Shown here in pieces: positions 1 to 64,000 of a stretch of DNA of 64,000 bases (position 1 is its first letter; every line of letters begins with the position of its first letter). The position numbers and the translations under genes are program-made. The stretch spans positions 6,372,501 to 6,436,500 of the forward strand of contig NZ_LT629703.1 in assembly GCF_900103365.1 (NCBI RefSeq), given 5' to 3'. The stretch is from Afipia sp. GAS231. GTDB lineage: Bacteria; Pseudomonadota; Alphaproteobacteria; Rhizobiales; Xanthobacteraceae. The notes beneath the pieces were generated by a model. That model made no database searches and was not told where the DNA came from. It worked only from the letters and a program-made list of their open reading frames with translations.

Positions 1-71
1 TCGGCCGGCAGGCACGTCAACGGTGCCGCCAGCAGCAAGCCGGCGAGCGCAAGCTCTCTCTGAAATGTCAT
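1..71 (-). CDS. Exported protein, N-terminal fragment (runs off the window)
   Basis: Only the first 23 codons are present. They read MTFQRELALAGLLLAAPLTC and continue to the window edge, which is a typical short signal peptide with a hydrophobic Leu/Ala core. A strong GGGGGGAG ribosome-binding site lies just upstream of the ATG at 71. The Cys in the core may mean a lipoprotein, but the lipobox (PLTC) is poor, so a Sec signal peptide is equally likely. Function cannot be judged. Confidence 0.6.
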   Translation of the reverse strand, partial: MTFQRELALAGLLLAAPLTCLPA

Positions 72-215
72 GATAACGCTCCCCCCAGGAAGTCACTCAA
101 GAAACGGTTGAACCGGATTGTTCTTGTGCAATTCTTAGAAGTTGCCGGGTGAGCTTAGACCCAAACGGGAACCGGGCGCAGCGCTATTTGTGCGGATGGT
201 CAGTAGCCGTGACGT

Positions 216-247
216 AAAAAAGCCCGCGCGGTTGGCGCGGGCTTTTC
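216..247 (-). terminator. Rho-independent terminator downstream of the Pit transporter
   Basis: A perfect 9-bp stem (AGCCCGCGC at 221-229, GCGCGGGCT at 235-243) with a 5-nt loop is followed on the minus strand by six T residues (plus-strand A run 216-221). It lies about 50 bp past the stop of the phosphate transporter gene. A shorter T run on the other side suggests it may also work on the plus strand. Confidence 0.85.
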
Positions 248-294
248 TATCGCATCGCAGCGAGAACGCTGCGTCAGTCTTCGCGGCGTTGCGA

Positions 295-1923
295 TCAGAA
301 CAGGCGCGAGAAGATCACATAGAGCGTGCCCGACAGCAGGATCGCGGCCGGCAGCGTCAAGACCCACGCCATCACCATGTTGCGGATGGTGGCGATCTGC
401 AGCCCCGAGCCGTTCGCCGCCATCGCACCAGCGACGCCGGACGACAGCACGTGCGTGGTCGAGACCGGCAGGCCGAACATGTCGGCGGCGCCGATGGTCG
501 CGGCGGCAACGAGCTCGGCGGAGGCACCCTGGGCGTAGGTCAGGTGCGTCTTGCCGATCTTCTCGCCGACGGTGATGACGATGCGCTTCCAGCCGATCAT
601 GGTGCCGAGCCCGAGCGCGATCGCCACCGCGACCTTGACCCAGGTCGGAATGAACTTGGTGGCCTGGTCGAGCGAGCCTTTATAGGCGTTCAGGGTCGCA
701 ACCTCTTCCTTGTTGAGGTCGTTTTCCTTGTCCTTCATCAGGAAGCGGATCGCTTCCGAAGTCAGGTACATGTCGTTACGGGTGTTGCCGACGACTTCGG
801 CCGGCACCTTGTTGAGCGAGCCGTATTTTGCGACCTGGTCGCCGACATCCTTCACCAGCACCGACAGCGAGGGGTAGGTGCCTTCGCTGATCTTGTGCTC
901 GGCGACGTACAGCGTCACCGCCGGACGGGGATTGCCGATGATGCTGTGGCCGGCGCCCTTGGCGGCGACCACCTTGGAGGCGGCATCCGAGGTCTGCTGG
1001 AACTGCGCCACCTGGGATTCCGGCAGCGCGCGGTTCAGCGCGTAGGCGGTCGGCACGGTGCCGATCAGGATCAGCATGATCAGGCCCATGCCCTTCTGGC
1101 CGTCGTTCGAACCATGCGCGAAGCTGACGCCGGTGCAGGTTGCGATCAAAAGACCGCGGATCCAGAGCGGCGGCGCCTTGTTGCCTTCGGGTGCTGCGTA
1201 CAGCGCCGGATTGCGGACGATCATCTTCAGCAGCATGAGCAGGACGGCGGCGCAGACGAAACCGACCAGCGGCGACAGCAGCAGCGCATAGCCGATCTCG
1301 GTGGCCTTGCCCCAGTCGACGCCGGAGGTGCCGTCACGGCCGCGCATCAGCGCGTTGGCGACGCCGACGCCGATGATCGAACCGATCAGGGTGTGGGACG
1401 AGGAAGCCGGCAGGCCGAAATACCAGGTGCCGAGATTCCACAGGATGGCAGCGATCAAGAGCGCGAATACCATCGCAAAGCCGGCACTGCTTCCGACCTG
1501 AAGGATCAGTTCGACCGGCAGCAGCGAGACGATGCCGAAGGCGACGGCGCCGGTGGAAAACAGCACGCCGAGGAAGTTGAACAGGCCCGACCACATCACG
1601 GCGACTTCGGCCGGCAGCGAGTGGGTATAGATCACGGTCGCGACCGCGTTGGCGGTGTCGTGGAAGCCGTTGACGAACTCGAAGCCGAGCGCGATCAGCA
1701 GCGCCACGAACAGCAGCATATAGGGCAAATAGGACGTGACCCGGGTGCCGGTCGCGTCGACGTCGGAATAGATGCTGTAGGAGACGAACAGCAATCCCGC
1801 GGCAAGAATGCCGAAGAAAATGATCATCGTCAGCGGGTTAAAACCCTTGTCGAGATTGGGCCTGGAAGCCGGCTGAATCGGTGCTCCCTCGGCTATCGAT
1901 GAATTGAGTGCAATATCGGTCAT
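295..1923 (-). CDS. pit: Inorganic phosphate transporter, PiT family
   Basis: This 542-residue inner-membrane protein should import inorganic phosphate, probably as metal-phosphate, driven by the proton gradient. Both PiT signatures are visible, one per half of the internally duplicated family: NGFHDTANAVATV at about 85-97 and AHGSNDGQKG at about 269-278. Two LPxSxxH segments (LPASSSH about 171, LPVSTTH near the C-terminus) match the duplicated discontinuous helices. A long hydrophilic stretch at roughly 298-430 is the cytoplasmic insertion seen in the larger bacterial Pit proteins. The gene stands alone, ends just before a strong terminator, and has no PhoU-like (DUF47) partner beside it. 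I saw no convincing Pho box upstream. Confidence 0.9.
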   Translation of the reverse strand: MTDIALNSSIAEGAPIQPASRPNLDKGFNPLTMIIFFGILAAGLLFVSYSIYSDVDATGTRVTSYLPYMLLFVALLIALGFEFVNGFHDTANAVATVIYTHSLPAEVAVMWSGLFNFLGVLFSTGAVAFGIVSLLPVELILQVGSSAGFAMVFALLIAAILWNLGTWYFGLPASSSHTLIGSIIGVGVANALMRGRDGTSGVDWGKATEIGYALLLSPLVGFVCAAVLLMLLKMIVRNPALYAAPEGNKAPPLWIRGLLIATCTGVSFAHGSNDGQKGMGLIMLILIGTVPTAYALNRALPESQVAQFQQTSDAASKVVAAKGAGHSIIGNPRPAVTLYVAEHKISEGTYPSLSVLVKDVGDQVAKYGSLNKVPAEVVGNTRNDMYLTSEAIRFLMKDKENDLNKEEVATLNAYKGSLDQATKFIPTWVKVAVAIALGLGTMIGWKRIVITVGEKIGKTHLTYAQGASAELVAAATIGAADMFGLPVSTTHVLSSGVAGAMAANGSGLQIATIRNMVMAWVLTLPAAILLSGTLYVIFSRLF

Positions 1924-2425
1924 TCTGACGCCCCCTCATTATACGTTGAGAGCGCTTTTTGACTGATGGACTTGAAGGTGAGATGACAGTTGCGCTGCAG
2001 CGCGGAATGCTTCCTGTGCCCGGCCCGCATTGCACAATTTTTCGACGGGCTTGTTTGCGCAACGCTGCCAACCGGCGCGGGGCCGGGCGAGCGCAGTTTG
2101 ATCAGAAAGTGTGATCAGTGTGTGAGGAGAAGGGAGCAGAGTAGACCGCGCGCTGCACGGCACCGGGGCTGGTAGCGCCGCGCAGCGCGTCGGCCTCAAG
2201 GGAGCGTCATGGCGTGAACAGGACGTCCCAAATTCCTGTCAGGAATATTCCTGTCGAGAACACGATATTCTCGTTTATCAATTAAAGGTTGTACATATGT
2301 TTGTCAAATTTCCCACCGTTATATTTCACGAGACATGGCGGCTTTGGAACTTTGTGGCGTCTTTGAGTGAAACCTGCGCCGCATTCGGTGCGGAGTGAAT
2401 ACCGGTTCACGCAAAGAGAGCGTGT
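1924..2425. other. Intergenic region between pit and udgX, no gene seen
   Basis: About 500 bp separate the pit start from the end of the upstream UdgX gene, which lies on the same strand. No open frame here has coding character. The region holds the palindromic cluster listed at 2232-2273 and presumably the pit promoter, which I could not place. Confidence 0.6.
2232..2273. repeat. Clustered short palindromes, possible operator or RNA hairpins
   Basis: ATTCCTG-T-CAGGAAT (2232-2246) is a perfect inverted repeat. ATTCCTGTC recurs as a direct repeat at 2232-2240 and 2247-2255. A second inverted repeat, CGAGAA-N7-TTCTCG, spans 2255-2273. The cluster lies about 310 bp upstream of pit in an AT-richer stretch. 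Role unknown. Confidence 0.4.
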
Positions 2426-3862
2426 CTAGGCCGCGTGTGCTGATTTTTGCAGCAACTCGGCCGCGATTTTCAGGTCTTCGACGAAACGCTGGTATTCCAG
2501 CGCCTTGGCTTCGGCGTCGGGCAACCGCAACAGATAGGATGGATGCACCGTCACCAGCGCCTTGCTGCCGTCGTCGAGATCGAAGAGGCGGCCGCGGCTT
2601 TTGTTGATGGGCGTGATCTTGCCGAACACGCATTGCGCCGCGGTCGCGCCCATCGCTACCACGAGATCGGGCCTGATGACGGCGCGTTCGCGCGCATACC
2701 AGGGCCGGCAGGCGTTGATCTCAGGCGTATTGGGCTTCTGGTGCAGACGGATTTTTCCGCGCGGCACGAATTTGAAATGCTTGACGGCGTTGGTGACATA
2801 AACCTTGCGGCGATCGATACCGGCTTCCGCCAGCGCGCGGTCGAGCATTTGGCCGGCGGGACCGACGAAAGGTTGTCCGGCGAGGTCTTCCTTGTCGCCG
2901 GGCTGTTCGCCGACCAGCATCACCTTCGCCGTTATCGGTCCTTCGCCGAACACGGTTTGGGTGGCGTCCTTCCACAGCGGGCAGGCGCGGCACTGCGCGG
3001 CTTCCTCGCGCAGCGTTTCGAGTTGGTCGCCGGTGTGTTGACGGGCCATCTCCGGTTCCAGTCGCTTCTGCGCCTTGTGCGGTTCGGTTGCTGCATTCGC
3101 GATCATCGCACTGGCGTTTCGCTCCGCGCCGGCGATCAAAGGCTTAATCAACGAGGCCTCCGGCAGGTTCCGCCAATATTTCTTCGGCATCTCGTTCTGC
3201 ATCGCCTTCACCTTCAGTCGCGCCGGATTGAAGATGCTGGCGTAATAGCGTCGCCAGGTTTCCTCCAGGCGATCTTCCGTCGGAGCCTCGGTCTTGGCCA
3301 CGCCCGGCGTGATCGAGACCGCGTGGCCATCCCAATGTGCGCAGACATCGGGCGTCAGGATCGACCACGGCATGTCGGCGAAGCGGCGTGCGAAGAAGGG
3401 AGCGGCGAGTTCGACGATGTGGTGTTCCGGTTCGAACCAGGCAACGTAATGCGCTTTCTGTTCGCGGCCGACTTCGCGGAAGCGGACAAAGGCGTGCATC
3501 TTGTGCTCGTCGCGGCGCACCGCCTTGGCCATGCCCGCGATCTCGGCGACGTCAGGGTCGGTTGCGATATCGAGCAGGTCGTGATGACCGCGCAACCGCC
3601 ACAGCAGGCGATAGAACATGGCGAACCGTTCGGGATTGCGATTAAGGATCGCGGTCTGCGCCAGTTCGATGAACTTGCCGGATACGTTGAAGGTGCCGTG
3701 CGGCGGCTCGGGTGGCGGTGTTGTCGGTTCGAACAGTTCCGGCGCGTCGCCGCGCACCCGCCAGGTCACGTTGGACGGCTTTACCTCATTCAGCGCCAGC
3801 GCGCGGGCGGCGTTGCGCCAGCCGTTGAAATCGGTTTCGCCGTCGATGGTGATGAAGTGCAT
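2426..3862 (-). CDS. UdgX-family uracil-DNA binding protein with N-terminal DUF4130 domain
   Basis: The 478-residue protein fuses an N-terminal DUF4130 (TIGR03915-type) region, about residues 1-240, to a C-terminal uracil-DNA glycosylase fold of the UdgX family. The glycosylase half shows the GEQPGDKED motif (318-326), HPSYLLR (440-446), and four cysteines fitting the Fe-S cluster (C291, C294, C385, C411). The UdgX-specific Arg/His-rich loop appears as RGKIRLH (368-374). In characterised UdgX the loop His forms a covalent bond to the abasic sugar after uracil removal; H374 is in that position. The next gene upstream (radical SAM) is the usual partner of DUF4130, and a palindromic repeat separates them. 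The LexA box beyond that gene suggests SOS control, which is inference. Confidence 0.88.
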   Translation of the reverse strand: MHFITIDGETDFNGWRNAARALALNEVKPSNVTWRVRGDAPELFEPTTPPPEPPHGTFNVSGKFIELAQTAILNRNPERFAMFYRLLWRLRGHHDLLDIATDPDVAEIAGMAKAVRRDEHKMHAFVRFREVGREQKAHYVAWFEPEHHIVELAAPFFARRFADMPWSILTPDVCAHWDGHAVSITPGVAKTEAPTEDRLEETWRRYYASIFNPARLKVKAMQNEMPKKYWRNLPEASLIKPLIAGAERNASAMIANAATEPHKAQKRLEPEMARQHTGDQLETLREEAAQCRACPLWKDATQTVFGEGPITAKVMLVGEQPGDKEDLAGQPFVGPAGQMLDRALAEAGIDRRKVYVTNAVKHFKFVPRGKIRLHQKPNTPEINACRPWYARERAVIRPDLVVAMGATAAQCVFGKITPINKSRGRLFDLDDGSKALVTVHPSYLLRLPDAEAKALEYQRFVEDLKIAAELLQKSAHAA

Positions 3863-3909
3863 CGGTTACTCCTCACTTCCGTCATTGTGAGCGAAGCGAT
3901 AAGGGCTCT

Positions 3910-3990
3910 GTCATTCCGGGATGGTGCGTTAGCACCAGACCCGGAATCTCGGGATTCCGGGTTCGATGCTTCGCATCGCCCCGGAATGAC
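3910..3990. repeat. Palindromic intergenic repeat (GTCATTCCGGGG family)
   Basis: The element opens with GTCATTCCGGG and closes with CCCCGGAATGAC. Between them are nested short hairpins (GGTGCGTTAGCACC, GATGCTTCGCATC). It fills the gap between the radical SAM gene and udgX. A diverged copy of the same family sits inside the dnaE2 coding sequence at 10552-10654. Confidence 0.85.
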
Positions 3991-3992
3991 AA

Positions 3993-5231
3993 TCAAAATC
4001 CAAATCCCATCTGCACCGCCTTCGGCTTGAACCGCGCTGCCAGCGCTTCGCCATCGAGTAGATGTCCTGGCGGCCGGTGATTACCGAGAACGATGAACGG
4101 CAGCGCCTTGTTCTTGGGAATGTTGAGCCGCGCCAGATCTTCGACGCGAATATTCGTCAGCCGGCGCGTGGCGATGATGCGTTCGACGGCTTTGGTGCCG
4201 AAGCCCGGCACGCGCAGCAGCTCTTCGCGGCTGGCGGTGGCGACGTCGAGCGGGAAACGTTCGCGATGCCGCAACGCCCAGGCGAGTTTCGGATCGATGT
4301 CGAGCGGCAGCATGCCGGCGCGCTCTTCGACGATCTCGCCGGCGTCGAAACCGTAGAACCGCATCAGCCAGTCGGCCTGATAGAGCCGGTGCTCGCGGAT
4401 CAGCGGCGGTGCGGCTAGCGGCAACGCGCGGCTGGCATCGGGGATCGGGCTGAATGCCGAATAGTACACCCGCTTGAGCCGGTAGGAGCCGTAGAGATTG
4501 GCGCTGGTGTCCAGAATGGTTTTGTCGTTGGCGGCGTCCGCACCGATGATCATCTGCGTGCTCTGGCCGGCCGGCGCAAAGCGTGGTGGCTTGGCCTTGG
4601 TCGCAGTCCTGCTGTTATCCTTGGCTTCGTCGAGTTTCAGCCGCAACCGGCCCATGGTGCGGCGGATCGCGCGGAGGTCTTTCTCCGGCGCCAGTCTGGC
4701 CAGACTGGTTTCCTCGGGCACTTCGATGTTGATGGAAAGACGGTCGGCATATTTGCCGGCCTCCGTGATCAGCGCGTCGTCGGCCTCCGGAATGGTCTTG
4801 AGATGGATGTAGCCGCGGAAGTGATGTTCTTCGCGCAGTTTTCGCGCGACACCCACCACCTGCTCCATGGTGTAGTCGGCGCTGCGAATGATGCCGGAGG
4901 AGAGAAACAAGCCTTCGATGTAATTGCGGCGGTAGAAATCGATCGTCAGCTTCACCACCTCGTCGACGGTGAAGCGGGCACGCGGCACGTTGCTGGAGGC
5001 GCGGTTGACGCAATACAAGCAATCGTAATTGCAGGCATTGGTGAGCAGCACTTTCAATAGCGAGATGCAGCGGCCGTCCGGCGCGTAGGAATGGCAGATG
5101 CCCATGCCGGGCGCGGTCGAGCCGAGGCCTTTGCCGTCGCTGGAATCCCGCTGCTCGGTGCCGCTGGAGGCGCAGGAGGCGTCGTATTTGGCGGCATCCG
5201 CCAGGATTTCCAGCTTGCGCTGCACGTCCAT
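3993..5231 (-). CDS. Putative DNA modification/repair radical SAM protein (TIGR03916-like)
   Basis: The 412-residue protein has the radical-SAM Fe-S motif C-x3-C-x2-C (C67, C71, C74, in the sequence CNYDCLYC). Near its C-terminus is a helix-hairpin-helix DNA-binding segment (LLRVPGFGTKAVERI, about 338-352). This architecture matches the family that travels with DUF4130/UdgX proteins, for which a DNA repair or modification role is proposed but no reaction is established. It is the first gene of a minus-strand pair with udgX and diverges from imuA. The LexA box in the shared 161-bp promoter region lies 83 bp upstream of the ATG. Extra cysteines near the N-terminus (C20, C46, C55) could bind another cluster. 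Confidence 0.88.
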   Translation of the reverse strand: MDVQRKLEILADAAKYDASCASSGTEQRDSSDGKGLGSTAPGMGICHSYAPDGRCISLLKVLLTNACNYDCLYCVNRASSNVPRARFTVDEVVKLTIDFYRRNYIEGLFLSSGIIRSADYTMEQVVGVARKLREEHHFRGYIHLKTIPEADDALITEAGKYADRLSINIEVPEETSLARLAPEKDLRAIRRTMGRLRLKLDEAKDNSRTATKAKPPRFAPAGQSTQMIIGADAANDKTILDTSANLYGSYRLKRVYYSAFSPIPDASRALPLAAPPLIREHRLYQADWLMRFYGFDAGEIVEERAGMLPLDIDPKLAWALRHRERFPLDVATASREELLRVPGFGTKAVERIIATRRLTNIRVEDLARLNIPKNKALPFIVLGNHRPPGHLLDGEALAARFKPKAVQMGFGF

Positions 5232-5281
5232 CCCTGAATCCCTTTGATTCCGCTCATGAATCGCTCAGGCATCAATCCCGA

Positions 5282-5328
5282 TTGACTCCCGGCGTCCTGT
5301 TAGCTTTATATTAGAACATATCATGAAC
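5282..5328 (+). promoter_or_regulatory. SOS promoter with LexA box upstream of imuA
   Basis: A perfect alphaproteobacterial LexA box, GAAC-ATATCAT-GAAC, occupies 5314-5328. It abuts or overlaps a candidate promoter with -35 TTGACT (5282-5287) and -10 TTTATA (5305-5310, 17-bp spacer), so LexA binding would cover the -10/+1 region. A further GTTC-N8-GAAC inverted repeat lies at 5346-5361. The box is shared with the divergent radical SAM gene. Confidence 0.85.
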
Positions 5329-5392
5329 AAATGAGCCAGCCGCGGGTTCATTCGAAAGAACCTGAAGGCCCAAATTCCCAGAGGAGCGGGGC

Positions 5393-6256
5393 ATGAGCAC
5401 CGCACACACCAGCACGCTTGCGCGCTTGCGCGGCAGCATCGAGCGCATCGAAACATCGGGCGATGCGCATGCGCATCACAAGGTCGCGCTCGGTCACGCC
5501 GGCGCCGACGCGACACTGCAAGGCGGTCTCGCCATGGCTGCGGTGCATGAGGTGTTTTCGGAAGGCCACCAGAGCGCGGCGGCCACCGGCTTCATCGCCG
5601 GCCTCGCCGGGCGGCTGACGCCGCGCCGGCCGCTGGTCTGGGTGCGGCAGGATTTTTCAGAACTGGAATCCGGCGCGTTGTCGATGAGTGGGCTTTGCGA
5701 GCTCGGCCTCGATCCGCGCCTGCTGGTGACCGTGCGTGCTGCCGACGCCGATGCCGCGCTACGCACCGCCGCCGACGCGCTGGCCTGCGACGCGCTCGGC
5801 GCGGTGGTGCTGGAAGTCTGGGGCGAGGCGCGGCAGCTCGATCTCGTTGCCAGCCGCAAACTCACACTGGCCGCGCAAGCCTCCGGCGTCACCGCCTTGC
5901 TGCTGCGGGTGGCGGCCACACCGCAACCTTCGACCGCGGAAACACGATGGATCGTGCGCGCGGCGCATTCGCCGCCGGGATCACCCTCAATGCCTGCGGC
6001 GCCTTGGAGTGCCTGGGGCGCGCCGGTGTTCGACGCGCAGCTGGTTCGTAACCGTCATGGCCCGGTCGGGCGGTGGATCATGGAATGGAAATGTGATGAG
6101 TGCCTTTTCAGCGAACCGGCAAGAGAACCATCAAGAGAACCGTCAAGAGAACCGTCGAGAGAACCGTCGACGTATCCTCAGCCTGTGGCTGCCACGCCTG
6201 CCCATCGACCGCATCAAGCGGCAGTTTACGCTCACGGTTTCAAGCGTAGCGCATGA
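5393..6256 (+). CDS. imuA: ImuA, SOS mutasome accessory protein
   Basis: The 287-residue protein is a RecA-like accessory of translesion synthesis, needed with ImuB and DnaE2 for damage-induced mutagenesis. Recognisable stretches include the RecA-like core (HEVFSEGHQSAAATGFIAGL, then WVRQDF) and the alphaproteobacterial C-terminal signature GRWIMEWKCDECLF. The ATG at 5393 follows AGAGGAG. After the conserved signature the protein continues with REPA and four REPS units encoded by 12-bp tandem repeats, then a Pro/His-rich tail. The last 161 bp overlap imuB in another frame. The overlap is probably normal for the family, but the REPS run looks like a local expansion. Confidence 0.9.
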   Translation: MSTAHTSTLARLRGSIERIETSGDAHAHHKVALGHAGADATLQGGLAMAAVHEVFSEGHQSAAATGFIAGLAGRLTPRRPLVWVRQDFSELESGALSMSGLCELGLDPRLLVTVRAADADAALRTAADALACDALGAVVLEVWGEARQLDLVASRKLTLAAQASGVTALLLRVAATPQPSTAETRWIVRAAHSPPGSPSMPAAPWSAWGAPVFDAQLVRNRHGPVGRWIMEWKCDECLFSEPAREPSREPSREPSREPSTYPQPVAATPAHRPHQAAVYAHGFKRSA

Positions 6257-8018
6257 GAACTCTAACGGCACGGGCAGTCGGCTCCCTCTCCCGCTTGCGG
6301 GGGAGGGCTGGGGTGGGGGTGCCGCCGCGGGTCACACCGTTCAATCGAATGGCCAAAACTCTTACGACACGAACGGTGCGCTCCCTCCCCCCTTGCGGGG
6401 GAGGGCGGGGGAGAGGGGTAAGCCACAACCACCGTCTTCGCCGCCACCCCCCTCCCTAACCTCGAGAGCGAGCTCCGCTCGCCTCGGACCCCGCAAGGGG
6501 GGAGGGAACGCGACTGCCAGCGACGTTCCCAGCGACGCGCCCATCGTCGTCATCTCCAAGCAAAACAATGCGCTGGTGATTTACGCGCTCGATGATCTCG
6601 CCGAGCGCTCCGGCCTTTCGATTGGCCTGCCGCTCGCCAATGCCCGCGCGATCTGCCCGGAATTGACGGTGTTCGATGCCGACGAGGCCGCCGACGCCAA
6701 GACGCTCAATGACATAGCCGACTGGTGCGACCGCTTCACGCCGCTGGTGGCGCTCGATCCGCCGCATGGGCTGTTCCTCGATATCACCGGCTGCGCCCAT
6801 CTGTTCGGCGGCGAGGCTGCGCTGCTGCAGGCCGTCACCAGTGCGCTGACACAACGTGGCTTTGCCGTCAGCGCGGCGATCGCCTCGACCTCCGTCTGCG
6901 CCCGCACCCTGACGCGGCATGTGTCGGGAAAAATCATCGTCGACGGCGAGGAGGCCAAGGCCGTCGCGCCGCTGCCGGTATCTGCGCTCGGTGCGGCAGA
7001 GGTCATCGCGAGTGGCCTGCGTCGCGCCGGTTTAAAAACCATCGGCGATGTCGCGTCGCGCGCGCGCCACGAGATCGCGGCAAGATTCGGCGCCGGTTTC
7101 ACCGCGCACCTGGAGCATGCGCTGGGGCAGGGCGACGCGCCGATCAGTCCGCGCAAACCGCTGCCGGATTACATCGTCGAGAAACGCTTTCCCGAACCGG
7201 TCGCCACCGAAAACGTGATCGCGATGAACTTGTCCGCGCTCGCAGCCATGCTGGTCGCGGCGATGGACAAACAGGGCAAGGGCGCGCGACGGCTGGAAGC
7301 GAGTTTTTTCCGCACCGACGGCGCGGTGCGCACGATTGCCGTCGATACCGGGCGCCCGGCGACGAAGCGTGAGGTGATCGACCGGCTGTTTCGCGAGCGG
7401 CTCGAGGCGCTCAACGATCCCCTCGATCCCGGCTTCGGTTTCGACCTCATTCGCCTGTCCGCAAGCCGCACCGAAATCATGGTGCAGCAGCAGCGCGACC
7501 TCGATGCGTCCGTGCATGACAATGACGAACTCGCCGCTTTGATCGACCGCATCGCCGCGCGCATCGGGGGCAAACGCGTCGTCGTGCATCTGCCGCAGGA
7601 CACCCATATTCCGGAACATGCGGCATTGGCGGTGCCCGCACAGCATCATCTGGCGACAGCGGTTCAGGCGGCGTGGCCCGATCGCGTCGCAAGCGAGCCG
7701 CCGCTGCGGCCGTTGCGGCTGTTCGAAAGGCCCGAGCCGATCAATGTGCCGTTTGCGACCATACCCGACGGACCGCCGCATCAATTCACCTGGCGCCGCG
7801 TCACCCACACGGTGGCGCGGGTGGAGGGACCCGAACGCATCGCCATGGAATGGTGGAAGCAGAGCGGCCGCGCGTTGACGCGGGATTATTTCCGTATCGA
7901 GGATGAAGCGGGCTTGCGTTTCTGGATCTTTCGCGACGGGCTCTATGAAAGCGAACTTAGGGACAAAGAGGGCGAACCGGTCGAGGCCAAATGGTTCGTG
8001 CACGGGCTGTTCGCATGA
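6096..8018 (+). CDS. imuB: ImuB, catalytically inactive Y-family polymerase-like mutasome subunit
   Basis: The start is set at the ATG at 6096, inside imuA, giving 640 residues. The family core is clear: ILSLWLPRLPIDRI (27-40), then DAPIVVISKQNNA (147-159), CPELTVFDAD, and LDITGCAHLFGG. ImuB has the Y-family fold without the catalytic acidic residues and links ImuA, DnaE2 and the beta clamp. The usual length is about 500-530. The excess is an inserted stretch at about 44-146, encoded by GC-rich palindromic repeats exactly between two normally adjacent core elements, and rich in Pro, Gly, Ser and Arg. Residues 8-24 are repeat-encoded (ENRQ/ENRR). The stop overlaps the dnaE2 start as ATGA, so the two are translationally coupled. 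Confidence 0.9.
   Translation: MSAFSANRQENHQENRQENRRENRRRILSLWLPRLPIDRIKRQFTLTVSSVAHENSNGTGSRLPLPLAGEGWGGGAAAGHTVQSNGQNSYDTNGALPPPLRGRAGERGKPQPPSSPPPPSLTSRASSARLGPRKGGGNATASDVPSDAPIVVISKQNNALVIYALDDLAERSGLSIGLPLANARAICPELTVFDADEAADAKTLNDIADWCDRFTPLVALDPPHGLFLDITGCAHLFGGEAALLQAVTSALTQRGFAVSAAIASTSVCARTLTRHVSGKIIVDGEEAKAVAPLPVSALGAAEVIASGLRRAGLKTIGDVASRARHEIAARFGAGFTAHLEHALGQGDAPISPRKPLPDYIVEKRFPEPVATENVIAMNLSALAAMLVAAMDKQGKGARRLEASFFRTDGAVRTIAVDTGRPATKREVIDRLFRERLEALNDPLDPGFGFDLIRLSASRTEIMVQQQRDLDASVHDNDELAALIDRIAARIGGKRVVVHLPQDTHIPEHAALAVPAQHHLATAVQAAWPDRVASEPPLRPLRLFERPEPINVPFATIPDGPPHQFTWRRVTHTVARVEGPERIAMEWWKQSGRALTRDYFRIEDEAGLRFWIFRDGLYESELRDKEGEPVEAKWFVHGLFA
6120..6167 (+). repeat. 12-bp tandem repeats in the imuA/imuB dual-coding overlap
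   Basis: Four units of CAAGAGAACCGT (one with AT at its end, one starting CG) run from 6120 to 6167. The 12-bp period keeps both frames open: ImuA reads REPS repeats while ImuB reads ENH/RQ-ENRQ-ENRR repeats. A change in copy number would alter both proteins in steps of four residues. Confidence 0.95.
6253..6507. repeat. Palindromic GC-rich repeat cluster inserted in frame in imuB
   Basis: Three related units are visible: GCTCCCTCTCCCGCTTGCGG and its G-rich continuation (6281-6319), a second copy in the same orientation (6380-6418), and an inverted copy starting CCACCCCCCTCCCTAACC and ending CCCCGCAAGGGGGGAGGGA (6444-6507). The inverted copy is interrupted by a short GC-rich palindrome. A flanking sequence resembling AACGGCACGGGCAGTCGGCT precedes both direct copies. 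Such elements are normally intergenic in this group; here they supply about 100 codons of imuB without a stop. Confidence 0.88.
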
Positions 8019-11000
8019 ACGGGCCTTTGCACATCCCCTATGCCGAGATCGGCATCACCACCAATTTCTCGTTCCTGCGCGGCGGTTCCGATCCGCGCGC
8101 CTATGTGCACGAGGCGAGCCGGCTCGGCATTGCCGCGATCGGCATTGCCGATCACAACACGTTGTCTGGGGTGGTGCGTGCTTACAAGGAACTCGACAAT
8201 CCCGAGGTCACCCACAAGCCAAAGCTTCTGATCGGCGCGCGGATCGTCTTCATCGACGGCACGCCGGATATTTTTGTTTATCCGCGCGACCGCGCCGCGT
8301 ACGGCCGGCTATGCCAGTTGCTGACCCGCGGCAAGCGCGGCGATGACATCAAGAAAATCGAAAAGGGCGAATGCCATCTGAGGTTCGATGATCTCCTGGA
8401 GTTTGCCGATGGCCAGCTTCTGGTGCTGACGCTGCCGCATCGCTTCGAGATGGCGGACGTGTTGAAAGTGCTGGAGCGCTTGAAAGCGAGCCGCGCCGAC
8501 GGGGTGTGGCTCGCCGCCAGCCTGCTCTATCGCGGCGACGACAGGCGCCGGCTGGCGCGGCTGCATCATATCGCCACCAAAGCCGGGGTGCGGCTGCTGG
8601 CCACCAACGAGGTGCTGTACCACCATCCCGCGCGCCGCCCGCTGCAGGATATTTTGACCTGTATCCGCGAGAAGACCACCATCGACGCGATCGGAAAGCG
8701 GCTGGAGGCCAATGCCGAGCGCCATCTCAAGCCGGCCCATGAAATGGCGCGGCTGTTTCGCGAGCTCCCCGAGGCGATCGCGGAAACCATGCGCTTTGCC
8801 GGCCGCATTTCTTTCTCGATGGACCAGCTCAAATACCAGTATCCGGACGAGCCGGTACCGAAGGGCAAGACCGCGCAGGGGCATCTGGAGGATCTGACCT
8901 GGGCCGGCGTCGACAAATATTTCGGCGGCGATATCAGCGCGACCTTGCGCGCGACCTTGCGCAAGGAACTCGCGCTGATCGCCGAGCTCAAATACGCGCA
9001 TTATTTTCTCACCGTGCACGACATCGTCCGCTATGCGCGGAGCGTCAACATCCTCTGCCAGGGCAGGGGCTCCGCGGCCAACTCTGCCGTCTGCTACGTG
9101 CTCGGCATCACCTCGGTCGACCCGACCAAGGTCGATCTGCTGTTCGAGCGATTCATTTCCAAGGAGCGGCTGGAGCCGCCCGACATCGACGTCGATTTCG
9201 AGCATTCGCGCCGCGAGGAGGTGATGCAGTATGTCTACCGCCGCTACGGCCGCCACCGCGCCGCGATCATTGCGACCGTCATCCACTACCGGCCGCGCTC
9301 GGCGATCCGCGATGTCGGCAAGGCGCTGGGACTGACGGAGGATGTCACCGCCGCGCTCGCCGATACCGTGTGGGGAAGCTGGGGCAAGGGCCTCAACGAG
9401 ATGCAGGTCCGGCAGGCCGGGCTCGACCCGGCCAATGCGATGGTCGAACTTGCGGTCGAACTCGCTACCGAGCTGATCGAATTTCCCCGCCATTTGTCGC
9501 AGCATGTCGGCGGCTACGTGCTGACCCAGGACCGGCTCGACAGCTATGTGCCGATCGGCAACGCCGCGATGGACGACCGCACCTTCATCGAATGGGACAA
9601 GGACGACGTCGACGCGCTCAACATGATGAAGGTCGACGTGCTGGCGCTGGGCATGCTGACCTGCATCCGCAAATGCTTTGACCTGATCGACGACCACAAG
9701 GGCCAACGCTGGGAACTCGCCACCGTCCCGCAGGACGACGAGCCGGTCTACGACATGCTGTGCCGCGGGGAATCGCTCGGCGTATTCCAGGTCGAAAGCC
9801 GCGCGCAGATGAACATGCTGCCGCGCCTGAAGCCGCGGACGTTCTACGATCTCGTCATCGAGGTCGCGATCGTGCGTCCCGGCCCGATCCAGGGCGACAT
9901 GGTGCATCCGTATCTGCGGCGGCGCAACGGCATCGACAAGGTCAGCTATCCGTCGCCGGCGCCGGAACATGGCGACAAGGATGAACTGCGCCGGGTGCTG
10001 CACAAGACGCTCGGCGTTCCCCTGTTTCAGGAACAGGCGATGCGGATCGCGATCGAAGCTGCGAAGTTCACCTCCGAGGAAGCCAACGGGCTGCGCCGTT
10101 CGATGGCGACGTTCCGCAATCTCGGCACCATCGGCAAGTTCGAAGACAAGATGATCGGCAACATGGTTGCACGCGGCTATGATCCTGAATTCGCCAATAA
10201 CTGCTTCAACCAGATCAAGGGGTTCGGCTCCTACGGTTTTCCGGAAAGCCATGCCGCGAGCTTTGCCCAGCTCGTCTATATCTCGTCATGGCTGAAGCAT
10301 TATCATCCCGACGCGTTCTGCTGCGGATTGCTCAATTCGCAGCCGATGGGCTTTTACGCGCCGGCGCAGATCGTCGGCGACGCCCGCACCAACGGCGTCG
10401 AGGTGCGCGAGATCGACGTGTCCTTTAGCTTTGCGCAGAACACGCTGGAGCAGGGGAGCGGGAAGTATTGCGCGGTGCGGCTTGGGTTTCGGCAGATCGA
10501 TGGGTTCAGATGGGTCGATCCGGATGAGGAAAGGTTGAAGCGAGTTCAAGCGTCGTTCCGGGGCGTCGCGAAAGCGACGAACCCGGAACCTCGAGATTCT
10601 CAGATGTGCAATTGCACATCTCAGTTCGATGCTACCGCATCGCCCCGGAATGACAGTGGAGAGGACGACTGGGCCGACCGCATCATCGCCGCGCGAACAC
10701 GCCGTCCGTTCACCTCGCTGGAGGATTTCGCCCGCGACACCGGCCTGCCGAAGCGCGCGCTGACCTTGTTGGCGGATGCCGATGCGTTTCGGTCCATCGG
10801 GCTTGATCGCCGCGCCGCGCTGTGGGCGGTACGGCGGCTGCCCGATGATGTGCCGTTGCCGCTGTTCGAGGTTGCCACCGCGCGCGAGCAGCCGGACGAG
10901 AACGCAAAACCGTTGCCGGAGATGCCGCTGCCGGAGCAGGTGGTCGCCGACTATCAGACGGTGCGGCTGTCGCTGAAGGGTCATCCGATGCAGTTCCTGC

Positions 11001-11524
11001 GGACGATGTTTGCCAAGGAGCGCGTCGTCACCTGCCACGAAATCAACCACCGCAACGACCGTCGCAGGGTCCGCTGCGCCGGCGTGGTGCTGGTGCGGCA
11101 GCGGCCGGGCAGCGCCAAGGGCGTCGTCTTCATGACGCTGGAGGACGAAACCGGCATCGCCAATATCGTGGTGTGGCCGAAGGTGATGGAGCAATACCGC
11201 AAGGAAGTGATGGGCGCGCGGCTCATTCTGGTCGAGGGCTATATCCAGAGCAGCCCCGAACAGGTGACGCATCTGGTGGCGCAGCGGATGTTCGACCGTT
11301 CAGGCGATCTGATCGGTCTCGCTGACGACGCGTTCATCCGCAAGCATGCCGTACCCGCCGGGCCTGCGCTGATCGAGCCGCTCAACGACGGATCTCTCAA
11401 CGACGGTCTTCTCAACGACGGGTTCCTCAACGACGACCGGCGCGATCATGCCGATGCGCCCGCGCAGAAAATCCGCCACCCGCGCAACGTTCGCATCTTG
11501 CCGCCATCCCGGGATTTTCATTGA
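8015..11524 (+). CDS. dnaE2: DnaE2 (ImuC), error-prone DNA polymerase III alpha subunit
   Basis: The ATG at 8015 overlaps the imuB stop (ATGA), giving 1169 residues against a usual 1080-1100. The order is PHP-like N-terminal domain (YAEIGITTNFSFLRGG at about 9-24), polymerase core with GRGSAANSAVCYVLGIT and the catalytic PDIDVDF (389-395, D390/D392), the fingers region ending with SYGFPESHAASFA, HhH region, and OB domain (VVFMTLEDETGIANIVVWP). DnaE2 is the replicative-type polymerase that performs lesion bypass with ImuA and ImuB. Two additions explain the extra length: residues about 846-880 come from a palindromic element, and a C-terminal run of LNDG repeats (about 1123-1142) follows the OB domain. 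Expression is expected to be SOS-induced from the imuA promoter. Confidence 0.93.
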   Translation: MNGPLHIPYAEIGITTNFSFLRGGSDPRAYVHEASRLGIAAIGIADHNTLSGVVRAYKELDNPEVTHKPKLLIGARIVFIDGTPDIFVYPRDRAAYGRLCQLLTRGKRGDDIKKIEKGECHLRFDDLLEFADGQLLVLTLPHRFEMADVLKVLERLKASRADGVWLAASLLYRGDDRRRLARLHHIATKAGVRLLATNEVLYHHPARRPLQDILTCIREKTTIDAIGKRLEANAERHLKPAHEMARLFRELPEAIAETMRFAGRISFSMDQLKYQYPDEPVPKGKTAQGHLEDLTWAGVDKYFGGDISATLRATLRKELALIAELKYAHYFLTVHDIVRYARSVNILCQGRGSAANSAVCYVLGITSVDPTKVDLLFERFISKERLEPPDIDVDFEHSRREEVMQYVYRRYGRHRAAIIATVIHYRPRSAIRDVGKALGLTEDVTAALADTVWGSWGKGLNEMQVRQAGLDPANAMVELAVELATELIEFPRHLSQHVGGYVLTQDRLDSYVPIGNAAMDDRTFIEWDKDDVDALNMMKVDVLALGMLTCIRKCFDLIDDHKGQRWELATVPQDDEPVYDMLCRGESLGVFQVESRAQMNMLPRLKPRTFYDLVIEVAIVRPGPIQGDMVHPYLRRRNGIDKVSYPSPAPEHGDKDELRRVLHKTLGVPLFQEQAMRIAIEAAKFTSEEANGLRRSMATFRNLGTIGKFEDKMIGNMVARGYDPEFANNCFNQIKGFGSYGFPESHAASFAQLVYISSWLKHYHPDAFCCGLLNSQPMGFYAPAQIVGDARTNGVEVREIDVSFSFAQNTLEQGSGKYCAVRLGFRQIDGFRWVDPDEERLKRVQASFRGVAKATNPEPRDSQMCNCTSQFDATASPRNDSGEDDWADRIIAARTRRPFTSLEDFARDTGLPKRALTLLADADAFRSIGLDRRAALWAVRRLPDDVPLPLFEVATAREQPDENAKPLPEMPLPEQVVADYQTVRLSLKGHPMQFLRTMFAKERVVTCHEINHRNDRRRVRCAGVVLVRQRPGSAKGVVFMTLEDETGIANIVVWPKVMEQYRKEVMGARLILVEGYIQSSPEQVTHLVAQRMFDRSGDLIGLADDAFIRKHAVPAGPALIEPLNDGSLNDGLLNDGFLNDDRRDHADAPAQKIRHPRNVRILPPSRDFH
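10552..10654. repeat. Palindromic element inside dnaE2 (same family as 3910-3990)
   Basis: It begins GTCGTTCCGGGG and ends CCCCGGAATGAC, matching the ends of the intergenic element at 3910-3990, and contains internal palindromes (TCGCGAAAGCGA, AGATGTGCAATTGCACATCT). It is read through in the dnaE2 frame and codes for about 35 residues between RLKR and EDDWADRIIAAR, a spot where DnaE2 proteins normally have only a short loop. Confidence 0.88.
11381..11440 (+). repeat. 15-bp tandem repeats at the dnaE2 3' end
   Basis: Four 15-bp units starting CTCAACGACG encode LNDGS, LNDGL, LNDGF and LNDDR after the OB domain. The invariant first 10 bp with a variable last 5 bp suggests an older expansion. 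The period is a multiple of three, so copy-number change keeps the frame. Confidence 0.93.
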
Positions 11525-11531
11525 ACCAGCC

Positions 11532-11612
11532 CTAGAGGCTGACGATGTAGGCGCTCATGGCCAGAAGAAACACCAGGCTGCCGGCCATGATGGCGAAGAA
11601 TAATTTGTCCAA
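11532..11612 (-). CDS. Possible very small membrane peptide
   Basis: A 26-codon frame from a TTG at 11612 reads LDKLFFAIMAG and then a hydrophobic Leu/Val/Ala run, a single membrane segment. GGAG lies 8-9 nt upstream. The frame is open further upstream (to about 11720), but that part has no protein-like composition. It resembles tiny single-pass peptides common near the ends of other genes in this genus. I cannot assign a function, and it may be chance. Confidence 0.35.
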   Translation of the reverse strand: MDKLFFAIMAGSLVFLLAMSAYIVSL

Positions 11613-11823
11613 GCGATCGACTCCGAAAGCATACCAACACGGGAGTCGATTAGAAGATTTTGGCTGTGTCGATTCTTTGACACTCGTCAGGCCAAGTTCC
11701 GGCAAGTCGTCAGGCATCAAGGCGGCAAGGCGACTTTTTCGAAATATTATCGCAAATTGCGCGCATCACGATGCGCGGCGAAAAGCCGGTATGACGCGGA
11801 GAGGAGGAAGGGGAGATGGCGTC

Positions 11824-12096
11824 TCAGCTCAGGAATTTCACGCCGTAGGTCCGGCCGCGGCGCCAGACCACCTCGCAGGACTGACGCTTCGGACGCTCCG
11901 GCATCACAGCCATCACGAAGTTGTCCCTGATATCGATGGCGGCGTCGGTCATGATCTTGGCGCCGCCCGGTGAGACATCCAGGACGTAGCATTCAATTCG
12001 GGTTATGCCGTCATCGCGCGTGAACCAGGCCGGCCGCTTGTTCATCTGGCGTCGCGGTTCGCGCTGTGTCTTTGTCCGCAGTTCATCAACAGCCAT
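11824..12096 (-). CDS. PilZ domain protein
   Basis: The 90-residue protein is a single PilZ domain, usually a receptor for cyclic di-GMP. The N-terminal Arg motif (REPRRQ, about 12-17) and the DVSPGG motif (about 40-45) that contact the ligand in the family are both present. The hydrophobic beta-strand pattern after the motif (FVMAVMPER, CEVVWRRG, YGVKFL) fits a six-stranded barrel. It has no partner domain, so it would act as an adaptor. A diguanylate cyclase-like gene lies elsewhere in this window (37788-38930), but no direct link is visible. Confidence 0.85.
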   Translation of the reverse strand: MAVDELRTKTQREPRRQMNKRPAWFTRDDGITRIECYVLDVSPGGAKIMTDAAIDIRDNFVMAVMPERPKRQSCEVVWRRGRTYGVKFLS

Positions 12097-12349
12097 GATG
12101 ACTATCCGTCGTTAGACCCAATCGCTATGGCGTTTTCGAGCGAAATGGATATCGGTTTGTGTCGAGCAAGACGTGTCGAAATAAAACATCGGAACTCCGT
12201 TCCAAGAACCGATTGGCTCGGGCGACCGTAGCAACAGGCTGCAGATTGACGGGGATTTCGTAAAGTCGCCTTAGCGCATTGCTTCCAAATTTAGCGATTT
12301 GTGCCAGGAAGATGCTTGCCGAGCTCTTTTCGGGAGGCTGCGGTCGATT

Positions 12350-12898
12350 TCAATGCTCGCGGGCGAGCTCCGCCCGCATGTCGGCCGGCGTAACGCCGAA
12401 CCGCCTCCGAAACGATTTATGGAAATACGATAGATCGTTGAAGCCGACCGTATAGGCGATATCGCTGACCTTGCGATGGCGGCTCTGCTCATGCAGCAGG
12501 AGCCTGCGCGCCAGCAGCAGCCGCTGTTCGAGAACGAACTCCGAAAACGTCGTGCCCAAGGAAGCGAACAGGCGTTGTGCCTGTCGTGCGCTGAGGGCGT
12601 TCGTCCTGGCGATGCTTTCGATCGTCAGATCGTTCTTGTCCAGATTTCTGAGAACATCGGCCTTCATGAAGTTCAGCCGGCCCGCCGAAGAGTCGCCTGG
12701 CTCACTCAAGCCCTTCCGGCCGCGCGTCCCGCGTCTCGCAGGCGCCCGCGCCATGATGCTGGTGGCGTGGAAGGCAACGGACAAATCGGCGCGACGGCGG
12801 CCGACGAGCCCCGCGCGCGAGGATGTCGACCGGCAGGTGACGCTCCGCGTCATGGCCCAGCCGCGCAATTCCGCTTGCGGTGCTACGTAGAGCGCCAC
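12350..12898 (-). pseudogene. AraC-family regulator, truncated to the DNA-binding domain
   Basis: The last 105 or so residues are a good AraC double HTH: LTIESIARTNALSARQAQRL for the first HTH, TTFSEFVLEQRLLLARRLL for the linker region, and VSDIAYTVGFNDLSYFHKSF for the second. The 70-80 residues before it (Arg/Ser/Ala-rich) do not look like an AraC sensor domain, which should add about 200 residues. Immediately upstream is a hairpin, then an unrelated gene. I read this as a remnant that lost its N-terminal domain by deletion or frameshift. A short functional DNA-binding protein is possible but less likely. Confidence 0.65.
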
Positions 12899-12921
12899 GC
12901 AAAAGCGTGAACCATGCCTCG

Positions 12922-12952
12922 AAACGCCGCCAGGTTTTTCCGGCGGCGTTTT
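12922..12952. terminator. Hairpin, probable weak terminator for the glycine-rich protein gene
   Basis: AAACGCCGCC (12922-12931) pairs perfectly with GGCGGCGTTT (12942-12951) around a 10-nt loop. It lies 27 bp past the stop of the minus-strand gene ending at 12979. The T runs are short (three on the minus strand, four on the plus strand), so efficiency is uncertain. Confidence 0.6.
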
Positions 12953-12978
12953 GATCGTTCAGCGAAATTCAGTTTGAC

Positions 12979-13260
12979 TTAGCGACCGCCGCCACCGCCT
13001 CCACCTCCGCCGCCGCCACCACCTCCGCCACCGCCGGCATCGCGAAGCGCGCCGGGATCGAGGGTTTGCGCGGTCGGTTGCGTGTCGCCGCGGCGTGCAC
13101 GAACAAGTGTTTCCAGATAGGCTAGGTGGTTCCCGCACGCGCGCATCGACACGGCTCCATCACACATATGCGGCGAAAAGGTATTGGCATTGGCAGCCGC
13201 GGCGCTCATCGCAACGACAGTGCCCAGCACGGCCGCGGATAATGTCTTTCTTATCGACAT
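12979..13260 (-). CDS. Small exported protein with a poly-glycine tail
   Basis: The ATG at 13260 gives 93 residues: a Sec signal peptide (MSIRKTLSAAVLGTVVAMSA, cleavage near ANA), a short mature part with two cysteines (HMCDGAVSMRACGNHLAYLE), and about 17 consecutive glycines before a final Arg. The two Cys could form a disulfide in the periplasm. The tract is made of GGC/GGT/GGA codons with a GGCGGTGGCGGA-like period, so it is prone to slippage. Similar short exported proteins are often called hypothetical in Bradyrhizobium. No function is assigned. Confidence 0.75.
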   Translation of the reverse strand: MSIRKTLSAAVLGTVVAMSAAAANANTFSPHMCDGAVSMRACGNHLAYLETLVRARRGDTQPTAQTLDPGALRDAGGGGGGGGGGGGGGGGGR

Positions 13261-13476
13261 GTGAATTCTCCATTCCCGTGGTTCGGCGATACCGGAATGG
13301 CTCGCACGGAAGTTTGACGGGGCCGGATGCAAACGGGTTCGAGAGCGTTCTGAAATAATTTCAGACCGACACAGGGCAACGCGAAACGTCAGCCATCCAG
13401 GGCTTCGCCAAAAGACGGGTATGCGGGCAGCTCCGCAAAGCGGGCAAGGCGCAAATGCGCCTTTGCCCGACTGTCG

Positions 13477-14247
13477 CTAGAAGTTCACGCGGTTCGAAAT
13501 CGCGCCGTCGACGATCAGGTTCGAACCGGTCGTGAACGAGGAGGCCGGGCTCGCCAGGAATACCGCGGCGTTGGCGACATCCTGCGGCGTCGCCATGCGG
13601 CCCAGCGGATTGCGCTCGAGCGCACCCTGGAAGACTTTCGGCATTTCCAGTTCGCGCTTGTGCCAGACCCCGCCCTTGAAATAGACCGTGCCGGGCGACA
13701 CCACGTTGACGCGGATTTTCTTGGACGCGTATTGCCGCGCCAGTCCCTTGGCCATGTGGATCAGCGCCGCCTTGATCGGGCCGTATGAACTGGTGTTGTC
13801 GGCGACCGCTGCCGATACCGATGAAATGATGATGACGCCGGCGTCGCCGTGTTTGGCGCCGCTGGCTTCGAGGAACGGCCGAGCTGCTTCGAAGGCGTTA
13901 ACGGCGCCGAGCACGTCGAGCCGGAAATTCTGCTCGTAGCCCGCGGCGTCGCTGCCTTGCGACATCGCGCCAGCGTTGGAGAACAGCATGTCGATGCCGC
14001 CGAGCTCCGTTGCAGCGGCGGAAATCCACGATTTCAGTGCTGCGCCATCGGTGATGTCCACGGAAGCGCCGGTGGCCTTCACGCCCTTGGCTTTCAGTTC
14101 GCTAACCGTGCTTGCGACCTGATCGGCGTTGCGCGCGCAGACCGCAACGCCGGCGCCTTCGCCGGCCAGCGTGTCGGCAATCGCCCGTCCAATGCCACGC
14201 GTGCCGCCGAGCACGACCGCGTTTCGTCCCTTCAATCCGAGATCCAT
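13477..14247 (-). CDS. SDR-family NAD(P)-dependent oxidoreductase
   Basis: This 256-residue classical short-chain dehydrogenase/reductase has the cofactor motif GGTRGIG (14-20), NAG (91-93), catalytic Ser in ISSVS (about 143) and the Tyr/Lys pair in YGPIK (Y155, K159). The C-terminal NPLGRMATPQDVANAAVFLAS and GSNLIVDGA segments are typical. CARN after the second strand (R39) hints at NADPH preference. Substrate cannot be predicted from sequence; a FabG-like ketone/alcohol conversion is the default. It is monocistronic as far as I can see, with a dispersed repeat upstream. Confidence 0.9.
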   Translation of the reverse strand: MDLGLKGRNAVVLGGTRGIGRAIADTLAGEGAGVAVCARNADQVASTVSELKAKGVKATGASVDITDGAALKSWISAAATELGGIDMLFSNAGAMSQGSDAAGYEQNFRLDVLGAVNAFEAARPFLEASGAKHGDAGVIIISSVSAAVADNTSSYGPIKAALIHMAKGLARQYASKKIRVNVVSPGTVYFKGGVWHKRELEMPKVFQGALERNPLGRMATPQDVANAAVFLASPASSFTTGSNLIVDGAISNRVNF

Positions 14248-14336
14248 TTTATTTTCCTTTGTTGAGGTGCAGCCAGTGTAGCGGTTAAGGCTGCGCGGCT
14301 CAAATCGCCGGTATTCCGCTGTGCGAATTTGATTCC

Positions 14337-14482
14337 GTCATTGCGAGCCAACGGGTCGCGCGAATGCGCGCCCGATGACAGGCTCCGCGAAGCAATCCAT
14401 TCTTTTTTCGTGTGGCAAGGCGGGATTGCTTCGTCGCTTCGCTCCCTTGCACAAACGCTTCGCGTTTGTTGCAGGCAATGAC
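14337..14482. repeat. Dispersed palindromic repeat (GTCATTGCGAG family)
   Basis: The element runs from GTCATTGCGAG to GGCAATGAC, with internal AAGCAATCCATTC and GATTGCTTCGTCGCTTCGCT segments typical of this Bradyrhizobium repeat. A second member lies at 24350-24464. It fills most of the gap between the SDR gene and the next minus-strand gene. Confidence 0.85.
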
Positions 14483-14491
14483 GGCACGAGT

Positions 14492-14779
14492 CTACTCCGG
14501 CGCCGCGCCGACCGGCGGGCCTCCGGGCGGGCGGTGCAAAAAGGTGATCGACGCAAACGCGCCGAGCCATGAGCCGACAGCGGCGAAGGCGACATAGACC
14601 CAGTTTTCGGTGTAGCTGATCACCGCATAGGACGACAGCAGATACCAGACGCTGCTCCAGGTCGCCGCCGGCACGCGCTTGCGCGCCACCACCGCCGAGG
14701 TGAACATGACGTAGACCGCGTCCGTCGCGGCGGTTGCGAGCAGGACGGCCCCGGCCGTCACGGGATCGATGGCAGCCAT
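14492..14779 (-). CDS. Small integral membrane protein
   Basis: The ATG at 14779 is preceded by GGAAGGAAC at good spacing and gives 95 residues. Three hydrophobic segments are visible (about 7-27, 38-55 and 62-80), followed by a Pro/Gly-rich C-terminus (HRPPGGPPVG). A charged RKR between the first two segments suggests a cytoplasmic loop. I do not recognise the family. It lies between two dispersed repeats and diverges from the CoA-transferase gene. Confidence 0.75.
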   Translation of the reverse strand: MAAIDPVTAGAVLLATAATDAVYVMFTSAVVARKRVPAATWSSVWYLLSSYAVISYTENWVYVAFAAVGSWLGAFASITFLHRPPGGPPVGAAPE

Positions 14780-14815
14780 TGCAGTTCCTTCCATGGTCGG
14801 GCAAATATTTTCAGT

Positions 14816-14900
14816 TTTGTTTTGACGCGTTTTCTTGACGCGAACCGGTGTCCACCCCCGGATCAAGTCCGAGGGCATGCTTCGCTCGAAAACGCTATAG
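14816..14900. repeat. Dispersed repeat (ACGCGTTTTCTT family)
   Basis: GTTTTGACGCGTTTTCTTGA, then CGCGAACCGGTGTCCAC, and finally TCGAAAACGCT mark a member of the repeat also found at 34910-34962, 49959-50068 and 57101-57157. This copy carries an extra segment (CCCCGGATCAAGTCCGAGGG) in its middle. It lies just upstream of the CoA-transferase ribosome-binding site. Confidence 0.8.
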
Positions 14901-14920
14901 CTTAGGAAAGAGGAGCGGTA

Positions 14921-16306
14921 ATGCAAAGCGCAACAGAAATCCTCGCCGATGTCTGGACGTCGGTCGGCGGCGATCCGGCCGCACTCGCCGCGGTCAGGTT
15001 GACCGGGGACGAGGCGCAATTGCCGTCTTCGTTTCGTGTCGCCGCCGCAGCAGGGGTCAGCGTTGCCGCGACGGGCCTCGCGGCCGCCGAAATCTGGAAA
15101 CTGCGCAGTGGCCAAAGCCAGGACGTGGCGGTCGACATGCGCCATGCCGTGGTCGAGTGCCGGAGCGAGCGTTATCTGCGCGTCGACGGCAAGCCGCCGC
15201 CGCCGGCCTGGGATGCGATCGCGGGAGTCTACAAGGTGCGCGACGGCTTCGTGCGGCTGCACACCAATTTTCCCCATCACCGCGACGCCGTCTGCCGGGT
15301 ATTGAGCTGCAAGGCCGAGCGCGACGAGGTGCAGGCCGCGCTGATGCAGTGGGATGGCGAGGCGTTCGAGACCGCGGCCTATGCCGACGGCGGCGTCGTC
15401 GCCTTCATGCGTTCGCACGACCAATGGTCGGCGACGCCGCACGCGAAGGCGCTGGCGCAATTGCCGCTGATCTCGATCACGAAAATCGGCGAGGCGGCGC
15501 CAAAACCATGGCCCGCGGGCGATCGTCCGCTGTCTGATATCCGCGTGCTCGATCTGTCGCGCGTGATCGCGGGGCCGGTCGCCGGACGTACGCTCGCCGC
15601 CCACGGCGCCGACGTGCTGTTGATCTCCAGCCCCGATCTGCCGGCGATCCCCTGGCTCACCATCGACACCGGACGCGGCAAGCTGACGGGTTTTGTCGAT
15701 CTGAAGGGCGCGCAGGGCTGCGGTGTGTTGCGCGATTTGCTCGCGGATGCGGATATTTTCTCGCAAGGCTACCGGCCGCGCGCGATCGCCGCTCTCGGTT
15801 TTTCGCCGGAGGAAGCAGCCCACATCAGTCCCGGCATCGTCTATGTGACGCTGTCGGCCTATGGTCATGCCGGGCCGTGGGCGGAGCGCCGCGGCTTCGA
15901 CTCGCTGGTGCAGACCACGACCGGCTTCAACCATGCCGAAGGGCAGGCAGCCGGCCTCGACGGGCCAAAAGAATTACCGGCGCAGATGCTCGACCACGCC
16001 ACCGGTTACTTTATGGCGTTCGGCGCCATGATGGCCAAAGCGCGCCAGGCGCGTGAGGGCGGAAGCTGGCACGTCCAGGTGTCGCTGGCCGGGACCGGGC
16101 GGTGGCTGTGGAATCTCGGCCGGGTCAACGACGGCCTGGCGATATCAGATCTCAAGGCAGACGCCGTGACCCCCTTTATTGAGCAGGTGCCGTCCGGTTT
16201 CGGTCCGCTGCAGTCGGTCAGCCATTCGGCGCTTCTGTCGAAAACCCCGGCGTTCTGGGCCCGCCCGGCGATGCCGCTCGGCAGTCATCCGCCAAAATGG
16301 CCGTAG
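14921..16306 (+). CDS. CoA-transferase, class III (CaiB/BaiF family)
   Basis: The 461-residue protein carries the class III CoA-transferase fold, with the strand/helix DIRVLDLSRVIAGPVAGRTL at about 207-226 and the region RGFDSLVQTTTG, which is typical of the family core. Class III enzymes move CoA between carboxylic acids through an Asp-bound mixed anhydride. The first 200 residues (ILADVWTSVGGDP and onward) form the N-terminal half found in the longer Rhizobiales members. AGAGGAG precedes the ATG. No acyl-CoA dehydrogenase or other partner is adjacent, so the substrate is unknown. Confidence 0.87.
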   Translation: MQSATEILADVWTSVGGDPAALAAVRLTGDEAQLPSSFRVAAAAGVSVAATGLAAAEIWKLRSGQSQDVAVDMRHAVVECRSERYLRVDGKPPPPAWDAIAGVYKVRDGFVRLHTNFPHHRDAVCRVLSCKAERDEVQAALMQWDGEAFETAAYADGGVVAFMRSHDQWSATPHAKALAQLPLISITKIGEAAPKPWPAGDRPLSDIRVLDLSRVIAGPVAGRTLAAHGADVLLISSPDLPAIPWLTIDTGRGKLTGFVDLKGAQGCGVLRDLLADADIFSQGYRPRAIAALGFSPEEAAHISPGIVYVTLSAYGHAGPWAERRGFDSLVQTTTGFNHAEGQAAGLDGPKELPAQMLDHATGYFMAFGAMMAKARQAREGGSWHVQVSLAGTGRWLWNLGRVNDGLAISDLKADAVTPFIEQVPSGFGPLQSVSHSALLSKTPAFWARPAMPLGSHPPKWP

Positions 16307-16512
16307 CGCGGGCAGAGCGTCCCGGTTCTGGCGCATCAGAACCGATCGGGCTCCAGTTGTTCAGCCCGTATTCAGGCCGTCATCTACAAACTTTAACCTC
16401 AAACGCTAAGCCTATCGGCGTTTTTTAGGTTGTTTGAAACATCAATTGGGCACTATTAGCGCACCGGTGAGGCAGTCTCCGCCGGAATCAACGCTGACTT
16501 GACCCGGGCCGC

Positions 16513-17757
16513 ATGCTTACCGATTTTCTTAAGAGATTGCAGATGTTTAGCCGACGGCAACGGACCGTAACCGTGGCCGTGCTGGCCCTTGCCGGCGCGG
16601 GCGCCTACGGCTACGCCCAAATCGGCGACACCAAGCCCAAGCATTCGGAGGTCTCCAGCCAGTCCCGCAAGGGATTGCAGCGCTATACGCCGACCCCGGC
16701 CGAATGGGCCAGCCTGACCATCCAGCCCGTCACCGAACGGGCGTTCCGGGCGGAATACGTCACCGAGGGCAAGATCGCGATCGATGAGGATCGCTCGACG
16801 CCGGTGTTCTCGCCCTATACCGGCCGGCTCACCAAATTGCTGGTGCGGCCCGGCGACAGCGTCACCAAGGGACAGCCGCTGTTCGTCATTGAAGCCGCCG
16901 ACACGGTGCAGGCGCAAAACGACTACATCGCCGCAATGACCGGCATGAACAAGGCGCAGTCGGCGCTGGATCTCGCCAAGATCCAGGATACGCGCGCCAA
17001 GGACTTGTTCGAAGGCAAGGCCGTTCCGCTGAAGGACTACCAGCAGAGCCAGGCCACGTTGATCCAGGCTCAGAACGATTTGCGTTCCATGCAAACGGCG
17101 CTGGAAGCCTCCACCAACAAATTGCGCATTCTGGGTTTCACCGACGATGAAATCGCTACCTTCCGGCAAAGAGGCAGGATCAATCCGGAATCCACGGTGT
17201 TCTCGCCGATCTCCGGTACCGTGGTTCAGCGCAAGGCGGGCCCCGGCCAATACGTCTCCACCGGCGCCAGCGATCCCGTCTACATCATCGGCGATCTCTC
17301 GACGGTCTGGCTGACGGCGTTTGTCCGCGAGACCGATGTCGCCAATGTTTCGGTGGAGCAGGATCTCAATTTCAGCGTGATGGCGCTGCCCGGCCGGGCG
17401 CTCAAGGCGCGTATCAATTACGTCGCCGCAGCGATCGATCCGGCGACGCGCCGGCTTTTGGTCCGCGCCACCATCGACAACAAGGACGGCGCCCTGAAGC
17501 CGGAGATGTTCGCCAACGTCACGCTGCTATCGGCCATCGATCATCCCGCGGTCGGTGTGCCGAAGCAGGCACTGATCTACGAAGGCGACCAGGTCCGGAT
17601 CTGGGTCGCGCACGAGGACAAGTCGATCGAGCTGCGCCAGATCAAGCCCGGCCTTATCAACGGCGATCTCGTCGAGGTGGTCGGCAATTTGAAACCCGGC
17701 GAACAGATCGTTACAAAGGGCAGCCTCTTCATCGACCGGGCTGCGTCCGGCAGCTAA
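16513..17757 (+). CDS. RND efflux periplasmic adaptor subunit (CzcB/CusB-like)
   Basis: The 414-residue membrane-fusion protein has an N-terminal anchor (VTVAVLALAGAGAYGYAQI, about 20-38), a barrel-sandwich half-site (VFSPYTGRLTKLLVRPGDSV, about 98-117), a helical hairpin region (about 130-215), and the second half-site (VFSPISGTVVQRKAGPGQYV). The C-terminal part contains VWLTAFVRETDVANV and FANVTLL as in CzcB-type adaptors. It should connect the inner-membrane pump encoded 30 bp downstream with an outer-membrane channel. No His-rich metal-binding extension is present. The two genes form an operon. No local metal regulator is visible. Confidence 0.9.
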   Translation: MLTDFLKRLQMFSRRQRTVTVAVLALAGAGAYGYAQIGDTKPKHSEVSSQSRKGLQRYTPTPAEWASLTIQPVTERAFRAEYVTEGKIAIDEDRSTPVFSPYTGRLTKLLVRPGDSVTKGQPLFVIEAADTVQAQNDYIAAMTGMNKAQSALDLAKIQDTRAKDLFEGKAVPLKDYQQSQATLIQAQNDLRSMQTALEASTNKLRILGFTDDEIATFRQRGRINPESTVFSPISGTVVQRKAGPGQYVSTGASDPVYIIGDLSTVWLTAFVRETDVANVSVEQDLNFSVMALPGRALKARINYVAAAIDPATRRLLVRATIDNKDGALKPEMFANVTLLSAIDHPAVGVPKQALIYEGDQVRIWVAHEDKSIELRQIKPGLINGDLVEVVGNLKPGEQIVTKGSLFIDRAASGS

Positions 17758-17787
17758 TTCCCTCGCTCACTGAAAGCTCCGGTCTGA

Positions 17788-20700
17788 ATGGATCGCCTTG
17801 TCGCCCTAGCAGTCAGCCGCCGTTACCTGATGGTCGGCATGTTCGTCGCGGTTTTCGTCGGCGGCCTGATCGCATTCAAGCAGCTCAACATCGAGGCCTA
17901 TCCCGATCCGACCCCGCCGATGGTCGATATCGTGACGCAAAGCCCCGGCCTGTCGTCGGAAGAGATCGAGCGCTACATCACCATCCCGATCGAGACCCAG
18001 GTCGCCGGCATCAAGAACCTGCGCACCATCCGCACCATCTCGCTGTACGGCCTGTCCGACGTCAAACTGCAGTTCTCCTTCGACTACACCTATGACGAGG
18101 CGCTGCAGCAGGTGCTGAACCGTCTGTCGCAGCTGGCGCCGCTGCCGGGCAACGTGTTGCCGGGCATTTCACCGCTCAGCGCGATCGGCGAAATCTATCG
18201 CTACCGGCTGAAGGGGCCGCCGAACTACAGCGTGCTCGACCTCAAGACGCTGCAGGACTGGGTGCTGCAGCGCCGCTTCCGCGCCGTGCCCGGCGTCATC
18301 GACGTCACCGGCTGGGGCGGCAAGACCAAGACCTATGAATTGCAGGTCGACTTCAACAAGCTGGTCGCCAACGGGCTGACATTGCCGCAGGTGCTGCAGG
18401 CCGTCAGCAACGCCAACATCAATGTCGGCGGCAATACCGTCAACATCGGCGCGCAGTCTGCCGTGGTGCGCGGCGTCGGCCTGATCCGTTCGATCGACGA
18501 TCTCAACAACACCATGGTGTCGCAATCGGGCGGCAACCCGGTGCTGGTCAAGGACATCGCCCAGGTGACCGTCGGCGAGAAGCCGCGGCTCGGCATCGCC
18601 GGGCTCGACCAGGACGACGACATCGTCCAGGGCATCGTGCTGATGCGGCGCGGCGAGCAGAGTTCGCCGACCATTACCCGCGTCGAGGATCTCGTCGCCC
18701 AGATCAACAAGTCATCGATCCTGCCGCCCGGCGTCAAGATCGAGCGCATCTACGACCGCAAGGACCTGATCGATCTCACCACCCACACCGTGCTGCACAA
18801 CATGGTGGTCGGCATTCTCCTGATCGTGCTGCTGCAATGGATCTTCCTCGGCGATCTCCGCAGCGCGCTGATCGTCGGCGCCACGATACCGTTCGCGCTG
18901 TTCTTTGCCGTCATCATCCTGGTGCTGCGCGGCGAGTCCGCCAATCTGCTGTCGGTCGGCGCCATCGACTTCGGGCTGATCGTCGACGCCACCGTGATCA
19001 TGGTGGAGGCGATCTTCCGGCGGCTGTCGCAAACCACCGCGCTGTCGGAAGCCGAGCGCAGCCATATTTCCTATGAGACGACCATGGGGATGAAGAACCA
19101 CGCCATCCTCTCCGCCGCCGCTGATATGTCGCGCTCGATCTTCTTTGCCGCCGCGATCATCATTGCCGCGTTCCTGCCGCTGTTCACGCTGAGCGGCGTC
19201 GAGGGCAACATCTTCGGGCCGATGGCGCGTACGTACGCGTATGCCCTGGCCGGCGGCCTGCTGGCGACCTTTACGATCACGCCCGCATTGAGCGCGATCA
19301 TCCTGCCCTCGCATCTGGACGAGACCGAAACCTGGATCGTGAAGAAGCTCGACGCGCTTTACGTGCCGGTGCTGAACTGGGCGATATCCAACCGCAATAT
19401 CGTGATGGCCGGCGCCGCGGTTCTGGTCGTGATGACCGTCGTCTTCGCGCGGCTGTTGGGACTGGAGTTCCTGCCTAAGCTGGAAGAGGGCAATTTGTGG
19501 ATCAGGGCCACGCTGCCGCCGACCATCTCGCTGCAGGAGGGTAACACCTACGTCAATGAGATGCGCAGGGTGATCCGCGCACGGCCCGAGGTGGAAGCCG
19601 TGGTGTCGCAGCACGGCCGACCGGACGACGGCACCGATGCCGCCGGTCTCTTCAATGCCGAGTTTTTCGCGCCGCTGAAGCCGGCCAGCGAATGGCCGGG
19701 TACTCATGACAAGGAAGAACTGACCGGCCAGTTGCTGAAGGAACTGCAGGACAAGTTCCCGGGCGTCGAATTCAACTTCTCGCAATATCTGCAGGACAAC
19801 GTCTCGGAAGCGGTCTCCGGCGTCAAAGGCGAGAACTCGATCAAGCTGTACGGCAACGACCTGCAGGCGCTGACCGACACCGCCAACAAGATCAAGGCTC
19901 AGCTCGCCACCGTGCAGGGCATCACCGATCTTGCGGTATTCACCTCGCTCGGTCAGCCGACCATCCAGATCGACATCGATCGCGCGCGCGCGGCGCGCTA
20001 TGGCCTGGCGCCGGGCGACATCAACGCCACGATCAAAGTCGCGGTCGGTGGCGACACCGCCGGCGATCTCTACGAGCCCGGCAGCGACCGGCATTTCCCG
20101 ATCATCATTCGTCTCGCGCCGGAATATCGCAAGAGTGCCGAGGCGATCCAGAACCTGCGTATCGGCGTCGCCGGGGCCAACGGTGCGATTACGCAGATTC
20201 CGCTGAGTGAAGTGGCCTCGATCAAGCTGATCTCGGGCGCCGCCTATATCTACCGCGAGCAGCAGGAACGCTATCTGCCGATCAAGTTCTCGGTCCGCGA
20301 GCGCGACCTCGGCAGCGCGATCCGGGAAGCGCAGGACAAGGTCGAAAGCAACGTCCAGCTGCCGCCGGGATCGCGGGTCGAGTGGGTCGGCGAATTCGGC
20401 AACCTGCAGGACGCTATCAAGCGGCTGTCGATCGTGGTCCCGATCAGCCTGGCGCTGATCGCAGTGCTGCTGTTCTTCAATTTCGGCTCGATGGTCGATA
20501 CGCTGCTCGTCATGACTGTGATCCCAATGGCGATCTTCGGCGGCGTGCTCGGGCTGTTGATCTCGGGGATTCCTTTCAGCGTGTCGGCGGCGATCGGCTT
20601 CATTGCGCTGTTCGGCATCGCCGTGATGGACGGCATCATCATCCTGTCGCAGTACAATCAGCTGATCGACGAAGGCTACGAGCGGATCCGGGCCGTTATT

Positions 20701-20910
20701 CGCACCGGCGAGTTGCAGTTGCGGCCGGTGCTGATGACCTGCGCCGTCGCCGGCATCGGGCTGTTGCCGGCGGCGATCTCGGAAGGCATCGGCTCGCAGG
20801 TGCAGAAGCCGCTGGCGATCGTGGTCGTCACCGGCATGATGCTGGCCCCGCTCGTCATCCTGGTGACGTTGCCGGTGCTGATCTCGGTGTTCTCGCGCCG
20901 CGCGCGCTAG
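17788..20910 (+). CDS. Heavy-metal-type RND efflux pump (CzcA/CusA family)
   Basis: The 1040-residue proton-driven inner-membrane transporter has an N-terminal helix, two large periplasmic loops and twelve expected membrane segments. The fourth-helix relay reads AIDFGLIVDATVIMVE, with the acidic residues diagnostic of the heavy-metal subclass rather than drug RND pumps, where the motif differs. The usual DGAVVMVEN is changed to DATVIMVEA, so metal specificity is uncertain; divalent cations are the cautious guess. The second half includes GIAVMDGIIILSQYNQL, matching the mirrored segment. The pump's outer-membrane partner is not in this operon; the TolC-like gene at 27435-28853 is a distant candidate. 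Confidence 0.92.
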   Translation: MDRLVALAVSRRYLMVGMFVAVFVGGLIAFKQLNIEAYPDPTPPMVDIVTQSPGLSSEEIERYITIPIETQVAGIKNLRTIRTISLYGLSDVKLQFSFDYTYDEALQQVLNRLSQLAPLPGNVLPGISPLSAIGEIYRYRLKGPPNYSVLDLKTLQDWVLQRRFRAVPGVIDVTGWGGKTKTYELQVDFNKLVANGLTLPQVLQAVSNANINVGGNTVNIGAQSAVVRGVGLIRSIDDLNNTMVSQSGGNPVLVKDIAQVTVGEKPRLGIAGLDQDDDIVQGIVLMRRGEQSSPTITRVEDLVAQINKSSILPPGVKIERIYDRKDLIDLTTHTVLHNMVVGILLIVLLQWIFLGDLRSALIVGATIPFALFFAVIILVLRGESANLLSVGAIDFGLIVDATVIMVEAIFRRLSQTTALSEAERSHISYETTMGMKNHAILSAAADMSRSIFFAAAIIIAAFLPLFTLSGVEGNIFGPMARTYAYALAGGLLATFTITPALSAIILPSHLDETETWIVKKLDALYVPVLNWAISNRNIVMAGAAVLVVMTVVFARLLGLEFLPKLEEGNLWIRATLPPTISLQEGNTYVNEMRRVIRARPEVEAVVSQHGRPDDGTDAAGLFNAEFFAPLKPASEWPGTHDKEELTGQLLKELQDKFPGVEFNFSQYLQDNVSEAVSGVKGENSIKLYGNDLQALTDTANKIKAQLATVQGITDLAVFTSLGQPTIQIDIDRARAARYGLAPGDINATIKVAVGGDTAGDLYEPGSDRHFPIIIRLAPEYRKSAEAIQNLRIGVAGANGAITQIPLSEVASIKLISGAAYIYREQQERYLPIKFSVRERDLGSAIREAQDKVESNVQLPPGSRVEWVGEFGNLQDAIKRLSIVVPISLALIAVLLFFNFGSMVDTLLVMTVIPMAIFGGVLGLLISGIPFSVSAAIGFIALFGIAVMDGIIILSQYNQLIDEGYERIRAVIRTGELQLRPVLMTCAVAGIGLLPAAISEGIGSQVQKPLAIVVVTGMMLAPLVILVTLPVLISVFSRRAR

Positions 20911-20915
20911 CCTCT

Positions 20916-21884
20916 TTAGCCGAACCGGTAAAGCCGCGCGGGATTGTCGACCAGAATCTTCTTGCGGATCGCGGCGTCCGGCGCCCACACCGGGAGCTGG
21001 TTCAACAACCGGCCGTCGTCGATCTGGAACAGCGGCGTGACGTCGGTGATCTGCTTGCCGGCCGGCGTGACTGAATCCGGATGCGGCCAGTCGGTGCCCC
21101 AGACGATGCGGTCGGCATTCGCCGCGATCAGCGCCTGGGCGAGCGGGGTGGCGTCGGCATAGTCCGGCCCGTTTTTCGAGGCCCGATAGGCGCCGGAGAT
21201 TTTAACATAGGCCTTGCCGGACTTCACGAGTTCGACGAGGTCAGCAAAGCCCGGCTGGCCGACCCCAAGCGCTGCCTGCGCGCCGCCGAAATGATCGAAC
21301 ACGACCGGGACCGGAGAGGCCGCGACCAGGTCCTTGATCGCGGAAATCATCGCGAGACTGGTGAAGAGCTGCACATGCCAGCCGCGCGCTTTGACGCGCT
21401 CGACCGCCGCCGAGAAGCGCGGCCGGCCGACGGTCGGATCGTTGACGCCGCCGGTTGCAAGATTGAGACGGATGCCGCGAAAGCCCTGCTTCTGCATCGT
21501 GTCGAGATCGCTCTCCGGCGTCTTGTCGTCGATCACGGCGACGCCGCGCGCGGAAGCGCCGCGCGCCATCATTCCGTACAGCGTCGATGAATTGTCCGGG
21601 CCGTAGACGCTCGGCGTCACGATCACCACGCGCTCGATCTTCAGCGTCTTGTGCAGCCCGGACATTTCCTCGGGCGAGGCCAGTTCCGGCGTGTAGACCC
21701 GGCCGGCGAAGAACGGAAATTTTGCGGGATCGCCGTGGATATGGGTGTGGCAGTCGCAGGCCCCGGCGGGGATTTCGAAATTCACCGGCGTCGCCGGCTG
21801 CGCCGCCTTGGTCGATGCGGTCTTGCTGTTCATGGTCACTCCGGCCGCGATGGAGGCAAGCATCATACTGCGTCGCGTCAGCAT
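20916..21884 (-). CDS. Amidohydrolase family protein (PF04909-type) with export signal
   Basis: The 322-residue protein has a metal-dependent hydrolase TIM-barrel: DCHTHIHG (H46, H48), a central FDHFGG and C-terminal WGTDWPHP, which supply the metal ligands. This set is typical of 2-pyrone-4,6-dicarboxylate lactonase-like amidohydrolases. The N-terminus (LTRRSMMLASIAAG) resembles a twin-arginine signal, suggesting folded export to the periplasm, unusual for the lactonase itself. It ends 5 bp from the end of the convergent RND pump gene. Substrate unknown. Confidence 0.88.
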   Translation of the reverse strand: MLTRRSMMLASIAAGVTMNSKTASTKAAQPATPVNFEIPAGACDCHTHIHGDPAKFPFFAGRVYTPELASPEEMSGLHKTLKIERVVIVTPSVYGPDNSSTLYGMMARGASARGVAVIDDKTPESDLDTMQKQGFRGIRLNLATGGVNDPTVGRPRFSAAVERVKARGWHVQLFTSLAMISAIKDLVAASPVPVVFDHFGGAQAALGVGQPGFADLVELVKSGKAYVKISGAYRASKNGPDYADATPLAQALIAANADRIVWGTDWPHPDSVTPAGKQITDVTPLFQIDDGRLLNQLPVWAPDAAIRKKILVDNPARLYRFG

Positions 21885-22032
21885 TGGCGTTCTCCCGGCA
21901 TACGTTGATTGTTGATGTCTTGACCGGGCGTGTTGCCCGTTCTCTCAAGCGCGCTCCCAAAGCCGGGCGTTGCGCCGCCACGGTCTTGCGCGGCAGACTA
22001 TAGAGGGAAACGGGGCGCGGGAAGGGCAGCCG

Positions 22033-22596
22033 CTAAGCGGAAGCGGCCTGACCGCCGATCGCGCGGCTGACCTCGCCGACCAGTTCCGGCAGCGGCTGTG
22101 CCCCGTCCAGCCGCAGCACCGGGCAGGACAGTGCCGCAAGCCAGGCCTGATGTTTCGCCAGATTGCGGCTTACGCCAACATCATCGTCGTACCGCGCCGC
22201 CCAGTCGACGAACTCCTCGGTCTCCTGATGCCGCCAGCCACCGGGCGCAATCGTATCTGCGCCGAAAAGTGTCGCCTCGCGGGCGCGCAAGCGCTGCAAC
22301 CGTATCTCGCGCGGCGTGACCACGAAGACTACCAGATCGAAATCCGGGATCAGCGGATCACCCCAGCCGTTGAGCGATCCGCTCAGGATCCAGCCCGCGC
22401 GGGGCAGGAAGACCTCGCGCATCAGTCGCAGACGGTCGTCCGCCTGACGCATCGCGCGGTACGGCGGGATGGTCGGCTGCCAGAAATAATCGTCAGTGTC
22501 GTGATGCGGAAGCGCGAGCGCGCCTGCGAGCGCGCGGCCGAGGGTGCTGACGCCTGCGCCTGATGCGCCCATGATGTGAATGCGGCAGCTCTTCAT
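22033..22596 (-). CDS. P-loop nucleotide kinase-like protein lacking the Walker A lysine
   Basis: The 187-residue protein has the adenylate-kinase-like P-loop NTPase pattern: MGASGAGVSTLGRALA at the N-terminus, DTDDYFW as an early acidic motif, and a PREIRLQRLRARE helix like the LID-side Arg segment. The Walker A site reads GASGAGVST (10-18), with Val16 where Lys is expected. Relatives reading GASGSGTTT exist, so Lys replacement is probably a subfamily trait. It may bind a nucleotide differently or act as a small-molecule kinase. It stands alone and diverges from the FAD oxidoreductase gene. Confidence 0.75.
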   Translation of the reverse strand: MKSCRIHIMGASGAGVSTLGRALAGALALPHHDTDDYFWQPTIPPYRAMRQADDRLRLMREVFLPRAGWILSGSLNGWGDPLIPDFDLVVFVVTPREIRLQRLRAREATLFGADTIAPGGWRHQETEEFVDWAARYDDDVGVSRNLAKHQAWLAALSCPVLRLDGAQPLPELVGEVSRAIGGQAASA

Positions 22597-22727
22597 CGCA
22601 ATGCCAAGGCCTTCTGCTCACTGGCTTATCGGTTCGGTAACGCGAGCCGGATTATCGAACCGGACGCTGCTCCGATTTGACTAATGATCCGCCCGCCCGG
22701 AATATCCGGCATCATCTGGAATCAATT

Positions 22728-24326
22728 ATGCAAAAATTGTCGCAAAAGTTCAAAACCGGCGTCTCCGTTGCCGCCGTGGTCGTGGTGCTGTCGAGCATCT
22801 ACGGCTACCGCAAACTTCAGGCGCTGGCTGCCGATCCCGCCGGCGAAAAGGATTGCGGGCCCGCGGTCGGCGGCGGCGAGCAGGCGAAGATCGATATCGA
22901 GCGGATCAGGGCGATTGCACCGCTCAAGGACGTCAAGTGGTCGCAGCTCGGCGGCGCCATCAACGACGCCAGCTGCCTCAACAAGACCGAAATCTACGGC
23001 GTGGTCGACGTGCACAGCGTCGACGACATTGCCAAGACGCTGGCCTTCGCGCGCGACAACAAGCTCTCGGTCACGACGGCCGGCGTCCGCCACAGCATGG
23101 GCGGGCAGGCGTTCCGCAAGGGCGGCATCGTGCTCGACATGCGCGGCTTCAACAAGATCGTCCTCAACGAGAGTTCACGATCGGTCACCGTGCAGCCGGG
23201 CGCGACCTGGCACGAGATTCAGAACGTGCTGCATCCGCGGTTTGCGGTCCGCGCCATGCAGTCGACCGATATTTTCAGCGTCGGCGGTTCGATCTCGGTC
23301 AACGCCCACGGCATGGACCATCAGGCCGGCGCGCTTCGCAAGTCGATCAAGTCGATGCGCGTGATGCTGGCGGATGGTTCGCAGAAGACGGTGTCCGCGA
23401 CCGAGAATGCGGACCTGTTCAACCTCGTGGTCGGCGGCTATGGCCTGTTCGGCGTCATCGTCGAGGCCGAGCTCGATATCGCCGACAACCTGGTCTACCA
23501 GACCGGGCGGCGCCTGCTGGACTACAAGGAATTTCCGGCACTTTTCGCGGGCGAGATCGAGAAGGACGGTAATATCGGCCTGATGTATGGCCATCTCTCG
23601 ACCGCGCCGAGCTCGTTCCTGAAGGAGATGCTGCTCTACACCTACACCAAGGTCGACGGCACCGATTTCAAGCGCGAGCCGCTGGGCGAGGTCAGCGGCA
23701 TCAAGCTGCGGCGGCTGACCGTCAACCTGTCCAAGCAGGGCCCGTTGTTCCAGGAAATGAAATGGTTCTCCGAGAAGAACATCGAGCACCGGATGGAGAC
23801 CTGCACGGTGACGCGGGCGCAGGCGATCGGCTCGGCGGAAGCCTGCCTGGTCAGCCGTAACGATCCGATGCACGATTCCGTGCCGTATTTGCGCAACTCG
23901 CTGCCGAACGACACCGATATCCTGCACGAATACTTCATCCCGCGCAGCCAGTTCGTCGCCTTTGTCGATGGCATGCGCAAGGTGCTGACCGACAACAACA
24001 CCAATCTGTTGAATGCGTCGGTGCGCATCGTGCATCAGGAAGACAATTTCCTGACCTATTCGCCGGAGCCGGCATTCTCGCTGGTGCTCTACATCAACCA
24101 GACCACCGACGATGAGGGCAACCGGCGGATGAAGAAGGCGACGGAGGAACTGATCGATCTCACCATCGCGCACAAGGGCCGGTTTTTCCTGCCCTACCAG
24201 CTCTATTATTCGCGCGACCAGTTGCAGCGGTCGTATCCGCAGATCAACGACTTCTTTGCGGCAAAGAAGAAATACGATCCGGCGGAATTGTTCACCAATA
24301 CGTTCTATCAAAAGTACGCATCGTAA
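22728..24326 (+). CDS. Membrane-anchored FAD-binding oxidoreductase
   Basis: From the ATG at 22728 the protein has 532 residues: an N-terminal membrane helix (VSVAAVVVVLSSIYG, about 12-26), then an FAD_binding_4 (PCMH-type) domain. VTTAGVRHSMGG contains H122 at the position that carries covalent FAD in aldonolactone oxidase-type enzymes. SVGGSISVNAHGMD and VVGGYGLFGVIVEAELDI are typical of the FAD domain. A TTG at 22677 would add 17 residues but leaves the signal anchor far from the N-terminus. The C-terminal half is a substrate-cap region. Substrate is unknown; sugar or lactone oxidation is the family-based guess. Confidence 0.85.
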   Translation: MQKLSQKFKTGVSVAAVVVVLSSIYGYRKLQALAADPAGEKDCGPAVGGGEQAKIDIERIRAIAPLKDVKWSQLGGAINDASCLNKTEIYGVVDVHSVDDIAKTLAFARDNKLSVTTAGVRHSMGGQAFRKGGIVLDMRGFNKIVLNESSRSVTVQPGATWHEIQNVLHPRFAVRAMQSTDIFSVGGSISVNAHGMDHQAGALRKSIKSMRVMLADGSQKTVSATENADLFNLVVGGYGLFGVIVEAELDIADNLVYQTGRRLLDYKEFPALFAGEIEKDGNIGLMYGHLSTAPSSFLKEMLLYTYTKVDGTDFKREPLGEVSGIKLRRLTVNLSKQGPLFQEMKWFSEKNIEHRMETCTVTRAQAIGSAEACLVSRNDPMHDSVPYLRNSLPNDTDILHEYFIPRSQFVAFVDGMRKVLTDNNTNLLNASVRIVHQEDNFLTYSPEPAFSLVLYINQTTDDEGNRRMKKATEELIDLTIAHKGRFFLPYQLYYSRDQLQRSYPQINDFFAAKKKYDPAELFTNTFYQKYAS

Positions 24327-24349
24327 GGGGCGGAGCAAGCCCTCTCCAC

Positions 24350-24464
24350 GTCATTGCGAGCGAAGCGACTTGTCCGCCGAAGCTCGAAGAGCGAAGGCGG
24401 AAGCAATCCAGACCTTGGCTAGCTGATAGATGGATTGCTTCGTCGCTGCGCTCCTCGCAATGAC
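24350..24464. repeat. Dispersed palindromic repeat (GTCATTGCGAG family)
   Basis: GTCATTGCGAGCGAAGCGAC at one end and CTCGCAATGAC at the other enclose AAGCAATCCAGA and ATGGATTGCTTCGTCG. It is related to 14337-14482. Its right end is read as the last 15 or so codons of the minus-strand gene at 24419-24793. Confidence 0.88.
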
Positions 24465-24793
24465 GAAGCGGGCGGCAATCCGCTGCAGCCGCCGGCCTGT
24501 TCGGCGTCCAGCACCAGCAGCGCGCCGGCGGCGTAGAGGCGGGCGACGAAGCCGGCCTCGTCGGAACGTGCGATGGTGACGTAGTCGCTGGCGGCGAGGA
24601 TGCGGCCATTCGCTTTCGTGATCACCGCCAGCGTCTGCGACGGCGGACCGATCACCGCCATCGATTTTCCGGGCGCCGATCCGAACGTCAACGCGATGAC
24701 GACGACAAGCCAGCCGCACACGACGAGCGCGATCGCGCCGGCGATGCGGCGCATGCGCGGCAACCCGCTTCGAACGCGTCCGTCAGTAATCAT
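24419..24793 (-). CDS. Small single-pass membrane protein with repeat-derived C-terminus
   Basis: The ATG at 24793 overlaps the end of the upstream gene by 11 bp, which implies coupled translation; a TTG at 24805 is an alternative. The protein is 124 residues, with one membrane helix (AGAIALVVCGWLVVVIALTF, about 18-37) followed by a soluble domain. The C-terminal SLRGAQRRSNPSIS is the translation of the dispersed repeat at 24350-24464, so the natural end was probably replaced by the repeat insertion. The family is not recognised. It is last in a four-gene operon. Confidence 0.7.
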   Translation of the reverse strand: MITDGRVRSGLPRMRRIAGAIALVVCGWLVVVIALTFGSAPGKSMAVIGPPSQTLAVITKANGRILAASDYVTIARSDEAGFVARLYAAGALLVLDAEQAGGCSGLPPASSLRGAQRRSNPSIS

Positions 24794-25883
24794 AGAAGTG
24801 CTCAATGCTCACGCCTTTGGCCTTGAGGTCGCGATTGATGTCCACCAGGCGGTCGATTCTGACTTTGAGGCCGGCCCGGCGGAAGCCGGGTCGCGCATCG
24901 AGTTCCAGCGAGAACAGTTCCGTCGTATCCGTGATATCGAGTTTGGCGGCGTCCGGCGCGATCACCGTGATCAGGATTTCGTGATTCCCGGCGATTTCAG
25001 CAAAGCCATAGCCCTGATCGAGCAAGCCCTGCAGGATCTCGGTGAGGTCCTTGTAGCGCGGCGCCTGCACCAGCTGCCATTGCGGCGTCAGGGTGCGGAT
25101 CGGCTTGAGGCGCGGCTCTTTCGCCAATACATCCGGCGGCAAGGTCGCCACCGCGAACATGATGTCGCGCGGCTCGTCGTCGCCACCGGCATCGAGCGCC
25201 TTCTGGATCAGCGAGGCGTAACCGGTTTTGAGATAATATTCGGTGCCGAGCGCGAAGTCGCGCTCCCAGGTCCGCAATGGGCTTGGCGTCGGCTTCGTAA
25301 TCGCCATCAAGCCGTCGAGCTTGTCGCGGAACGGATATTTGTACCACGGGATGGTGTAGAGGAACGCCGCATAATCCTGCAGCACCGCGCGGGCGTATTC
25401 ATCCTGCGGCGTGCGCGTCTCGCCCCTGATCCATTCGAACACGCGGCCGATGGTGTTTTCGTAAAATCCCTTGATGGCGTACTCGGCCGAATAGCTGATG
25501 CCGATCACGTAGATCATGGTCTTCACATCAGCGAGCGACTCTCCCATCGGCGGCACCGCGCGGTTGATGGTGCAGAAGCTGCGCCAGAAGCCGAAGATAT
25601 GGCCGAGATAGTTGAAATGACTTTCGCTGGAGCGGTCGAGGAAGCGGCCGAAATCCTCGAACGAATAGACGATGTACCATTCCGGAAAGGTGAAGAATGT
25701 ATTGTTCGCCTTGCGCCGATAGCCCGCCTCATCGATCGCGGGCAAAGTCGCGGCCGGTGCGCCGGGTGCTGCGGCAACCGACGCCGGGCGGCAGGCGCCC
25801 TCGATATAGGCGAGCGGTACAAGCACCGGCAGCACGATCAGGATCGCGACAACGACGAGGATGCGCCGCAGCCATTTAAGCAT
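24783..25883 (-). CDS. Conserved hypothetical membrane-anchored protein
   Basis: The 366-residue protein has an N-terminal anchor (ILVVVAILIVLPVLVPLAYI, about 8-27) and a long soluble domain with aromatic-rich stretches such as NNTFFTFPEWYIVYSFEDFG and FNYLGHIFGFWRSFCTINRA. There is no cofactor or catalytic motif I recognise. The aromatic/His content in the first 110 residues might be a binding site (inference). Its start overlaps the end of the preceding gene by 8 bp and its end overlaps the next start, so it is part of a tight operon with an alpha/beta hydrolase and two small membrane proteins. Confidence 0.75.
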   Translation of the reverse strand: MLKWLRRILVVVAILIVLPVLVPLAYIEGACRPASVAAAPGAPAATLPAIDEAGYRRKANNTFFTFPEWYIVYSFEDFGRFLDRSSESHFNYLGHIFGFWRSFCTINRAVPPMGESLADVKTMIYVIGISYSAEYAIKGFYENTIGRVFEWIRGETRTPQDEYARAVLQDYAAFLYTIPWYKYPFRDKLDGLMAITKPTPSPLRTWERDFALGTEYYLKTGYASLIQKALDAGGDDEPRDIMFAVATLPPDVLAKEPRLKPIRTLTPQWQLVQAPRYKDLTEILQGLLDQGYGFAEIAGNHEILITVIAPDAAKLDITDTTELFSLELDARPGFRRAGLKVRIDRLVDINRDLKAKGVSIEHFYDY

Positions 25884-26298
25884 GGACGGCGGCTCGCGTC
25901 CGCGGGGCCAGCAGGTAACCGATCAGGATCGCGACGCCGCCGAGGCCAAGATGCGGCGCGTTGGTGAACACCCGCGTCATCAGCGGCAGGTCGCGAATGC
26001 CGTTGATCAGGATACCGAAGTCGAGATAGCCGCTGCCGGTCAACAGGCCGAGCACGCCATCGGCGAAGTAGAACACGCCGAACAGTTGGAAGAACAATTC
26101 CGAGGCCCGGCGCGAGGTCAGCGCCGCGGTGGCCGCCCACAGCGCCGAAACCAGATGCAGCCCGTCGGCATACCAGGTGCGGCGGAACAGGCCGAAGATC
26201 ATGTCGTTGGCGTCGATGAAGGCCGGAACGTATCCGGTCAGGATCACAAAGCCGAGCAGGGCGGCATAACCCCAGGCGCACAATCTGATGATGTCCAT
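25876..26298 (-). CDS. Small multi-pass membrane protein
   Basis: The ATG at 26298 follows CGGAGA and gives 140 residues with four hydrophobic segments: about 5-25 (LCAWGYAALLGFVILTGYVP), 45-62, 70-88 and 115-132. The last residues are Arg/Ala-rich. It resembles small uncharacterised four-helix integral membrane proteins, with no residues pointing to transport chemistry. It lies between the alpha/beta hydrolase (34-bp gap) and the 366-residue protein (8-bp overlap). Confidence 0.75.
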   Translation of the reverse strand: MDIIRLCAWGYAALLGFVILTGYVPAFIDANDMIFGLFRRTWYADGLHLVSALWAATAALTSRRASELFFQLFGVFYFADGVLGLLTGSGYLDFGILINGIRDLPLMTRVFTNAPHLGLGGVAILIGYLLAPRTRAAVHA

Positions 26299-26332
26299 GA
26301 TGTCTCCGGGCGGGTTCGAATCTATCTGGAGT

Positions 26333-27304
26333 TTAGAGTTTTCCGAGCGTCTTGAGCAGGGCGTCGTTGAAGGCATCGGGATCTTCGATCTGCGGAATAT
26401 GACCGAGCCCCGGCAGCAGCGTCAGGCTGGTTTGCGGCGGCAGCAAGGTTCGCAGGTCGAGCGCCTGCTCGACCGGGGTGACGCTGTCTTTGTCGCCCCA
26501 CAGGATCGCTGCAGGAACCTTGATCTGCGCATAGGCGCCGCGATCCGCGCTGAGAGCGTCGCGATCGGAGCCGAGGAAATAATACAGCCAGTCGGCGATG
26601 TCGGCGGTGCTGTCGCGTTGCGCGATCGGCCGTTGCAGGATGGCGACAAATTCCGGCAGCGCACGCTCTTTCTTCGCGATCAGCATTTCGAGCAGCGTCT
26701 TCGTCGCCACCGGATTGGTGATGCTCAGCGAGACCAGGATCTCACGAATCCATTTCGGCTGGATCACCCATGGCGCGTCTGACGGCGCGGCCGTCAGCCC
26801 GAGCGCCGCATCGAGCAGTATCAAGGCGCGGGCGCGGTCCGGATAACGCATCACGAGTTCGGTCGCAGCACCCGCGCCAAACGAATGGCCGACGATGATG
26901 GCCGGTGCGGCCTTGAGTGCTATCAGTACGTCGTTGATGCGCGCCGCCTGGTCAGCCCGTGTGTACGTGCCCGGACGATCGGAGAAGCCGAACGGCGGCA
27001 GATCGACCGCGATGACATGGAAGCCGGCCGCGGCCACCGCGTCACTGGTATGCCGCCACAGTTCGCTCCACGCAGCGGTGCCGTGGAACAGCACGACGGG
27101 AATGCCATCTGCCGGTCCCTTTTCCTGCACGAATACGCCGCCGGAACGCGTCGGCACCAGATGGCCGGAACGCGGCGCGAGGTCAGCGCGCGTGCCGGTT
27201 TCGCGGATCGACGCGGCCAAGCGAAAGGCTGCGATCGTCAGGACGAGCAACGCCAGCAGGATCAGCAGACCTCTCACCGACCAGCGCAGAATGTTTGAAA
27301 CCAC
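26333..27304 (-). CDS. Alpha/beta hydrolase with N-terminal membrane anchor
   Basis: With a GTG start at 27304 (CGAGG upstream) the protein has 323 residues: a membrane helix (GLLILLALLVLTIAAFRL) followed by an alpha/beta hydrolase domain. The oxyanion strand VVLFHGTAAWSELW, the nucleophile elbow GHSFGAG, an acid in GDKDSVTP and the His in LLPGLGHIPQ form a complete Ser-Asp-His set. The frame remains open to an ATG at 27424, but that part lacks coding character. Being anchored, it may act at the membrane or periplasmic face. First gene of the four-gene operon; substrate unknown. Confidence 0.85.
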   Translation of the reverse strand: MVSNILRWSVRGLLILLALLVLTIAAFRLAASIRETGTRADLAPRSGHLVPTRSGGVFVQEKGPADGIPVVLFHGTAAWSELWRHTSDAVAAAGFHVIAVDLPPFGFSDRPGTYTRADQAARINDVLIALKAAPAIIVGHSFGAGAATELVMRYPDRARALILLDAALGLTAAPSDAPWVIQPKWIREILVSLSITNPVATKTLLEMLIAKKERALPEFVAILQRPIAQRDSTADIADWLYYFLGSDRDALSADRGAYAQIKVPAAILWGDKDSVTPVEQALDLRTLLPPQTSLTLLPGLGHIPQIEDPDAFNDALLKTLGKL

Positions 27305-27434
27305 AAAACCTCGCAGAATCGATCGATCAAATTCGGATCGCGCAACCGGCGCAAACTTAAGTGAACGCGGGTAGTTAGTCGCGAAAGAGCCGGATATGTT
27401 CAGCGCCCGGTTAATAGCCGCCAACGGATGCGAC

Positions 27435-28853
27435 CTACCGTCCCGACGGCGTGCGCAGGCCGTGCCAGGCGTCGCGCACCTGATGGTAATGCACCTCGGG
27501 CAGGTAGTCCGGCGTATTGAGGCTAAGCGTCTTGACGTCGAGCCGGCCGATGGCGCTGAGCAGCGTATAGGAGGCGATGATGCGGTCGCGCTGGGCGCCG
27601 ATCAGGCGCGCCTTGGCCAAAATCAGGTCCTGCTGCGAATTCAGCACGTCGACCGTGGTGCGCTGGCCGCCGGCGGCTTCCTTCTGCACGCCCGCCAGCG
27701 CGACGGTGGCGGCGCGGACTTCGGATTCGGAGGCGGTCACCGCGACCTTGGCGCCTTCATTGGCAACCCAGGCTCCAACAGCGGCGGTGCGGGCCTGATT
27801 GCGGACCTGATCCAGCACCAGCCGGCTTTGGGCCGCGACTTCCTTGGCCTGCCTGGTCTGCGAGGCGGCGAGACCGCCGTCATAAATCGGTTGTGTCAGC
27901 AAGCCGGTGATCGACGCCTGGTCGGTCCCGAAGGTGGTCAGCGAGGGATCCGACTGCTTGCTGCGGCTGGCGTTGCCCTGCAGCGTAATGGTCGGCATCA
28001 GGCTACTCTCGGCCACATGAATCGAGGTCGAGGCAACGTCGACATCGAAGCCTGCCGCCACCACGGCCGGATGCTCCCGGAACGCCAGGGCCGTCGCGTC
28101 GTCGCGGCTGCGCGGGTTGAAACGGTCCACGGTTTCGGCCGGACGCAGCAGGGTCGGTGGATTACCGATCACCTGGGTGTAGGTCGCCTGGCTGACGGCG
28201 AGGGCGACCTCGGCGGCGTTGAGATCGGCGAGGCCACGGTTCAAGCGCGCTTCGGCCTGCGCGGTGTCGGTCGGGGTGACGTCGCCGGCGTTGAGACGCC
28301 TCTGGGTGATGCCGAGCGTCTCGCGCAGGAAGGCGACGTTGGCGCGCTGCGCCTCGACCAGCGCCTGGTTGGCCAGCACATTGGTGTAGGCGGTGACGGC
28401 GTCGAGCAGCACGCCCTGGCCGACATTGCGCAGCGCCTCGCGTCCGGAACTGACCTGCAGCTCCGCCACGCGCACGCTGTTGGCAGTCTTGAAGCCGTTG
28501 AACAGCGTTTGGGTCACGGTGACCCCGATGGTCCAGGGCTTCAGGGTCGCGGACTGCATCGTGTTGTCAGGGAGAAGGTTGCGGACCGCCTGCAGGCCGG
28601 CGGAGAGGCTGGCGATGATTTGCGGCCGGTAACCCGACAGCGCCTGCGGCACGTTCTCGTCGGTGCCGCGCTGGCGCGCCCGTTCGGCATTGAGCTGCGG
28701 ATTGGTCTGGTAGGCCTTGGCCAGCGCCTCCGGGAGGCCCTCGCTGCGGGCAGGGGCCGCGGCAAATGCGGCGCACGTCAGCACGCCAAGGCAAATGCCC
28801 GCTCGAAGCACGCGCCCTCCCACGTGGCCAACCCTAGCGGCACGCCCAACCAT
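27435..28853 (-). CDS. TolC-family outer-membrane efflux protein
   Basis: From the ATG at 28853 (AGGA 7 nt upstream) the protein has 472 residues: a signal peptide (VLRAGICLGVLTCAAFAAAPARS), then two repeats of the outer-membrane factor fold. LPEALAKAYQTNPQLNAERA opens the first helical repeat, and conserved pieces include VTVTQTLFNGFKTANSVRVAE and LLTQPIYDGGLAASQTRQA, the equivalent beta-strand/helix points of each repeat. It should trimerise into an outer-membrane and periplasmic channel for RND, ABC or type I secretion pumps. It stands alone; which pump uses it is not shown. The frame continues upstream through a palindromic repeat but is not likely translated. Confidence 0.9.
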   Translation of the reverse strand: MVGRAARVGHVGGRVLRAGICLGVLTCAAFAAAPARSEGLPEALAKAYQTNPQLNAERARQRGTDENVPQALSGYRPQIIASLSAGLQAVRNLLPDNTMQSATLKPWTIGVTVTQTLFNGFKTANSVRVAELQVSSGREALRNVGQGVLLDAVTAYTNVLANQALVEAQRANVAFLRETLGITQRRLNAGDVTPTDTAQAEARLNRGLADLNAAEVALAVSQATYTQVIGNPPTLLRPAETVDRFNPRSRDDATALAFREHPAVVAAGFDVDVASTSIHVAESSLMPTITLQGNASRSKQSDPSLTTFGTDQASITGLLTQPIYDGGLAASQTRQAKEVAAQSRLVLDQVRNQARTAAVGAWVANEGAKVAVTASESEVRAATVALAGVQKEAAGGQRTTVDVLNSQQDLILAKARLIGAQRDRIIASYTLLSAIGRLDVKTLSLNTPDYLPEVHYHQVRDAWHGLRTPSGR

Positions 28854-29219
28854 TTGATCCTGCAACCAACCCAGCGCGGGATGGCCCTTAAGCCATCCCG
28901 CTCTATCCTTCCTTTTTGAGCGTGATCCGGAAAACCGGTATCCACTTTTCCGGATCACGCTCAAGCCGTCCGCCCCCGCCGACGACCCAACCTCTCCTGT
29001 TTAGGCGGGGGCGTGGCCGCAAGCAAACCATCCGGTGCATAACCGGCACGGTTTCGAACCTTTCGTGGCGGGGTGTTGCTTGCAGGACCTACCGGCCGGG
29101 CTTCCGGGCATTGGGCCCCGCGAATTTGGCGGCGAATCGTCACCCTTACGCGACCGAAAGCCGCGCGATCAAGGACGAAAAGTAACGGGGTCCGACCGCG
29201 CCCAGTCAGCCGTTCATGT
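28854..29219. other. Intergenic region upstream of the TolC-like gene
   Basis: About 366 bp between the TolC-like start and the end of the GST gene. It contains the 19-bp inverted repeat at 28916-28964. The remaining 250 bp are GC-rich with no convincing gene, promoter or terminator that I can see. Confidence 0.5.
28916..28964. repeat. Perfect 19-bp inverted repeat, dispersed Rhizobiales element
   Basis: TTGAGCGTGATCCGGAAAA (28916-28934) is exactly repeated as its reverse complement at 28946-28964, with an 11-nt spacer containing CCGGTATCCAC. This GATCCGGAAAA...TTTTCCGGATC element is a familiar dispersed hairpin in Rhizobiales genomes. It lies about 60 bp upstream of the TolC-like start. Confidence 0.92.
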
Positions 29220-29840
29220 TCAGGCCAGTTCCTCGGCGATGGCGGCGCGAACCTGCGCCCGCTCCGACATCCGGCGGCGGTGATCGCGGACCTTCGGAAA
29301 CCGGGACGGGTCGACGCCGTCGCCCTCCATCCATTGCGCCATCGTGAACAGGTAGGGATCGCAGATCGTGTAGGTCTCGCCCATCACCCATGGCCCGGCC
29401 GGCAGGTTGTCCTCGATCAGCCGGTAGCAGGCACCGACGCTTTCCGGCACCTTGCGCTGCATGTCCGCGATCGAGGCGGGGTCATCGGCCCAGCGAGCCC
29501 CGCGCATGCGGTGGGAATGGGCCACATGAAGGGTCGCGCAGAGGTAGAGGTTGAAGGCTTGTACCTGCGCGAACCGGAACGGGTCGTCCAGCGGCGCCAG
29601 ACGGGCGCTCGGATAACTTTGCGCGATGAAAGCGAGGATGGCCGGCGTTTCCGTCAGGATACCCCTGTCGGTGACCAGCGCGGGAACGCGGCCCTTCGGA
29701 TTAACGGCCAGATATTCCGGCTTGCGCTGCTCTTCATTGGCAAAACTGATCCGCGCGATCGTGTAGTCCGCGCCGGCGTCGTTCAGCGCGATGTGCGACG
29801 CCAGCGCGCAGGTATCGGCGGCATAATACAGCTTGAGCAT
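29220..29840 (-). CDS. Glutathione S-transferase family protein
   Basis: The 206-residue protein begins MLKLYYAADTCALASHIAL, the thioredoxin-like N-terminal domain with Cys11 in the place used by beta-class bacterial GSTs. It continues with VNPKGRVPAL (cis-Pro site) and LTETPAILAFIA (glutathione gamma-Glu contact). The all-helical C-terminal domain contains the N-capping-like segment GETYTICDPYLFTMAQW. It likely conjugates or reduces an electrophile with glutathione. It shares a minus-strand operon with the DUF1330 gene 36 bp upstream; a LysR gene diverges from both. Confidence 0.9.
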   Translation of the reverse strand: MLKLYYAADTCALASHIALNDAGADYTIARISFANEEQRKPEYLAVNPKGRVPALVTDRGILTETPAILAFIAQSYPSARLAPLDDPFRFAQVQAFNLYLCATLHVAHSHRMRGARWADDPASIADMQRKVPESVGACYRLIEDNLPAGPWVMGETYTICDPYLFTMAQWMEGDGVDPSRFPKVRDHRRRMSERAQVRAAIAEELA

Positions 29841-29876
29841 GGCGATGTTCCGTCGAGGTAGAGAGCGGCGTTGGTC

Positions 29877-30164
29877 TCAGGCGCCGTCGATGATGATGAA
29901 GTCGGCGTCGGCATATTTCTGCCGGATCGCCTTTGCGCTCGTGTATTCCGGGCTGCGGTAGCAGGCGTCCGCCGTCGCGCGATCGGCGAATTCGACCACG
30001 ACGTTTCGTTCCCTTGCAGTGCCTTCCATCGCCTCGAACGCGCCGCCGCGCACGATGAATTTTGCGCCGTACTTCTGGAAGGCCGGCCCTGCTGCGGCAA
30101 GGTATTCCGGATAACGCTGCTCGTCGCGCACCGAGACGCGCACGATCCAATAGGCTTTCGACAT
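29877..30164 (-). CDS. DUF1330 domain protein
   Basis: The second ATG (30164) is preferred because GGGAGA lies 6 nt before it; the ATG at 30170 would sit on the ribosome-binding site. The 95-residue protein is a single alpha/beta ferredoxin-like DUF1330 domain: KAYWIVRVSVRD, YPEYLAAAGPAFQKYGAKF, RGG, RNVVVEFADRATADACYRSP and ADADFIIIDG are all in family order. Members are small dimeric proteins of unknown function. It precedes a GST gene and faces a LysR regulator, suggesting a small inducible detoxification operon. Confidence 0.88.
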   Translation of the reverse strand: MSKAYWIVRVSVRDEQRYPEYLAAAGPAFQKYGAKFIVRGGAFEAMEGTARERNVVVEFADRATADACYRSPEYTSAKAIRQKYADADFIIIDGA

Positions 30165-30308
30165 GGTCATTCTCCCTAGGGGTCACTCGGCCGCGACGGC
30201 AGGGCGCATCGCCGGCATGCCGTGGTCTTTACGCGGGATGTTCGTTCCCATAAAATGAATAATTATGATGTTATTGATCTCACAGAGAGATGAATATTGG
30301 AGAGATGA

Positions 30309-31160
30309 ATGGACCTGTCCGATCTCCAGATCTTCAGCGCGGTCGTTCACGAAGGCAGCGTGACGCGCGCCGCCGAGCGGTTGCACCGCGTCCAGTCCAA
30401 CGTGACGACCCGCATCCGCCAGCTCGAGGAGGATCTGCGGGTCACGCTGTTCATCCGCGAGGGCAAGCGGCTGCACCTGGCGCCGGCCGGTCAGGTCTTG
30501 CTGGGCTATGCGGAGCGGCTGCTGGCGCTGGCCGACGAAGCGCGCGGCGCCGTGCATGACGAACAGCCGCGCGGCACGTTCCGGTTAGGGGCGATGGAGA
30601 GCACGGCGGCGGTGCGGTTGCCGGGGCTGCTCAGCGAGTATCATAAGCGGCATCCCGGCGTGGTGCTGGAACTGCGCACCGGCAATCCCGTCGTGCTCGG
30701 CAGCGCGATCCTGGCCGGCGAACTCGACGCCGCGCTGGTCGCAGAGCCGATCGCGGACCTGCCGTTCGAGAAGAGTTTTGCCTTCGACGAGGAAATGGTG
30801 ATCGTGGCGCCCGCCAACCATCCGCCGATCGGCCGCAAGGGCAGGCTGCCGCGCAGCGTGCTGGTGTTCGAACACGGCTGCCCGCATCGCAAGCGGCTCG
30901 AGGATTTTTATGCCAGCCGTCAGGAGATGCCCGAGCGCATCATCGAGCTGGCGTCCTATCACGCCATCCTCGGCTGCGTCGTCGCCGGCATGGGAATATC
31001 CCTGATCCCGAAAAGCGTGCTGACGACATTTCCGGAACGCAGACGTTTGAGCGTTCATACCCTGGCGAAAAAGGAGAACTGTGCGCAGACCGTTCTGATC
31101 TGGCGCAAGGGCGCAGGCTCGGCCAATGTGCGGGCGCTGGCGGAGATTTTACGACGCTAG
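30309..31160 (+). CDS. LysR-family transcriptional regulator
   Basis: The 283-residue protein has the LysR winged HTH at about 1-60 (LQIFSAVVHEGSVTRAAERL, then VQSNVTTRIRQLE), followed by a periplasmic-binding-like effector domain (FRLGAMESTAAVRLPGLL from about 95). It diverges from the DUF1330-GST pair, the classic layout in which LysR controls the neighbouring operon. The 144-bp gap contains an AT-rich partial dyad, ATAA-N8-TTAT (30259-30274), a possible operator although it is not a perfect T-N11-A box. The effector is unknown. Confidence 0.9.
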   Translation: MDLSDLQIFSAVVHEGSVTRAAERLHRVQSNVTTRIRQLEEDLRVTLFIREGKRLHLAPAGQVLLGYAERLLALADEARGAVHDEQPRGTFRLGAMESTAAVRLPGLLSEYHKRHPGVVLELRTGNPVVLGSAILAGELDAALVAEPIADLPFEKSFAFDEEMVIVAPANHPPIGRKGRLPRSVLVFEHGCPHRKRLEDFYASRQEMPERIIELASYHAILGCVVAGMGISLIPKSVLTTFPERRRLSVHTLAKKENCAQTVLIWRKGAGSANVRALAEILRR

Positions 31161-31258
31161 TGCTAACCGGCGCCGCTTGATGTGTCATAACTTCAAGCGC
31201 GGTACTTGATTCCTCGATCCCATCAGCCATTCGGCGCGTCGCGCCAGACGGATCATCA

Positions 31259-33121
31259 ATGCCAAAACTGTTTTCCGACCCTGAGGCGATCGCGGAGGAC
31301 ATCATCCGTGATGTCGGCACCAACCTCGTGGTCGGGTTGCCGCTGGGGCTCGGCAAGGCTAACCACGTCATCAACGCGCTCTACGCCCGCGCCGTCGCTG
31401 ACCGCTCGATCAACCTGACATTCTTTTCCGCGTTGACGCTGGAAAAGCCGAAGCCGAGTAGCTTGCTCGAGAAGCGTTTCATCGGCCCTGTCATCGACCG
31501 GCTGTTCGGCGGCTATCCGGACCTGACCTATGCCGGCGCGCTGCACGCCGGAGCGCTGCCGCCGAATATCCAGGTGATCGAGTTTTTCTTCCTGGCGGGC
31601 AGGTGGCTGCGCGTGCCGTATGCGCAGCAGCATTATATCTCCGCGAATTATACCCATGCGTCGTCCTACCTGTTGTCGCGCGGGCTCAATGTCGTCACCC
31701 AACTGGTCGCCAAGCGCGTGGTCGACGGCGCGACGCGTTACAGCCTGAGCTGCAACACCGACACCACGCTCGATATCCTGCGCGCCCGCAGCGACGGGCA
31801 GGCGTCGTTCAAGCTGATCGGCCAGGTCAATTCCGAACTGCCGTTCATGCCGGGCCTGGGCGATCTGCCGGGCGATGAATTTTCCGCGGTGCTCGACAGT
31901 CCCGCGACGGATTTTCCGCTGTTCGCGCCGCCGGCCGAGCCGATCAGCGACACCAAATACGCCATCGGGCTGCATGCGGCGGGTTTGGTGCCCGACGGCG
32001 GCACGCTGCAGATCGGCATCGGCCAGGCCGGCGACGCGCTGGCGCAGGGACTGATCGTCCGTCATCGCGACAACAATCAGTTCCACGCCATCATGAAGCG
32101 GCTCGCGCCCGGGACCGAACAGCTCGCAGGCCTGCAGACCGGGCCATTCGAGAAAGGTCTCTACGGCGTCAGCGAAATGCTGTTCGAGGCGTTTCTCGGC
32201 CTGATCGAGGCCGGCATTCTCAAGCGCGACGTCGATGGCGTGATGCTGCACGGCGCGTTTTTCCTCGGGCCGAAATCGTTCTATCGCGCGCTGCGCGAAA
32301 TGCCGCCCGAGCAGATCGCGCGGATCCAGATGATGCCGGTGTCGTTCACCAATGAACTTTACGGTGATGAAGATGCCAAGCGACGCGCGCGCGTGGATGC
32401 CCGCTTCGTCAACAACGCGATGATGGCGACCCTGATGGGGGCTGCGGTCTCCGACGGCCTCGAGGACGGTCAGGTCGTCAGCGGCGTCGGCGGCCAGTAC
32501 AATTTCGTGGCGCAGGCGTTCGCGCTGCAGGGCGCGCGCTCGATCCTGGCGCTGGAGGCGACGCGGCAGGCCGGCGAGGGCACGCAGTCCAACATCCGCT
32601 GGAATTACGGCCATGAGACCATTCCGCGGCATCTGCGCGATGTCTTCGTTACCGAATACGGCGTCGCCGACACCAGGGGAAAGTCCGACGCCGAGACCAT
32701 CGCGGCGATGTTAGAGGTCACGGATTCCCGTTTCCAGAACGAGCTGGCAAAGATCGCCAAGGATGCCGGCAAGCTGCCGAAGGCTTTTGAAATTCCGGCC
32801 GCCCATCGCGAGAATTTTCCGGACCGGATCGCGGCGGCGCTAAAGCCCGCGCGCGAGACCGGGCTGCTGCCGTCGTTTCCGTTCGGCAGCGATTTTACCG
32901 ACGTCGAGCAGCGGCTGATCCCGGCGTTGCAGCTATTGCAGGAGGCGCAGCGCACGCCGCTGAAGCTGCCGGGATTACTCTGGCAAGGCATGACGCAGCC
33001 GCCGGATGCCGCCGGCCTCGAATGCCTGGCGCGGCTCGGGCTCGACCGCCCGACGACATTGGCCGAGCGCGCCTATCGCGCGCTGGTCAATGCGGCGCTG
33101 GTGAGGAGTGGGGCGCGATAA
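31259..33121 (+). CDS. Acetyl-CoA hydrolase/transferase family protein
   Basis: The 620-residue protein has the family's N-terminal segment (GTNLVVGLPLGLGKANHVINALYARA) and C-terminal domain (VSGVGGQYNFVAQAFAL, then GEGTQSNIRWNYGHETIPR and VFVTEYGVADTRGKS). Class I CoA-transferases of this group move CoA between acetyl-, succinyl- or propionyl-CoA and a free acid, or hydrolyse the thioester, using a Glu in the C-terminal half. The protein is longer than the usual 500 or so residues because of extra sequence at both ends. It converges with an enoyl-CoA hydratase gene across a palindromic repeat. Acceptor/donor pair unknown. Confidence 0.85.
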   Translation: MPKLFSDPEAIAEDIIRDVGTNLVVGLPLGLGKANHVINALYARAVADRSINLTFFSALTLEKPKPSSLLEKRFIGPVIDRLFGGYPDLTYAGALHAGALPPNIQVIEFFFLAGRWLRVPYAQQHYISANYTHASSYLLSRGLNVVTQLVAKRVVDGATRYSLSCNTDTTLDILRARSDGQASFKLIGQVNSELPFMPGLGDLPGDEFSAVLDSPATDFPLFAPPAEPISDTKYAIGLHAAGLVPDGGTLQIGIGQAGDALAQGLIVRHRDNNQFHAIMKRLAPGTEQLAGLQTGPFEKGLYGVSEMLFEAFLGLIEAGILKRDVDGVMLHGAFFLGPKSFYRALREMPPEQIARIQMMPVSFTNELYGDEDAKRRARVDARFVNNAMMATLMGAAVSDGLEDGQVVSGVGGQYNFVAQAFALQGARSILALEATRQAGEGTQSNIRWNYGHETIPRHLRDVFVTEYGVADTRGKSDAETIAAMLEVTDSRFQNELAKIAKDAGKLPKAFEIPAAHRENFPDRIAAALKPARETGLLPSFPFGSDFTDVEQRLIPALQLLQEAQRTPLKLPGLLWQGMTQPPDAAGLECLARLGLDRPTTLAERAYRALVNAALVRSGAR

Positions 33122-33125
33122 TCTA

Positions 33126-33245
33126 TCGTCGTCCCTGCGAACGCAGGGACCCGTACCGCGTGATCTATCGATGACGTGTGGTGGCTGAAACCATTTTCGT
33201 AACAACGGCCGCGGCGTATGGGTCCCCGCGTTCGCGGGGACGACA
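33126..33245. repeat. Long palindromic intergenic repeat (CGTCGTCCC family), orientation 1
   Basis: CGTCGTCCCTGCGAACGCAGGGAC at one end and GGGTCCCCGCGTTCGCGGGGACGAC at the other each form a hairpin. Between them lie GTACCGCGTGATCTATCGAT and GGCCGCGGCGTATGGGTCC. An inverted copy lies at 36490-36607. It separates two convergent genes and may act as a bidirectional terminator. Confidence 0.88.
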
Positions 33246-33249
33246 GCAA

Positions 33250-34029
33250 CTACCTGTTCTTGTTCACCGGCTTGCGCTTCTCGATGAACGCCGCCATGCC
33301 TTCGGAGCGGTCTTCCAGCGCGAAGGTCGAATGGAACAGGTTGCGCTCGACGCTCATGCCTTCCGACAGCGGCGTCTCGAAGGCGCGGTTGATGGCTTCC
33401 TTGGCCATGACAGCCGCAGGGCGCGACATCGCGGCGATCTTTTCCGCCGCCGCCAGCGCCTCTTCCATCAACTTGTCCGCCGGTACGACGCGGCTGACCA
33501 GGCCCGAGCGTTCGGCCTCGGCGGCGTCCATCATGCGGCCGGTGAGACAGAGGTCCATCGCCTTGGATTTTCCGATCGCGCGCGTCAGCCGCTGGGTGCC
33601 GCCGATGCCGGGGATGGTGCCGAGCGTGATTTCGGGCTGGCCGAATTTCGAGGTGTCGGAGGCAATGATGATGTCGCACATCATCGCCAGTTCGCAGCCG
33701 CCGCCGAGCGCGTAGCCGCTGACGGCCGCAATCGTCGGTTTCCGGCACCTCGCCACGCGGTCGCCGCCAACCGAGGCGAAATCGCTGGAAAACATATCGA
33801 TGAAGGTTTTCGGCTGCATTTCCTTGATGTCGGCGCCGGCCGCAAAGGCCTTTTCGCTGCCGGTCAGCAGGATGCAGCCGATCTTGTCGTCGGCCTCGAG
33901 GTCGTCGACGGCCGCCGCGATCTCGCCAAACACGCCGAACGACAGCGCATTGAGCATTTTCGGCCGATTCAGCGTGATGACGCCGACCGCGCCCTTGCTC
34001 TCGACAATGATGTATTCGAACGTCGCCAT
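33250..34029 (-). CDS. Enoyl-CoA hydratase
   Basis: The ATG at 34029 gives 259 residues, the normal crotonase length; a longer frame upstream lacks family sequence. [16 protein letters not shown] opens the crotonase fold. AAGADIKEM is the CoA-binding/oxyanion loop, and the two catalytic glutamates lie in [14 protein letters not shown] and [18 protein letters not shown]. This is the residue pattern of true short-chain enoyl-CoA hydratases, which hydrate trans-2-enoyl-CoA in beta-oxidation. It is monocistronic and converges with the acetyl-CoA hydrolase/transferase gene. Confidence 0.92.
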
Positions 34030-34141
34030 GATCCACCCCGGGTAGCCGATTTCGCGGGCAATGTGCCCGCTGGCGGGATGGGCATCAAGTGGGTGCAACG
34101 CCGCGTTTCGAACGCGGCGCAGGCGCGTCCCGAACCGCTGG

Positions 34142-34789
34142 TCAGGCCATGAACATGCGCGCGGCGGACGCCATCGTCAGCAAGGCGCCGAAGGCAATGA
34201 AGATCTTTCCGATCAGCGAGGTCTGATCCCAGGTGGAGCTGTCGTTGGCGGTGGTCAGCGCGGCCGCGGCTGGTTTGGCGGCTGAGGCCATCGCGACGGT
34301 CTGCTGCTTGGGGGGCGTCTCCTGCAGGGCCCGATCGACGTCGTTGAGCTGATCGGAAGCGACCACCGCGGCATCGGCCGGGGCCTGCGCGTCGGCCGGC
34401 TTGTCCGTCGAAGCCAGCAGCACGGTGTTGGCCTTGGCCGTCATCGCGCTGGCGCTGTCGGCGAGGGCATTGGTGGAGGTCATCTGCGCATTGGCGTTGG
34501 CGACAGATTCGGGGATCGCGACCGGGCTGCTATCACTGGCGTCGGCGACCTTTTCGGAGGCCTTGCCGCTCTCGGTGGATTTGGCGGCGGTGCGGGTATA
34601 TTTCCGCTGGGCGTAGCGCTTCCAGTGGCGCGCGCTATGTCTGACGGACTTGCCCGACGCAGCACTATCGGATTTCGAGGCGGCGGCGCTATCGTCGCCG
34701 GCGGCCCGCGCCGGCAACGGGCCCGCGAAGCACACAAAAAGTCCGGCTGCGACTATCAACGCCGAGCGCCCACTGGCTTTGATCATCAT
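34142..34789 (-). CDS. Exported Ala/Ser/Lys-rich protein with C-terminal membrane helix
   Basis: The ATG at 34789 gives 215 residues: a signal peptide or N-terminal helix ([20 protein letters not shown]), a low-complexity middle rich in Ala, Ser, Lys and Asp (about 30-185), and a C-terminal hydrophobic segment ([20 protein letters not shown]). The repetitive middle suggests an extended periplasmic spacer anchored at its C-terminus. I know no family for it. It diverges from the ECF sigma factor gene, but the distance (over 400 bp) makes shared control uncertain. Confidence 0.7.
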
Positions 34790-34909
34790 TTGCCAATCTC
34801 CCCAATTTGCCCGCTCCCGATGGCGAAAAAAGACCTCACCGCGTGTCCGCAGCGCGGCAGAAAAAGGGAATCTTCGGGCAACACCGGGCAAAAGCAGGGC
34901 AACGACCAC

Positions 34910-34962
34910 AGCGTTTCGAGCGAAGTGGCCTTCCGGTTCGCGCGAAGAAAACGCGTCAAAAC
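34910..34962. repeat. Dispersed repeat (ACGCGTTTTCTT family, reverse orientation)
   Basis: AGCGTTTCGAGCGAAGTGG, CCGGTTCGCGCGAAGAAAAC and GCGTCAAAAC are the reverse complement of the elements at 14816-14900 and 49959-50068. It lies between the divergent exported-protein gene and the ECF sigma operon; the rest of this 420-bp gap shows no gene. Confidence 0.8.
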
Positions 34963-35136
34963 GGCTATGTCGTTAGGGCGCGCAGCGTTTTTCGCCGGGC
35001 GGGTTTTCCCGAAACAGTGTGCCAGGGCGCCGGCTACGGGTGCGAGCGGGGGCAATCGATGGTATGAGCCTGCCGGTCTCCGCGGCGGCCATCCCGATTC
35101 CGGGCAGGCCGTCCTGGGTCTTCAATACGGGACTTT

Positions 35137-35193
35137 GATCACGACTTCGTGATCTCAGATCCCTGGTGTAACAATTTGAAAGATCGACCGAAT
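35137..35193 (+). promoter_or_regulatory. Candidate ECF-type autoregulated promoter
   Basis: TGTAAC (35167-35172) and CCGAAT (35188-35193) resemble the GTAACC-N16-CGAA promoter described for the Caulobacter SigF/DUF1109 group, with the expected spacing. It would start transcription near 35200, giving a leader just long enough for AGGAG (35202-35206) and the GTG at 35212. A perfect inverted repeat GATCACG-ACTT-CGTGATC (35137-35154) lies immediately upstream. Confidence 0.65.
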
Positions 35194-35211
35194 TGCAGGG
35201 TAGGAGCGCGC

Positions 35212-35757
35212 GTGCGCGAACGGGATGACGAATGGACCGGCCTGATGCGGTCGGCCATCGCAGGCGACAGTGCGGCGTATCATCGCCTGCTCAAGGCCGT
35301 CACGCCGGTGCTCCGCGCGGCGGCGCGTCGCGGTTTGGCGCGTGCAGGACAACCGGTCGATCAATCCGAGGACATCGTGCAGGACATTTTGCTGGCGGTC
35401 CATTTGAAGCGGCACACCTGGGACGCCAGCGCCCCATTTGCCCCATGGCTGTTTGCGATCGCCCGCAACAAGTTGATCGATGCGCTGCGCCGCCGCGGCC
35501 GGCGCATCTTCGTCGATATCGACGATTTCGCCGAGGTGCTTCCGGGTGAGACGCCGGTCGAGACCGCTTCGGCGAGCGAGGTCGCAGCGCAACTGCAATC
35601 GCTTCCGGACCGTCAGCGCGACGTGCTGCAATCGATCTCGGTCGATGGCGCCTCGATCAAGGATACCGCGGCGAAATTCTCGATGAGCGAAGGCGCGGTG
35701 CGGGTGGCACTGCACCGCGGGCTGACCAGCCTGACGGCGAAGTTACGGGAACAATGA
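35212..35757 (+). CDS. ecfF: ECF RNA polymerase sigma factor (EcfF/SigF-like)
   Basis: The GTG at 35212 is chosen because AGGAG precedes it and because an upstream in-frame ATG (35149) falls before the likely promoter. The 181-residue protein has sigma region 2 (SEDIVQDILLAVHLKRHTWD, then PWLFAIARNKLIDALRRRGR) and region 4 (LPDRQRDVLQSI, then SIKDTAAKFSMSEGAVRVALHRG). It is followed directly by a DUF1109 membrane anti-sigma gene. That pair matches EcfF-OsrA of Bradyrhizobium and SigF-NrsF of Caulobacter, which respond to reactive oxygen species or metal stress. The assignment rests on architecture and the promoter match. Confidence 0.85.
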   Translation: MRERDDEWTGLMRSAIAGDSAAYHRLLKAVTPVLRAAARRGLARAGQPVDQSEDIVQDILLAVHLKRHTWDASAPFAPWLFAIARNKLIDALRRRGRRIFVDIDDFAEVLPGETPVETASASEVAAQLQSLPDRQRDVLQSISVDGASIKDTAAKFSMSEGAVRVALHRGLTSLTAKLREQ

Positions 35758-35759
35758 GA

Positions 35760-36398
35760 ATGGACACCGATCAGCTCATTCGAACACTGGCGGCCGACAA
35801 CGCACACCGTGCGCGCCCGGTCGGCTTTTCACTGATGCTGGCGCTGCTGGCAGCGGCGCCGGTCTCGCTGTTGATGTTCTTCACCGAACTCGGCATCAGG
35901 CCCGACGTGATGACCGCGATGCGCAATCCGTTCTTCGACCTGAAATTCGCGGTGACGCTGGCGCTGGCATCGGCTGCGATCGCGGTCAGTCTGCATCTGG
36001 CGCGCCCGGAAGCCTCGCTGCGGGGCTTTGGCTGGCTGTTGCTGATCCCGGCCGGGATTCTGACCGCGGGAATTGGCGGCGAGATGATGATGCCGCAGCG
36101 GATGCCAATGATGACGCGGCTGGTCGGCAATAATTCGCGGGCCTGCATGACCGCCATTCCGCTGATGTCATTGCCGCTGCTGGCCGGCGCGCTGATCAGC
36201 CTGCGCCAGGGTGCGCCGGCACGGCCGGCGATTGCCGGCGCTATGGCCGGACTTGTCTCGGCCGGCCTCGCAGCGACGCTTTACGCGTCGCACTGCACCG
36301 ACGATTCACCGCTGTTCGTGGCGACCTGGTACACGATCGCGACCGCGCTGGTGACGGCGATCGGCGCACTGGTGGGTTCGCGGGTGCTGAAGTATTGA
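35760..36398 (+). CDS. osrA: DUF1109 (NrsF/OsrA-like) membrane anti-sigma factor
   Basis: Six hydrophobic segments follow a short cytoplasmic N-terminus (DQLIRTLAADN) that typically binds the sigma factor. From the ATG at 35760 the protein has 212 residues and two cysteines, C129 (RACMTAIP) and C179 (SHCTDDSP). As I recall, the conserved cysteines required for redox sensing in B. japonicum OsrA carry these same numbers, which favours this start over the ATG at 35754, whose ATGA overlaps the sigma gene stop. The protein should hold the sigma factor at the membrane until oxidation or metal binding releases it. A palindromic repeat begins directly after the stop codon. Confidence 0.85.
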   Translation: MDTDQLIRTLAADNAHRARPVGFSLMLALLAAAPVSLLMFFTELGIRPDVMTAMRNPFFDLKFAVTLALASAAIAVSLHLARPEASLRGFGWLLLIPAGILTAGIGGEMMMPQRMPMMTRLVGNNSRACMTAIPLMSLPLLAGALISLRQGAPARPAIAGAMAGLVSAGLAATLYASHCTDDSPLFVATWYTIATALVTAIGALVGSRVLKY

Positions 36399-36476
36399 GT
36401 AGGGCGGATTAGCCGAAGGCGTAATCCGCCGATGCGACGCAAAGACGGCGGATTACGCTACGCTAATCCGCCCTAC
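36399..36476. repeat. Palindromic repeat (GTAGGGCGGATTAG family)
   Basis: GTAGGGCGGATTAGC at the left end is matched by GCTAATCCGCCCTAC at the right end. Inner arms GGCGTAATCCGCCG and GGCGGATTACGC pair as well, so the whole element can fold into a long hairpin. It starts at the base after the anti-sigma stop codon and probably ends that operon. Confidence 0.9.
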
Positions 36477-36489
36477 GGTTTCTAGATCC

Positions 36490-36607
36490 GTCGTCCCGGC
36501 CTTGAGCCGGGACCCATACGCCGCGGCCGTTGTTGTACGAATGGTGTCAGCAACCAAGTTTTATCGATAGATCACGCGGTATGGGTCCCGGCCTGCGCCG
36601 GGACGAC
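36490..36607. repeat. Long palindromic intergenic repeat (CGTCGTCCC family), orientation 2
   Basis: This is the reverse complement of the element at 33126-33245. It begins CGTCGTCCCGGCC, includes GACCCATACGCCGCGGCCGT and ATCGATAGATCACGCGGTA, and ends GGCCTGCGCCGGGACGACG. It lies between convergent genes. Confidence 0.9.
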
Positions 36608-36617
36608 GCTGTGATGT

Positions 36618-37724
36618 CTACGCCGCCGGCGCGTTCTGTTGCATGCGGTGGAAGCGCAGCACCTGCTGCGCGGTCGATGGCCGCAGCCGTTCGTAGGTAT
36701 CCTTGCACGCCGCGATATCGGTCGGCTCGCCGCCGGATAGCTCGTCGCGCATGTTGATGATGGTCCGCACCGTCGACCACGACAATCCGGCGACCCTGGC
36801 TAAAATCATGACGCCTTCAGCCCGGGTCTCGATCATCATGTTCTCGGCCACCGCTACCGGCACGTTGGCGAGGGCTGCGATCGAGGCATTGGCTTCGTCG
36901 AACTTGCCGGCGTCGGCGAACGTCGCCACCTGGAATTCGTCGAGCCGGCCGTCCTCGTGGAGCGACTTGACCAGCGCGTGCGCAATCTCGGTGTTCTTGG
37001 TCATCGCGGAAGACGCCGATCGCGCGCGCCGTGTCGCCTCCCTGACCGCGGTCGGCACCTGGGCAGCCTGCTGCGGATTGGCGGCTTCCAGCCGCTGCCG
37101 CACCGTGTCGGACGCCTTTGCGAGCAGCTTCAGATAGAGATGGCGCGGAATGCTCGGACGCAGGCCGACGCAGGTCGCCAGATTGTCGTCCGCTTCGGCG
37201 CGGTTGACCAGCCGGGTGAAGCCGCGCTCGGTGAATTCGGCGCCGGGATTGTTGACGGTGCTCTGGATCACCTCGTCATTGCCGCGCTGGACCAGCACGT
37301 CGGTGACCGCGCTGCTCAGGACCTTGCGGGTCGAGATCGCCATCAGATGCGCCTGGCTCTTGCTGCGCGCGTTCTCGATCAGGGTCTTGTCGTCGAGCCG
37401 CGCCGACTGCGACAGCACGGGACCTGCGACCTCGATTATGTCGTCGAAGGCCAGCGCCCGGATCGTCAGCGGCGGCGCGGTGTCGATCGGGGCGAGGCGG
37501 TTGGCCAGCAGCATCTTGGCGGAGGTTTCGATATGGTCGATCAGGCACTGGAAGACGTCGTCGAACAGTCCGATCTGTTCGTCCGAATAGTCCACCGCTC
37601 CGTTGATGAAGAGATCGGTCACCCGGCGCAGGGTCTCGACCCGGCGGGCAACGGTCCCGTGCGCGAGCGTGGTCTGCAGCTCGTCGAGCAGATGGACCGG
37701 GGAGATAGCCGACTTCGAACTCAT
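36618..37724 (-). CDS. DUF2336 domain protein
   Basis: The ATG at 37724 gives 368 residues of mostly helical sequence. The repeated pattern (LLDELQTTLAHGTVARRVETLRRVTDLFI, later FDDVFQCLIDHIETSAKMLLANRL) matches DUF2336, an alphaproteobacterial family built of HEAT-like helices. A second conserved area (NNPGAEFTERGFTRLVNRAEADDNLATCVGLRPSIP) is typical. Function is unknown; some members lie near motility or signalling genes. It is 63 bp downstream of a GGDEF gene on the same strand, and an imperfect hairpin (37746-37770) lies in the gap, so co-transcription is possible. Confidence 0.85.
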   Translation of the reverse strand: MSSKSAISPVHLLDELQTTLAHGTVARRVETLRRVTDLFINGAVDYSDEQIGLFDDVFQCLIDHIETSAKMLLANRLAPIDTAPPLTIRALAFDDIIEVAGPVLSQSARLDDKTLIENARSKSQAHLMAISTRKVLSSAVTDVLVQRGNDEVIQSTVNNPGAEFTERGFTRLVNRAEADDNLATCVGLRPSIPRHLYLKLLAKASDTVRQRLEAANPQQAAQVPTAVREATRRARSASSAMTKNTEIAHALVKSLHEDGRLDEFQVATFADAGKFDEANASIAALANVPVAVAENMMIETRAEGVMILARVAGLSWSTVRTIINMRDELSGGEPTDIAACKDTYERLRPSTAQQVLRFHRMQQNAPAA

Positions 37725-37787
37725 GACTCTATCCTGGAGCAAAGGCCGGTGACGGATTCTCCGTCGCCGGATCTGAAATTGATCAAA

Positions 37788-38930
37788 TCAGGCGTGGGTG
37801 ATGCGGTTGCGTCCCCGCGCCTTGGCTGCATAGAGCGCGCTGTCGGCGCGCGCGAGGAATGTGTCGGGCGTTTCGTTTTGCTTCAGCGTCGCGACGCCGG
37901 CGGAAATCGTCACTCTCATGCTGGGCGAGAATGCGCTCCAGTCGAGCTCGGAAATAATCGCGCGCAGCCGGTCGAGGGCCCGCACGGCGCCTGATGTGTC
38001 CATGTCGGGCAGCACCAGCAGGAATTCCTCGCCGCCATAGCGGCCGAAGCGGTCGTTGGCGCGGATGTTGGCGAACATGGTAATGGCGAAGGTTCGCAGC
38101 ACCTCGTCGCCGGTCGGGTGGCCGAAGGCGTCGTTGATGCGCTTGAACCAGTCGAGGTCGATCAGCGCGATCGAGCAGGGCGCTCCGCTGCGGGCCGCCC
38201 GCGCGATTTCCTCGTCCAGCATCCGCATGATGCAGCGGCGGTTGTACGAGCCGGTGAGTTCGTCGAGTTCGGCGAGCTCCTCGATCCGCTTGTAGGCTTC
38301 CCTGAGCTTCAGCCCGCTCTGATAGAGCGAGTGCTTCATCGAAGAGGAGAAGATGCCGAGGAACATGCAGCGCCCGATCGACAATACCAGCGCCAGCATG
38401 GTGCCGAAGCGCTCGAGGTAGTTGCCGTGCGGCATCGAAATCGGCTTGTCGGTCAGCAGGAACAGCCCGGCCAGGCCGATCGTCATCGCGGTCCAGATCA
38501 TCATGGTCTGGCGCGGCGTCGAACGCAGCGACGAGAAGCTGAACACGATGAACAGCGTGCACAGGAACGTCGCACCGACTTCCGGCGCGATGTAGGTGAA
38601 CGCCAGCGCGGTCAGCATGCAGGCGGTCGCCTGCGGCGCGACGAGGTAGTGATCGCTGAAGCGGTCGTTGAGGCCGAGTTCCGAAATCACCAGGAAGATG
38701 GCGACCAGGACCAGGCCGCAGGCTGCATAGGCCGGCCCGATCGTCACCGGGATGGTGCCGGCCTGCGCGAACAGCAGCAGCACCCCGGCATCGATGACGT
38801 AGCTGCCGCCGATCATCGCCAGAATCTGGCGGCGCTGCCTGGCGCGGCGCGCCCGTGCCTTCGCCGTCGGCTGGGAACCGACGCCTTCCAATTCGGCTGG
38901 ATTCACGAATGAGGACGCAGCGGTGCCCAT
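37788..38930 (-). CDS. Membrane-bound GGDEF diguanylate cyclase
   Basis: The ATG at 38930 gives 380 residues. Six or so membrane segments (about 38-200) precede a GGDEF domain starting near 215 (LDELTGSYNRR). The active-site motif reads RYGGEEF (about 297-303), a functional GGDEF variant. An RxxD inhibitory site (RAND) sits five residues upstream, so product inhibition by c-di-GMP is expected. There is no EAL domain. The enzyme should make c-di-GMP in response to an unknown membrane signal. DUF2336 lies downstream; the PilZ protein at 11824-12096 is a possible but unlinked receptor. Confidence 0.9.
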   Translation of the reverse strand: MGTAASSFVNPAELEGVGSQPTAKARARRARQRRQILAMIGGSYVIDAGVLLLFAQAGTIPVTIGPAYAACGLVLVAIFLVISELGLNDRFSDHYLVAPQATACMLTALAFTYIAPEVGATFLCTLFIVFSFSSLRSTPRQTMMIWTAMTIGLAGLFLLTDKPISMPHGNYLERFGTMLALVLSIGRCMFLGIFSSSMKHSLYQSGLKLREAYKRIEELAELDELTGSYNRRCIMRMLDEEIARAARSGAPCSIALIDLDWFKRINDAFGHPTGDEVLRTFAITMFANIRANDRFGRYGGEEFLLVLPDMDTSGAVRALDRLRAIISELDWSAFSPSMRVTISAGVATLKQNETPDTFLARADSALYAAKARGRNRITHA

Positions 38931-39370
38931 AGTCTCGCCGTTGGTGGAACTGGCGAAAAATCTAAGTGGGAAAGCCTTTAGGTTTGGTATCTTTTGGGAC
39001 CGATTCTGATCCGTTAAAACACCTGCCATTGCGCTGTTTCGCAACGGAAATCTGCCGTTCAGGAGCTGGCGGACCCTTGCGCGGACGCTCTGGCTGTAAG
39101 CAGATTCTGGCTTGGGTGCTGCCTTGGGTACTTCCTTGGAAACCAAGCCTTGGTAAGGTCGCCGTGGATGGCGCCATCTTTAGGAAAGTATTTCCGTATT
39201 ATGGTACCAATTTGGGGACTTTCACCGTTTATGCCGGCGCCCATGCCGGTAAACCCGCTTATGTGGGGTAGATCACACATGCAATCGGGACATTGCCGTA
39301 TTGTGAAGAATCTTGCTTCCCCCATCGAACCGCCAGCCTTCCCCCTCCGACCAATTCTGCGAGACGGCCA
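38931..39370. other. Divergent intergenic region between GGDEF and ECF sigma genes
   Basis: About 440 bp. I see a short 12-bp direct repeat near 39114-39140 (TGGGTGCTGCCT, TGGGTACTTCCT) but no gene with coding character. Promoters for both divergent genes must lie here; no GGAAC-type ECF site or other recognisable box stands out. Confidence 0.5.
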
Positions 39371-39940
39371 TTGAGTGCGACACAGGCGGCTTCAGACGAA
39401 GTTCTGATCGCTCGGATCGCTCAAGGCGACCGGCTCGCCATGCAGGTGCTGTACGGAAGGCACCATGTCAGGGTGTTCCGTTTCGGGCTTCGGCTCGTCC
39501 GGGACGAACAGGTTGCGGAAGACCTCATCAGCGAGGTTTTTCTCGATGTGTGGCGTCAGGCTGGCAAGTTCGAAGGCCGATCCGCCGTTACCACCTGGCT
39601 CTTGGCGATTACGCGGTTCAAGGCCCTGTCGGCGCTGCGGCGCCGCAAGGACGTTGGACTGGACGACGAGACCGCGAACGCGATCGAGGACACGTCCGAC
39701 GATCCCGAAGTGGTCGCGCAGAAGAAAGATACGAGTGAAGCGTTGCGCAAGTGCATGACCGCGCTTTCGTCAGAGCACCGGGAGATCGTCGATCTCGTCT
39801 ACTACCACGAGAAGTCCGTGGAAGAGGTGGCCGAGATCGTCGGAATTCCGGAAAACACCGTGAAGACGCGCCTGTTTTATGCGCGCAAGAAATTGGCCGA
39901 ACTGCTCAAGGCAGCCGGCATAGAGCGAGGTTGGCCATGA
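39371..39940 (+). CDS. ECF RNA polymerase sigma factor
   Basis: A TTG start at 39371 is inferred because family sequence begins there (SDEVLIARIAQGDRLAMQVL). An open frame upstream to 39293 is Pro/Arg-rich and unlike sigma factors. The 189-residue protein has region 2 (AEDLISEVFLDVWRQAGKF, then VTTWLLAITRFKALSALRRR) and region 4 (LSSEHREIVDLVYYHEKSVE, then GIPENTVKTRLFYARKKL). The stop overlaps the ATG of a membrane anti-sigma gene, and a serine protease gene follows, so this looks like a self-contained envelope-stress operon. The TTG start may keep its level low. Confidence 0.88.
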   Translation: MSATQAASDEVLIARIAQGDRLAMQVLYGRHHVRVFRFGLRLVRDEQVAEDLISEVFLDVWRQAGKFEGRSAVTTWLLAITRFKALSALRRRKDVGLDDETANAIEDTSDDPEVVAQKKDTSEALRKCMTALSSEHREIVDLVYYHEKSVEEVAEIVGIPENTVKTRLFYARKKLAELLKAAGIERGWP

Positions 39941-40653
39941 TGGCAGCGAGCAAAAAAATGCTGGATCAAGAACCCAGCGAAATCGAGTTGCTGTTGCCGT
40001 TCCACGCGGCCGGCACCTTGAACGCACGCGATACGCGCCGCGTCGACGAAGCGCTGGCCAGCGATCCCGCGCTTGCCCGGCAATACGCCGTGATCCGCGA
40101 GGAATACGCCGAGACCATTCACCTCAACGAAAGCCTCGGTGCGCCGTCGGCGCGCGCGATGACGAAGCTGTTTGCCGCGATCGACGGAGAGCCCGTGGTC
40201 AAGCCGTCGCTGTCGGTCAATCTTTCCGCGCGGGTTTCCGAATTCTTTGCAAGCCTGTCGCCGCGGACGCTGGCCTGGTCGGCCACGCTCGGCGCGGTGG
40301 CCTTGTTGTTGCAGGCCGGCCTGATCGGCGCGGTGCTGGTGAAGAACCAGAGCGGCACTTTCCAGACCGCTTCGCTCAGCCTGAACGAACCGTCTTCCGG
40401 CCCCATTACCCGCGATCTCGGCAGTTCGGTCGCAGCCCCGCCGCGCGCGCTGGTGCGGTTTGCGCCGGAAGCCCGCATTGCCGACATCACCGCGCTGCTC
40501 AACACCTACCAGGCCTCGATCGTCGACGGCGTGAAGGACGGCATGTTCCGGCTGCAATTCGGTAACAAGGCGATGAGCAAGGACGAAGCAGCCAGCCTGG
40601 TGAACAGGCTGGCGAGCGAGAAGATCGTCAGTCTTGCGGTGGCGACGCCGTAA
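39937..40653 (+). CDS. Membrane anti-sigma factor
   Basis: The 238-residue protein starts at an ATG overlapping the sigma stop (ATGA-type). Its N-terminal part (EIELLLPFHAAGTLNARDTR, RVDEALASDPALARQYAVIR) matches the zinc-less anti-sigma helical domain seen beside ECF factors. One membrane helix (about 105-128, TLGAVALLLQAGLIGAVLV) follows. The periplasmic remainder includes VRFAPEARIADITALLNTY, a fold resembling peptidase-propeptide or inhibitor-like domains. A serine protease gene follows 42 bp downstream. I infer that the protease or its substrate is the target of the stress response, or that it clips this anti-sigma factor. Confidence 0.82.
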   Translation: MMAASKKMLDQEPSEIELLLPFHAAGTLNARDTRRVDEALASDPALARQYAVIREEYAETIHLNESLGAPSARAMTKLFAAIDGEPVVKPSLSVNLSARVSEFFASLSPRTLAWSATLGAVALLLQAGLIGAVLVKNQSGTFQTASLSLNEPSSGPITRDLGSSVAAPPRALVRFAPEARIADITALLNTYQASIVDGVKDGMFRLQFGNKAMSKDEAASLVNRLASEKIVSLAVATP

Positions 40654-40695
40654 GGCCGGCAATTCCCAAACCGCGCCCGAGTAAGCCGAGGTCCC

Positions 40696-42429
40696 ATGGT
40701 CGACGATGGCGTGAATTGGCGCAAGATGACGCGGCGCGCGGCGCTGCTTCTGGCCGCTGCCGTAGTGCCGCTCGCGCTTGCACCGGTGGCTCGCGCGCAA
40801 AGCATCATGCGCACGCCGAGCCTCCATATCGACTCCCGGATCCCCACGATCAATCCGACGGTGGCTCCGCGCGTCAGTCCCACCATTGCCGGCCGCGGCA
40901 GCGTTGGCGCCAACTCTGTTGGGATCGCGCGCACACCGCCCAATGCCGGCGTGTCGGTGATGCGGATCAATCGCCCGGTCGACGTCGGCTCGAGCACGCC
41001 GTATCTGCGCTATTCACCCAATCTCTATCCGGTTTGCGAATATGCCAATCGCGGCCCGGACGGCGAATGCTTCGATCGCCCGTTGAACCTTGTCGGGAAC
41101 ACCAAAAAAGGCGGCGGCGGACCTGGCAATAATCCGGCGGCTGCCGCGATCGACCTGCGCACGGTGCGGAACGAATTCGTCGCCGAGATCGACGGCGCAA
41201 TGTCGCTGGCGGACGCCGACGCTTTGGCCCGCAGCCATGGGCTGGAGCGGATTGCGTCGCAGAATTTCCCGCTGGTCGGCGGCACCGTCGGCCTGTTCCG
41301 GATCATCGACCGCCGGCCGACGGACACGGTGCGGCGGGAGTTCGCTGCCGACACCAGGGTAAAGTCGGTGCAGCCCAATTTCCGCTATGTGTTGCAAGAC
41401 CAGAAGAAGGCGCCGACCGAAGGCGATCCCGGGCAATACGCGGTCGCCCAGCTTCGGTTGCCGCAGGCGCATACGCTGGCGCGCGGCATGAACGTCACCA
41501 TCGCGGTGATCGATTCCGGCATCGACGTCAAACATCCGGAACTCGCCAATTCGGTCGCCGACAGTTTTGATGCGCTCGGCAGCAAGGAAGGTCCGCATGT
41601 CCACGGCACCGGCATCGCCGGCGCGATCGTGGCGCATGCCAGGCTGATCGGGAGCGCGCCGGAGGCGCGGCTGCTGGCGATCCGCGCGTTCGGCAGTACG
41701 TCGGGCGCGGCGGAAAGCACGTCCTATGTCATCCTCAAGGGCCTCGACTATGCGGTCGAGCATGGCGCGCAGATCGTCAATATGAGCTTTGCCGGGCCAA
41801 AGGATCCGATGATCGAGCGCGGCGTCGCCGCGACCGCGGCGCGCGGCATTCTGCTGGTCGCCGCCGCCGGCAATGCCGGAGCCAAGTCGCCGCCGCTCTA
41901 TCCCGCCGCCAATCCGAACGTGATCGCCGTCAGCGGCACCGACGCGCAGGACAGACTGTTGCCGGCGTCGAACCGCGGCAACTACATCGCGATCGCAGCG
42001 CCCGGCGCTGATATTTTCCTGCCCGCGCCGGACGAAAAATACCAGATCACGTCGGGCACCTCGTTTTCCGCCGCCTATGTCTCTGGCATTGCGGCGCTGA
42101 TCATGGAGCGCAACCCGACGTTGAAGCCGAACGATGTTCGCGCCATACTGACGAAAACCGCGCGCGATCTCGGCGCCCCCGGCCGCGACGATCTGTTCGG
42201 GGCGGGCGAGGCCGATGCTTTCGCCGCAGTCACCGCCGTCGTCGATACGCCGGCGGTTCCGATGGCTGCGGCGTCGCCGAAACCAGCCGGAGAAAAAGCA
42301 CCGGCGCCCGCGACGTCCGATAACGCTTCCGTGAGCAGAGCACTGGCGGAGCCGCCCAACGATTCCGCGCCGTCGCTTTCATCGGATAAATCGGCCGAAA
42401 ACAGCGCCAATCGCGCCACTGCGCGCTGA
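40696..42429 (+). CDS. Exported S8 family serine peptidase (subtilase)
   Basis: The 577-residue protein has a signal sequence with a double Arg (MTRRAALLLAAAVVPLALAP, from about residue 11) and a propeptide-like region (about 150-240). The catalytic domain has Asp273 in VIDSGID, His303 in HGTGIAG and Ser456 in SGTSFSAAY, so the triad is complete. The C-terminal 60 residues are low-complexity Ala/Pro/Ser. It is the third gene of an ECF sigma/anti-sigma operon, which points to an envelope proteolysis role. The stretch RTVRNEFVAEIDG to VKSVQPNFRYVLQDQ resembles the I9 inhibitor propeptide. Confidence 0.9.
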   Translation: MVDDGVNWRKMTRRAALLLAAAVVPLALAPVARAQSIMRTPSLHIDSRIPTINPTVAPRVSPTIAGRGSVGANSVGIARTPPNAGVSVMRINRPVDVGSSTPYLRYSPNLYPVCEYANRGPDGECFDRPLNLVGNTKKGGGGPGNNPAAAAIDLRTVRNEFVAEIDGAMSLADADALARSHGLERIASQNFPLVGGTVGLFRIIDRRPTDTVRREFAADTRVKSVQPNFRYVLQDQKKAPTEGDPGQYAVAQLRLPQAHTLARGMNVTIAVIDSGIDVKHPELANSVADSFDALGSKEGPHVHGTGIAGAIVAHARLIGSAPEARLLAIRAFGSTSGAAESTSYVILKGLDYAVEHGAQIVNMSFAGPKDPMIERGVAATAARGILLVAAAGNAGAKSPPLYPAANPNVIAVSGTDAQDRLLPASNRGNYIAIAAPGADIFLPAPDEKYQITSGTSFSAAYVSGIAALIMERNPTLKPNDVRAILTKTARDLGAPGRDDLFGAGEADAFAAVTAVVDTPAVPMAAASPKPAGEKAPAPATSDNASVSRALAEPPNDSAPSLSSDKSAENSANRATAR

Positions 42430-42542
42430 TTTTCGGCCCCCTTACCCCGAACAAACTCTTAAAAAAATCAGCCCCGATTTTGAACGTCTGCAGAGGGTGC
42501 TGCGACTAATCAATGTGGGAGCGGTTATCCCTCCCCATCGGC

Positions 42543-42622
42543 TATAATGTGCGCGAGCGCCCATCCACCCCAAGCGCCCTTATGGCTTGACCCGCCCGGT
42601 TGTCCCCCCGGGCGGGTCTTTT
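42543..42622 (+). ncRNA. Candidate small RNA ending at a strong terminator
   Basis: A perfect TATAAT (42543-42548) lies 40 bp before a strong rho-independent terminator. A transcript of about 65-70 nt starting near 42554 would be C-rich in its 5' part (CCCATCCACCCCAAGCGCCC), as in many rhizobial sRNAs that pair with Shine-Dalgarno sequences. No good -35 is visible, so this may simply be the terminator of the subtilase operon. I cannot match it to a named RNA family. Confidence 0.4.
42589..42622 (+). terminator. Strong rho-independent terminator
   Basis: GACCCGCCCGG (42589-42599) pairs perfectly with CCGGGCGGGTC (42608-42618) around an 8-nt loop and is followed by TTTT on the plus strand. It lies 160 bp after the subtilase stop. 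Confidence 0.9.
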
Positions 42623-42925
42623 GCTTTCCAGCCCAGCTGTTCGCGAAGAGCGGCCCACGCCCGCCGCGGCGCTGCGCGTTAACACTTTCTTTACCTTGCT
42701 CAGTGAAGTTGCCGCGGGGCCTTACGCAACGTCGCCATGCTGCTGTGCGGCTTGACCGCGGCAGTTGCGAAAAACCCCGTACGACTGCGGGTTTTGTTGG
42801 TTGAATCGCGTTGACGATGCTCGCGCGCTGGACAAGCGAGTAGTTTTCCACAGAATAACACTGTCACATTCGGTTGATTCGTCTCGGTTGCGTCTGCGTC
42901 CGTCCTTCTTCCAACGGGCAGGTTC

Positions 42926-43426
42926 ATGACACATCTTGGAGACGTGGCGCGCGGCCGCGATACCGTAGCGCGCTGGTGCAATCTCGCTGAGCGGCGGCTG
43001 GAATACCTCACAGAGCTGTTCGAGACCGGGCGCTGGCGCCGCTTTCACAGCGAGCGGGCCTTCCTCGAAAATATCCAGGAAGCCAAGGCCGCGGTCGAAA
43101 CCTGGCGCGATCTGATGGCGCGCGCCGCCGCCCCGGACCATCTGGCGATCGATTTGGCAGGCCACCGCGGCAAACGCCCGGCAGCGCCGCGTTACGACGA
43201 GATCAGCGCGCAGGCAGCCTTGCGGCCGTCCGAACCGGCGGCGATCGTCGTCGAGCCGCTGCGCGAGATTCCCGATGACGTGCTGGCGGCGCTGGAGAGC
43301 CAGCTTCTCGACATGGGGGAGGCTCCATCCGGGTCCGACGCGCCCGATTTCGACGACATGGCGTTGCCGCCGCTCGATCTCGACAGCATCCAGCAACGCT
43401 ATCCGCTGCTGCGCAACGCGCTTTAG
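42926..43426 (+). CDS. TIGR03809-family protein, function unknown
   Basis: The 166-residue hydrophilic protein has a helical N-terminal half (VARWCNLAERRLEYLTELFE, then RRFHSERAFLENIQEAKAAVE) and an acidic, Pro-rich C-terminus. Its sequence and position next to the TIGR03808 gene match TIGR03809, a conserved family restricted to Rhizobiales. There is no signal peptide or membrane segment, so it should be cytoplasmic. The pair converges across a palindromic repeat. No function is known. Confidence 0.8.
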   Translation: MTHLGDVARGRDTVARWCNLAERRLEYLTELFETGRWRRFHSERAFLENIQEAKAAVETWRDLMARAAAPDHLAIDLAGHRGKRPAAPRYDEISAQAALRPSEPAAIVVEPLREIPDDVLAALESQLLDMGEAPSGSDAPDFDDMALPPLDLDSIQQRYPLLRNAL

Positions 43427-43439
43427 GACTCACTTTGTC

Positions 43440-43526
43440 GTCATGGCCGGGCTTGTCCCGGCCATCCACGTCTTTCTTCTGTGAGTCTGCCAAGACGTGG
43501 ATGCCCGGCACAAGGCCGGGCATGAC
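43440..43526. repeat. Palindromic intergenic repeat (GTCATGGCCGGG family)
   Basis: GTCATGGCCGGGCTTGTCCC opens the element and CAAGGCCGGGCATGAC closes it. Inner arms CCACGTCTT and AAGACGTGG pair too, so it folds into a two-level hairpin between the convergent TIGR03809 and TIGR03808 genes. Confidence 0.9.
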
Positions 43527-43533
43527 GGAGCAA

Positions 43534-44904
43534 TTACCGCCGCACTGCATTGGTGCCGACCACCACCTGGGCATAGCGCTGGGCGCCTTCGGCCGAGAGA
43601 TCGGTGGTCACGGCGCGGGCGTGATCGAGCCCGACCACGGCGCCGCGCGGCGTTTCCGAAATCATGTTGTTGTTGACCAGCGCTGTGCCGGCACCCGGCA
43701 CCACCGATACGCCGATGCCGACAAAGGCGTTGCGGATCACATTGCCCGTGATGGCGATGTCGCGGAGATATTTGCCCCAGCCGGCGACGATCCCGAACGA
43801 CGGCGCATTCTCGATCACGTTGCCGGTCACGGACGAATCCGCCTCGATATAGATGCCGACACCGGCATCGTCGTCCGGCGCGGTGCCAATGGGGCGCTTC
43901 GGCAGCAGGTTGCGAATGATGTTGCCCTGCACGACGGCAATGCGGCCGCCCTCGTTGAAATTGCAGACGGAGACGCCGACGGCGGCGCCGTCGACCGTGT
44001 TGTTGGCGATCACTGCGCCCTCGAACGAAAATTCCGAATAGAGCGCAACCTCGCGGACGTCGCTGACGCTGTTGCCTGTGATCAGGATATTGGACGCCGA
44101 ATTGCCGCGCACCGCGGAATAGTCGCAGTTTTTGATGCGGTTGCCGCGGACGATGACGTTGCCAGCTCGGAAGGCGTTGATGGCATTGCCGTACTGGCCG
44201 GAGCCGCCGGGGCCGGCCTTGATGTCCTCGATACGGTTGTCCGCGACCAGCGTGCCGTCGTCACCGATCGAAGTGCGCAGGATTTCAATGCCGTTGTCGT
44301 TGGTGCCTGAAATGGTGTTGCGCGAGACGATCAGGCCGAGCGCATCGAACGACACCACCGCGGTGGTCGCCATCTTGCTGAAAATGTTGCCGGAGACATC
44401 GCCGGAGACCTGCTCGAACCAGATGCCGTTGCCGCCGCTTGCCGTGATCTCGCAATCGGTGATGCGGACGTCGCGCCCGCCGAGGCAATGCACGAGGCCG
44501 CGCCGGGTCGGCAGCGCAATGTCGCCGCCGTCGAGCGTGAGGCCCGACAGGCCGATCCTGTTGGCGCCTTCGCTCAGAAACATCGAGGCGCCGCCGTTGA
44601 ACAAAAACCTGGTCGCGCCGCGCACGCCGACCAGTTGCGAGCCGCTTTGCAGGCGCAACATTCCGGTGCGGTAAACGCCGGGCGGCAGCGCCAGCGGCAC
44701 TTGCGCGCGTGCGGCCTCGTCGATCGCCCGCTGCAGATTTCTGGTCTGGTCATCAGGGCTGCCGGGACGCACGCCATATTGCGTCACGTCGCGCCCGAGC
44801 GCCGACGTCAGCGGCGCCGCGCGTGCGGCATCGGGCGACATGGCGAGCGCGCCGGCGACGCCGACGGCGGATGCTCCAATGAGATGGCGGCGGTTGACGT
44901 CCAT
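43534..44904 (-). CDS. TIGR03808-type TAT-exported parallel beta-helix repeat protein
   Basis: The 456-residue protein has a twin-arginine signal (NRRHLIGASAVGVAGALAMS) followed by DVTQYGVRPGSPDDQTRNLQ, a pectate-lyase-like cap, and many beta-helix coils, such as ITDCEITASGGNGIWF, IVSRNTISGTNDNGIEIL and ITGNVIRNAFVGIGV. The fold and TAT signal match TIGR03808. Beta-helix proteins of this type often bind or cleave polysaccharides, but no catalytic residues are evident. Export through TAT suggests folding before export or a cofactor. Confidence 0.88.
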   Translation of the reverse strand: MDVNRRHLIGASAVGVAGALAMSPDAARAAPLTSALGRDVTQYGVRPGSPDDQTRNLQRAIDEAARAQVPLALPPGVYRTGMLRLQSGSQLVGVRGATRFLFNGGASMFLSEGANRIGLSGLTLDGGDIALPTRRGLVHCLGGRDVRITDCEITASGGNGIWFEQVSGDVSGNIFSKMATTAVVSFDALGLIVSRNTISGTNDNGIEILRTSIGDDGTLVADNRIEDIKAGPGGSGQYGNAINAFRAGNVIVRGNRIKNCDYSAVRGNSASNILITGNSVSDVREVALYSEFSFEGAVIANNTVDGAAVGVSVCNFNEGGRIAVVQGNIIRNLLPKRPIGTAPDDDAGVGIYIEADSSVTGNVIENAPSFGIVAGWGKYLRDIAITGNVIRNAFVGIGVSVVPGAGTALVNNNMISETPRGAVVGLDHARAVTTDLSAEGAQRYAQVVVGTNAVRR

Positions 44905-45020
44905 GATGGATGACCCTGTGTTCGTCCATCGATAGGTATCGCGGAAATGCGGCGGCGCATGGTGAATGCGCCGACGGAACAGGGTGATTGTTCGGGGTAG
45001 GGTTAATGTCGGGTGCGAAG

Positions 45021-45665
45021 CTACGAAGCCCGCCTTGCCAATCTCACCATCTCCAGCAACATCGCCTCGCCGGCATCGACCAGTTCTTCCAGCGTGATGC
45101 GCGGAAAACCCTTGCGGCGCGGCGAGCCGTCACGCGCCAGCGGCGGGATGTGAACGAAGGCGGCCAGGCGCGGGCCGTCGTCGGCTTCCGCGGCTTCGAT
45201 CGCGCGCCAGCTCAGATAGTTGCAGAGATAGCTGCCGGCGTCGCGCGAGGCGCGGGCGTCGAGGCCGGTGCTATCTGCAGCGCGCAGCAATTTCTGGGTA
45301 TGCGGGCCGAACATTTTTGCGGCGGCGCCGCCCTCGATCGAGCCCTTGCGCGAGCGGGCCTGCGACGCGTCGGGCCACAGCATGGTGACGGCGTTGCGGG
45401 CGCGAGTCTCGATCCTGACATAGCCGGTGCGCGAGGCGAGGCCGAACATCAACAGCGCGTGCGGCTTGTGCCGATCCAGCGCCAGCGGCAATTCGCGATC
45501 GACTGCCTTGTAGGTCACGGGAAAAATGTGACTGGAGAGTTCGACCTCGGCAAAGGCCGGACGCCGCAGCCGCGTCAGCCGCGCCACCAGCGGCTGCGTC
45601 GGGTTATAGGGCGCGCCGGGAAACGGTCCGAAGCCGGTGACGAGAATGCGAAGCTTCTCGCTCAC
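45021..45665 (-). CDS. Pyroglutamyl-peptidase I family (C15) protein
   Basis: A GTG start at 45665 (AAGAG upstream) gives 214 residues; a TTG at 45674 is an alternative. The family motif GFGPFPGAPYNPT is near the N-terminus. The catalytic set is present: Glu in RIETRARN, Cys in DAGSYLCNYLSW and His in AFVHIPPL. Peptidase C15 removes N-terminal pyroglutamate from peptides in the cytoplasm. Compared with classical Pcp the middle (SRKGSIEGGAAAKMFGPHTQ) differs, as in a divergent alphaproteobacterial subgroup, so the substrate may not be pyroglutamyl peptides. Monocistronic. Confidence 0.82.
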   Translation of the reverse strand: MSEKLRILVTGFGPFPGAPYNPTQPLVARLTRLRRPAFAEVELSSHIFPVTYKAVDRELPLALDRHKPHALLMFGLASRTGYVRIETRARNAVTMLWPDASQARSRKGSIEGGAAAKMFGPHTQKLLRAADSTGLDARASRDAGSYLCNYLSWRAIEAAEADDGPRLAAFVHIPPLARDGSPRRKGFPRITLEELVDAGEAMLLEMVRLARRAS

Positions 45666-45684
45666 TTCAGGCAACTCTTCGCGC

Positions 45685-45785
45685 CGTCATGCCCGCGCAG
45701 GCGGGCATCCAGTATTCCACAGCGGCCAGTCGAGTTTCCATTTGCTGCGGCGTTTACTGGATCGTCCGCCTTCGCGGACGATGAC
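45685..45785. repeat. Palindromic intergenic repeat (CGTCATGCCCGC family)
   Basis: CGTCATGCCCGCGCAGGCGG and CGTCCGCCTTCGCGGACGATGAC each form a hairpin at the ends, with CCAGTATTCCACAGCGGCCAGT between. It separates the meaB gene from the pyroglutamyl-peptidase-like gene. Confidence 0.85.
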
Positions 45786-45813
45786 ACCTCCATATGCAAT
45801 AATAAACGTTCGC

Positions 45814-46800
45814 TCACCGCAGCATCTCCGCGATCTGTTCGGCGGCGAGCGCCGGCGTGATGCGGCCGTCGGCGACCTCGGCCTCGGTCTTTTTCACCTT
45901 GGCGCGGATCGCAGCGTCGGAGCGCAGGCGGGCCATCATCCGCTGCTCCAGCATCGACCACATCCATTTCACCTGCTGCTCGCGCCGCCGTGCCGCGAAC
46001 TCGCTGGAGGTGATCATAGTGGTGCGGTGATCCAGGACCTTCTGCCACAGTTCGTCCATGCCGGTGCCGGTCAGCGCCGAATAGGTCAGCACCGGCGGAT
46101 GCCAGTGCTCCGAGCGCGGGCTGAGAATATGCAGCGCGCCGCGATATTCGGCTGCGGCCAGGTTGGCGCGCTTGATGTTGTCGCCGTCGGCCTTGTTGAT
46201 CGCGATCATGTCGGCGAGTTCGACCAGGCCCTTCTTGATGCCCTGCAGCTCGTCGCCGGCGCCCGGCAGCATCAAGGCCAGGAAGAAATCGGTCATGTCG
46301 CAGACCGCGGTTTCGGACTGGCCGATGCCGACGGTTTCCACCAGCACGACGTCAAAGCCGGCGGCTTCGCACAGCAGCATCGCCTCGCGGGTTTTCGCCG
46401 CCACCCCGCCGAGCGTGCCGGACGCTGGCGAGGGACGGATAAAGGCGTTCTCGGAATTCGCAAGCTGCGCCATCCGCGTCTTGTCGCCGAGGATCGAGCC
46501 GCCGGTGCGGGCCGAGGACGGATCGACCGCGAGCACCGCGACCTTGTGGCCGCGCTCGATCAGGAACATGCCGAGCGCATCGATGGTGGTCGATTTGCCG
46601 ACGCCGGGCGAGCCGGTAATGCCGACGCGGATTGCCGTACCCGTGTCGGGCAAAAGCGTCTGCACCAGGTCGCGCGCCGCGGCCTGGTGATCGCCCCTGC
46701 GGCTCTCGATCAGCGTGATTGCGCGCGCCAGCGCCGCGCGGGAACCGGAGCGGAGGTCATGGGCGAGCTTGTCGATGTCGGGGGTCTTCGGCGGGGTCAT
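45814..46800 (-). CDS. meaB: MeaB, methylmalonyl-CoA mutase-associated GTPase
   Basis: The ATG at 46800 gives 328 residues, the usual length. The G-protein core has Walker A GSPGVGKS (63-70), DPSSARTGGSILGDKTRM as the switch region, ETVGIGQSE and the NKAD base-specificity motif. MeaB (ArgK-like) gates loading of adenosylcobalamin onto methylmalonyl-CoA mutase and protects it from inactivation. Its location downstream of mutA and mutB on the same strand supports that role. Frames upstream of 46800 lack family sequence. Confidence 0.93.
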   Translation of the reverse strand: MTPPKTPDIDKLAHDLRSGSRAALARAITLIESRRGDHQAAARDLVQTLLPDTGTAIRVGITGSPGVGKSTTIDALGMFLIERGHKVAVLAVDPSSARTGGSILGDKTRMAQLANSENAFIRPSPASGTLGGVAAKTREAMLLCEAAGFDVVLVETVGIGQSETAVCDMTDFFLALMLPGAGDELQGIKKGLVELADMIAINKADGDNIKRANLAAAEYRGALHILSPRSEHWHPPVLTYSALTGTGMDELWQKVLDHRTTMITSSEFAARRREQQVKWMWSMLEQRMMARLRSDAAIRAKVKKTEAEVADGRITPALAAEQIAEMLR

Positions 46801-46875
46801 GGCTTGGTTTACAACGGCTGATGGCCGCAGGCGAGGGGCCCGGACCACCGCTATCCCCATCGATTTGATGCTGTC

Positions 46876-47655
46876 TTACTGCTGCCCGTCGTCGTCGCCC
46901 TTGGGCCGCGCGCCGCCGAAGATGTTGACGCCTTCCGGCGTCAGATACGGTTTCAAGGTTTCCCAGGGCACGAAGGCGACGTATTCGCCTTCGGCATAGG
47001 GCCCGACCGCATAGGGCGGATAGTGGAAGGTCAGGCCGGAGCTCTTGCCTGACGCGGTCGAGGGCGCCAAGGTCACCGCGCCGATCTTGAGCAGTTTGGG
47101 CTCGACGATTTTGAACCATTCGTCGGTCGCGGTCTCGCCGGCATCGCGCTTTTTCTTCTCCACCGTCAACGAAGCCAGCACGGCCTTGACCATCGCCTTC
47201 ATGGTGGGGCCACCGTCGGCGGTCTCGATGAAGAACGGGCGGATGCTGATGCGCTTGTTGGCGGCGGAATCCCACAGGATGGTGTTGACGTCGGAATTCG
47301 GGTGCGCGCCGCCGGTGTCCGTGTAGTCGGACCTGACGATGCTGACATAGTGCCCGTCGACCACCGAGCGCGTCTCGTACTTGCGATCGACGGACCAGGC
47401 GCCGTTGCGGAACATCTGCGGAAACTGCTTGCGCTCCTTGTCGGCGTCAACGCTGTACCCCGCCACCCACGCCTTGCCTTCGGTCAGGCAGTCGGCGGCG
47501 AGCGCCGCATCGGCCTTGATCTTGGCGTCGAGCGAAACGCTGGCCTCGATCAATTTGGTCTTGAGGTTGAAGTCGGGCTTGGGTTCGGCGGCGAGGGCGG
47601 CGAACGCCAAGCTTGCGAGAGAAATCGTCAGGCAGGTTCGGAGTATCAAGTTCAT
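46876..47655 (-). CDS. Exported DUF3298 domain protein
   Basis: The ATG at 47655 gives 259 residues with a Sec signal (LILRTCLTISLASLAFAALA). The mature part has the two-part arrangement of PdaC/RsiV-like proteins: an N-terminal region and a DUF3298 domain (SIVRSDYTDTGGAHPNSDVN, later ILWDSAANKRISIRPFF and VGPYAEGEYVAFVPWETLKP). These domains occur in envelope proteins and anti-sigma factors and may bind cell-wall or ligand molecules. It lies between mutB and meaB on the same strand. Its link to propionate metabolism is unclear, and it may only be a positional neighbour. Confidence 0.85.
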   Translation of the reverse strand: MNLILRTCLTISLASLAFAALAAEPKPDFNLKTKLIEASVSLDAKIKADAALAADCLTEGKAWVAGYSVDADKERKQFPQMFRNGAWSVDRKYETRSVVDGHYVSIVRSDYTDTGGAHPNSDVNTILWDSAANKRISIRPFFIETADGGPTMKAMVKAVLASLTVEKKKRDAGETATDEWFKIVEPKLLKIGAVTLAPSTASGKSSGLTFHYPPYAVGPYAEGEYVAFVPWETLKPYLTPEGVNIFGGARPKGDDDGQQ

Positions 47656-47770
47656 GGAGCAATAATCGCAATGAGGTGATGAGATGCGCTTTCGATCATT
47701 TGTCGCATGAGTTACGCGCAAGGTTCGACGAATGCCGTAGGCATTCGAAGACGTCAGCCTATCACCCCAA

Positions 47771-49927
<2,157 letters not shown>

Positions 49928-49958
49928 GGTACCCATTCTAGCATATTTGGCGGTCGCA

Positions 49959-50068
49959 AGCTCTAGAGCCTTTTCCGTTCCGATTGAATCGGAACGGGGC
50001 TCTAGATTCTTGTTTTGACGCGTTTTCTTCACGCGAACCGGTGTCCACTTCGCTGGAAAACGCTCTAG
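49959..50068. repeat. Dispersed repeat (ACGCGTTTTCTT family), longest copy
   Basis: It runs GCTCTAGAGCCTTTTCCGTT, through the GATTGAATCGGAAC palindrome, then TTGTTTTGACGCGTTTTCTT and CACGCGAACCGGTGTCCACTTCGCTGGAAAACGCTCTAG. The last bases supply the stop codon of the GFA gene (50065-50067). It fills the gap between gfa and mutB. Confidence 0.88.
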
Positions 50069-50529
50069 TCATGGTCCGGATGCTGGTGGCTGACGATCCC
50101 GCCAACCTTGTCCGGGCCATAGTTCTGCAGCGTGGTCTGGCTCGGCAGGTTGGAGATGCCGACCACCCAGCCGAGCCGGGATTCGGTTCCGTATTGCCGG
50201 GTCGGAACCAGCCGGTCAGGGCGGTCGAAGGTGCCGGTCATGATTTCGATCCGGGGACCGTCGATGCGGCGGAAACTCAGGGGCGTGCCGCAATCCCGGC
50301 AGAAATCGCGCATCGCGATCGATGAGGATTTGAACGCCGCTGGCTGGCCGCGGGTCCAGCTAAAATCCGCATGTTCGATATCGGCAAAGGAAGCGAACGG
50401 CGCGCCCGACGCCTTCTGGCACATCCGGCAATGACAGACGCTGATTTTTGCGGGTGGTGCTGTCACCGCAAAGCGGATCGCGCCGCATTGGCAGCCGCCG
50501 GTCAGAACGGTTTTGCTAGCCGCTGTCAT
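50065..50529 (-). CDS. GFA family (glutathione-dependent formaldehyde-activating-like) protein
   Basis: The ATG at 50529 gives 154 residues. The zinc sites of the GFA fold are present: [10 protein letters not shown] (C13, C15), VCHCRMCQK (C32, C34, C37) and FCRDCGTPL (C77, C80). Many proteins with this domain are not formaldehyde-activating, so the name gives only the fold. It is placed 2 bp after the mutA stop and before mutB, making it part of the mut operon, which is unusual. Its stop codon lies in a dispersed repeat. Confidence 0.87.
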
Positions 50530-50531
50530 GG

Positions 50532-52394
50532 TCACTCCATCCGCTGCCAGGCACTCGTCAACATCGCCAGCGCGTCGCCGCCGGCGAAGATGAAATCGCC
50601 GACGCCCGCGCCGCGCAGCGCGGCCTCCTGCTCGCCGGGCCGCCCTGCCAGATAGATATGCTTGCAGCCTGCCGCTTGAAGGGCCTGGGCTGCCGCGACA
50701 GCGTGCCCGGCATAGACCTTGTCGGACGAGCACAGACACGCCGTGGTTGCACCGGAGGCCTTGAAATCAGCGGCAAGCGCCGCCGGATCGGCAAAGCCCT
50801 CGGTGTCGAGCGCCTCGATGCCGCCGGTTTCAAAGAAGCTCTTGGCAAAGGCGGCGCGCGCGGTGAAGTCGGCAGCCGTTCCGAGATTGGCGAGGAACAT
50901 CTTGGGCCGCGCGCCGGTGGATTTGAGTCGGGTATCCGACTTATCGCGCAAGGCCTCGAACGGCGCCGCCAGCCGCATCGGCGGCAGTCCGTCGAACTTG
51001 ATCTTGGCCTCGCCATAGGGCGGCAATACCACCGGCCGCGCCTCGAGCACCGCGACGTCGGCCTCGTGCAGGTTCGGAAATTCGCTGGCGCCGGTCAGGA
51101 CGTCGCGCCGCTTGGCAATATTGGTCTCGCGTACCGCCCGCGTCGCGGCGACCTTGCGCTGGAGCAGGCCCTGTTCAAGCGAGGCGAACATTCCGCCGGC
51201 TTTCTCGATCTCCTGGAACAGCGACCAGGCGGCTTCGCAAAGCTGTTTGGTCAGCGTCTCGATGCCGCCGGAGCCGGCGGCCGGATCTGACACTTTGGCG
51301 AGGTTGGATTCTTCCAGCAGCACCAGTTGGGTGTTGCGTGCCGCACGTCTGGCAAACGGGTCGGGCAGGCCGCGCGCCAGCGTGTGCGGCAACACGGTGA
51401 TAGCGTTGGCGCCGCCGAGTCCGGCGGAGAAGGTCGCCATCGTCGCACGCAGCATGTTCACGTAGGGGTCGCGCTGCGTCAGCATCCGCCATGCGGTGTC
51501 GGCGGCGATGAACAGCGGTTTGGGTGTGAGGCCAGAGGCCGCTTCGATCCGCGCCCATAGCAGCCGCAGTGCGCGGAATTTCGAAAGCGTCAGGAATTGA
51601 TCGGCGTCGGCGGCAAGCCGCGCATAGACCATGCCTTGCGCATTTTCCAGCGTCACGCCGGAGGCTTCGATCGCGCGCAGATAGGCGACGCCGGAGGCGA
51701 GCACGAAGGCCAGCTCCTGCACTTCCGATCCGCCGGCATTATGAATCACCCGCCCATCGGCGGCGACGAACGGACCCCTGAAGCCCATCGCGGCAAGGCC
51801 GCGGGCGGCGTTGGTCAAAGCGGGCGCGATCTCGGCCCAGGTGAATGGGCTGCGGCCCCATGCCGTGGCAGCTCCGAGCGGATCGAGGCCGAAGCGGATA
51901 TCGCAGGCCGCGGGGTCGAGACCCCTGCGCTTGATATATTCGGCGACGTGAATCGCCGCCATCCGCGACTGCGGCCCGACCTGAAGTTCGATGCCGATGC
52001 CGGCATCGAGGAAGACGCCGTCGAGGACTTTTTCGACGGCCTCCGCCGTCGGCTCCAGTCCAAAGCCATGGGCGCCGTTGGAGCCGGCGAACACCAGCGC
52101 AAGCCCGGTAGCGCCGTTCTCCAGATCGTGCAGCGCCTGCGCATTGGCCGCCCTGGCGTCGGGATGATCGATCCGCTGCAGGATCTGCCAGGGGGCTGCG
52201 GCGGCGCGGCCGGCGACCGGGGCGGTGCCTTGCGCGCGGCGATAGATCGGATCGATCGGCAATCCGTCGGCGGTCTTGCTGACCAGTTTCTCGAATGGCG
52301 CGCCCTTCAGCACCCCGTCGACCAGCTTGCGCCAGTCGTCGTAGCTCGCCGGGGCAAAATCCGCGGCCAATTTCAGCTCATCTGTCGTGGTCAT
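50532..52394 (-). CDS. mutA: Methylmalonyl-CoA mutase small subunit
   Basis: The 620-residue protein has the mutase barrel (DWRKLVDGVL, ILQRIDHPDARAANAQALHD, later NTQLVLLEESNLAKVSDPAA) but no DxHxxG cobalamin motif in its C-terminal domain, as expected of the non-catalytic subunit. It pairs with MutB to form the heterodimer. It begins 97 bp after folK on the same strand, so it may be co-transcribed with the folate genes. The N-terminal extension to an ATG at 52457 is not supported by family length. Confidence 0.92.
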   Translation of the reverse strand: MTTTDELKLAADFAPASYDDWRKLVDGVLKGAPFEKLVSKTADGLPIDPIYRRAQGTAPVAGRAAAAPWQILQRIDHPDARAANAQALHDLENGATGLALVFAGSNGAHGFGLEPTAEAVEKVLDGVFLDAGIGIELQVGPQSRMAAIHVAEYIKRRGLDPAACDIRFGLDPLGAATAWGRSPFTWAEIAPALTNAARGLAAMGFRGPFVAADGRVIHNAGGSEVQELAFVLASGVAYLRAIEASGVTLENAQGMVYARLAADADQFLTLSKFRALRLLWARIEAASGLTPKPLFIAADTAWRMLTQRDPYVNMLRATMATFSAGLGGANAITVLPHTLARGLPDPFARRAARNTQLVLLEESNLAKVSDPAAGSGGIETLTKQLCEAAWSLFQEIEKAGGMFASLEQGLLQRKVAATRAVRETNIAKRRDVLTGASEFPNLHEADVAVLEARPVVLPPYGEAKIKFDGLPPMRLAAPFEALRDKSDTRLKSTGARPKMFLANLGTAADFTARAAFAKSFFETGGIEALDTEGFADPAALAADFKASGATTACLCSSDKVYAGHAVAAAQALQAAGCKHIYLAGRPGEQEAALRGAGVGDFIFAGGDALAMLTSAWQRME

Positions 52395-52490
52395 CCGGCC
52401 CGTCGTTCCTTCGCCCGTTTCTTGCAGCGCTTCCCGTGTTGGGCCGGAAATTGCCACGCCGCGACCGCCAAGCCAAACAGTTGTTTTGGG

Positions 52491-52982
52491 TCAATCGAGC
52501 TCAGGTAACCGCTGGATACCTTCGGTCGAAAGCCCGGCCAAGGCCTCGGCCACGCGACGTCCCGCAATGATACGGTCGGGCACAATCTCGGCGAGCGGCA
52601 CCAGCACGAAAGCGCGCTCGAACAGCCGTGGATGCGGTAGCGTCAGCTCGGGTTTTTCGATTTTGACATCGTCATAGGCGATCAGATCGAGATCGAGCGT
52701 GCGCGGCCCCCAGTGCCGCTCATGGGCGCGGTCGCGGCCGAATTTCTTTTCGATCTTGTGCAGCGTGAACAACAGCGCATGCGGGTCGAGGCTGGTGTCG
52801 ATCTGGATGCAGGCGTTGACGAAAGGGTCCTGCGCCTCGTCCCCCCAGGGCGGCGTTGAGTAATCCGACGACCGCGCCAGCAAGGCCGCCTGCGTCATGC
52901 CGCAGATGTTGGAAATCGCCTTCTGGAACGTGGCGCGAACGTCGCCGACATTGCCGCCGAGCGCGATCAGCACATCCGCCAT
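52491..52982 (-). CDS. folK: HPPK, 2-amino-4-hydroxy-6-hydroxymethyldihydropteridine diphosphokinase
   Basis: The 163-residue enzyme transfers pyrophosphate from ATP to the pterin alcohol in folate synthesis. ALGGNVGDVRATF opens the fold, and the HPPK signature RHWGPRTLDLDLIAYDD is complete with the Mg-binding Asp pair. It follows folB by 1 bp, so translation is coupled. Confidence 0.95.
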   Translation of the reverse strand: MADVLIALGGNVGDVRATFQKAISNICGMTQAALLARSSDYSTPPWGDEAQDPFVNACIQIDTSLDPHALLFTLHKIEKKFGRDRAHERHWGPRTLDLDLIAYDDVKIEKPELTLPHPRLFERAFVLVPLAEIVPDRIIAGRRVAEALAGLSTEGIQRLPELD

Positions 52983-52983
52983 G

Positions 52984-53355
52984 TCAGGGCGCTTGCCGGG
53001 TGCGGGTCAGCACCACGCCGACATCCTCGAAGATCGCCGCGATCGGCGCGTGCGGCTTGTGCACGGTGACCTTGACGGCGCTGACGCGCGGAAACGCCGC
53101 CAGCACCGCCTCGGCGACGGCGCCGGCCGCGCGCTCCAGCAGCTTGTAGTTGGTATTCTTGAATGCTGCCGTCGCGGTCGCCACCACGTTGGAATAGGAC
53201 ACGGTGTCGGCGAGCCGATCGGTGTGCGAGGATTCCGACAGATCGGCGGCAAGCTCGAGATCGATCACGAAGCGCTGGCCGACTTCGGTCTCATGTTCCA
53301 TTACGCCATGGCGGGCATGAATCACGACGCCGGTGATGAAGATCGTATCGGTCAT
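52984..53355 (-). CDS. folB: Dihydroneopterin aldolase
   Basis: The 123-residue protein has the folB pattern: VVIHARHGVMEHETEVGQRF (with the Glu in the substrate pocket), SYSNVVATA and LLERAAGAVAEAVLA. It cleaves dihydroneopterin to the hydroxymethyl pterin used by FolK. Its ATG overlaps the folP stop (ATGA, 53352-53355). Confidence 0.95.
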   Translation of the reverse strand: MTDTIFITGVVIHARHGVMEHETEVGQRFVIDLELAADLSESSHTDRLADTVSYSNVVATATAAFKNTNYKLLERAAGAVAEAVLAAFPRVSAVKVTVHKPHAPIAAIFEDVGVVLTRTRQAP

Positions 53356-54230
53356 TTCTGGTTTCCGAATTCCTTGATGGCCGCCGCGACGCGCAGCGCC
53401 TGGACGGTTTCCGCGACGTCATGGGCCCGGATGATCCGCGCCCCGTTTTGCGCCGCCAGCAGATGCGCGGCAATCGAGCCGCCGAGCCGCTGCTGTGGCT
53501 CCGACGGCGTGACGGATGCGATGAAGCGCTTGCGCGACGCCCCGACCAGCAGCGGCTGCCTCAACGAAGCGAGTTCATCGAGCCGCGCCAGCACCGTCAT
53601 GCTCTGCTCCGGCGTCTTGCCGAAGCCGATGCCGGGATCGAGCACGATGTTGTCAGGCGAAATCCCTGCCTTAGCCGCTATCTCGAGCGAGCGGGTGAAG
53701 AACTCCGTGACATCTTTCATGATGTCGATGGCGGGATCGGCGCGGTCGCGGTTGTGCATGATGATGACGGGCACCCTGCGCGCGGCAACGAGGCCCGCCA
53801 TGTCAGGATCGCGCTGCAGGCCCCAGACGTCGTTGGCAATAACAGCGCCCTGATCGAGGGCCCGGGCCACGACGGATGATTTCATGCTGTCGATCGACAC
53901 CGGCACGCCAAGCGAAACGACCTCCGGCAGCACGTCGCGAAGGCGATCAAGTTCCTGCTCGGCGCTGATCGGCTCCGAGCCATAGGGCCGGGTGGATTCG
54001 GCGCCGATGTCGATGATGTCGGCGCCCTCGGCGACCATCTTTCGGGCCTGTGCCAGCGCGCGCTCGGGGGCCGTGAACTGTCCGCCGTCGGAAAAGGAAT
54101 CCGGCGTCACATTCAGGACGCCCATCACGGCCGGATAGGGCTTCGACAGCAGCACTGACAGCACGGAATCTCCGGTCGGCCCGGCCGCCGCGTTCGGCTC
54201 CCTGGCGGGTCTGGAAATGGTTGCGATCAT
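53352..54230 (-). CDS. folP: Dihydropteroate synthase
   Basis: The 292-residue TIM-barrel enzyme joins the pterin diphosphate to p-aminobenzoate. Both signatures are present: MGVLNVTPDSFSDGG (36-50) and GADIIDIGAESTRP (69-82). Further conserved pieces are NDVWGLQRD, VIIMHNR and DPGIGFGKTPEQS. It is the first gene of folP-folB-folK, the usual gene order in Rhizobiales. It is the target of sulfonamides; nothing in the motifs suggests a resistant variant, but I cannot judge that reliably. Confidence 0.95.
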   Translation of the reverse strand: MIATISRPAREPNAAAGPTGDSVLSVLLSKPYPAVMGVLNVTPDSFSDGGQFTAPERALAQARKMVAEGADIIDIGAESTRPYGSEPISAEQELDRLRDVLPEVVSLGVPVSIDSMKSSVVARALDQGAVIANDVWGLQRDPDMAGLVAARRVPVIIMHNRDRADPAIDIMKDVTEFFTRSLEIAAKAGISPDNIVLDPGIGFGKTPEQSMTVLARLDELASLRQPLLVGASRKRFIASVTPSEPQQRLGGSIAAHLLAAQNGARIIRAHDVAETVQALRVAAAIKEFGNQK

Positions 54231-54302
54231 GCGGTCGCTTTGCGCGGTCCGCGTGGTCGAGTCAAGGCGGGAGAGGGGGCGGAGGACGCTAGCCCGAGCG
54301 GC

Positions 54303-54710
54303 TCAGTAGCTGATTTTCGGGGCCAGCTTGCGCGCCTGCTCGACCAGCTGCTCGACCGATCGTTCCGACGGCAGCACGCGGACCAGCCGGCGCTTGGTAT
54401 TGATGTCTTTCATGCTCGCAGCCAACCGCGAAGGGTTGCGCAGTGCCAGTTCACGCACGGTGGTGACGCCGGCCGCGCGCACCAACCCGACCTTGGCCTT
54501 GCCCATCCCGGGAATGCGCATGTAGTCGGAGAAATTTGCCCATTCGAGCAGTTGCTGCTCGCTGATCCCGGTCTTGGTGGCGAGCGCCTTGCGTCCCTTG
54601 ACGGTGCGGGCGGCTTCCAGCAGCGCTTCGGTGGTGCGAATGCCTAGCGATTTCAGTTTCGAGGCGGAGTAGGCACTCAGGCCTTCGATCGCGGAGAGGG
54701 GATATGTCAT
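54303..54710 (-). CDS. DUF4332 domain (HhH-type) protein
   Basis: From the ATG at 54710 the protein has 135 residues. It is made of two helix-hairpin-helix-like repeats: LSAIEGLSAYSASKLKSLGI and later YMRIPGMGKAKVGLVRAAGV, each followed by a TTEALLEAA- or TTVRELALR-like helix. This is the DUF4332 layout; the family may bind DNA nonspecifically. The C-terminal part is Lys/Arg-rich. It follows a small gene on the same strand with a 55-bp gap. Confidence 0.85.
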   Translation of the reverse strand: MTYPLSAIEGLSAYSASKLKSLGIRTTEALLEAARTVKGRKALATKTGISEQQLLEWANFSDYMRIPGMGKAKVGLVRAAGVTTVRELALRNPSRLAASMKDINTKRRLVRVLPSERSVEQLVEQARKLAPKISY

Positions 54711-54765
54711 GATACTCGATGCAATAGAATGTGCTGAGGCCGGATCTGCGCCAGAAGGATATGCT

Positions 54766-55131
54766 TTAAGCGAACTGGCTAAGGCCCGGCGTCCCCGAGA
54801 TGATCTCGCCCATTTTGTCCGCTCCGATTTTGTCGCGGCCGAACCGAAAAAGTTCACGCGCGACGTTCTGAATCTGGTTCATGCCGAGGCCGAGCGCCAT
54901 CAACTTGGTACCGAGCGCCATCAGGCCGCCGCCCATCAGCCGGGAGAGGCCGCTGTTGCTGTTCGAGGCCGCGATCGCAGCTTCGGCACCCGGGATCTGA
55001 TCGATCAGAGCCTGGACCTTGTCGGAAGGGCCCTCGTTGCGGAGGAAACCCAGAACGATGCCGATGGTTTTTTCCGCGACAGCGTCATCGATGCCGACCT
55101 TGGTGGCCAGCGTTCCAATTAATTCGTCCAT
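54766..55131 (-). CDS. Small conserved protein, DUF2267-like
   Basis: The 121-residue protein begins MDELIGTLATKVGIDDAVAE, a pattern seen in DUF2267/DUF2780-like proteins, then a linker with GAEAAIAASNSNSGLSRLMG and a glycine-rich middle (MGGGLMALGTKLMALGLGM) that may pack as a helix. The C-terminal RELFRFGRDKIGADKMGEII ends the fold. The family assignment is tentative. It is upstream of the DUF4332 gene and diverges from the HerA-like gene. Confidence 0.65.
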   Translation of the reverse strand: MDELIGTLATKVGIDDAVAEKTIGIVLGFLRNEGPSDKVQALIDQIPGAEAAIAASNSNSGLSRLMGGGLMALGTKLMALGLGMNQIQNVARELFRFGRDKIGADKMGEIISGTPGLSQFA

Positions 55132-55477
55132 ATGGCCCCCGCCCTCAGCCGGTTTTTACCGGGTCGTCTGCTTGTTATTTGATCTTGAGCGTCCACGGTG
55201 TGAAATACAAGCGATCCGCACACACTAAGGCCGCTTTCGTTCCAGATCGCGCCGCAAGTGTTGCAGCAATGCAAGAGTGAGCGTCGGATTTCACGCTTTA
55301 TTGTCGCACCGCGAACGTTTTTCACGGTCGGGCTTGGAGAAAAGTATGAGATGCGCGGGCTTAGGGGCGCCGAGACGCGTCGATCTCGGCTCCACGGTTT
55401 CAATCGACGGCAGGGATGCGATATGATTGTGTCGCTGGGCAACCAAACCTCCCTGATACACGCGAAGAGGCGATGTG
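55132..55477. other. Divergent intergenic region before the HerA-like gene
   Basis: About 346 bp between divergent genes. It must hold two promoters. I see no repeat of the families found elsewhere here and no gene with coding character. Confidence 0.5.
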
Positions 55478-57100
55478 ATGGCGACCTCCGATAACAAGAC
55501 GGCCGATACCGACGAGAAGATTTTTATCGGCAAGGGCGAGGAAGCCGCCTGGCTGACGCTCGCGCTCGCCAATCGGCACGGTCTTGTCACCGGCGCGACC
55601 GGAACCGGCAAGACGGTGTCGCTGCAGGTGATGGCGGAAGGGTTTGCGCGTGCCGGCGTTCCCGTCTTCGCCGCCGACATCAAGGGCGACCTCTCCGGGA
55701 TCTCCGAAGTCGGCGAGGCCAAGGACTTTATCTTGAAGCGGGCCGGCGAGATGGGGCTGAATTTCCAGCCCGATCAGTTCTCGACCGTGTTCTGGGACGT
55801 GTTCGGCGAGCAGGGCCACCCGGTCCGCGCCACCGTCACCGAAATGGGGCCGCTATTGCTGTCCCGGATGCTCGATCTCAACGACGTGCAGGAAGGCGTG
55901 CTCAACGTCGCATTCCGTGTCGCGGACGAAAGCGGCCTGACGCTGATCGACATGAAGGATATGCGGGCGCTGCTCGACGCCATCGTGCCCGATACCAGCA
56001 AGAGGGGCCCCGACGACGGCGAGGACCCATTGGCGTCGATCCGGAAGGCCGCGCAGGGCTACGGCAACGTCACCAAGGCGACCGTCGGCACCATTCAGCG
56101 TCAACTTCTGGTGCTGGAAAACCAGGGCGGCGCGAAATTCTTCGGCGAGCCGGCGCTGACGCTGAAGGATTTCATGAGAACCGACAGCGACGGCCGCGGC
56201 ATGGTCAATATCCTGGTCGCCGACAAGCTGATGCAGAGCCCGCGGCTCTACGCCACCTTCCTGTTGTGGATGCTGTCGGAGCTGTTCGAGGAATTGCCGG
56301 AGGCCGGCGATCTGCCGAAGCCGAAACTGGTGTTCTTTTTCGATGAGGCGCATCTGCTGTTCACCGACGCGCCGAAGGCTTTGATGGACAAGATCGAGCA
56401 GGTGGTCCGCCTGATCCGCTCCAAGGGCGTCGGCGTCTATTTCGTCACGCAGAATCCGATCGACGTGCCCGACAAAGTGCTCTCCCAGATGGGCAACCGC
56501 GTCCAGCATGCGCTGCGCGCCTTCACCCCGCGCGACCAGAAGGCGGTCCAGGCGGCGGCACAGACCTTCCGGCCCAACCCGAAGCTCGACACCGCCCGCG
56601 TCATCATGGAGCTCGGCAAAGGCGAGGCGCTGGTGTCGTTCCTGGAAGGCGGCGGCACGCCGGCGATGGTCGAACGCATCATGGTCCGGCCGCCCTCGGC
56701 GCGGATCGGGCCGATCACGCCCGAGGAGCGCAAGGCGATCATGGACAACAGCCCGGTGAAGGGCAAATACGACACCGCCATCGACGCCGAGTCCGCTTAC
56801 GAGATGATCCAGAAGCGCATCGCCGGGACGGCGGCGCATCCGGATGACGGATCGGCCGGCGGTGGCGGCGGTATTCTCGGCCAGATCGGTTCGATCGTCG
56901 GCACCATCTTCGGCACCAACGTTTCGCGCGGCAGGATGTCGACCGGCCAGATCATCGCGAGAAATGTCACCCGCAGCGTCACCAACAAGGTGGTCGGCGG
57001 CGTCGTGGCCGATCTCGGCAAGTCGGTCGGCGGTGCGCTCGGCGGTTCGGTCGGACGCGCGCTGGTGCGCGGCGCGCTCGGCGGGCTGCTGCGGCGCTAA
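55478..57100 (+). CDS. HerA-like helicase/ATPase (DUF853 family)
   Basis: The ATG at 55478 is best spaced from GAAGAGG; a GTG three bases upstream is an alternative. The 540-residue protein has Walker A GATGTGKT (39-46), Walker B LVFFFDEAHLLF (about 282-293) and an Arg-containing TQNPIDVPDKVLSQMGNRVQ sensor region, typical of the HerA/FtsK superfamily as seen in E. coli YjgR. A glycine-rich C-terminus (GGGGGILGQIGSIVG onward) with hydrophobic Gly-zipper-like repeats could associate with membranes. No NurA nuclease gene is beside it, so a helicase role with NurA is unsupported. The actual substrate is unknown. Confidence 0.9.
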   Translation: MATSDNKTADTDEKIFIGKGEEAAWLTLALANRHGLVTGATGTGKTVSLQVMAEGFARAGVPVFAADIKGDLSGISEVGEAKDFILKRAGEMGLNFQPDQFSTVFWDVFGEQGHPVRATVTEMGPLLLSRMLDLNDVQEGVLNVAFRVADESGLTLIDMKDMRALLDAIVPDTSKRGPDDGEDPLASIRKAAQGYGNVTKATVGTIQRQLLVLENQGGAKFFGEPALTLKDFMRTDSDGRGMVNILVADKLMQSPRLYATFLLWMLSELFEELPEAGDLPKPKLVFFFDEAHLLFTDAPKALMDKIEQVVRLIRSKGVGVYFVTQNPIDVPDKVLSQMGNRVQHALRAFTPRDQKAVQAAAQTFRPNPKLDTARVIMELGKGEALVSFLEGGGTPAMVERIMVRPPSARIGPITPEERKAIMDNSPVKGKYDTAIDAESAYEMIQKRIAGTAAHPDDGSAGGGGGILGQIGSIVGTIFGTNVSRGRMSTGQIIARNVTRSVTNKVVGGVVADLGKSVGGALGGSVGRALVRGALGGLLRR

Positions 57101-57157
57101 AAGCGTTTCCAAGCGAAGTGGAAGCCGGTTCGCGTGAAGAAAACGCGTCAAACCAAA
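57101..57157. repeat. Dispersed repeat (ACGCGTTTTCTT family, reverse orientation)
   Basis: AAGCGTTTCCAAGCGAAGTG, GAAGCCGGTTCGCGTGAAG and AAAACGCGTCAAACCAAAA match the reverse-oriented copy at 34910-34962. It ends about 10 bp before the ATG of the following gene, leaving no room for a strong ribosome-binding site. Confidence 0.85.
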
Positions 57158-57167
57158 ATTGGACTCT

Positions 57168-58502
57168 ATGTCTGCCGCAAACCTTGATATCCAGAACAAG
57201 CGCGTGTTGAGATGGCCGTCGCTGCGCGCGCCGATCGACGTGCTGTTTCTGCTCTGTTGTATCGCGCTGACGGCCGACGTGCTGGTCCCGGAAATCTTCG
57301 GCCACGGCAAGAGCAAGGACTATCCGCTGTGGTTCTGGGCCGGGCAGCAGGTGCTGCAAGGCAACAACCTCTATCCGGACAACCCTGCCGACTATTTCGA
57401 CTTCATCTATCCGCCGCTGTCGGCGGTGCTGCTGGCGATACCGAGTTTCTTCGGCAAGATCCCGCTCTATCTCTGTCTATCGCTGCTCAATGTCGTGGCG
57501 TGGTGGATGACCGCGCAGTTTGCCAATGCGATGACGGGATCGGGGCGGACGCCCGGCCCATGGCTGTTCGCGCTGCCCGGTTTTGTTACCGTCACCTTCG
57601 TCTTCGACATGTTCGACCTCGGCCAACCGAATTTGGTTCTGCTGGCGCTGATGCTGTACGGCTTCTGGCTGCTGCGCGACCACCGCAACTGGATGGCGGG
57701 AAGCATGTTCGCGCTCGCCACCGCCATCAAGGTGTTTCCGGTCGCGGTGCTGCCCTATCTGGTCTGGAGAAGGCAGTGGGCCGCGGCCGCGAGCATGCTG
57801 GTTTTCATCGGCGTGTTCCTGTTCGTGCTGCCGGCGCCGTTCCGCGGCTTCGAGCGTAACGCCCATGAATTGAAGACCTGGTACCAGGGCATGGTGGGGT
57901 CGAGTTCGGAGAAGGGGTTCGGCCAGCGCGACGAACAGAACTGGTCGTGGGTCAACCAGTCGATCATCGCGATGACGCACCGGCTGACCCGGCCGATCAA
58001 CTACAATCAGGACAATGCTGCCAAACCCGCCCGCACCATGAACATCGCCAATCTCGATTTCAAGACCGCGAACCTTTTGGTGGTGGCGATCTCGCTTCTG
58101 ATCGGGCTCGGCTATGTCGCTGTCATGCCATCCGCCTCGCGGCGAACCGAACGCTCGGATGCCGAGGAGATCGGCATATTGTTCTGCCTGATGACGGCAG
58201 CCACCCCGCTGGCGCGCCAGTATTATTTCATGTGGCTGTTTTTCCCGATGACGGTGCTGATCCATCGCGCCGCCTACGATCCGCGCGCCCGGGTCAGGAC
58301 CGGCACATGGCTGTTGCTGGCCGTGGCCGGCCTGCTGATGTTGCTGTCGCTGCCGGTATTTCCGAACGACCTGCAGGCCTACGGCAACAATCTCGCTGCC
58401 ACCGTCGTGATGGTGGCGGGGTTGGTCTGGCACCTCCTGAATCCGCCGTTGGCGGACGATGTCTCTGCTTTGCCTCCGGCCACCGGGCAAGCTAAAACCT
58501 GA
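57168..58502 (+). CDS. DUF2029/GT87-type multi-pass membrane glycosyltransferase
   Basis: The 444-residue protein has about ten hydrophobic segments. The acidic loop before the first long loop (FDFIYPPLSAVLLAIP) and the YPDNPADYFDFIYPP stretch are characteristic of the DUF2029/GT87 family, in which an acidic residue in the periplasmic loop is thought to be catalytic with polyprenyl-phosphate-linked sugar donors. The sugar and acceptor are unknown. The ATG at 57168 has a poor ribosome-binding site because a dispersed repeat lies directly upstream, suggesting low or repeat-modified expression. Confidence 0.85.
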   Translation: MSAANLDIQNKRVLRWPSLRAPIDVLFLLCCIALTADVLVPEIFGHGKSKDYPLWFWAGQQVLQGNNLYPDNPADYFDFIYPPLSAVLLAIPSFFGKIPLYLCLSLLNVVAWWMTAQFANAMTGSGRTPGPWLFALPGFVTVTFVFDMFDLGQPNLVLLALMLYGFWLLRDHRNWMAGSMFALATAIKVFPVAVLPYLVWRRQWAAAASMLVFIGVFLFVLPAPFRGFERNAHELKTWYQGMVGSSSEKGFGQRDEQNWSWVNQSIIAMTHRLTRPINYNQDNAAKPARTMNIANLDFKTANLLVVAISLLIGLGYVAVMPSASRRTERSDAEEIGILFCLMTAATPLARQYYFMWLFFPMTVLIHRAAYDPRARVRTGTWLLLAVAGLLMLLSLPVFPNDLQAYGNNLAATVVMVAGLVWHLLNPPLADDVSALPPATGQAKT

Positions 58503-58550
58503 CGCCAGAAAATCGCGCCCATAACCTGGGAAACAGCCAAGGAACACGCC

Positions 58551-59954
58551 ATGTCCAGCGCCAAACTTCAGCCGGTTCTCGACCGCATCGACGCCGATTT
58601 TGACAACAGCCTCGAGCGGCTGTTCGCGCTGCTGCGGATCAAGTCGATATCCGGCGATTCGGCGTTTGCGGAAGATTGCAAGGCCGCGGCCGATCATCTC
58701 GCCAAGGACATCGCGACCCTCGGCTTCAAGACCGAGGTGCGGCCGACGGCCGGACATCCCGCCATCGTCGCCAAGGCTAATGGCAGCGCCGACGGCCGGC
58801 CGCATGTGCTGTTCTACGGTCACTATGACGTGCAGCCGGTCGATCCGCTCAATTTGTGGCACCGGCCGCCGTTCGAACCCGTCGTGACCGATCACGCCGA
58901 CGGCCGCAAGATCATCGTCGCGCGCGGCGCCGAGGACGACAAGGGACAGTTGATGACCTTCGTCGAAGCCTGCCGCGCCTGGAAGCAGGTCGCGGGGGCG
59001 CTGCCGGTCGACATCACCATCCTCATCGAGGGCGAGGAGGAAATCGGATCGAAGAATTTCGTGCCGTTCCTCGAAGCCAACAAGAAAGACCTCAAGGCCG
59101 ACTTCGCGCTGGTCTGCGACACCGGCATGTGGGACCAGAACACGCCGGCGATCACCACTTCGCTGCGCGGGCTCGTCTATGACGAGGTCAGGATCAAGGC
59201 CGCCAACCGCGACCTGCATTCCGGCATTTTCGGCGGTGGCGCGCGCAACCCGATCCGGGTGCTGACGAATATTCTGGGCGGCCTGCATGACGACAACGGC
59301 CATATCACCATTCCCGGCTTCTACGACGGCGTGAAGGACCTGCCGCCGGATATTCTGGCGCAGTGGAAGAAGCTCAACCTGACGCCGGAATCGTTCCTGA
59401 AGCCGATCGGGTTGTCGATCCCGGCCGGCGAGAACGATCGTCTCCTGATCGAACAGGTCTCCTCGCGTCCGACCTGCGACATCAACGGCATCATCGGCGG
59501 CTATACCGGCGAGGGCTCCAAGACCGTGATCCCGGCCGAAGCTTCGGCAAAGGTTTCGTTCCGGCTGGTCGAGGGCCAGAATCCCGACAGGATCCGCAAG
59601 GCGTTTCGCGATTACGTCACGGCGCGCATTCCGGGCGACTGCAGCGCCGAATTCACCGACCATTCCAACGCGCCGGCGATCGCGCTCGACTGGAACATGA
59701 AGCCGCTCGCGGCGGCGAGGCGCGCGCTGACGGACGAGTGGGGCAAGGAAGCGCTGCTGATCGGTTCAGGCGCCTCGATCCCGGTGGTGGCGGATTTCAA
59801 GCGCACGCTCGGCCTCGATACCGTGCTGGTCGGCTTCGGTCTCGAGGACGACAACATCCATTCGCCGAACGAGAAGTACGATCTGAAGAGTTTTCACAAG
59901 GGCATCCGCTCCTGGGCGCGGATCCTCGACGCCTTTGCGGAGGCGGGGAAGTAA
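58551..59954 (+). CDS. M20 family metallopeptidase (dipeptidase)
   Basis: The 467-residue protein has the di-zinc M20 pattern: LFYGHYDVQPVDP (metal His and catalytic Asp), ARGAEDDKGQ (bridging Asp) and EGEEEIGS (Glu pair). The lid/dimerisation domain follows (RDLHSGIFGGGARNPIR). This is the M20 dipeptidase type acting on unblocked dipeptides or similar amides in the cytoplasm. AAGGAA precedes the ATG. It lies 48 bp after the membrane glycosyltransferase gene with the same strand; functional linkage is unclear. Confidence 0.92.
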   Translation: MSSAKLQPVLDRIDADFDNSLERLFALLRIKSISGDSAFAEDCKAAADHLAKDIATLGFKTEVRPTAGHPAIVAKANGSADGRPHVLFYGHYDVQPVDPLNLWHRPPFEPVVTDHADGRKIIVARGAEDDKGQLMTFVEACRAWKQVAGALPVDITILIEGEEEIGSKNFVPFLEANKKDLKADFALVCDTGMWDQNTPAITTSLRGLVYDEVRIKAANRDLHSGIFGGGARNPIRVLTNILGGLHDDNGHITIPGFYDGVKDLPPDILAQWKKLNLTPESFLKPIGLSIPAGENDRLLIEQVSSRPTCDINGIIGGYTGEGSKTVIPAEASAKVSFRLVEGQNPDRIRKAFRDYVTARIPGDCSAEFTDHSNAPAIALDWNMKPLAAARRALTDEWGKEALLIGSGASIPVVADFKRTLGLDTVLVGFGLEDDNIHSPNEKYDLKSFHKGIRSWARILDAFAEAGK

Positions 59955-60050
59955 GCGGGCAAATAATTGCGACACGTTATTGTCATCTGAACAACGCCGC
60001 CGCCCGAAACAGGCTGGAATAGCCGCGCGCCCGGTGCTAATTTGAGGAGC

Positions 60051-60269
60051 ATGAAGAAATCAGACGTCACTTGCCCCGCGTGCCAGGCCGGCTATCGGCG
60101 CATCGAGTTGCAATCGAAACCCGGAACTCTCGGCGAGTTTCGGTGCCTGACGTGCAACCATCTGCTCGAGACATTCGATGGCTCCGCGAACGTGGCACTT
60201 CGTCTGACGGTGCAGCCAAAGAAGGCCAAGAACGGCCTGCACAGGGCGCCTTCAAACGGGGCTGCCTGA
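60051..60269 (+). CDS. Small zinc-ribbon-like protein
   Basis: AGGAG sits 1-2 codons before the ATG, giving 72 residues. Two CxxC pairs (TCPACQAGYRRIEL and FRCLTCNHLLETF) are spaced like a treble-clef or ribbon zinc site. The C-terminal third is basic (QPKKAKNGLHRA). Such small ribbon proteins are common and mostly uncharacterised in Bradyrhizobium; nucleic-acid binding is only a guess. Confidence 0.75.
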   Translation: MKKSDVTCPACQAGYRRIELQSKPGTLGEFRCLTCNHLLETFDGSANVALRLTVQPKKAKNGLHRAPSNGAA

Positions 60270-60295
60270 AATAGATCCGTCACCGGCGTATCGCG

Positions 60296-62287
60296 TTACG
60301 CGACCCTGACCGCCGCGGTCACGTGGTTCGGCAGTCCTTCGTGCTCCTCGACGCCGGCGCTGGTTCGGCAGATCATCATGGCTTCGCGCAGGCTCCCGGC
60401 AGCCGTATCGGCCTTGGCCACCTCGCGGAGTTCTTCCAGCGCCTCCTTGTCGATGTTTTCGGCCCAGCAACCGAGCATGATGGTGGTCTTCGGAAATTTG
60501 CGACGAAGCCGCCGGACCGAGTAGCACATATGGGCGGGACTGCTGGCGTCGAGGTAGGACAGGCAGACGATGGCAACGCCGGCCGTCTCCAGTTTTGCGA
60601 TATTGGTCGTCGAAAGTGCGTCCGCGGACTCAACCCGCGCACCGAGGCCGTGCGCATTGGCAAGCTGGGCAAACAGCACGGCTGCCGCTTCGTCGAGCGG
60701 GGAGCGTCCGGCCAGGCAGAGCACCGGGTGTTCTCCCTGCCAGTCGAGTGGAAGGTCGGCTTTCTGCACCACCGGCAAATTGCTGGAGATGGCGGTGTCG
60801 GGGACGGTTTCGACCGCGGCCGCCGCCTCCGCATCCATGGTCGGTGAGGTCACCTCGGGTATCGAATCGTTCTGGGTGGAAAGGTCGCTGGCAAACTCAG
60901 TCACCGCGTCGCGAATCTTGGTCATGCGCGCCTGGTCCAGCGCGCCGCGCTTGGCGTCGGCCTGCGCCAGCAGCAGCCCCTTGAGCGCGACCTCGTCAAA
61001 ATACGAAGACAGCGATTTCTCCTTGAGGAATTCCTCCGCCTTTCCTGCAGCCTCGGTCGGATCGCCGGCAAGCATCCGCTGGTAGAACATCTCCGGCGGC
61101 GATAGCGCGGGCCTGTCGCCAAAAATCACGTCGAGGAATTCGAGCCGCTCGACATGCCGTCCCAGCACGACGAGGCAGACCGTCAACGGCGTTGCCAGCA
61201 CCAGTCCGATCGGGCCCCACAGCGCCGTCCAGAACGTCGCCGAGACGACGATGGCGACGGGAGACAATCCGGTGCTCTGACCGTAGGCCAGCGGTTCGAT
61301 GACTTGGCTTACGATCGGCCCGACCCCGAGAAAAAGCGCCAGCGTCCATGCCAGCATCGACCAGCCGGGATCGACGGCGGCCGCCAAAGCGAGCGGAAAT
61401 GCCGCCGAGATGGCTGAACCGATGTAGGGAACGAACCGCAACACCGCCGCCAGAATACCCCAGAGGATCGCGCTGGGAACGCCAATGAAAGTAAGTCCGA
61501 CCGCGATGATCACGCCGAAGGTGGCGTTGATCATCAACTGAGCGAGAAACAGCCGGCTGAGGCGCGTCGCGGCATCGTCCAATGCGGCGGTGGTTCGTTG
61601 CAGATCATGCGAACCCGCCAGCCGTATCAGCCGGTTTCGAAGATCCTCGCGCTGGATCAGGATGAAGATCACGAAGATGATGATGATGCCGGTGGTCGCC
61701 AGCGGATTGAGCAGGGGCGCGATCAGGCTGCGCAGGTTTTCCAGCGCGCCCGGGTCGGGCTGACGGACTTCAACCGGGATGGGCTGGGTCGTTCCGGCCG
61801 CATTGGGAGCGCCGAGACGCGAGATCGCGCCGCGGCCCGACTTGTCATCCTTTGGCCGGTCGAGCTCCCGGCTCAACTCCTGCAGCATATCGGCCGCACG
61901 TTCCAGCGTGCCGCTGCTCGCGGTGGCGCCGCGTACCGATTTGATCTTCTCCTGCATCGTCGATTGATAGACCGGCAGGTCTCCGGCCAGTTGGCTCAAC
62001 TGGTTTGCGATCAGGGTGCCGAGGCCGAAAATGACCGAGAACGCCAGGAAGACCACGCCCACCACCGCCAGGCCACGGGGAACGCGGGCTTTCTGCAGCA
62101 GTCCGACCGGTGGCCCGAGCACGAAGCTGAGAAGGATCGCGAGCGCGATGGGGACGAATATCTCGCGGCCGAAATACAGCGCACCAATGAACAGGGCTGC
62201 CAGGATCGAGCAGGCGACGGCGCTCAGCAAAGCCATCAACTCGTCCGTCGTGCGGCCGTTGGTGATCTTCCTGGTGATCAAGCTCAT
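60296..62287 (-). CDS. AI-2E family transporter with an extra C-terminal Rossmann-like domain
   Basis: The ATG at 62287 gives 663 residues. The first 360 are the AI-2E (UPF0118/PerM-like) domain: eight or so helices, including LSFVLGPPVGLLQKARVPRG and GVPSAILWGILAAVLRFVPYIGS. Such proteins are usually 340-380 residues and act as exporters or ion/proton antiporters. After a helical linker (about 400-515) comes a domain at about 520-640 (HPVLCLAGRSPLDEAAAVLF, then VAIVCLSYLDASSPAH and TIMLGCW) that resembles the B12-binding/response-regulator fold but lacks the DxHxxG motif. It may sense a ligand. It precedes a small membrane gene located upstream. Confidence 0.88.
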   Translation of the reverse strand: MSLITRKITNGRTTDELMALLSAVACSILAALFIGALYFGREIFVPIALAILLSFVLGPPVGLLQKARVPRGLAVVGVVFLAFSVIFGLGTLIANQLSQLAGDLPVYQSTMQEKIKSVRGATASSGTLERAADMLQELSRELDRPKDDKSGRGAISRLGAPNAAGTTQPIPVEVRQPDPGALENLRSLIAPLLNPLATTGIIIIFVIFILIQREDLRNRLIRLAGSHDLQRTTAALDDAATRLSRLFLAQLMINATFGVIIAVGLTFIGVPSAILWGILAAVLRFVPYIGSAISAAFPLALAAAVDPGWSMLAWTLALFLGVGPIVSQVIEPLAYGQSTGLSPVAIVVSATFWTALWGPIGLVLATPLTVCLVVLGRHVERLEFLDVIFGDRPALSPPEMFYQRMLAGDPTEAAGKAEEFLKEKSLSSYFDEVALKGLLLAQADAKRGALDQARMTKIRDAVTEFASDLSTQNDSIPEVTSPTMDAEAAAAVETVPDTAISSNLPVVQKADLPLDWQGEHPVLCLAGRSPLDEAAAVLFAQLANAHGLGARVESADALSTTNIAKLETAGVAIVCLSYLDASSPAHMCYSVRRLRRKFPKTTIMLGCWAENIDKEALEELREVAKADTAAGSLREAMMICRTSAGVEEHEGLPNHVTAAVRVA

Positions 62288-62343
62288 GGAGGCTTTCTGG
62301 GAACGCGGGAGGGATATGGTGGACGGCCGATAGCGCAGCCCGG

Positions 62344-62859
62344 TCAGCGCCACTGCCAGGACACCTGATCCCGCTCCCGTGACTCGTAAGCGAGGACGTA
62401 TCGGCGAATGCTCCGCTTGGCGATCAGGGCCGCGCGCCGCGCGAGCCGCCATGCACCAAGCGATTTGATCCAGCTCTGAGCGTGCTGAAACTTCGCATAG
62501 CACCACACGAAGGCTGGAATAGACATCAGCTTGTCGCGGCTGATGCAAAACAGCCGTTCAATCAGCGCGAGCTTGAGAACCTCAGCGACGCCAAGCACCA
62601 TCAGTCCGCTGACCACGTGGCCTGTTGCGGTCAGGTAGGCGGCGAACGGCTTGGCGGGTTCGAGAATGAGAACCGGGATGACAAACAGCGCCAGCGTGGG
62701 ATAGGGGCCCAGCGACATCACCCAGGTCCGCAAGCTCGCGAAAATCCAGTGGTCCGCCAGCCAGCGAATGACCGGCCTGGCGAGCGTCCAGAAGGCGGCG
62801 TCCACCAGGAAGTAGATGGCGGCCAAGATGAACACAAATGGTTTGAATATGAGGCTCAC
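62344..62859 (-). CDS. Conserved membrane protein, function unknown
   Basis: A GTG start at 62859 is preferred because GGGAG lies 8 nt upstream; a TTG at 62880 has no ribosome-binding site. The 171-residue protein has an N-terminal helix (LIFKPFVFILAAIYFLVDAA), helices at about 45-65 and 75-100, and a basic, amphipathic C-terminus. I do not recognise a family. It lies 56 bp upstream of the AI-2E transporter on the same strand and is likely its operon partner. Confidence 0.75.
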   Translation of the reverse strand: MSLIFKPFVFILAAIYFLVDAAFWTLARPVIRWLADHWIFASLRTWVMSLGPYPTLALFVIPVLILEPAKPFAAYLTATGHVVSGLMVLGVAEVLKLALIERLFCISRDKLMSIPAFVWCYAKFQHAQSWIKSLGAWRLARRAALIAKRSIRRYVLAYESRERDQVSWQWR

Positions 62860-63059
62860 GCGCGTTCTCCCGTAAGACAAGGCGCGACGGGCGCTTAGGT
62901 TGCACCGTTAACACGCTGTCTATTCACGAAGACGATGGAACCTTTTGCTGCGGGACCTTCCCCGAACGCTGCTCGGGAGGCAGCGGATGAAATCGAACAA
63001 ATTCGGCATCCCCGCGTTTTCCCCAAATGATAAAACGCGAACCCCGACACGCCGGTCCA

Positions 63060-63260
63060 ATGAGCATGCAGCCCGTCGATTGCGGCGCGACGAGGCCGGT
63101 TCCGCTGCTCCCGCCCATGCCCGGTTCGAACGATGCTGATGGCCCCGGGCCATCGCTGCCGAAGACGAAGTTGAGCAGAACGGATGCGGTCCGTGCCGCG
63201 AAGGCACGCCTGATGCGGCGCGATTCGCTGCGCAAGCAGCGGCAGGCCCAAAAGGGATGA
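63060..63260 (+). CDS. Possible small basic protein
   Basis: A 66-codon frame has strongly GC-biased third positions and a basic C-terminal half (KLSRTDAVRAAKARLMRRDS), which look coding. The N-terminal half is Pro/Gly-rich. There is no clear ribosome-binding site, and an open frame on the opposite strand overlaps it. Low confidence. The DNA between the gene ending at 62344 and this frame shows nothing else. Confidence 0.35.
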   Translation: MSMQPVDCGATRPVPLLPPMPGSNDADGPGPSLPKTKLSRTDAVRAAKARLMRRDSLRKQRQAQKG

Positions 63261-63314
63261 TGCCGCCCCAAGCCTTCAATTTCAGCCTTCTATTTCAGCC
63301 TTCAGTCGTCTGGC

Positions 63315-63515
63315 TCAGTTTCTGAGGTCGCGTTCCCGATCCAGTTCGCGAAGGTAAGAAAGCCCATGCACCGTCAGGCGGTGCGGGTTCTTTTCACCCT
63401 CGATGTAGAGCTGCATCAAGTGCCTTGAAAGACGCTCGCGGGCGCCTTTCATCTCGGAACGGTCGGCCAGGGCGCCGTAAATGCTCAGGGCACGATCAAC
63501 GGGGAGGGTTTCCAT
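63315..63515 (-). CDS. Small hypothetical protein
   Basis: The 66-residue frame begins METLPVDRALSIYGALADRS, with GAAGAG 10 nt upstream of the ATG. It is helical and charged (KGARERLSRHLMQLYIEGEK), like a small regulatory or toxin/antitoxin-sized protein, but there is no partner gene. Codon use resembles neighbouring genes. No function assigned. Confidence 0.5.
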   Translation of the reverse strand: METLPVDRALSIYGALADRSEMKGARERLSRHLMQLYIEGEKNPHRLTVHGLSYLRELDRERDLRN

Positions 63516-63678
63516 CGGGCTAACTCTTCAGTTGGATTCGATCTCTGAAGAGGTAAGGCCTGCTGCTTCGTATCGTTCCAGTATCGTGATGGTGCAATTG
63601 TAGGCGGGATACGGGAGCCTTCCCCGGACCGACCTGCCTTGAAGACGAGTCTGGTCGTACCGACTCCGTCCAAACAAA

Positions 63679-63705
63679 AAGACCGCCCGAAGGCGGTCTT
63701 CCTGT
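63679..63705 (-). terminator. Rho-independent terminator on the minus strand
   Basis: AAGACCGCC-CGAA-GGCGGTCTT (63679-63700) is a perfect 9-bp stem. The plus-strand A run before it (63676-63680) becomes five T residues on the minus strand. It would end a minus-strand transcript coming from the right, but no clear gene for it lies inside the window. Confidence 0.8.
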
Positions 63706-64000
63706 AGCCTTGAGTTATTAAGTCAGGCTACGCCCCCAGCCCGCCGACCGAATGAGTCGACCCTATAGAGTGTGGCAAAAATTGGGGAGTCTTAAAGCGG
63801 TTCCGCGAGCGAAAGCCACGCGAGCGTTGCTCGTGCGACACAGCAGAGTTCCCGCGCTCATGAACGAAGACGGGTTTCGCTCACCAGCCATGCATGGATC
63901 GTCAGCCACTTGTCTCGGCCCCTTGTCTGGAAGTTCAGGAGCGAAGATTTTGAATCCTGAAGCTCGATGAAAAACTTCAGCGAGTCTCTGCCTGTGACTC
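63706..64000. other. Region at the right edge with no supported gene
   Basis: An inverted repeat, GTAGCCT at 63704 and AGGCTAC at about 63725, lies just beside the terminator. The remaining 270 bp have frames of mixed composition on both strands and no family I recognise. They may belong to a gene or RNA continuing beyond the window. Confidence 0.4.

Follow-up and report, generated by a model that had tools for sequence, protein, structure and literature searches.

In-frame palindromes in coding genes and REPs in DnaE2 are already known, and the portions of the sources drawn on here describe several systems close to the present one. The GTAG/CGTC REPs of PMC3733652 (2013) are small dispersed palindromes, often in opposed pairs; intragenic copies are reported there in frame in replication and repair genes, including DnaE2, and mutator effects of copies in repair genes are speculated upon. 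Rickettsia palindromic elements (RPE) are summarised in PMC10969869, and WPE-like in-frame insertions occur in the Wolbachia genes addA, addB, and priA (PMC4224334). In Bradyrhizobium, the repeats Br-REP1 and Br-REP2 were defined from 3' UTRs and intergenic regions (PMC5082802, 2016).

Here we describe palindromic inserts in imuB. Like the RPE and the Wolbachia elements, the insert consists of palindromes placed in frame within a functional coding gene, and the initial annotation of this DNA aptly compared it to the Rickettsia elements; the genus is a different one, and the likeness rests on the mode of insertion, not on sequence. The same features recall the GTAG/CGTC REPs, from which the repeat family in imuB, here called family G, differs in having no tag in the copies checked. 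The dnaE2 insert of the same operon aligns with both published Br-REP consensus sequences, whereas the imuB insert belongs to a different family.

The remark in the initial annotation that no such element had been described in a mutasome gene was too strong, since REPs in DnaE2 genes are reported in PMC3733652. The string "imu" has no occurrence in the main text of that paper, whose target-gene list sits in a supplement. Titles and abstract openings on imuB palindromes or Bradyrhizobium intragenic repeats yielded no report of palindromic inserts in imuB, supplements and subscription papers lying outside that search. What is new is imuB as a target and the recurrent, genus-wide turnover of occupants at one site, of which the part of PMC3733652 drawn on here gives no description. 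A defined protein site is re-occupied across a genus by dispersed palindromes, outside Rickettsia and Wolbachia, in a gene still under purifying selection.

The imuA-imuB-dnaE2 locus and its insert

The window, that is, the whole stretch of 64,000 nt analysed here, comes from a 7.58-Mb genome assembled as one contig and 99.99% complete. Its nearest named matches are Bradyrhizobium. It carries imuA, imuB, and dnaE2 head to tail, each gene overlapping the next:

5314..5328, + strand: candidate SOS (LexA) box GAAC-N7-GAAC upstream of imuA (sequence match)
5393..6256, + strand: imuA (open reading frame; NCBIfam ImuA match of 37.9 bits, under the cut-off of 150)
6096..8018, + strand: imuB, a Y-family-like mutasome subunit of 640 aa (open reading frame; Pfam IMS over cut-off)
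7991..11524, + strand: dnaE2, error-prone DNA polymerase in an operon with imuB (NCBIfam PRK05672, 1563 bits, cut-off 939)

Because its family match is weak, imuA owes its name partly to position. Its final 161 nt are shared with the imuB reading frame. ImuB has Y-family domains (Pfam IMS and IMS_C, both over cut-off), its operon includes imuA and dnaE2, and close homologues are named ImuB; as judged from sequence, the gene is the imuB of an ImuA-ImuB-DnaE2 mutasome, with a putative role in damage-induced mutagenesis. The IMS match begins at residue 147 (profile position 20), just past the insert. The motif GAAC-N7-GAAC, which we take to be that of the SOS (LexA) box, is also found upstream at three other loci (L091, L092, and L038).

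Tandem repeats occur elsewhere in the operon. In the imuA/imuB overlap (6110-6169), a 12-nt unit is repeated four times, reading as QENR-like peptide in imuB and REPS in imuA; the near relative L091 has one such unit and L092 has zero. Near the 3' end of dnaE2 (11381-11435) there are 15-nt tandem repeats, LNDG-type when read.

The insert itself is made up as follows:

6257..6530 (about), + strand: whole palindromic insert in the imuB frame (repeats, BLAST, allele comparison, folding)
6278..6330, + strand: type B unit (family G), core palindrome 6282-6307 (repeat and BLAST evidence)
6376..6511, + strand: type A, two opposed family G units (inverted repeat; 92% identity over 136 nt to the imuB insert of locus L012)
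6462..6488, no strand assigned: short GC-rich palindrome lying within the type A pair, reading RASSARLG (sequence)

It begins immediately 3' of the imuA stop codon (6254-6256) and is flanked in ImuB by RLPIDRIK before and DAPIVVISK after. The type A arms, 6378-6400 and 6489-6511, are 96% complementary and spaced 88 nt apart, and the peptide of the nested palindrome has related SELRSSR forms in other alleles. The initial annotation had placed two direct units and one inverted unit at 6253..6507 and made no mention of the imuA stop at the left edge; the count of three stands, and the span is in fact about 6257-6530. As that annotation also held, the imuB frame stays open through all three GC-rich palindromic units, with no break from its ATG at 6096 to its stop at 8018.

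Among the six frames of 6257-6530, the imuB frame alone is open. For 30 dispersed copies, 44 of 180 frames were open across centred 259-nt stretches and 111 of 180 across the copies themselves; an open frame by itself is weak evidence. Treated as RNA, 6257-6530 has a predicted fold with z = -6.07, and none of 200 shuffles was equally stable.

Family G is a dispersed palindromic repeat

The insert had been read as a cluster of mobile palindromic repeats, and genome-wide searches show that these repeats are dispersed. Its core pattern, with up to 3 mismatches allowed, matched 49 times in the 7.58-Mb genome, and the reversed control gave 0 matches. BLAST with the insert hit at least 67 places, which merge to at least 40 sites (at least 39 besides imuB); these counts are lower bounds, as 40 candidates were scored in each of the repeat searches with the imuB insert (40 of 64) and the dnaE2 insert. 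In being a short dispersed palindrome with many copies and an opposed pair, family G resembles the REPs.

For exact cores in the loci fetched from this genome, the eight most frequent 4-nt sequences next to the core, on each side, included neither a GTAG nor a CGTC (TGTC, CCTC) tag. A search for RAYT transposases of the GTAG type gave zero Y1_Tnp matches in the genome, and the family turned up in 5 of 14 controls; on this result we rejected the idea that a RAYT encoded in the genome mobilises the repeats. Rfam returned nothing within window positions 5000-12000 up to an E value of 0.1. We kept family G out of the named REP, RPE, and Wolbachia families because the tag was not seen in the checked copies and a RAYT was not detectable.

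The site is filled in many imuB alleles

We collected 168 imuB loci: 78 from named genomes, 29 from a genus search, 60 fetched, and that of the window. Extraction succeeded for 154 of these, giving 116 distinct alleles. The 14 loci left out comprise eight with part of the gene missing from the locus or contig (among them L078 and L083, which show in-frame inserts), two copies of an allele with Ns within the insert (L052 = L144), two copies of one allele with a frame broken inside the insert (L088 = L145), one further such allele (L141), and L160, which is intact and empty but was not caught by the extraction pattern. The two distinct broken alleles reflect lost function or sequencing error.

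At the imuB site, 69 of the 116 distinct alleles carry an insert by peptide reading and 47 are empty; these figures are not a genus frequency, because the loci were chosen as best matches to an insert-bearing ImuB (78 named, from the best 80 of 84, and 89 of the 194 further genomes covered by the genus search, the majority of them high-ranking hits). The filled alleles comprise 28 of type B, 21 of type A, 8 with both (A+B), 10 of a family F (KAFSSE...), one of a further family (L067), and one of unclear kind (L085). All 69 keep the frame open.

It follows that the insert is not strain-specific, a possibility that the initial annotation had proposed to check in relatives and that we reject. The same annotation held that ImuB normally runs nearly directly across this junction, which is true of Afipia and some Bradyrhizobium, where only a short spacer occupies the site, but not of the filled majority of our alleles. 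It had also anticipated the objection that close relatives might share a loop of non-repeat sequence; the objection fails, as the majority of filled loops likewise consist of repeats, whose kind varies.

A library of repeats taken from elsewhere, and independent of the peptide patterns (38 G sites, 58 Br-REP pieces, and 9 F pieces), matched the imuB loop in 67 of 116 alleles (57 G and 10 F). The same search gave 0/116 matches in imuA and 0/116 in the remainder of imuB. Between the imuB stop and the dnaE2 loop it matched in 7/116, all F: four loci have a copy immediately past the imuB stop, four have one roughly 100 codons inside dnaE2, and one locus belongs to both groups. Family F is dispersed in four genomes; counting the copies in imuB, it has at least 42 places in the window's genome and 10, 3, and 8 in the remaining three. 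One F copy lies in the window at 57100-57158 (genome 6429600-6429658). At least three unrelated palindromic families, namely, G, F, and that of L067, have filled the imuB site.

The imuA stop ends 44 to 71 nt past the LPR anchor of imuB, 56 nt being the value in 75/116 alleles, and in a rough scan most inserts began at or after this stop, with three beginning up to about 45 nt earlier. The palindromes therefore lie in the short interval that separates the dual-coding overlap from the conserved ImuB strand that follows.

Occupants turn over at the site

Changes of occupant were counted on an ImuB core tree from which the insert columns had been omitted and which was built by a quick method from the same gene. 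Occupant states need at least 37 changes on this tree (shuffled mean, 60.9; 0/200 shuffles as low), and presence or absence alone needs at least 19. Well-supported branches by themselves force 11 changes each for absence and for B, 10 for A, 6 for F, and 4 for A+B. F and A+B show no clear clustering on the tree (120/500 and 77/500 shuffles as low, respectively). Some of these state changes may be losses or exchange instead of insertions. The route presumably began with a small number of seeding insertions, with nesting, deletion, and recombination coming later.

The two nearest rows to the window, L091 and L092, carry type B only. The type A pair of the window is best matched by the L012 imuB insert listed above, and its best copy in its own genome is 90% identical over 82 nt. 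Its better match at another species' imuB argues that inheritance, or exchange at the locus, is the probable origin of the pair. Fresh transposition from the pool of copies in its own genome is disfavored, as the pair is matched most closely by imuB inserts from other species. With the type B unit, matches among imuB inserts and in its own genome are about equally good and do not indicate an origin. The middle of the A pair is variable across species, with KPQAP-, GGNGSA-, TTDAGVC-, and HEHRP-like variants.

Palindrome-filled loops in other genes

The neighboring polymerase gene also has a filled loop:

10540..10665, + strand: in-frame palindrome cluster in dnaE2, Br-REP2/Br-REP1/Br-REP2-like (inverted repeats; consensus alignment; at least 58 places in its own genome)

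The alignments that relate this insert to the Br-REPs are local, covering 17 nt for Br-REP1 and about 40 nt with gaps for Br-REP2. The site in dnaE2 was readable in 64 of 116 loci, and the library matched the loop in 51 of these, with 0/64 matches past the loop. Some of the other 13 loci have long inserts of further kinds (L019, L063, and L064), and nine have 30 to 44 residues. A Br-REP2-like copy also lies at 3944-3991 of the window, near the 3' ends of two upstream genes.

Among 40 family G sites surveyed in the window's genome, the intragenic ones were imuB and a cisplatin damage response ATP-dependent DNA ligase (L229; genome 4334283-4336190, minus strand), in which the insert is also in frame; L201, which lacks a Pfam match, is a weak extra candidate. 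Among 41 Br-REP sites, dnaE2 was the sole intragenic one. The codon-usage survey requires 25 codons on both sides, so that imuB, whose upstream flank overlaps imuA, was not flagged and was counted by homology. Because the two surveys had started from imuB and dnaE2, the ligase alone among the three intragenic sites was found blind.

In 61 genomes of the genus, this one included, the ligase matched through the insert in 25, had flanks abutting without it in 27, and was intermediate in nine. Within the 30 best-scoring ligase loci, 26 were readable, with 23 long inserts, one intermediate, and two empty.

Type B peptides occur in frame in an indolepyruvate ferredoxin oxidoreductase family gene of three relatives (L212, L213, and L214), and the phenomenon is therefore not limited to repair genes; a pure repair-gene bias is weakened by these cases. 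Codon usage was also examined in two sets of long open frames that carry A or B peptides in relatives (17 and 6 regions among the matches listed); the three oxidoreductase cases aside, none looked coding on both sides.

A probable passenger loop in ImuB and its alternatives

Our preferred explanation, to which we give a probability of about three in four, is that the insert is a translated, nearly neutral passenger loop at a tolerant site that dispersed palindromes have occupied repeatedly. The landing place is the short, poorly conserved spacer between the conserved ImuB N-terminal motif LWLPRLPIDRIKR and the conserved strand VVVAKQNNA, directly 3' of the imuA stop, and the insert would form an internal ImuB loop of about 90 residues. 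The loop sequence is not conserved; the open frame and the ImuB flanks are. Unrelated families have occupied the site in different lineages, and occupants keep changing, presumably as units insert, nest, or are deleted, and probably also through recombination with copies elsewhere. Neutral tolerance by itself leaves the scarcity of other target genes unexplained.

Codon positions speak to the freedom of the peptide. In 14 independent pairs, limited to those with alignable inserts at least 85% identical, differences at codon positions 1, 2, and 3 numbered 88, 80, and 104 over 894 insert codons and 306, 195, and 1,136 over 6,496 core codons. By these counts the insert peptide appears nearly unconstrained while the imuB core is constrained; the slight third-position excess in the insert makes a weak constraint possible. 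A loop-specific function is unsupported, because the peptide has no clear sequence constraint.

That near-absence of constraint weighs against the idea that the insert is itself selected, tuning the mutasome either through contacts of the ImuB loop with ImuA, DnaE2, or the beta clamp or through an mRNA hairpin that slows imuB translation, so that changes of occupant would reset a mutation-rate dial. The strong predicted RNA fold fits such a role, as do the loops in two subunits of one mutasome, the similar loop in a damage-response ligase, and the mutator effects speculated for REPs in repair genes in the part of PMC3733652 drawn on here. Near relatives, however, have unrelated families or empty alleles, and a metabolic gene is also a target; we consider selection for the insert unlikely. 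It is similarly doubtful that the error-prone and damage repair genes of Bradyrhizobium (imuB, dnaE2, and the cisplatin-response ligase) hold loops that unrelated palindromes prefer, beyond merely being tolerated there. If they do, mobile repeats would be repeatedly rebuilding mutasome subunits, and the mutation rate would be affected. Relatives include empty, A, B, A+B, and F alleles, and the effect of the insert on the mutasome is therefore directly testable in natural or isogenic pairs.

In an AlphaFold model of the ImuB of the window, the insert (residues 52-149) is flanked by a helix and a strand and is modelled as coil with very low confidence, which fits a loop, presumably surface exposed; since the mean pLDDT is 58 both here and in the model of an empty relative, the two models do not establish exposure.

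The passenger-loop explanation presupposes that ribosomes cross the insert. A start inside or after it, leaving the insert as an untranslated leader and costing ImuB a short N-terminal part, matches two public records, P0077 (start inside the insert) and P0051 (start just before the VVVAK strand), yet P0020 is annotated with the complete N-terminus and all filled alleles among the 116 keep the frame open. The N-terminal substitution pattern disfavors such a start further. In the 18-codon imuB segment before the insert, 68 carriers show 107 changes silent in imuB only versus 6 silent in imuA only (41 possible each), and 33 empty alleles show 63 versus 5, where all counts are of alleles and not of independent events, with outgroups left out. 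In carriers, this pattern indicates that the segment upstream of the insert serves as imuB, not imuA, and a ribosome using it has to cross the insert before the conserved core. Purifying selection thus acts on both flanks; from that on the N-terminus in carriers we infer that the insert is very probably translated, and we regard a downstream start as highly improbable.

A pseudogene or an assembly error at this stretch is scarcely credible: the frame is broken within the insert in some relatives, but the core is under purifying selection in carriers, the window's imuB is intact to its end in a nearly complete single-contig genome, and inserts occur at the same site in separate assemblies of many species.

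Public gene calls can put the ImuB start inside or past such an insert, as in P0077 and P0051, which makes these inserts easy to overlook. Among the same records, P0062 bears the label Leptospira interrogans and shares 87% identity with Bradyrhizobium ImuB; it may come from a contaminated assembly.
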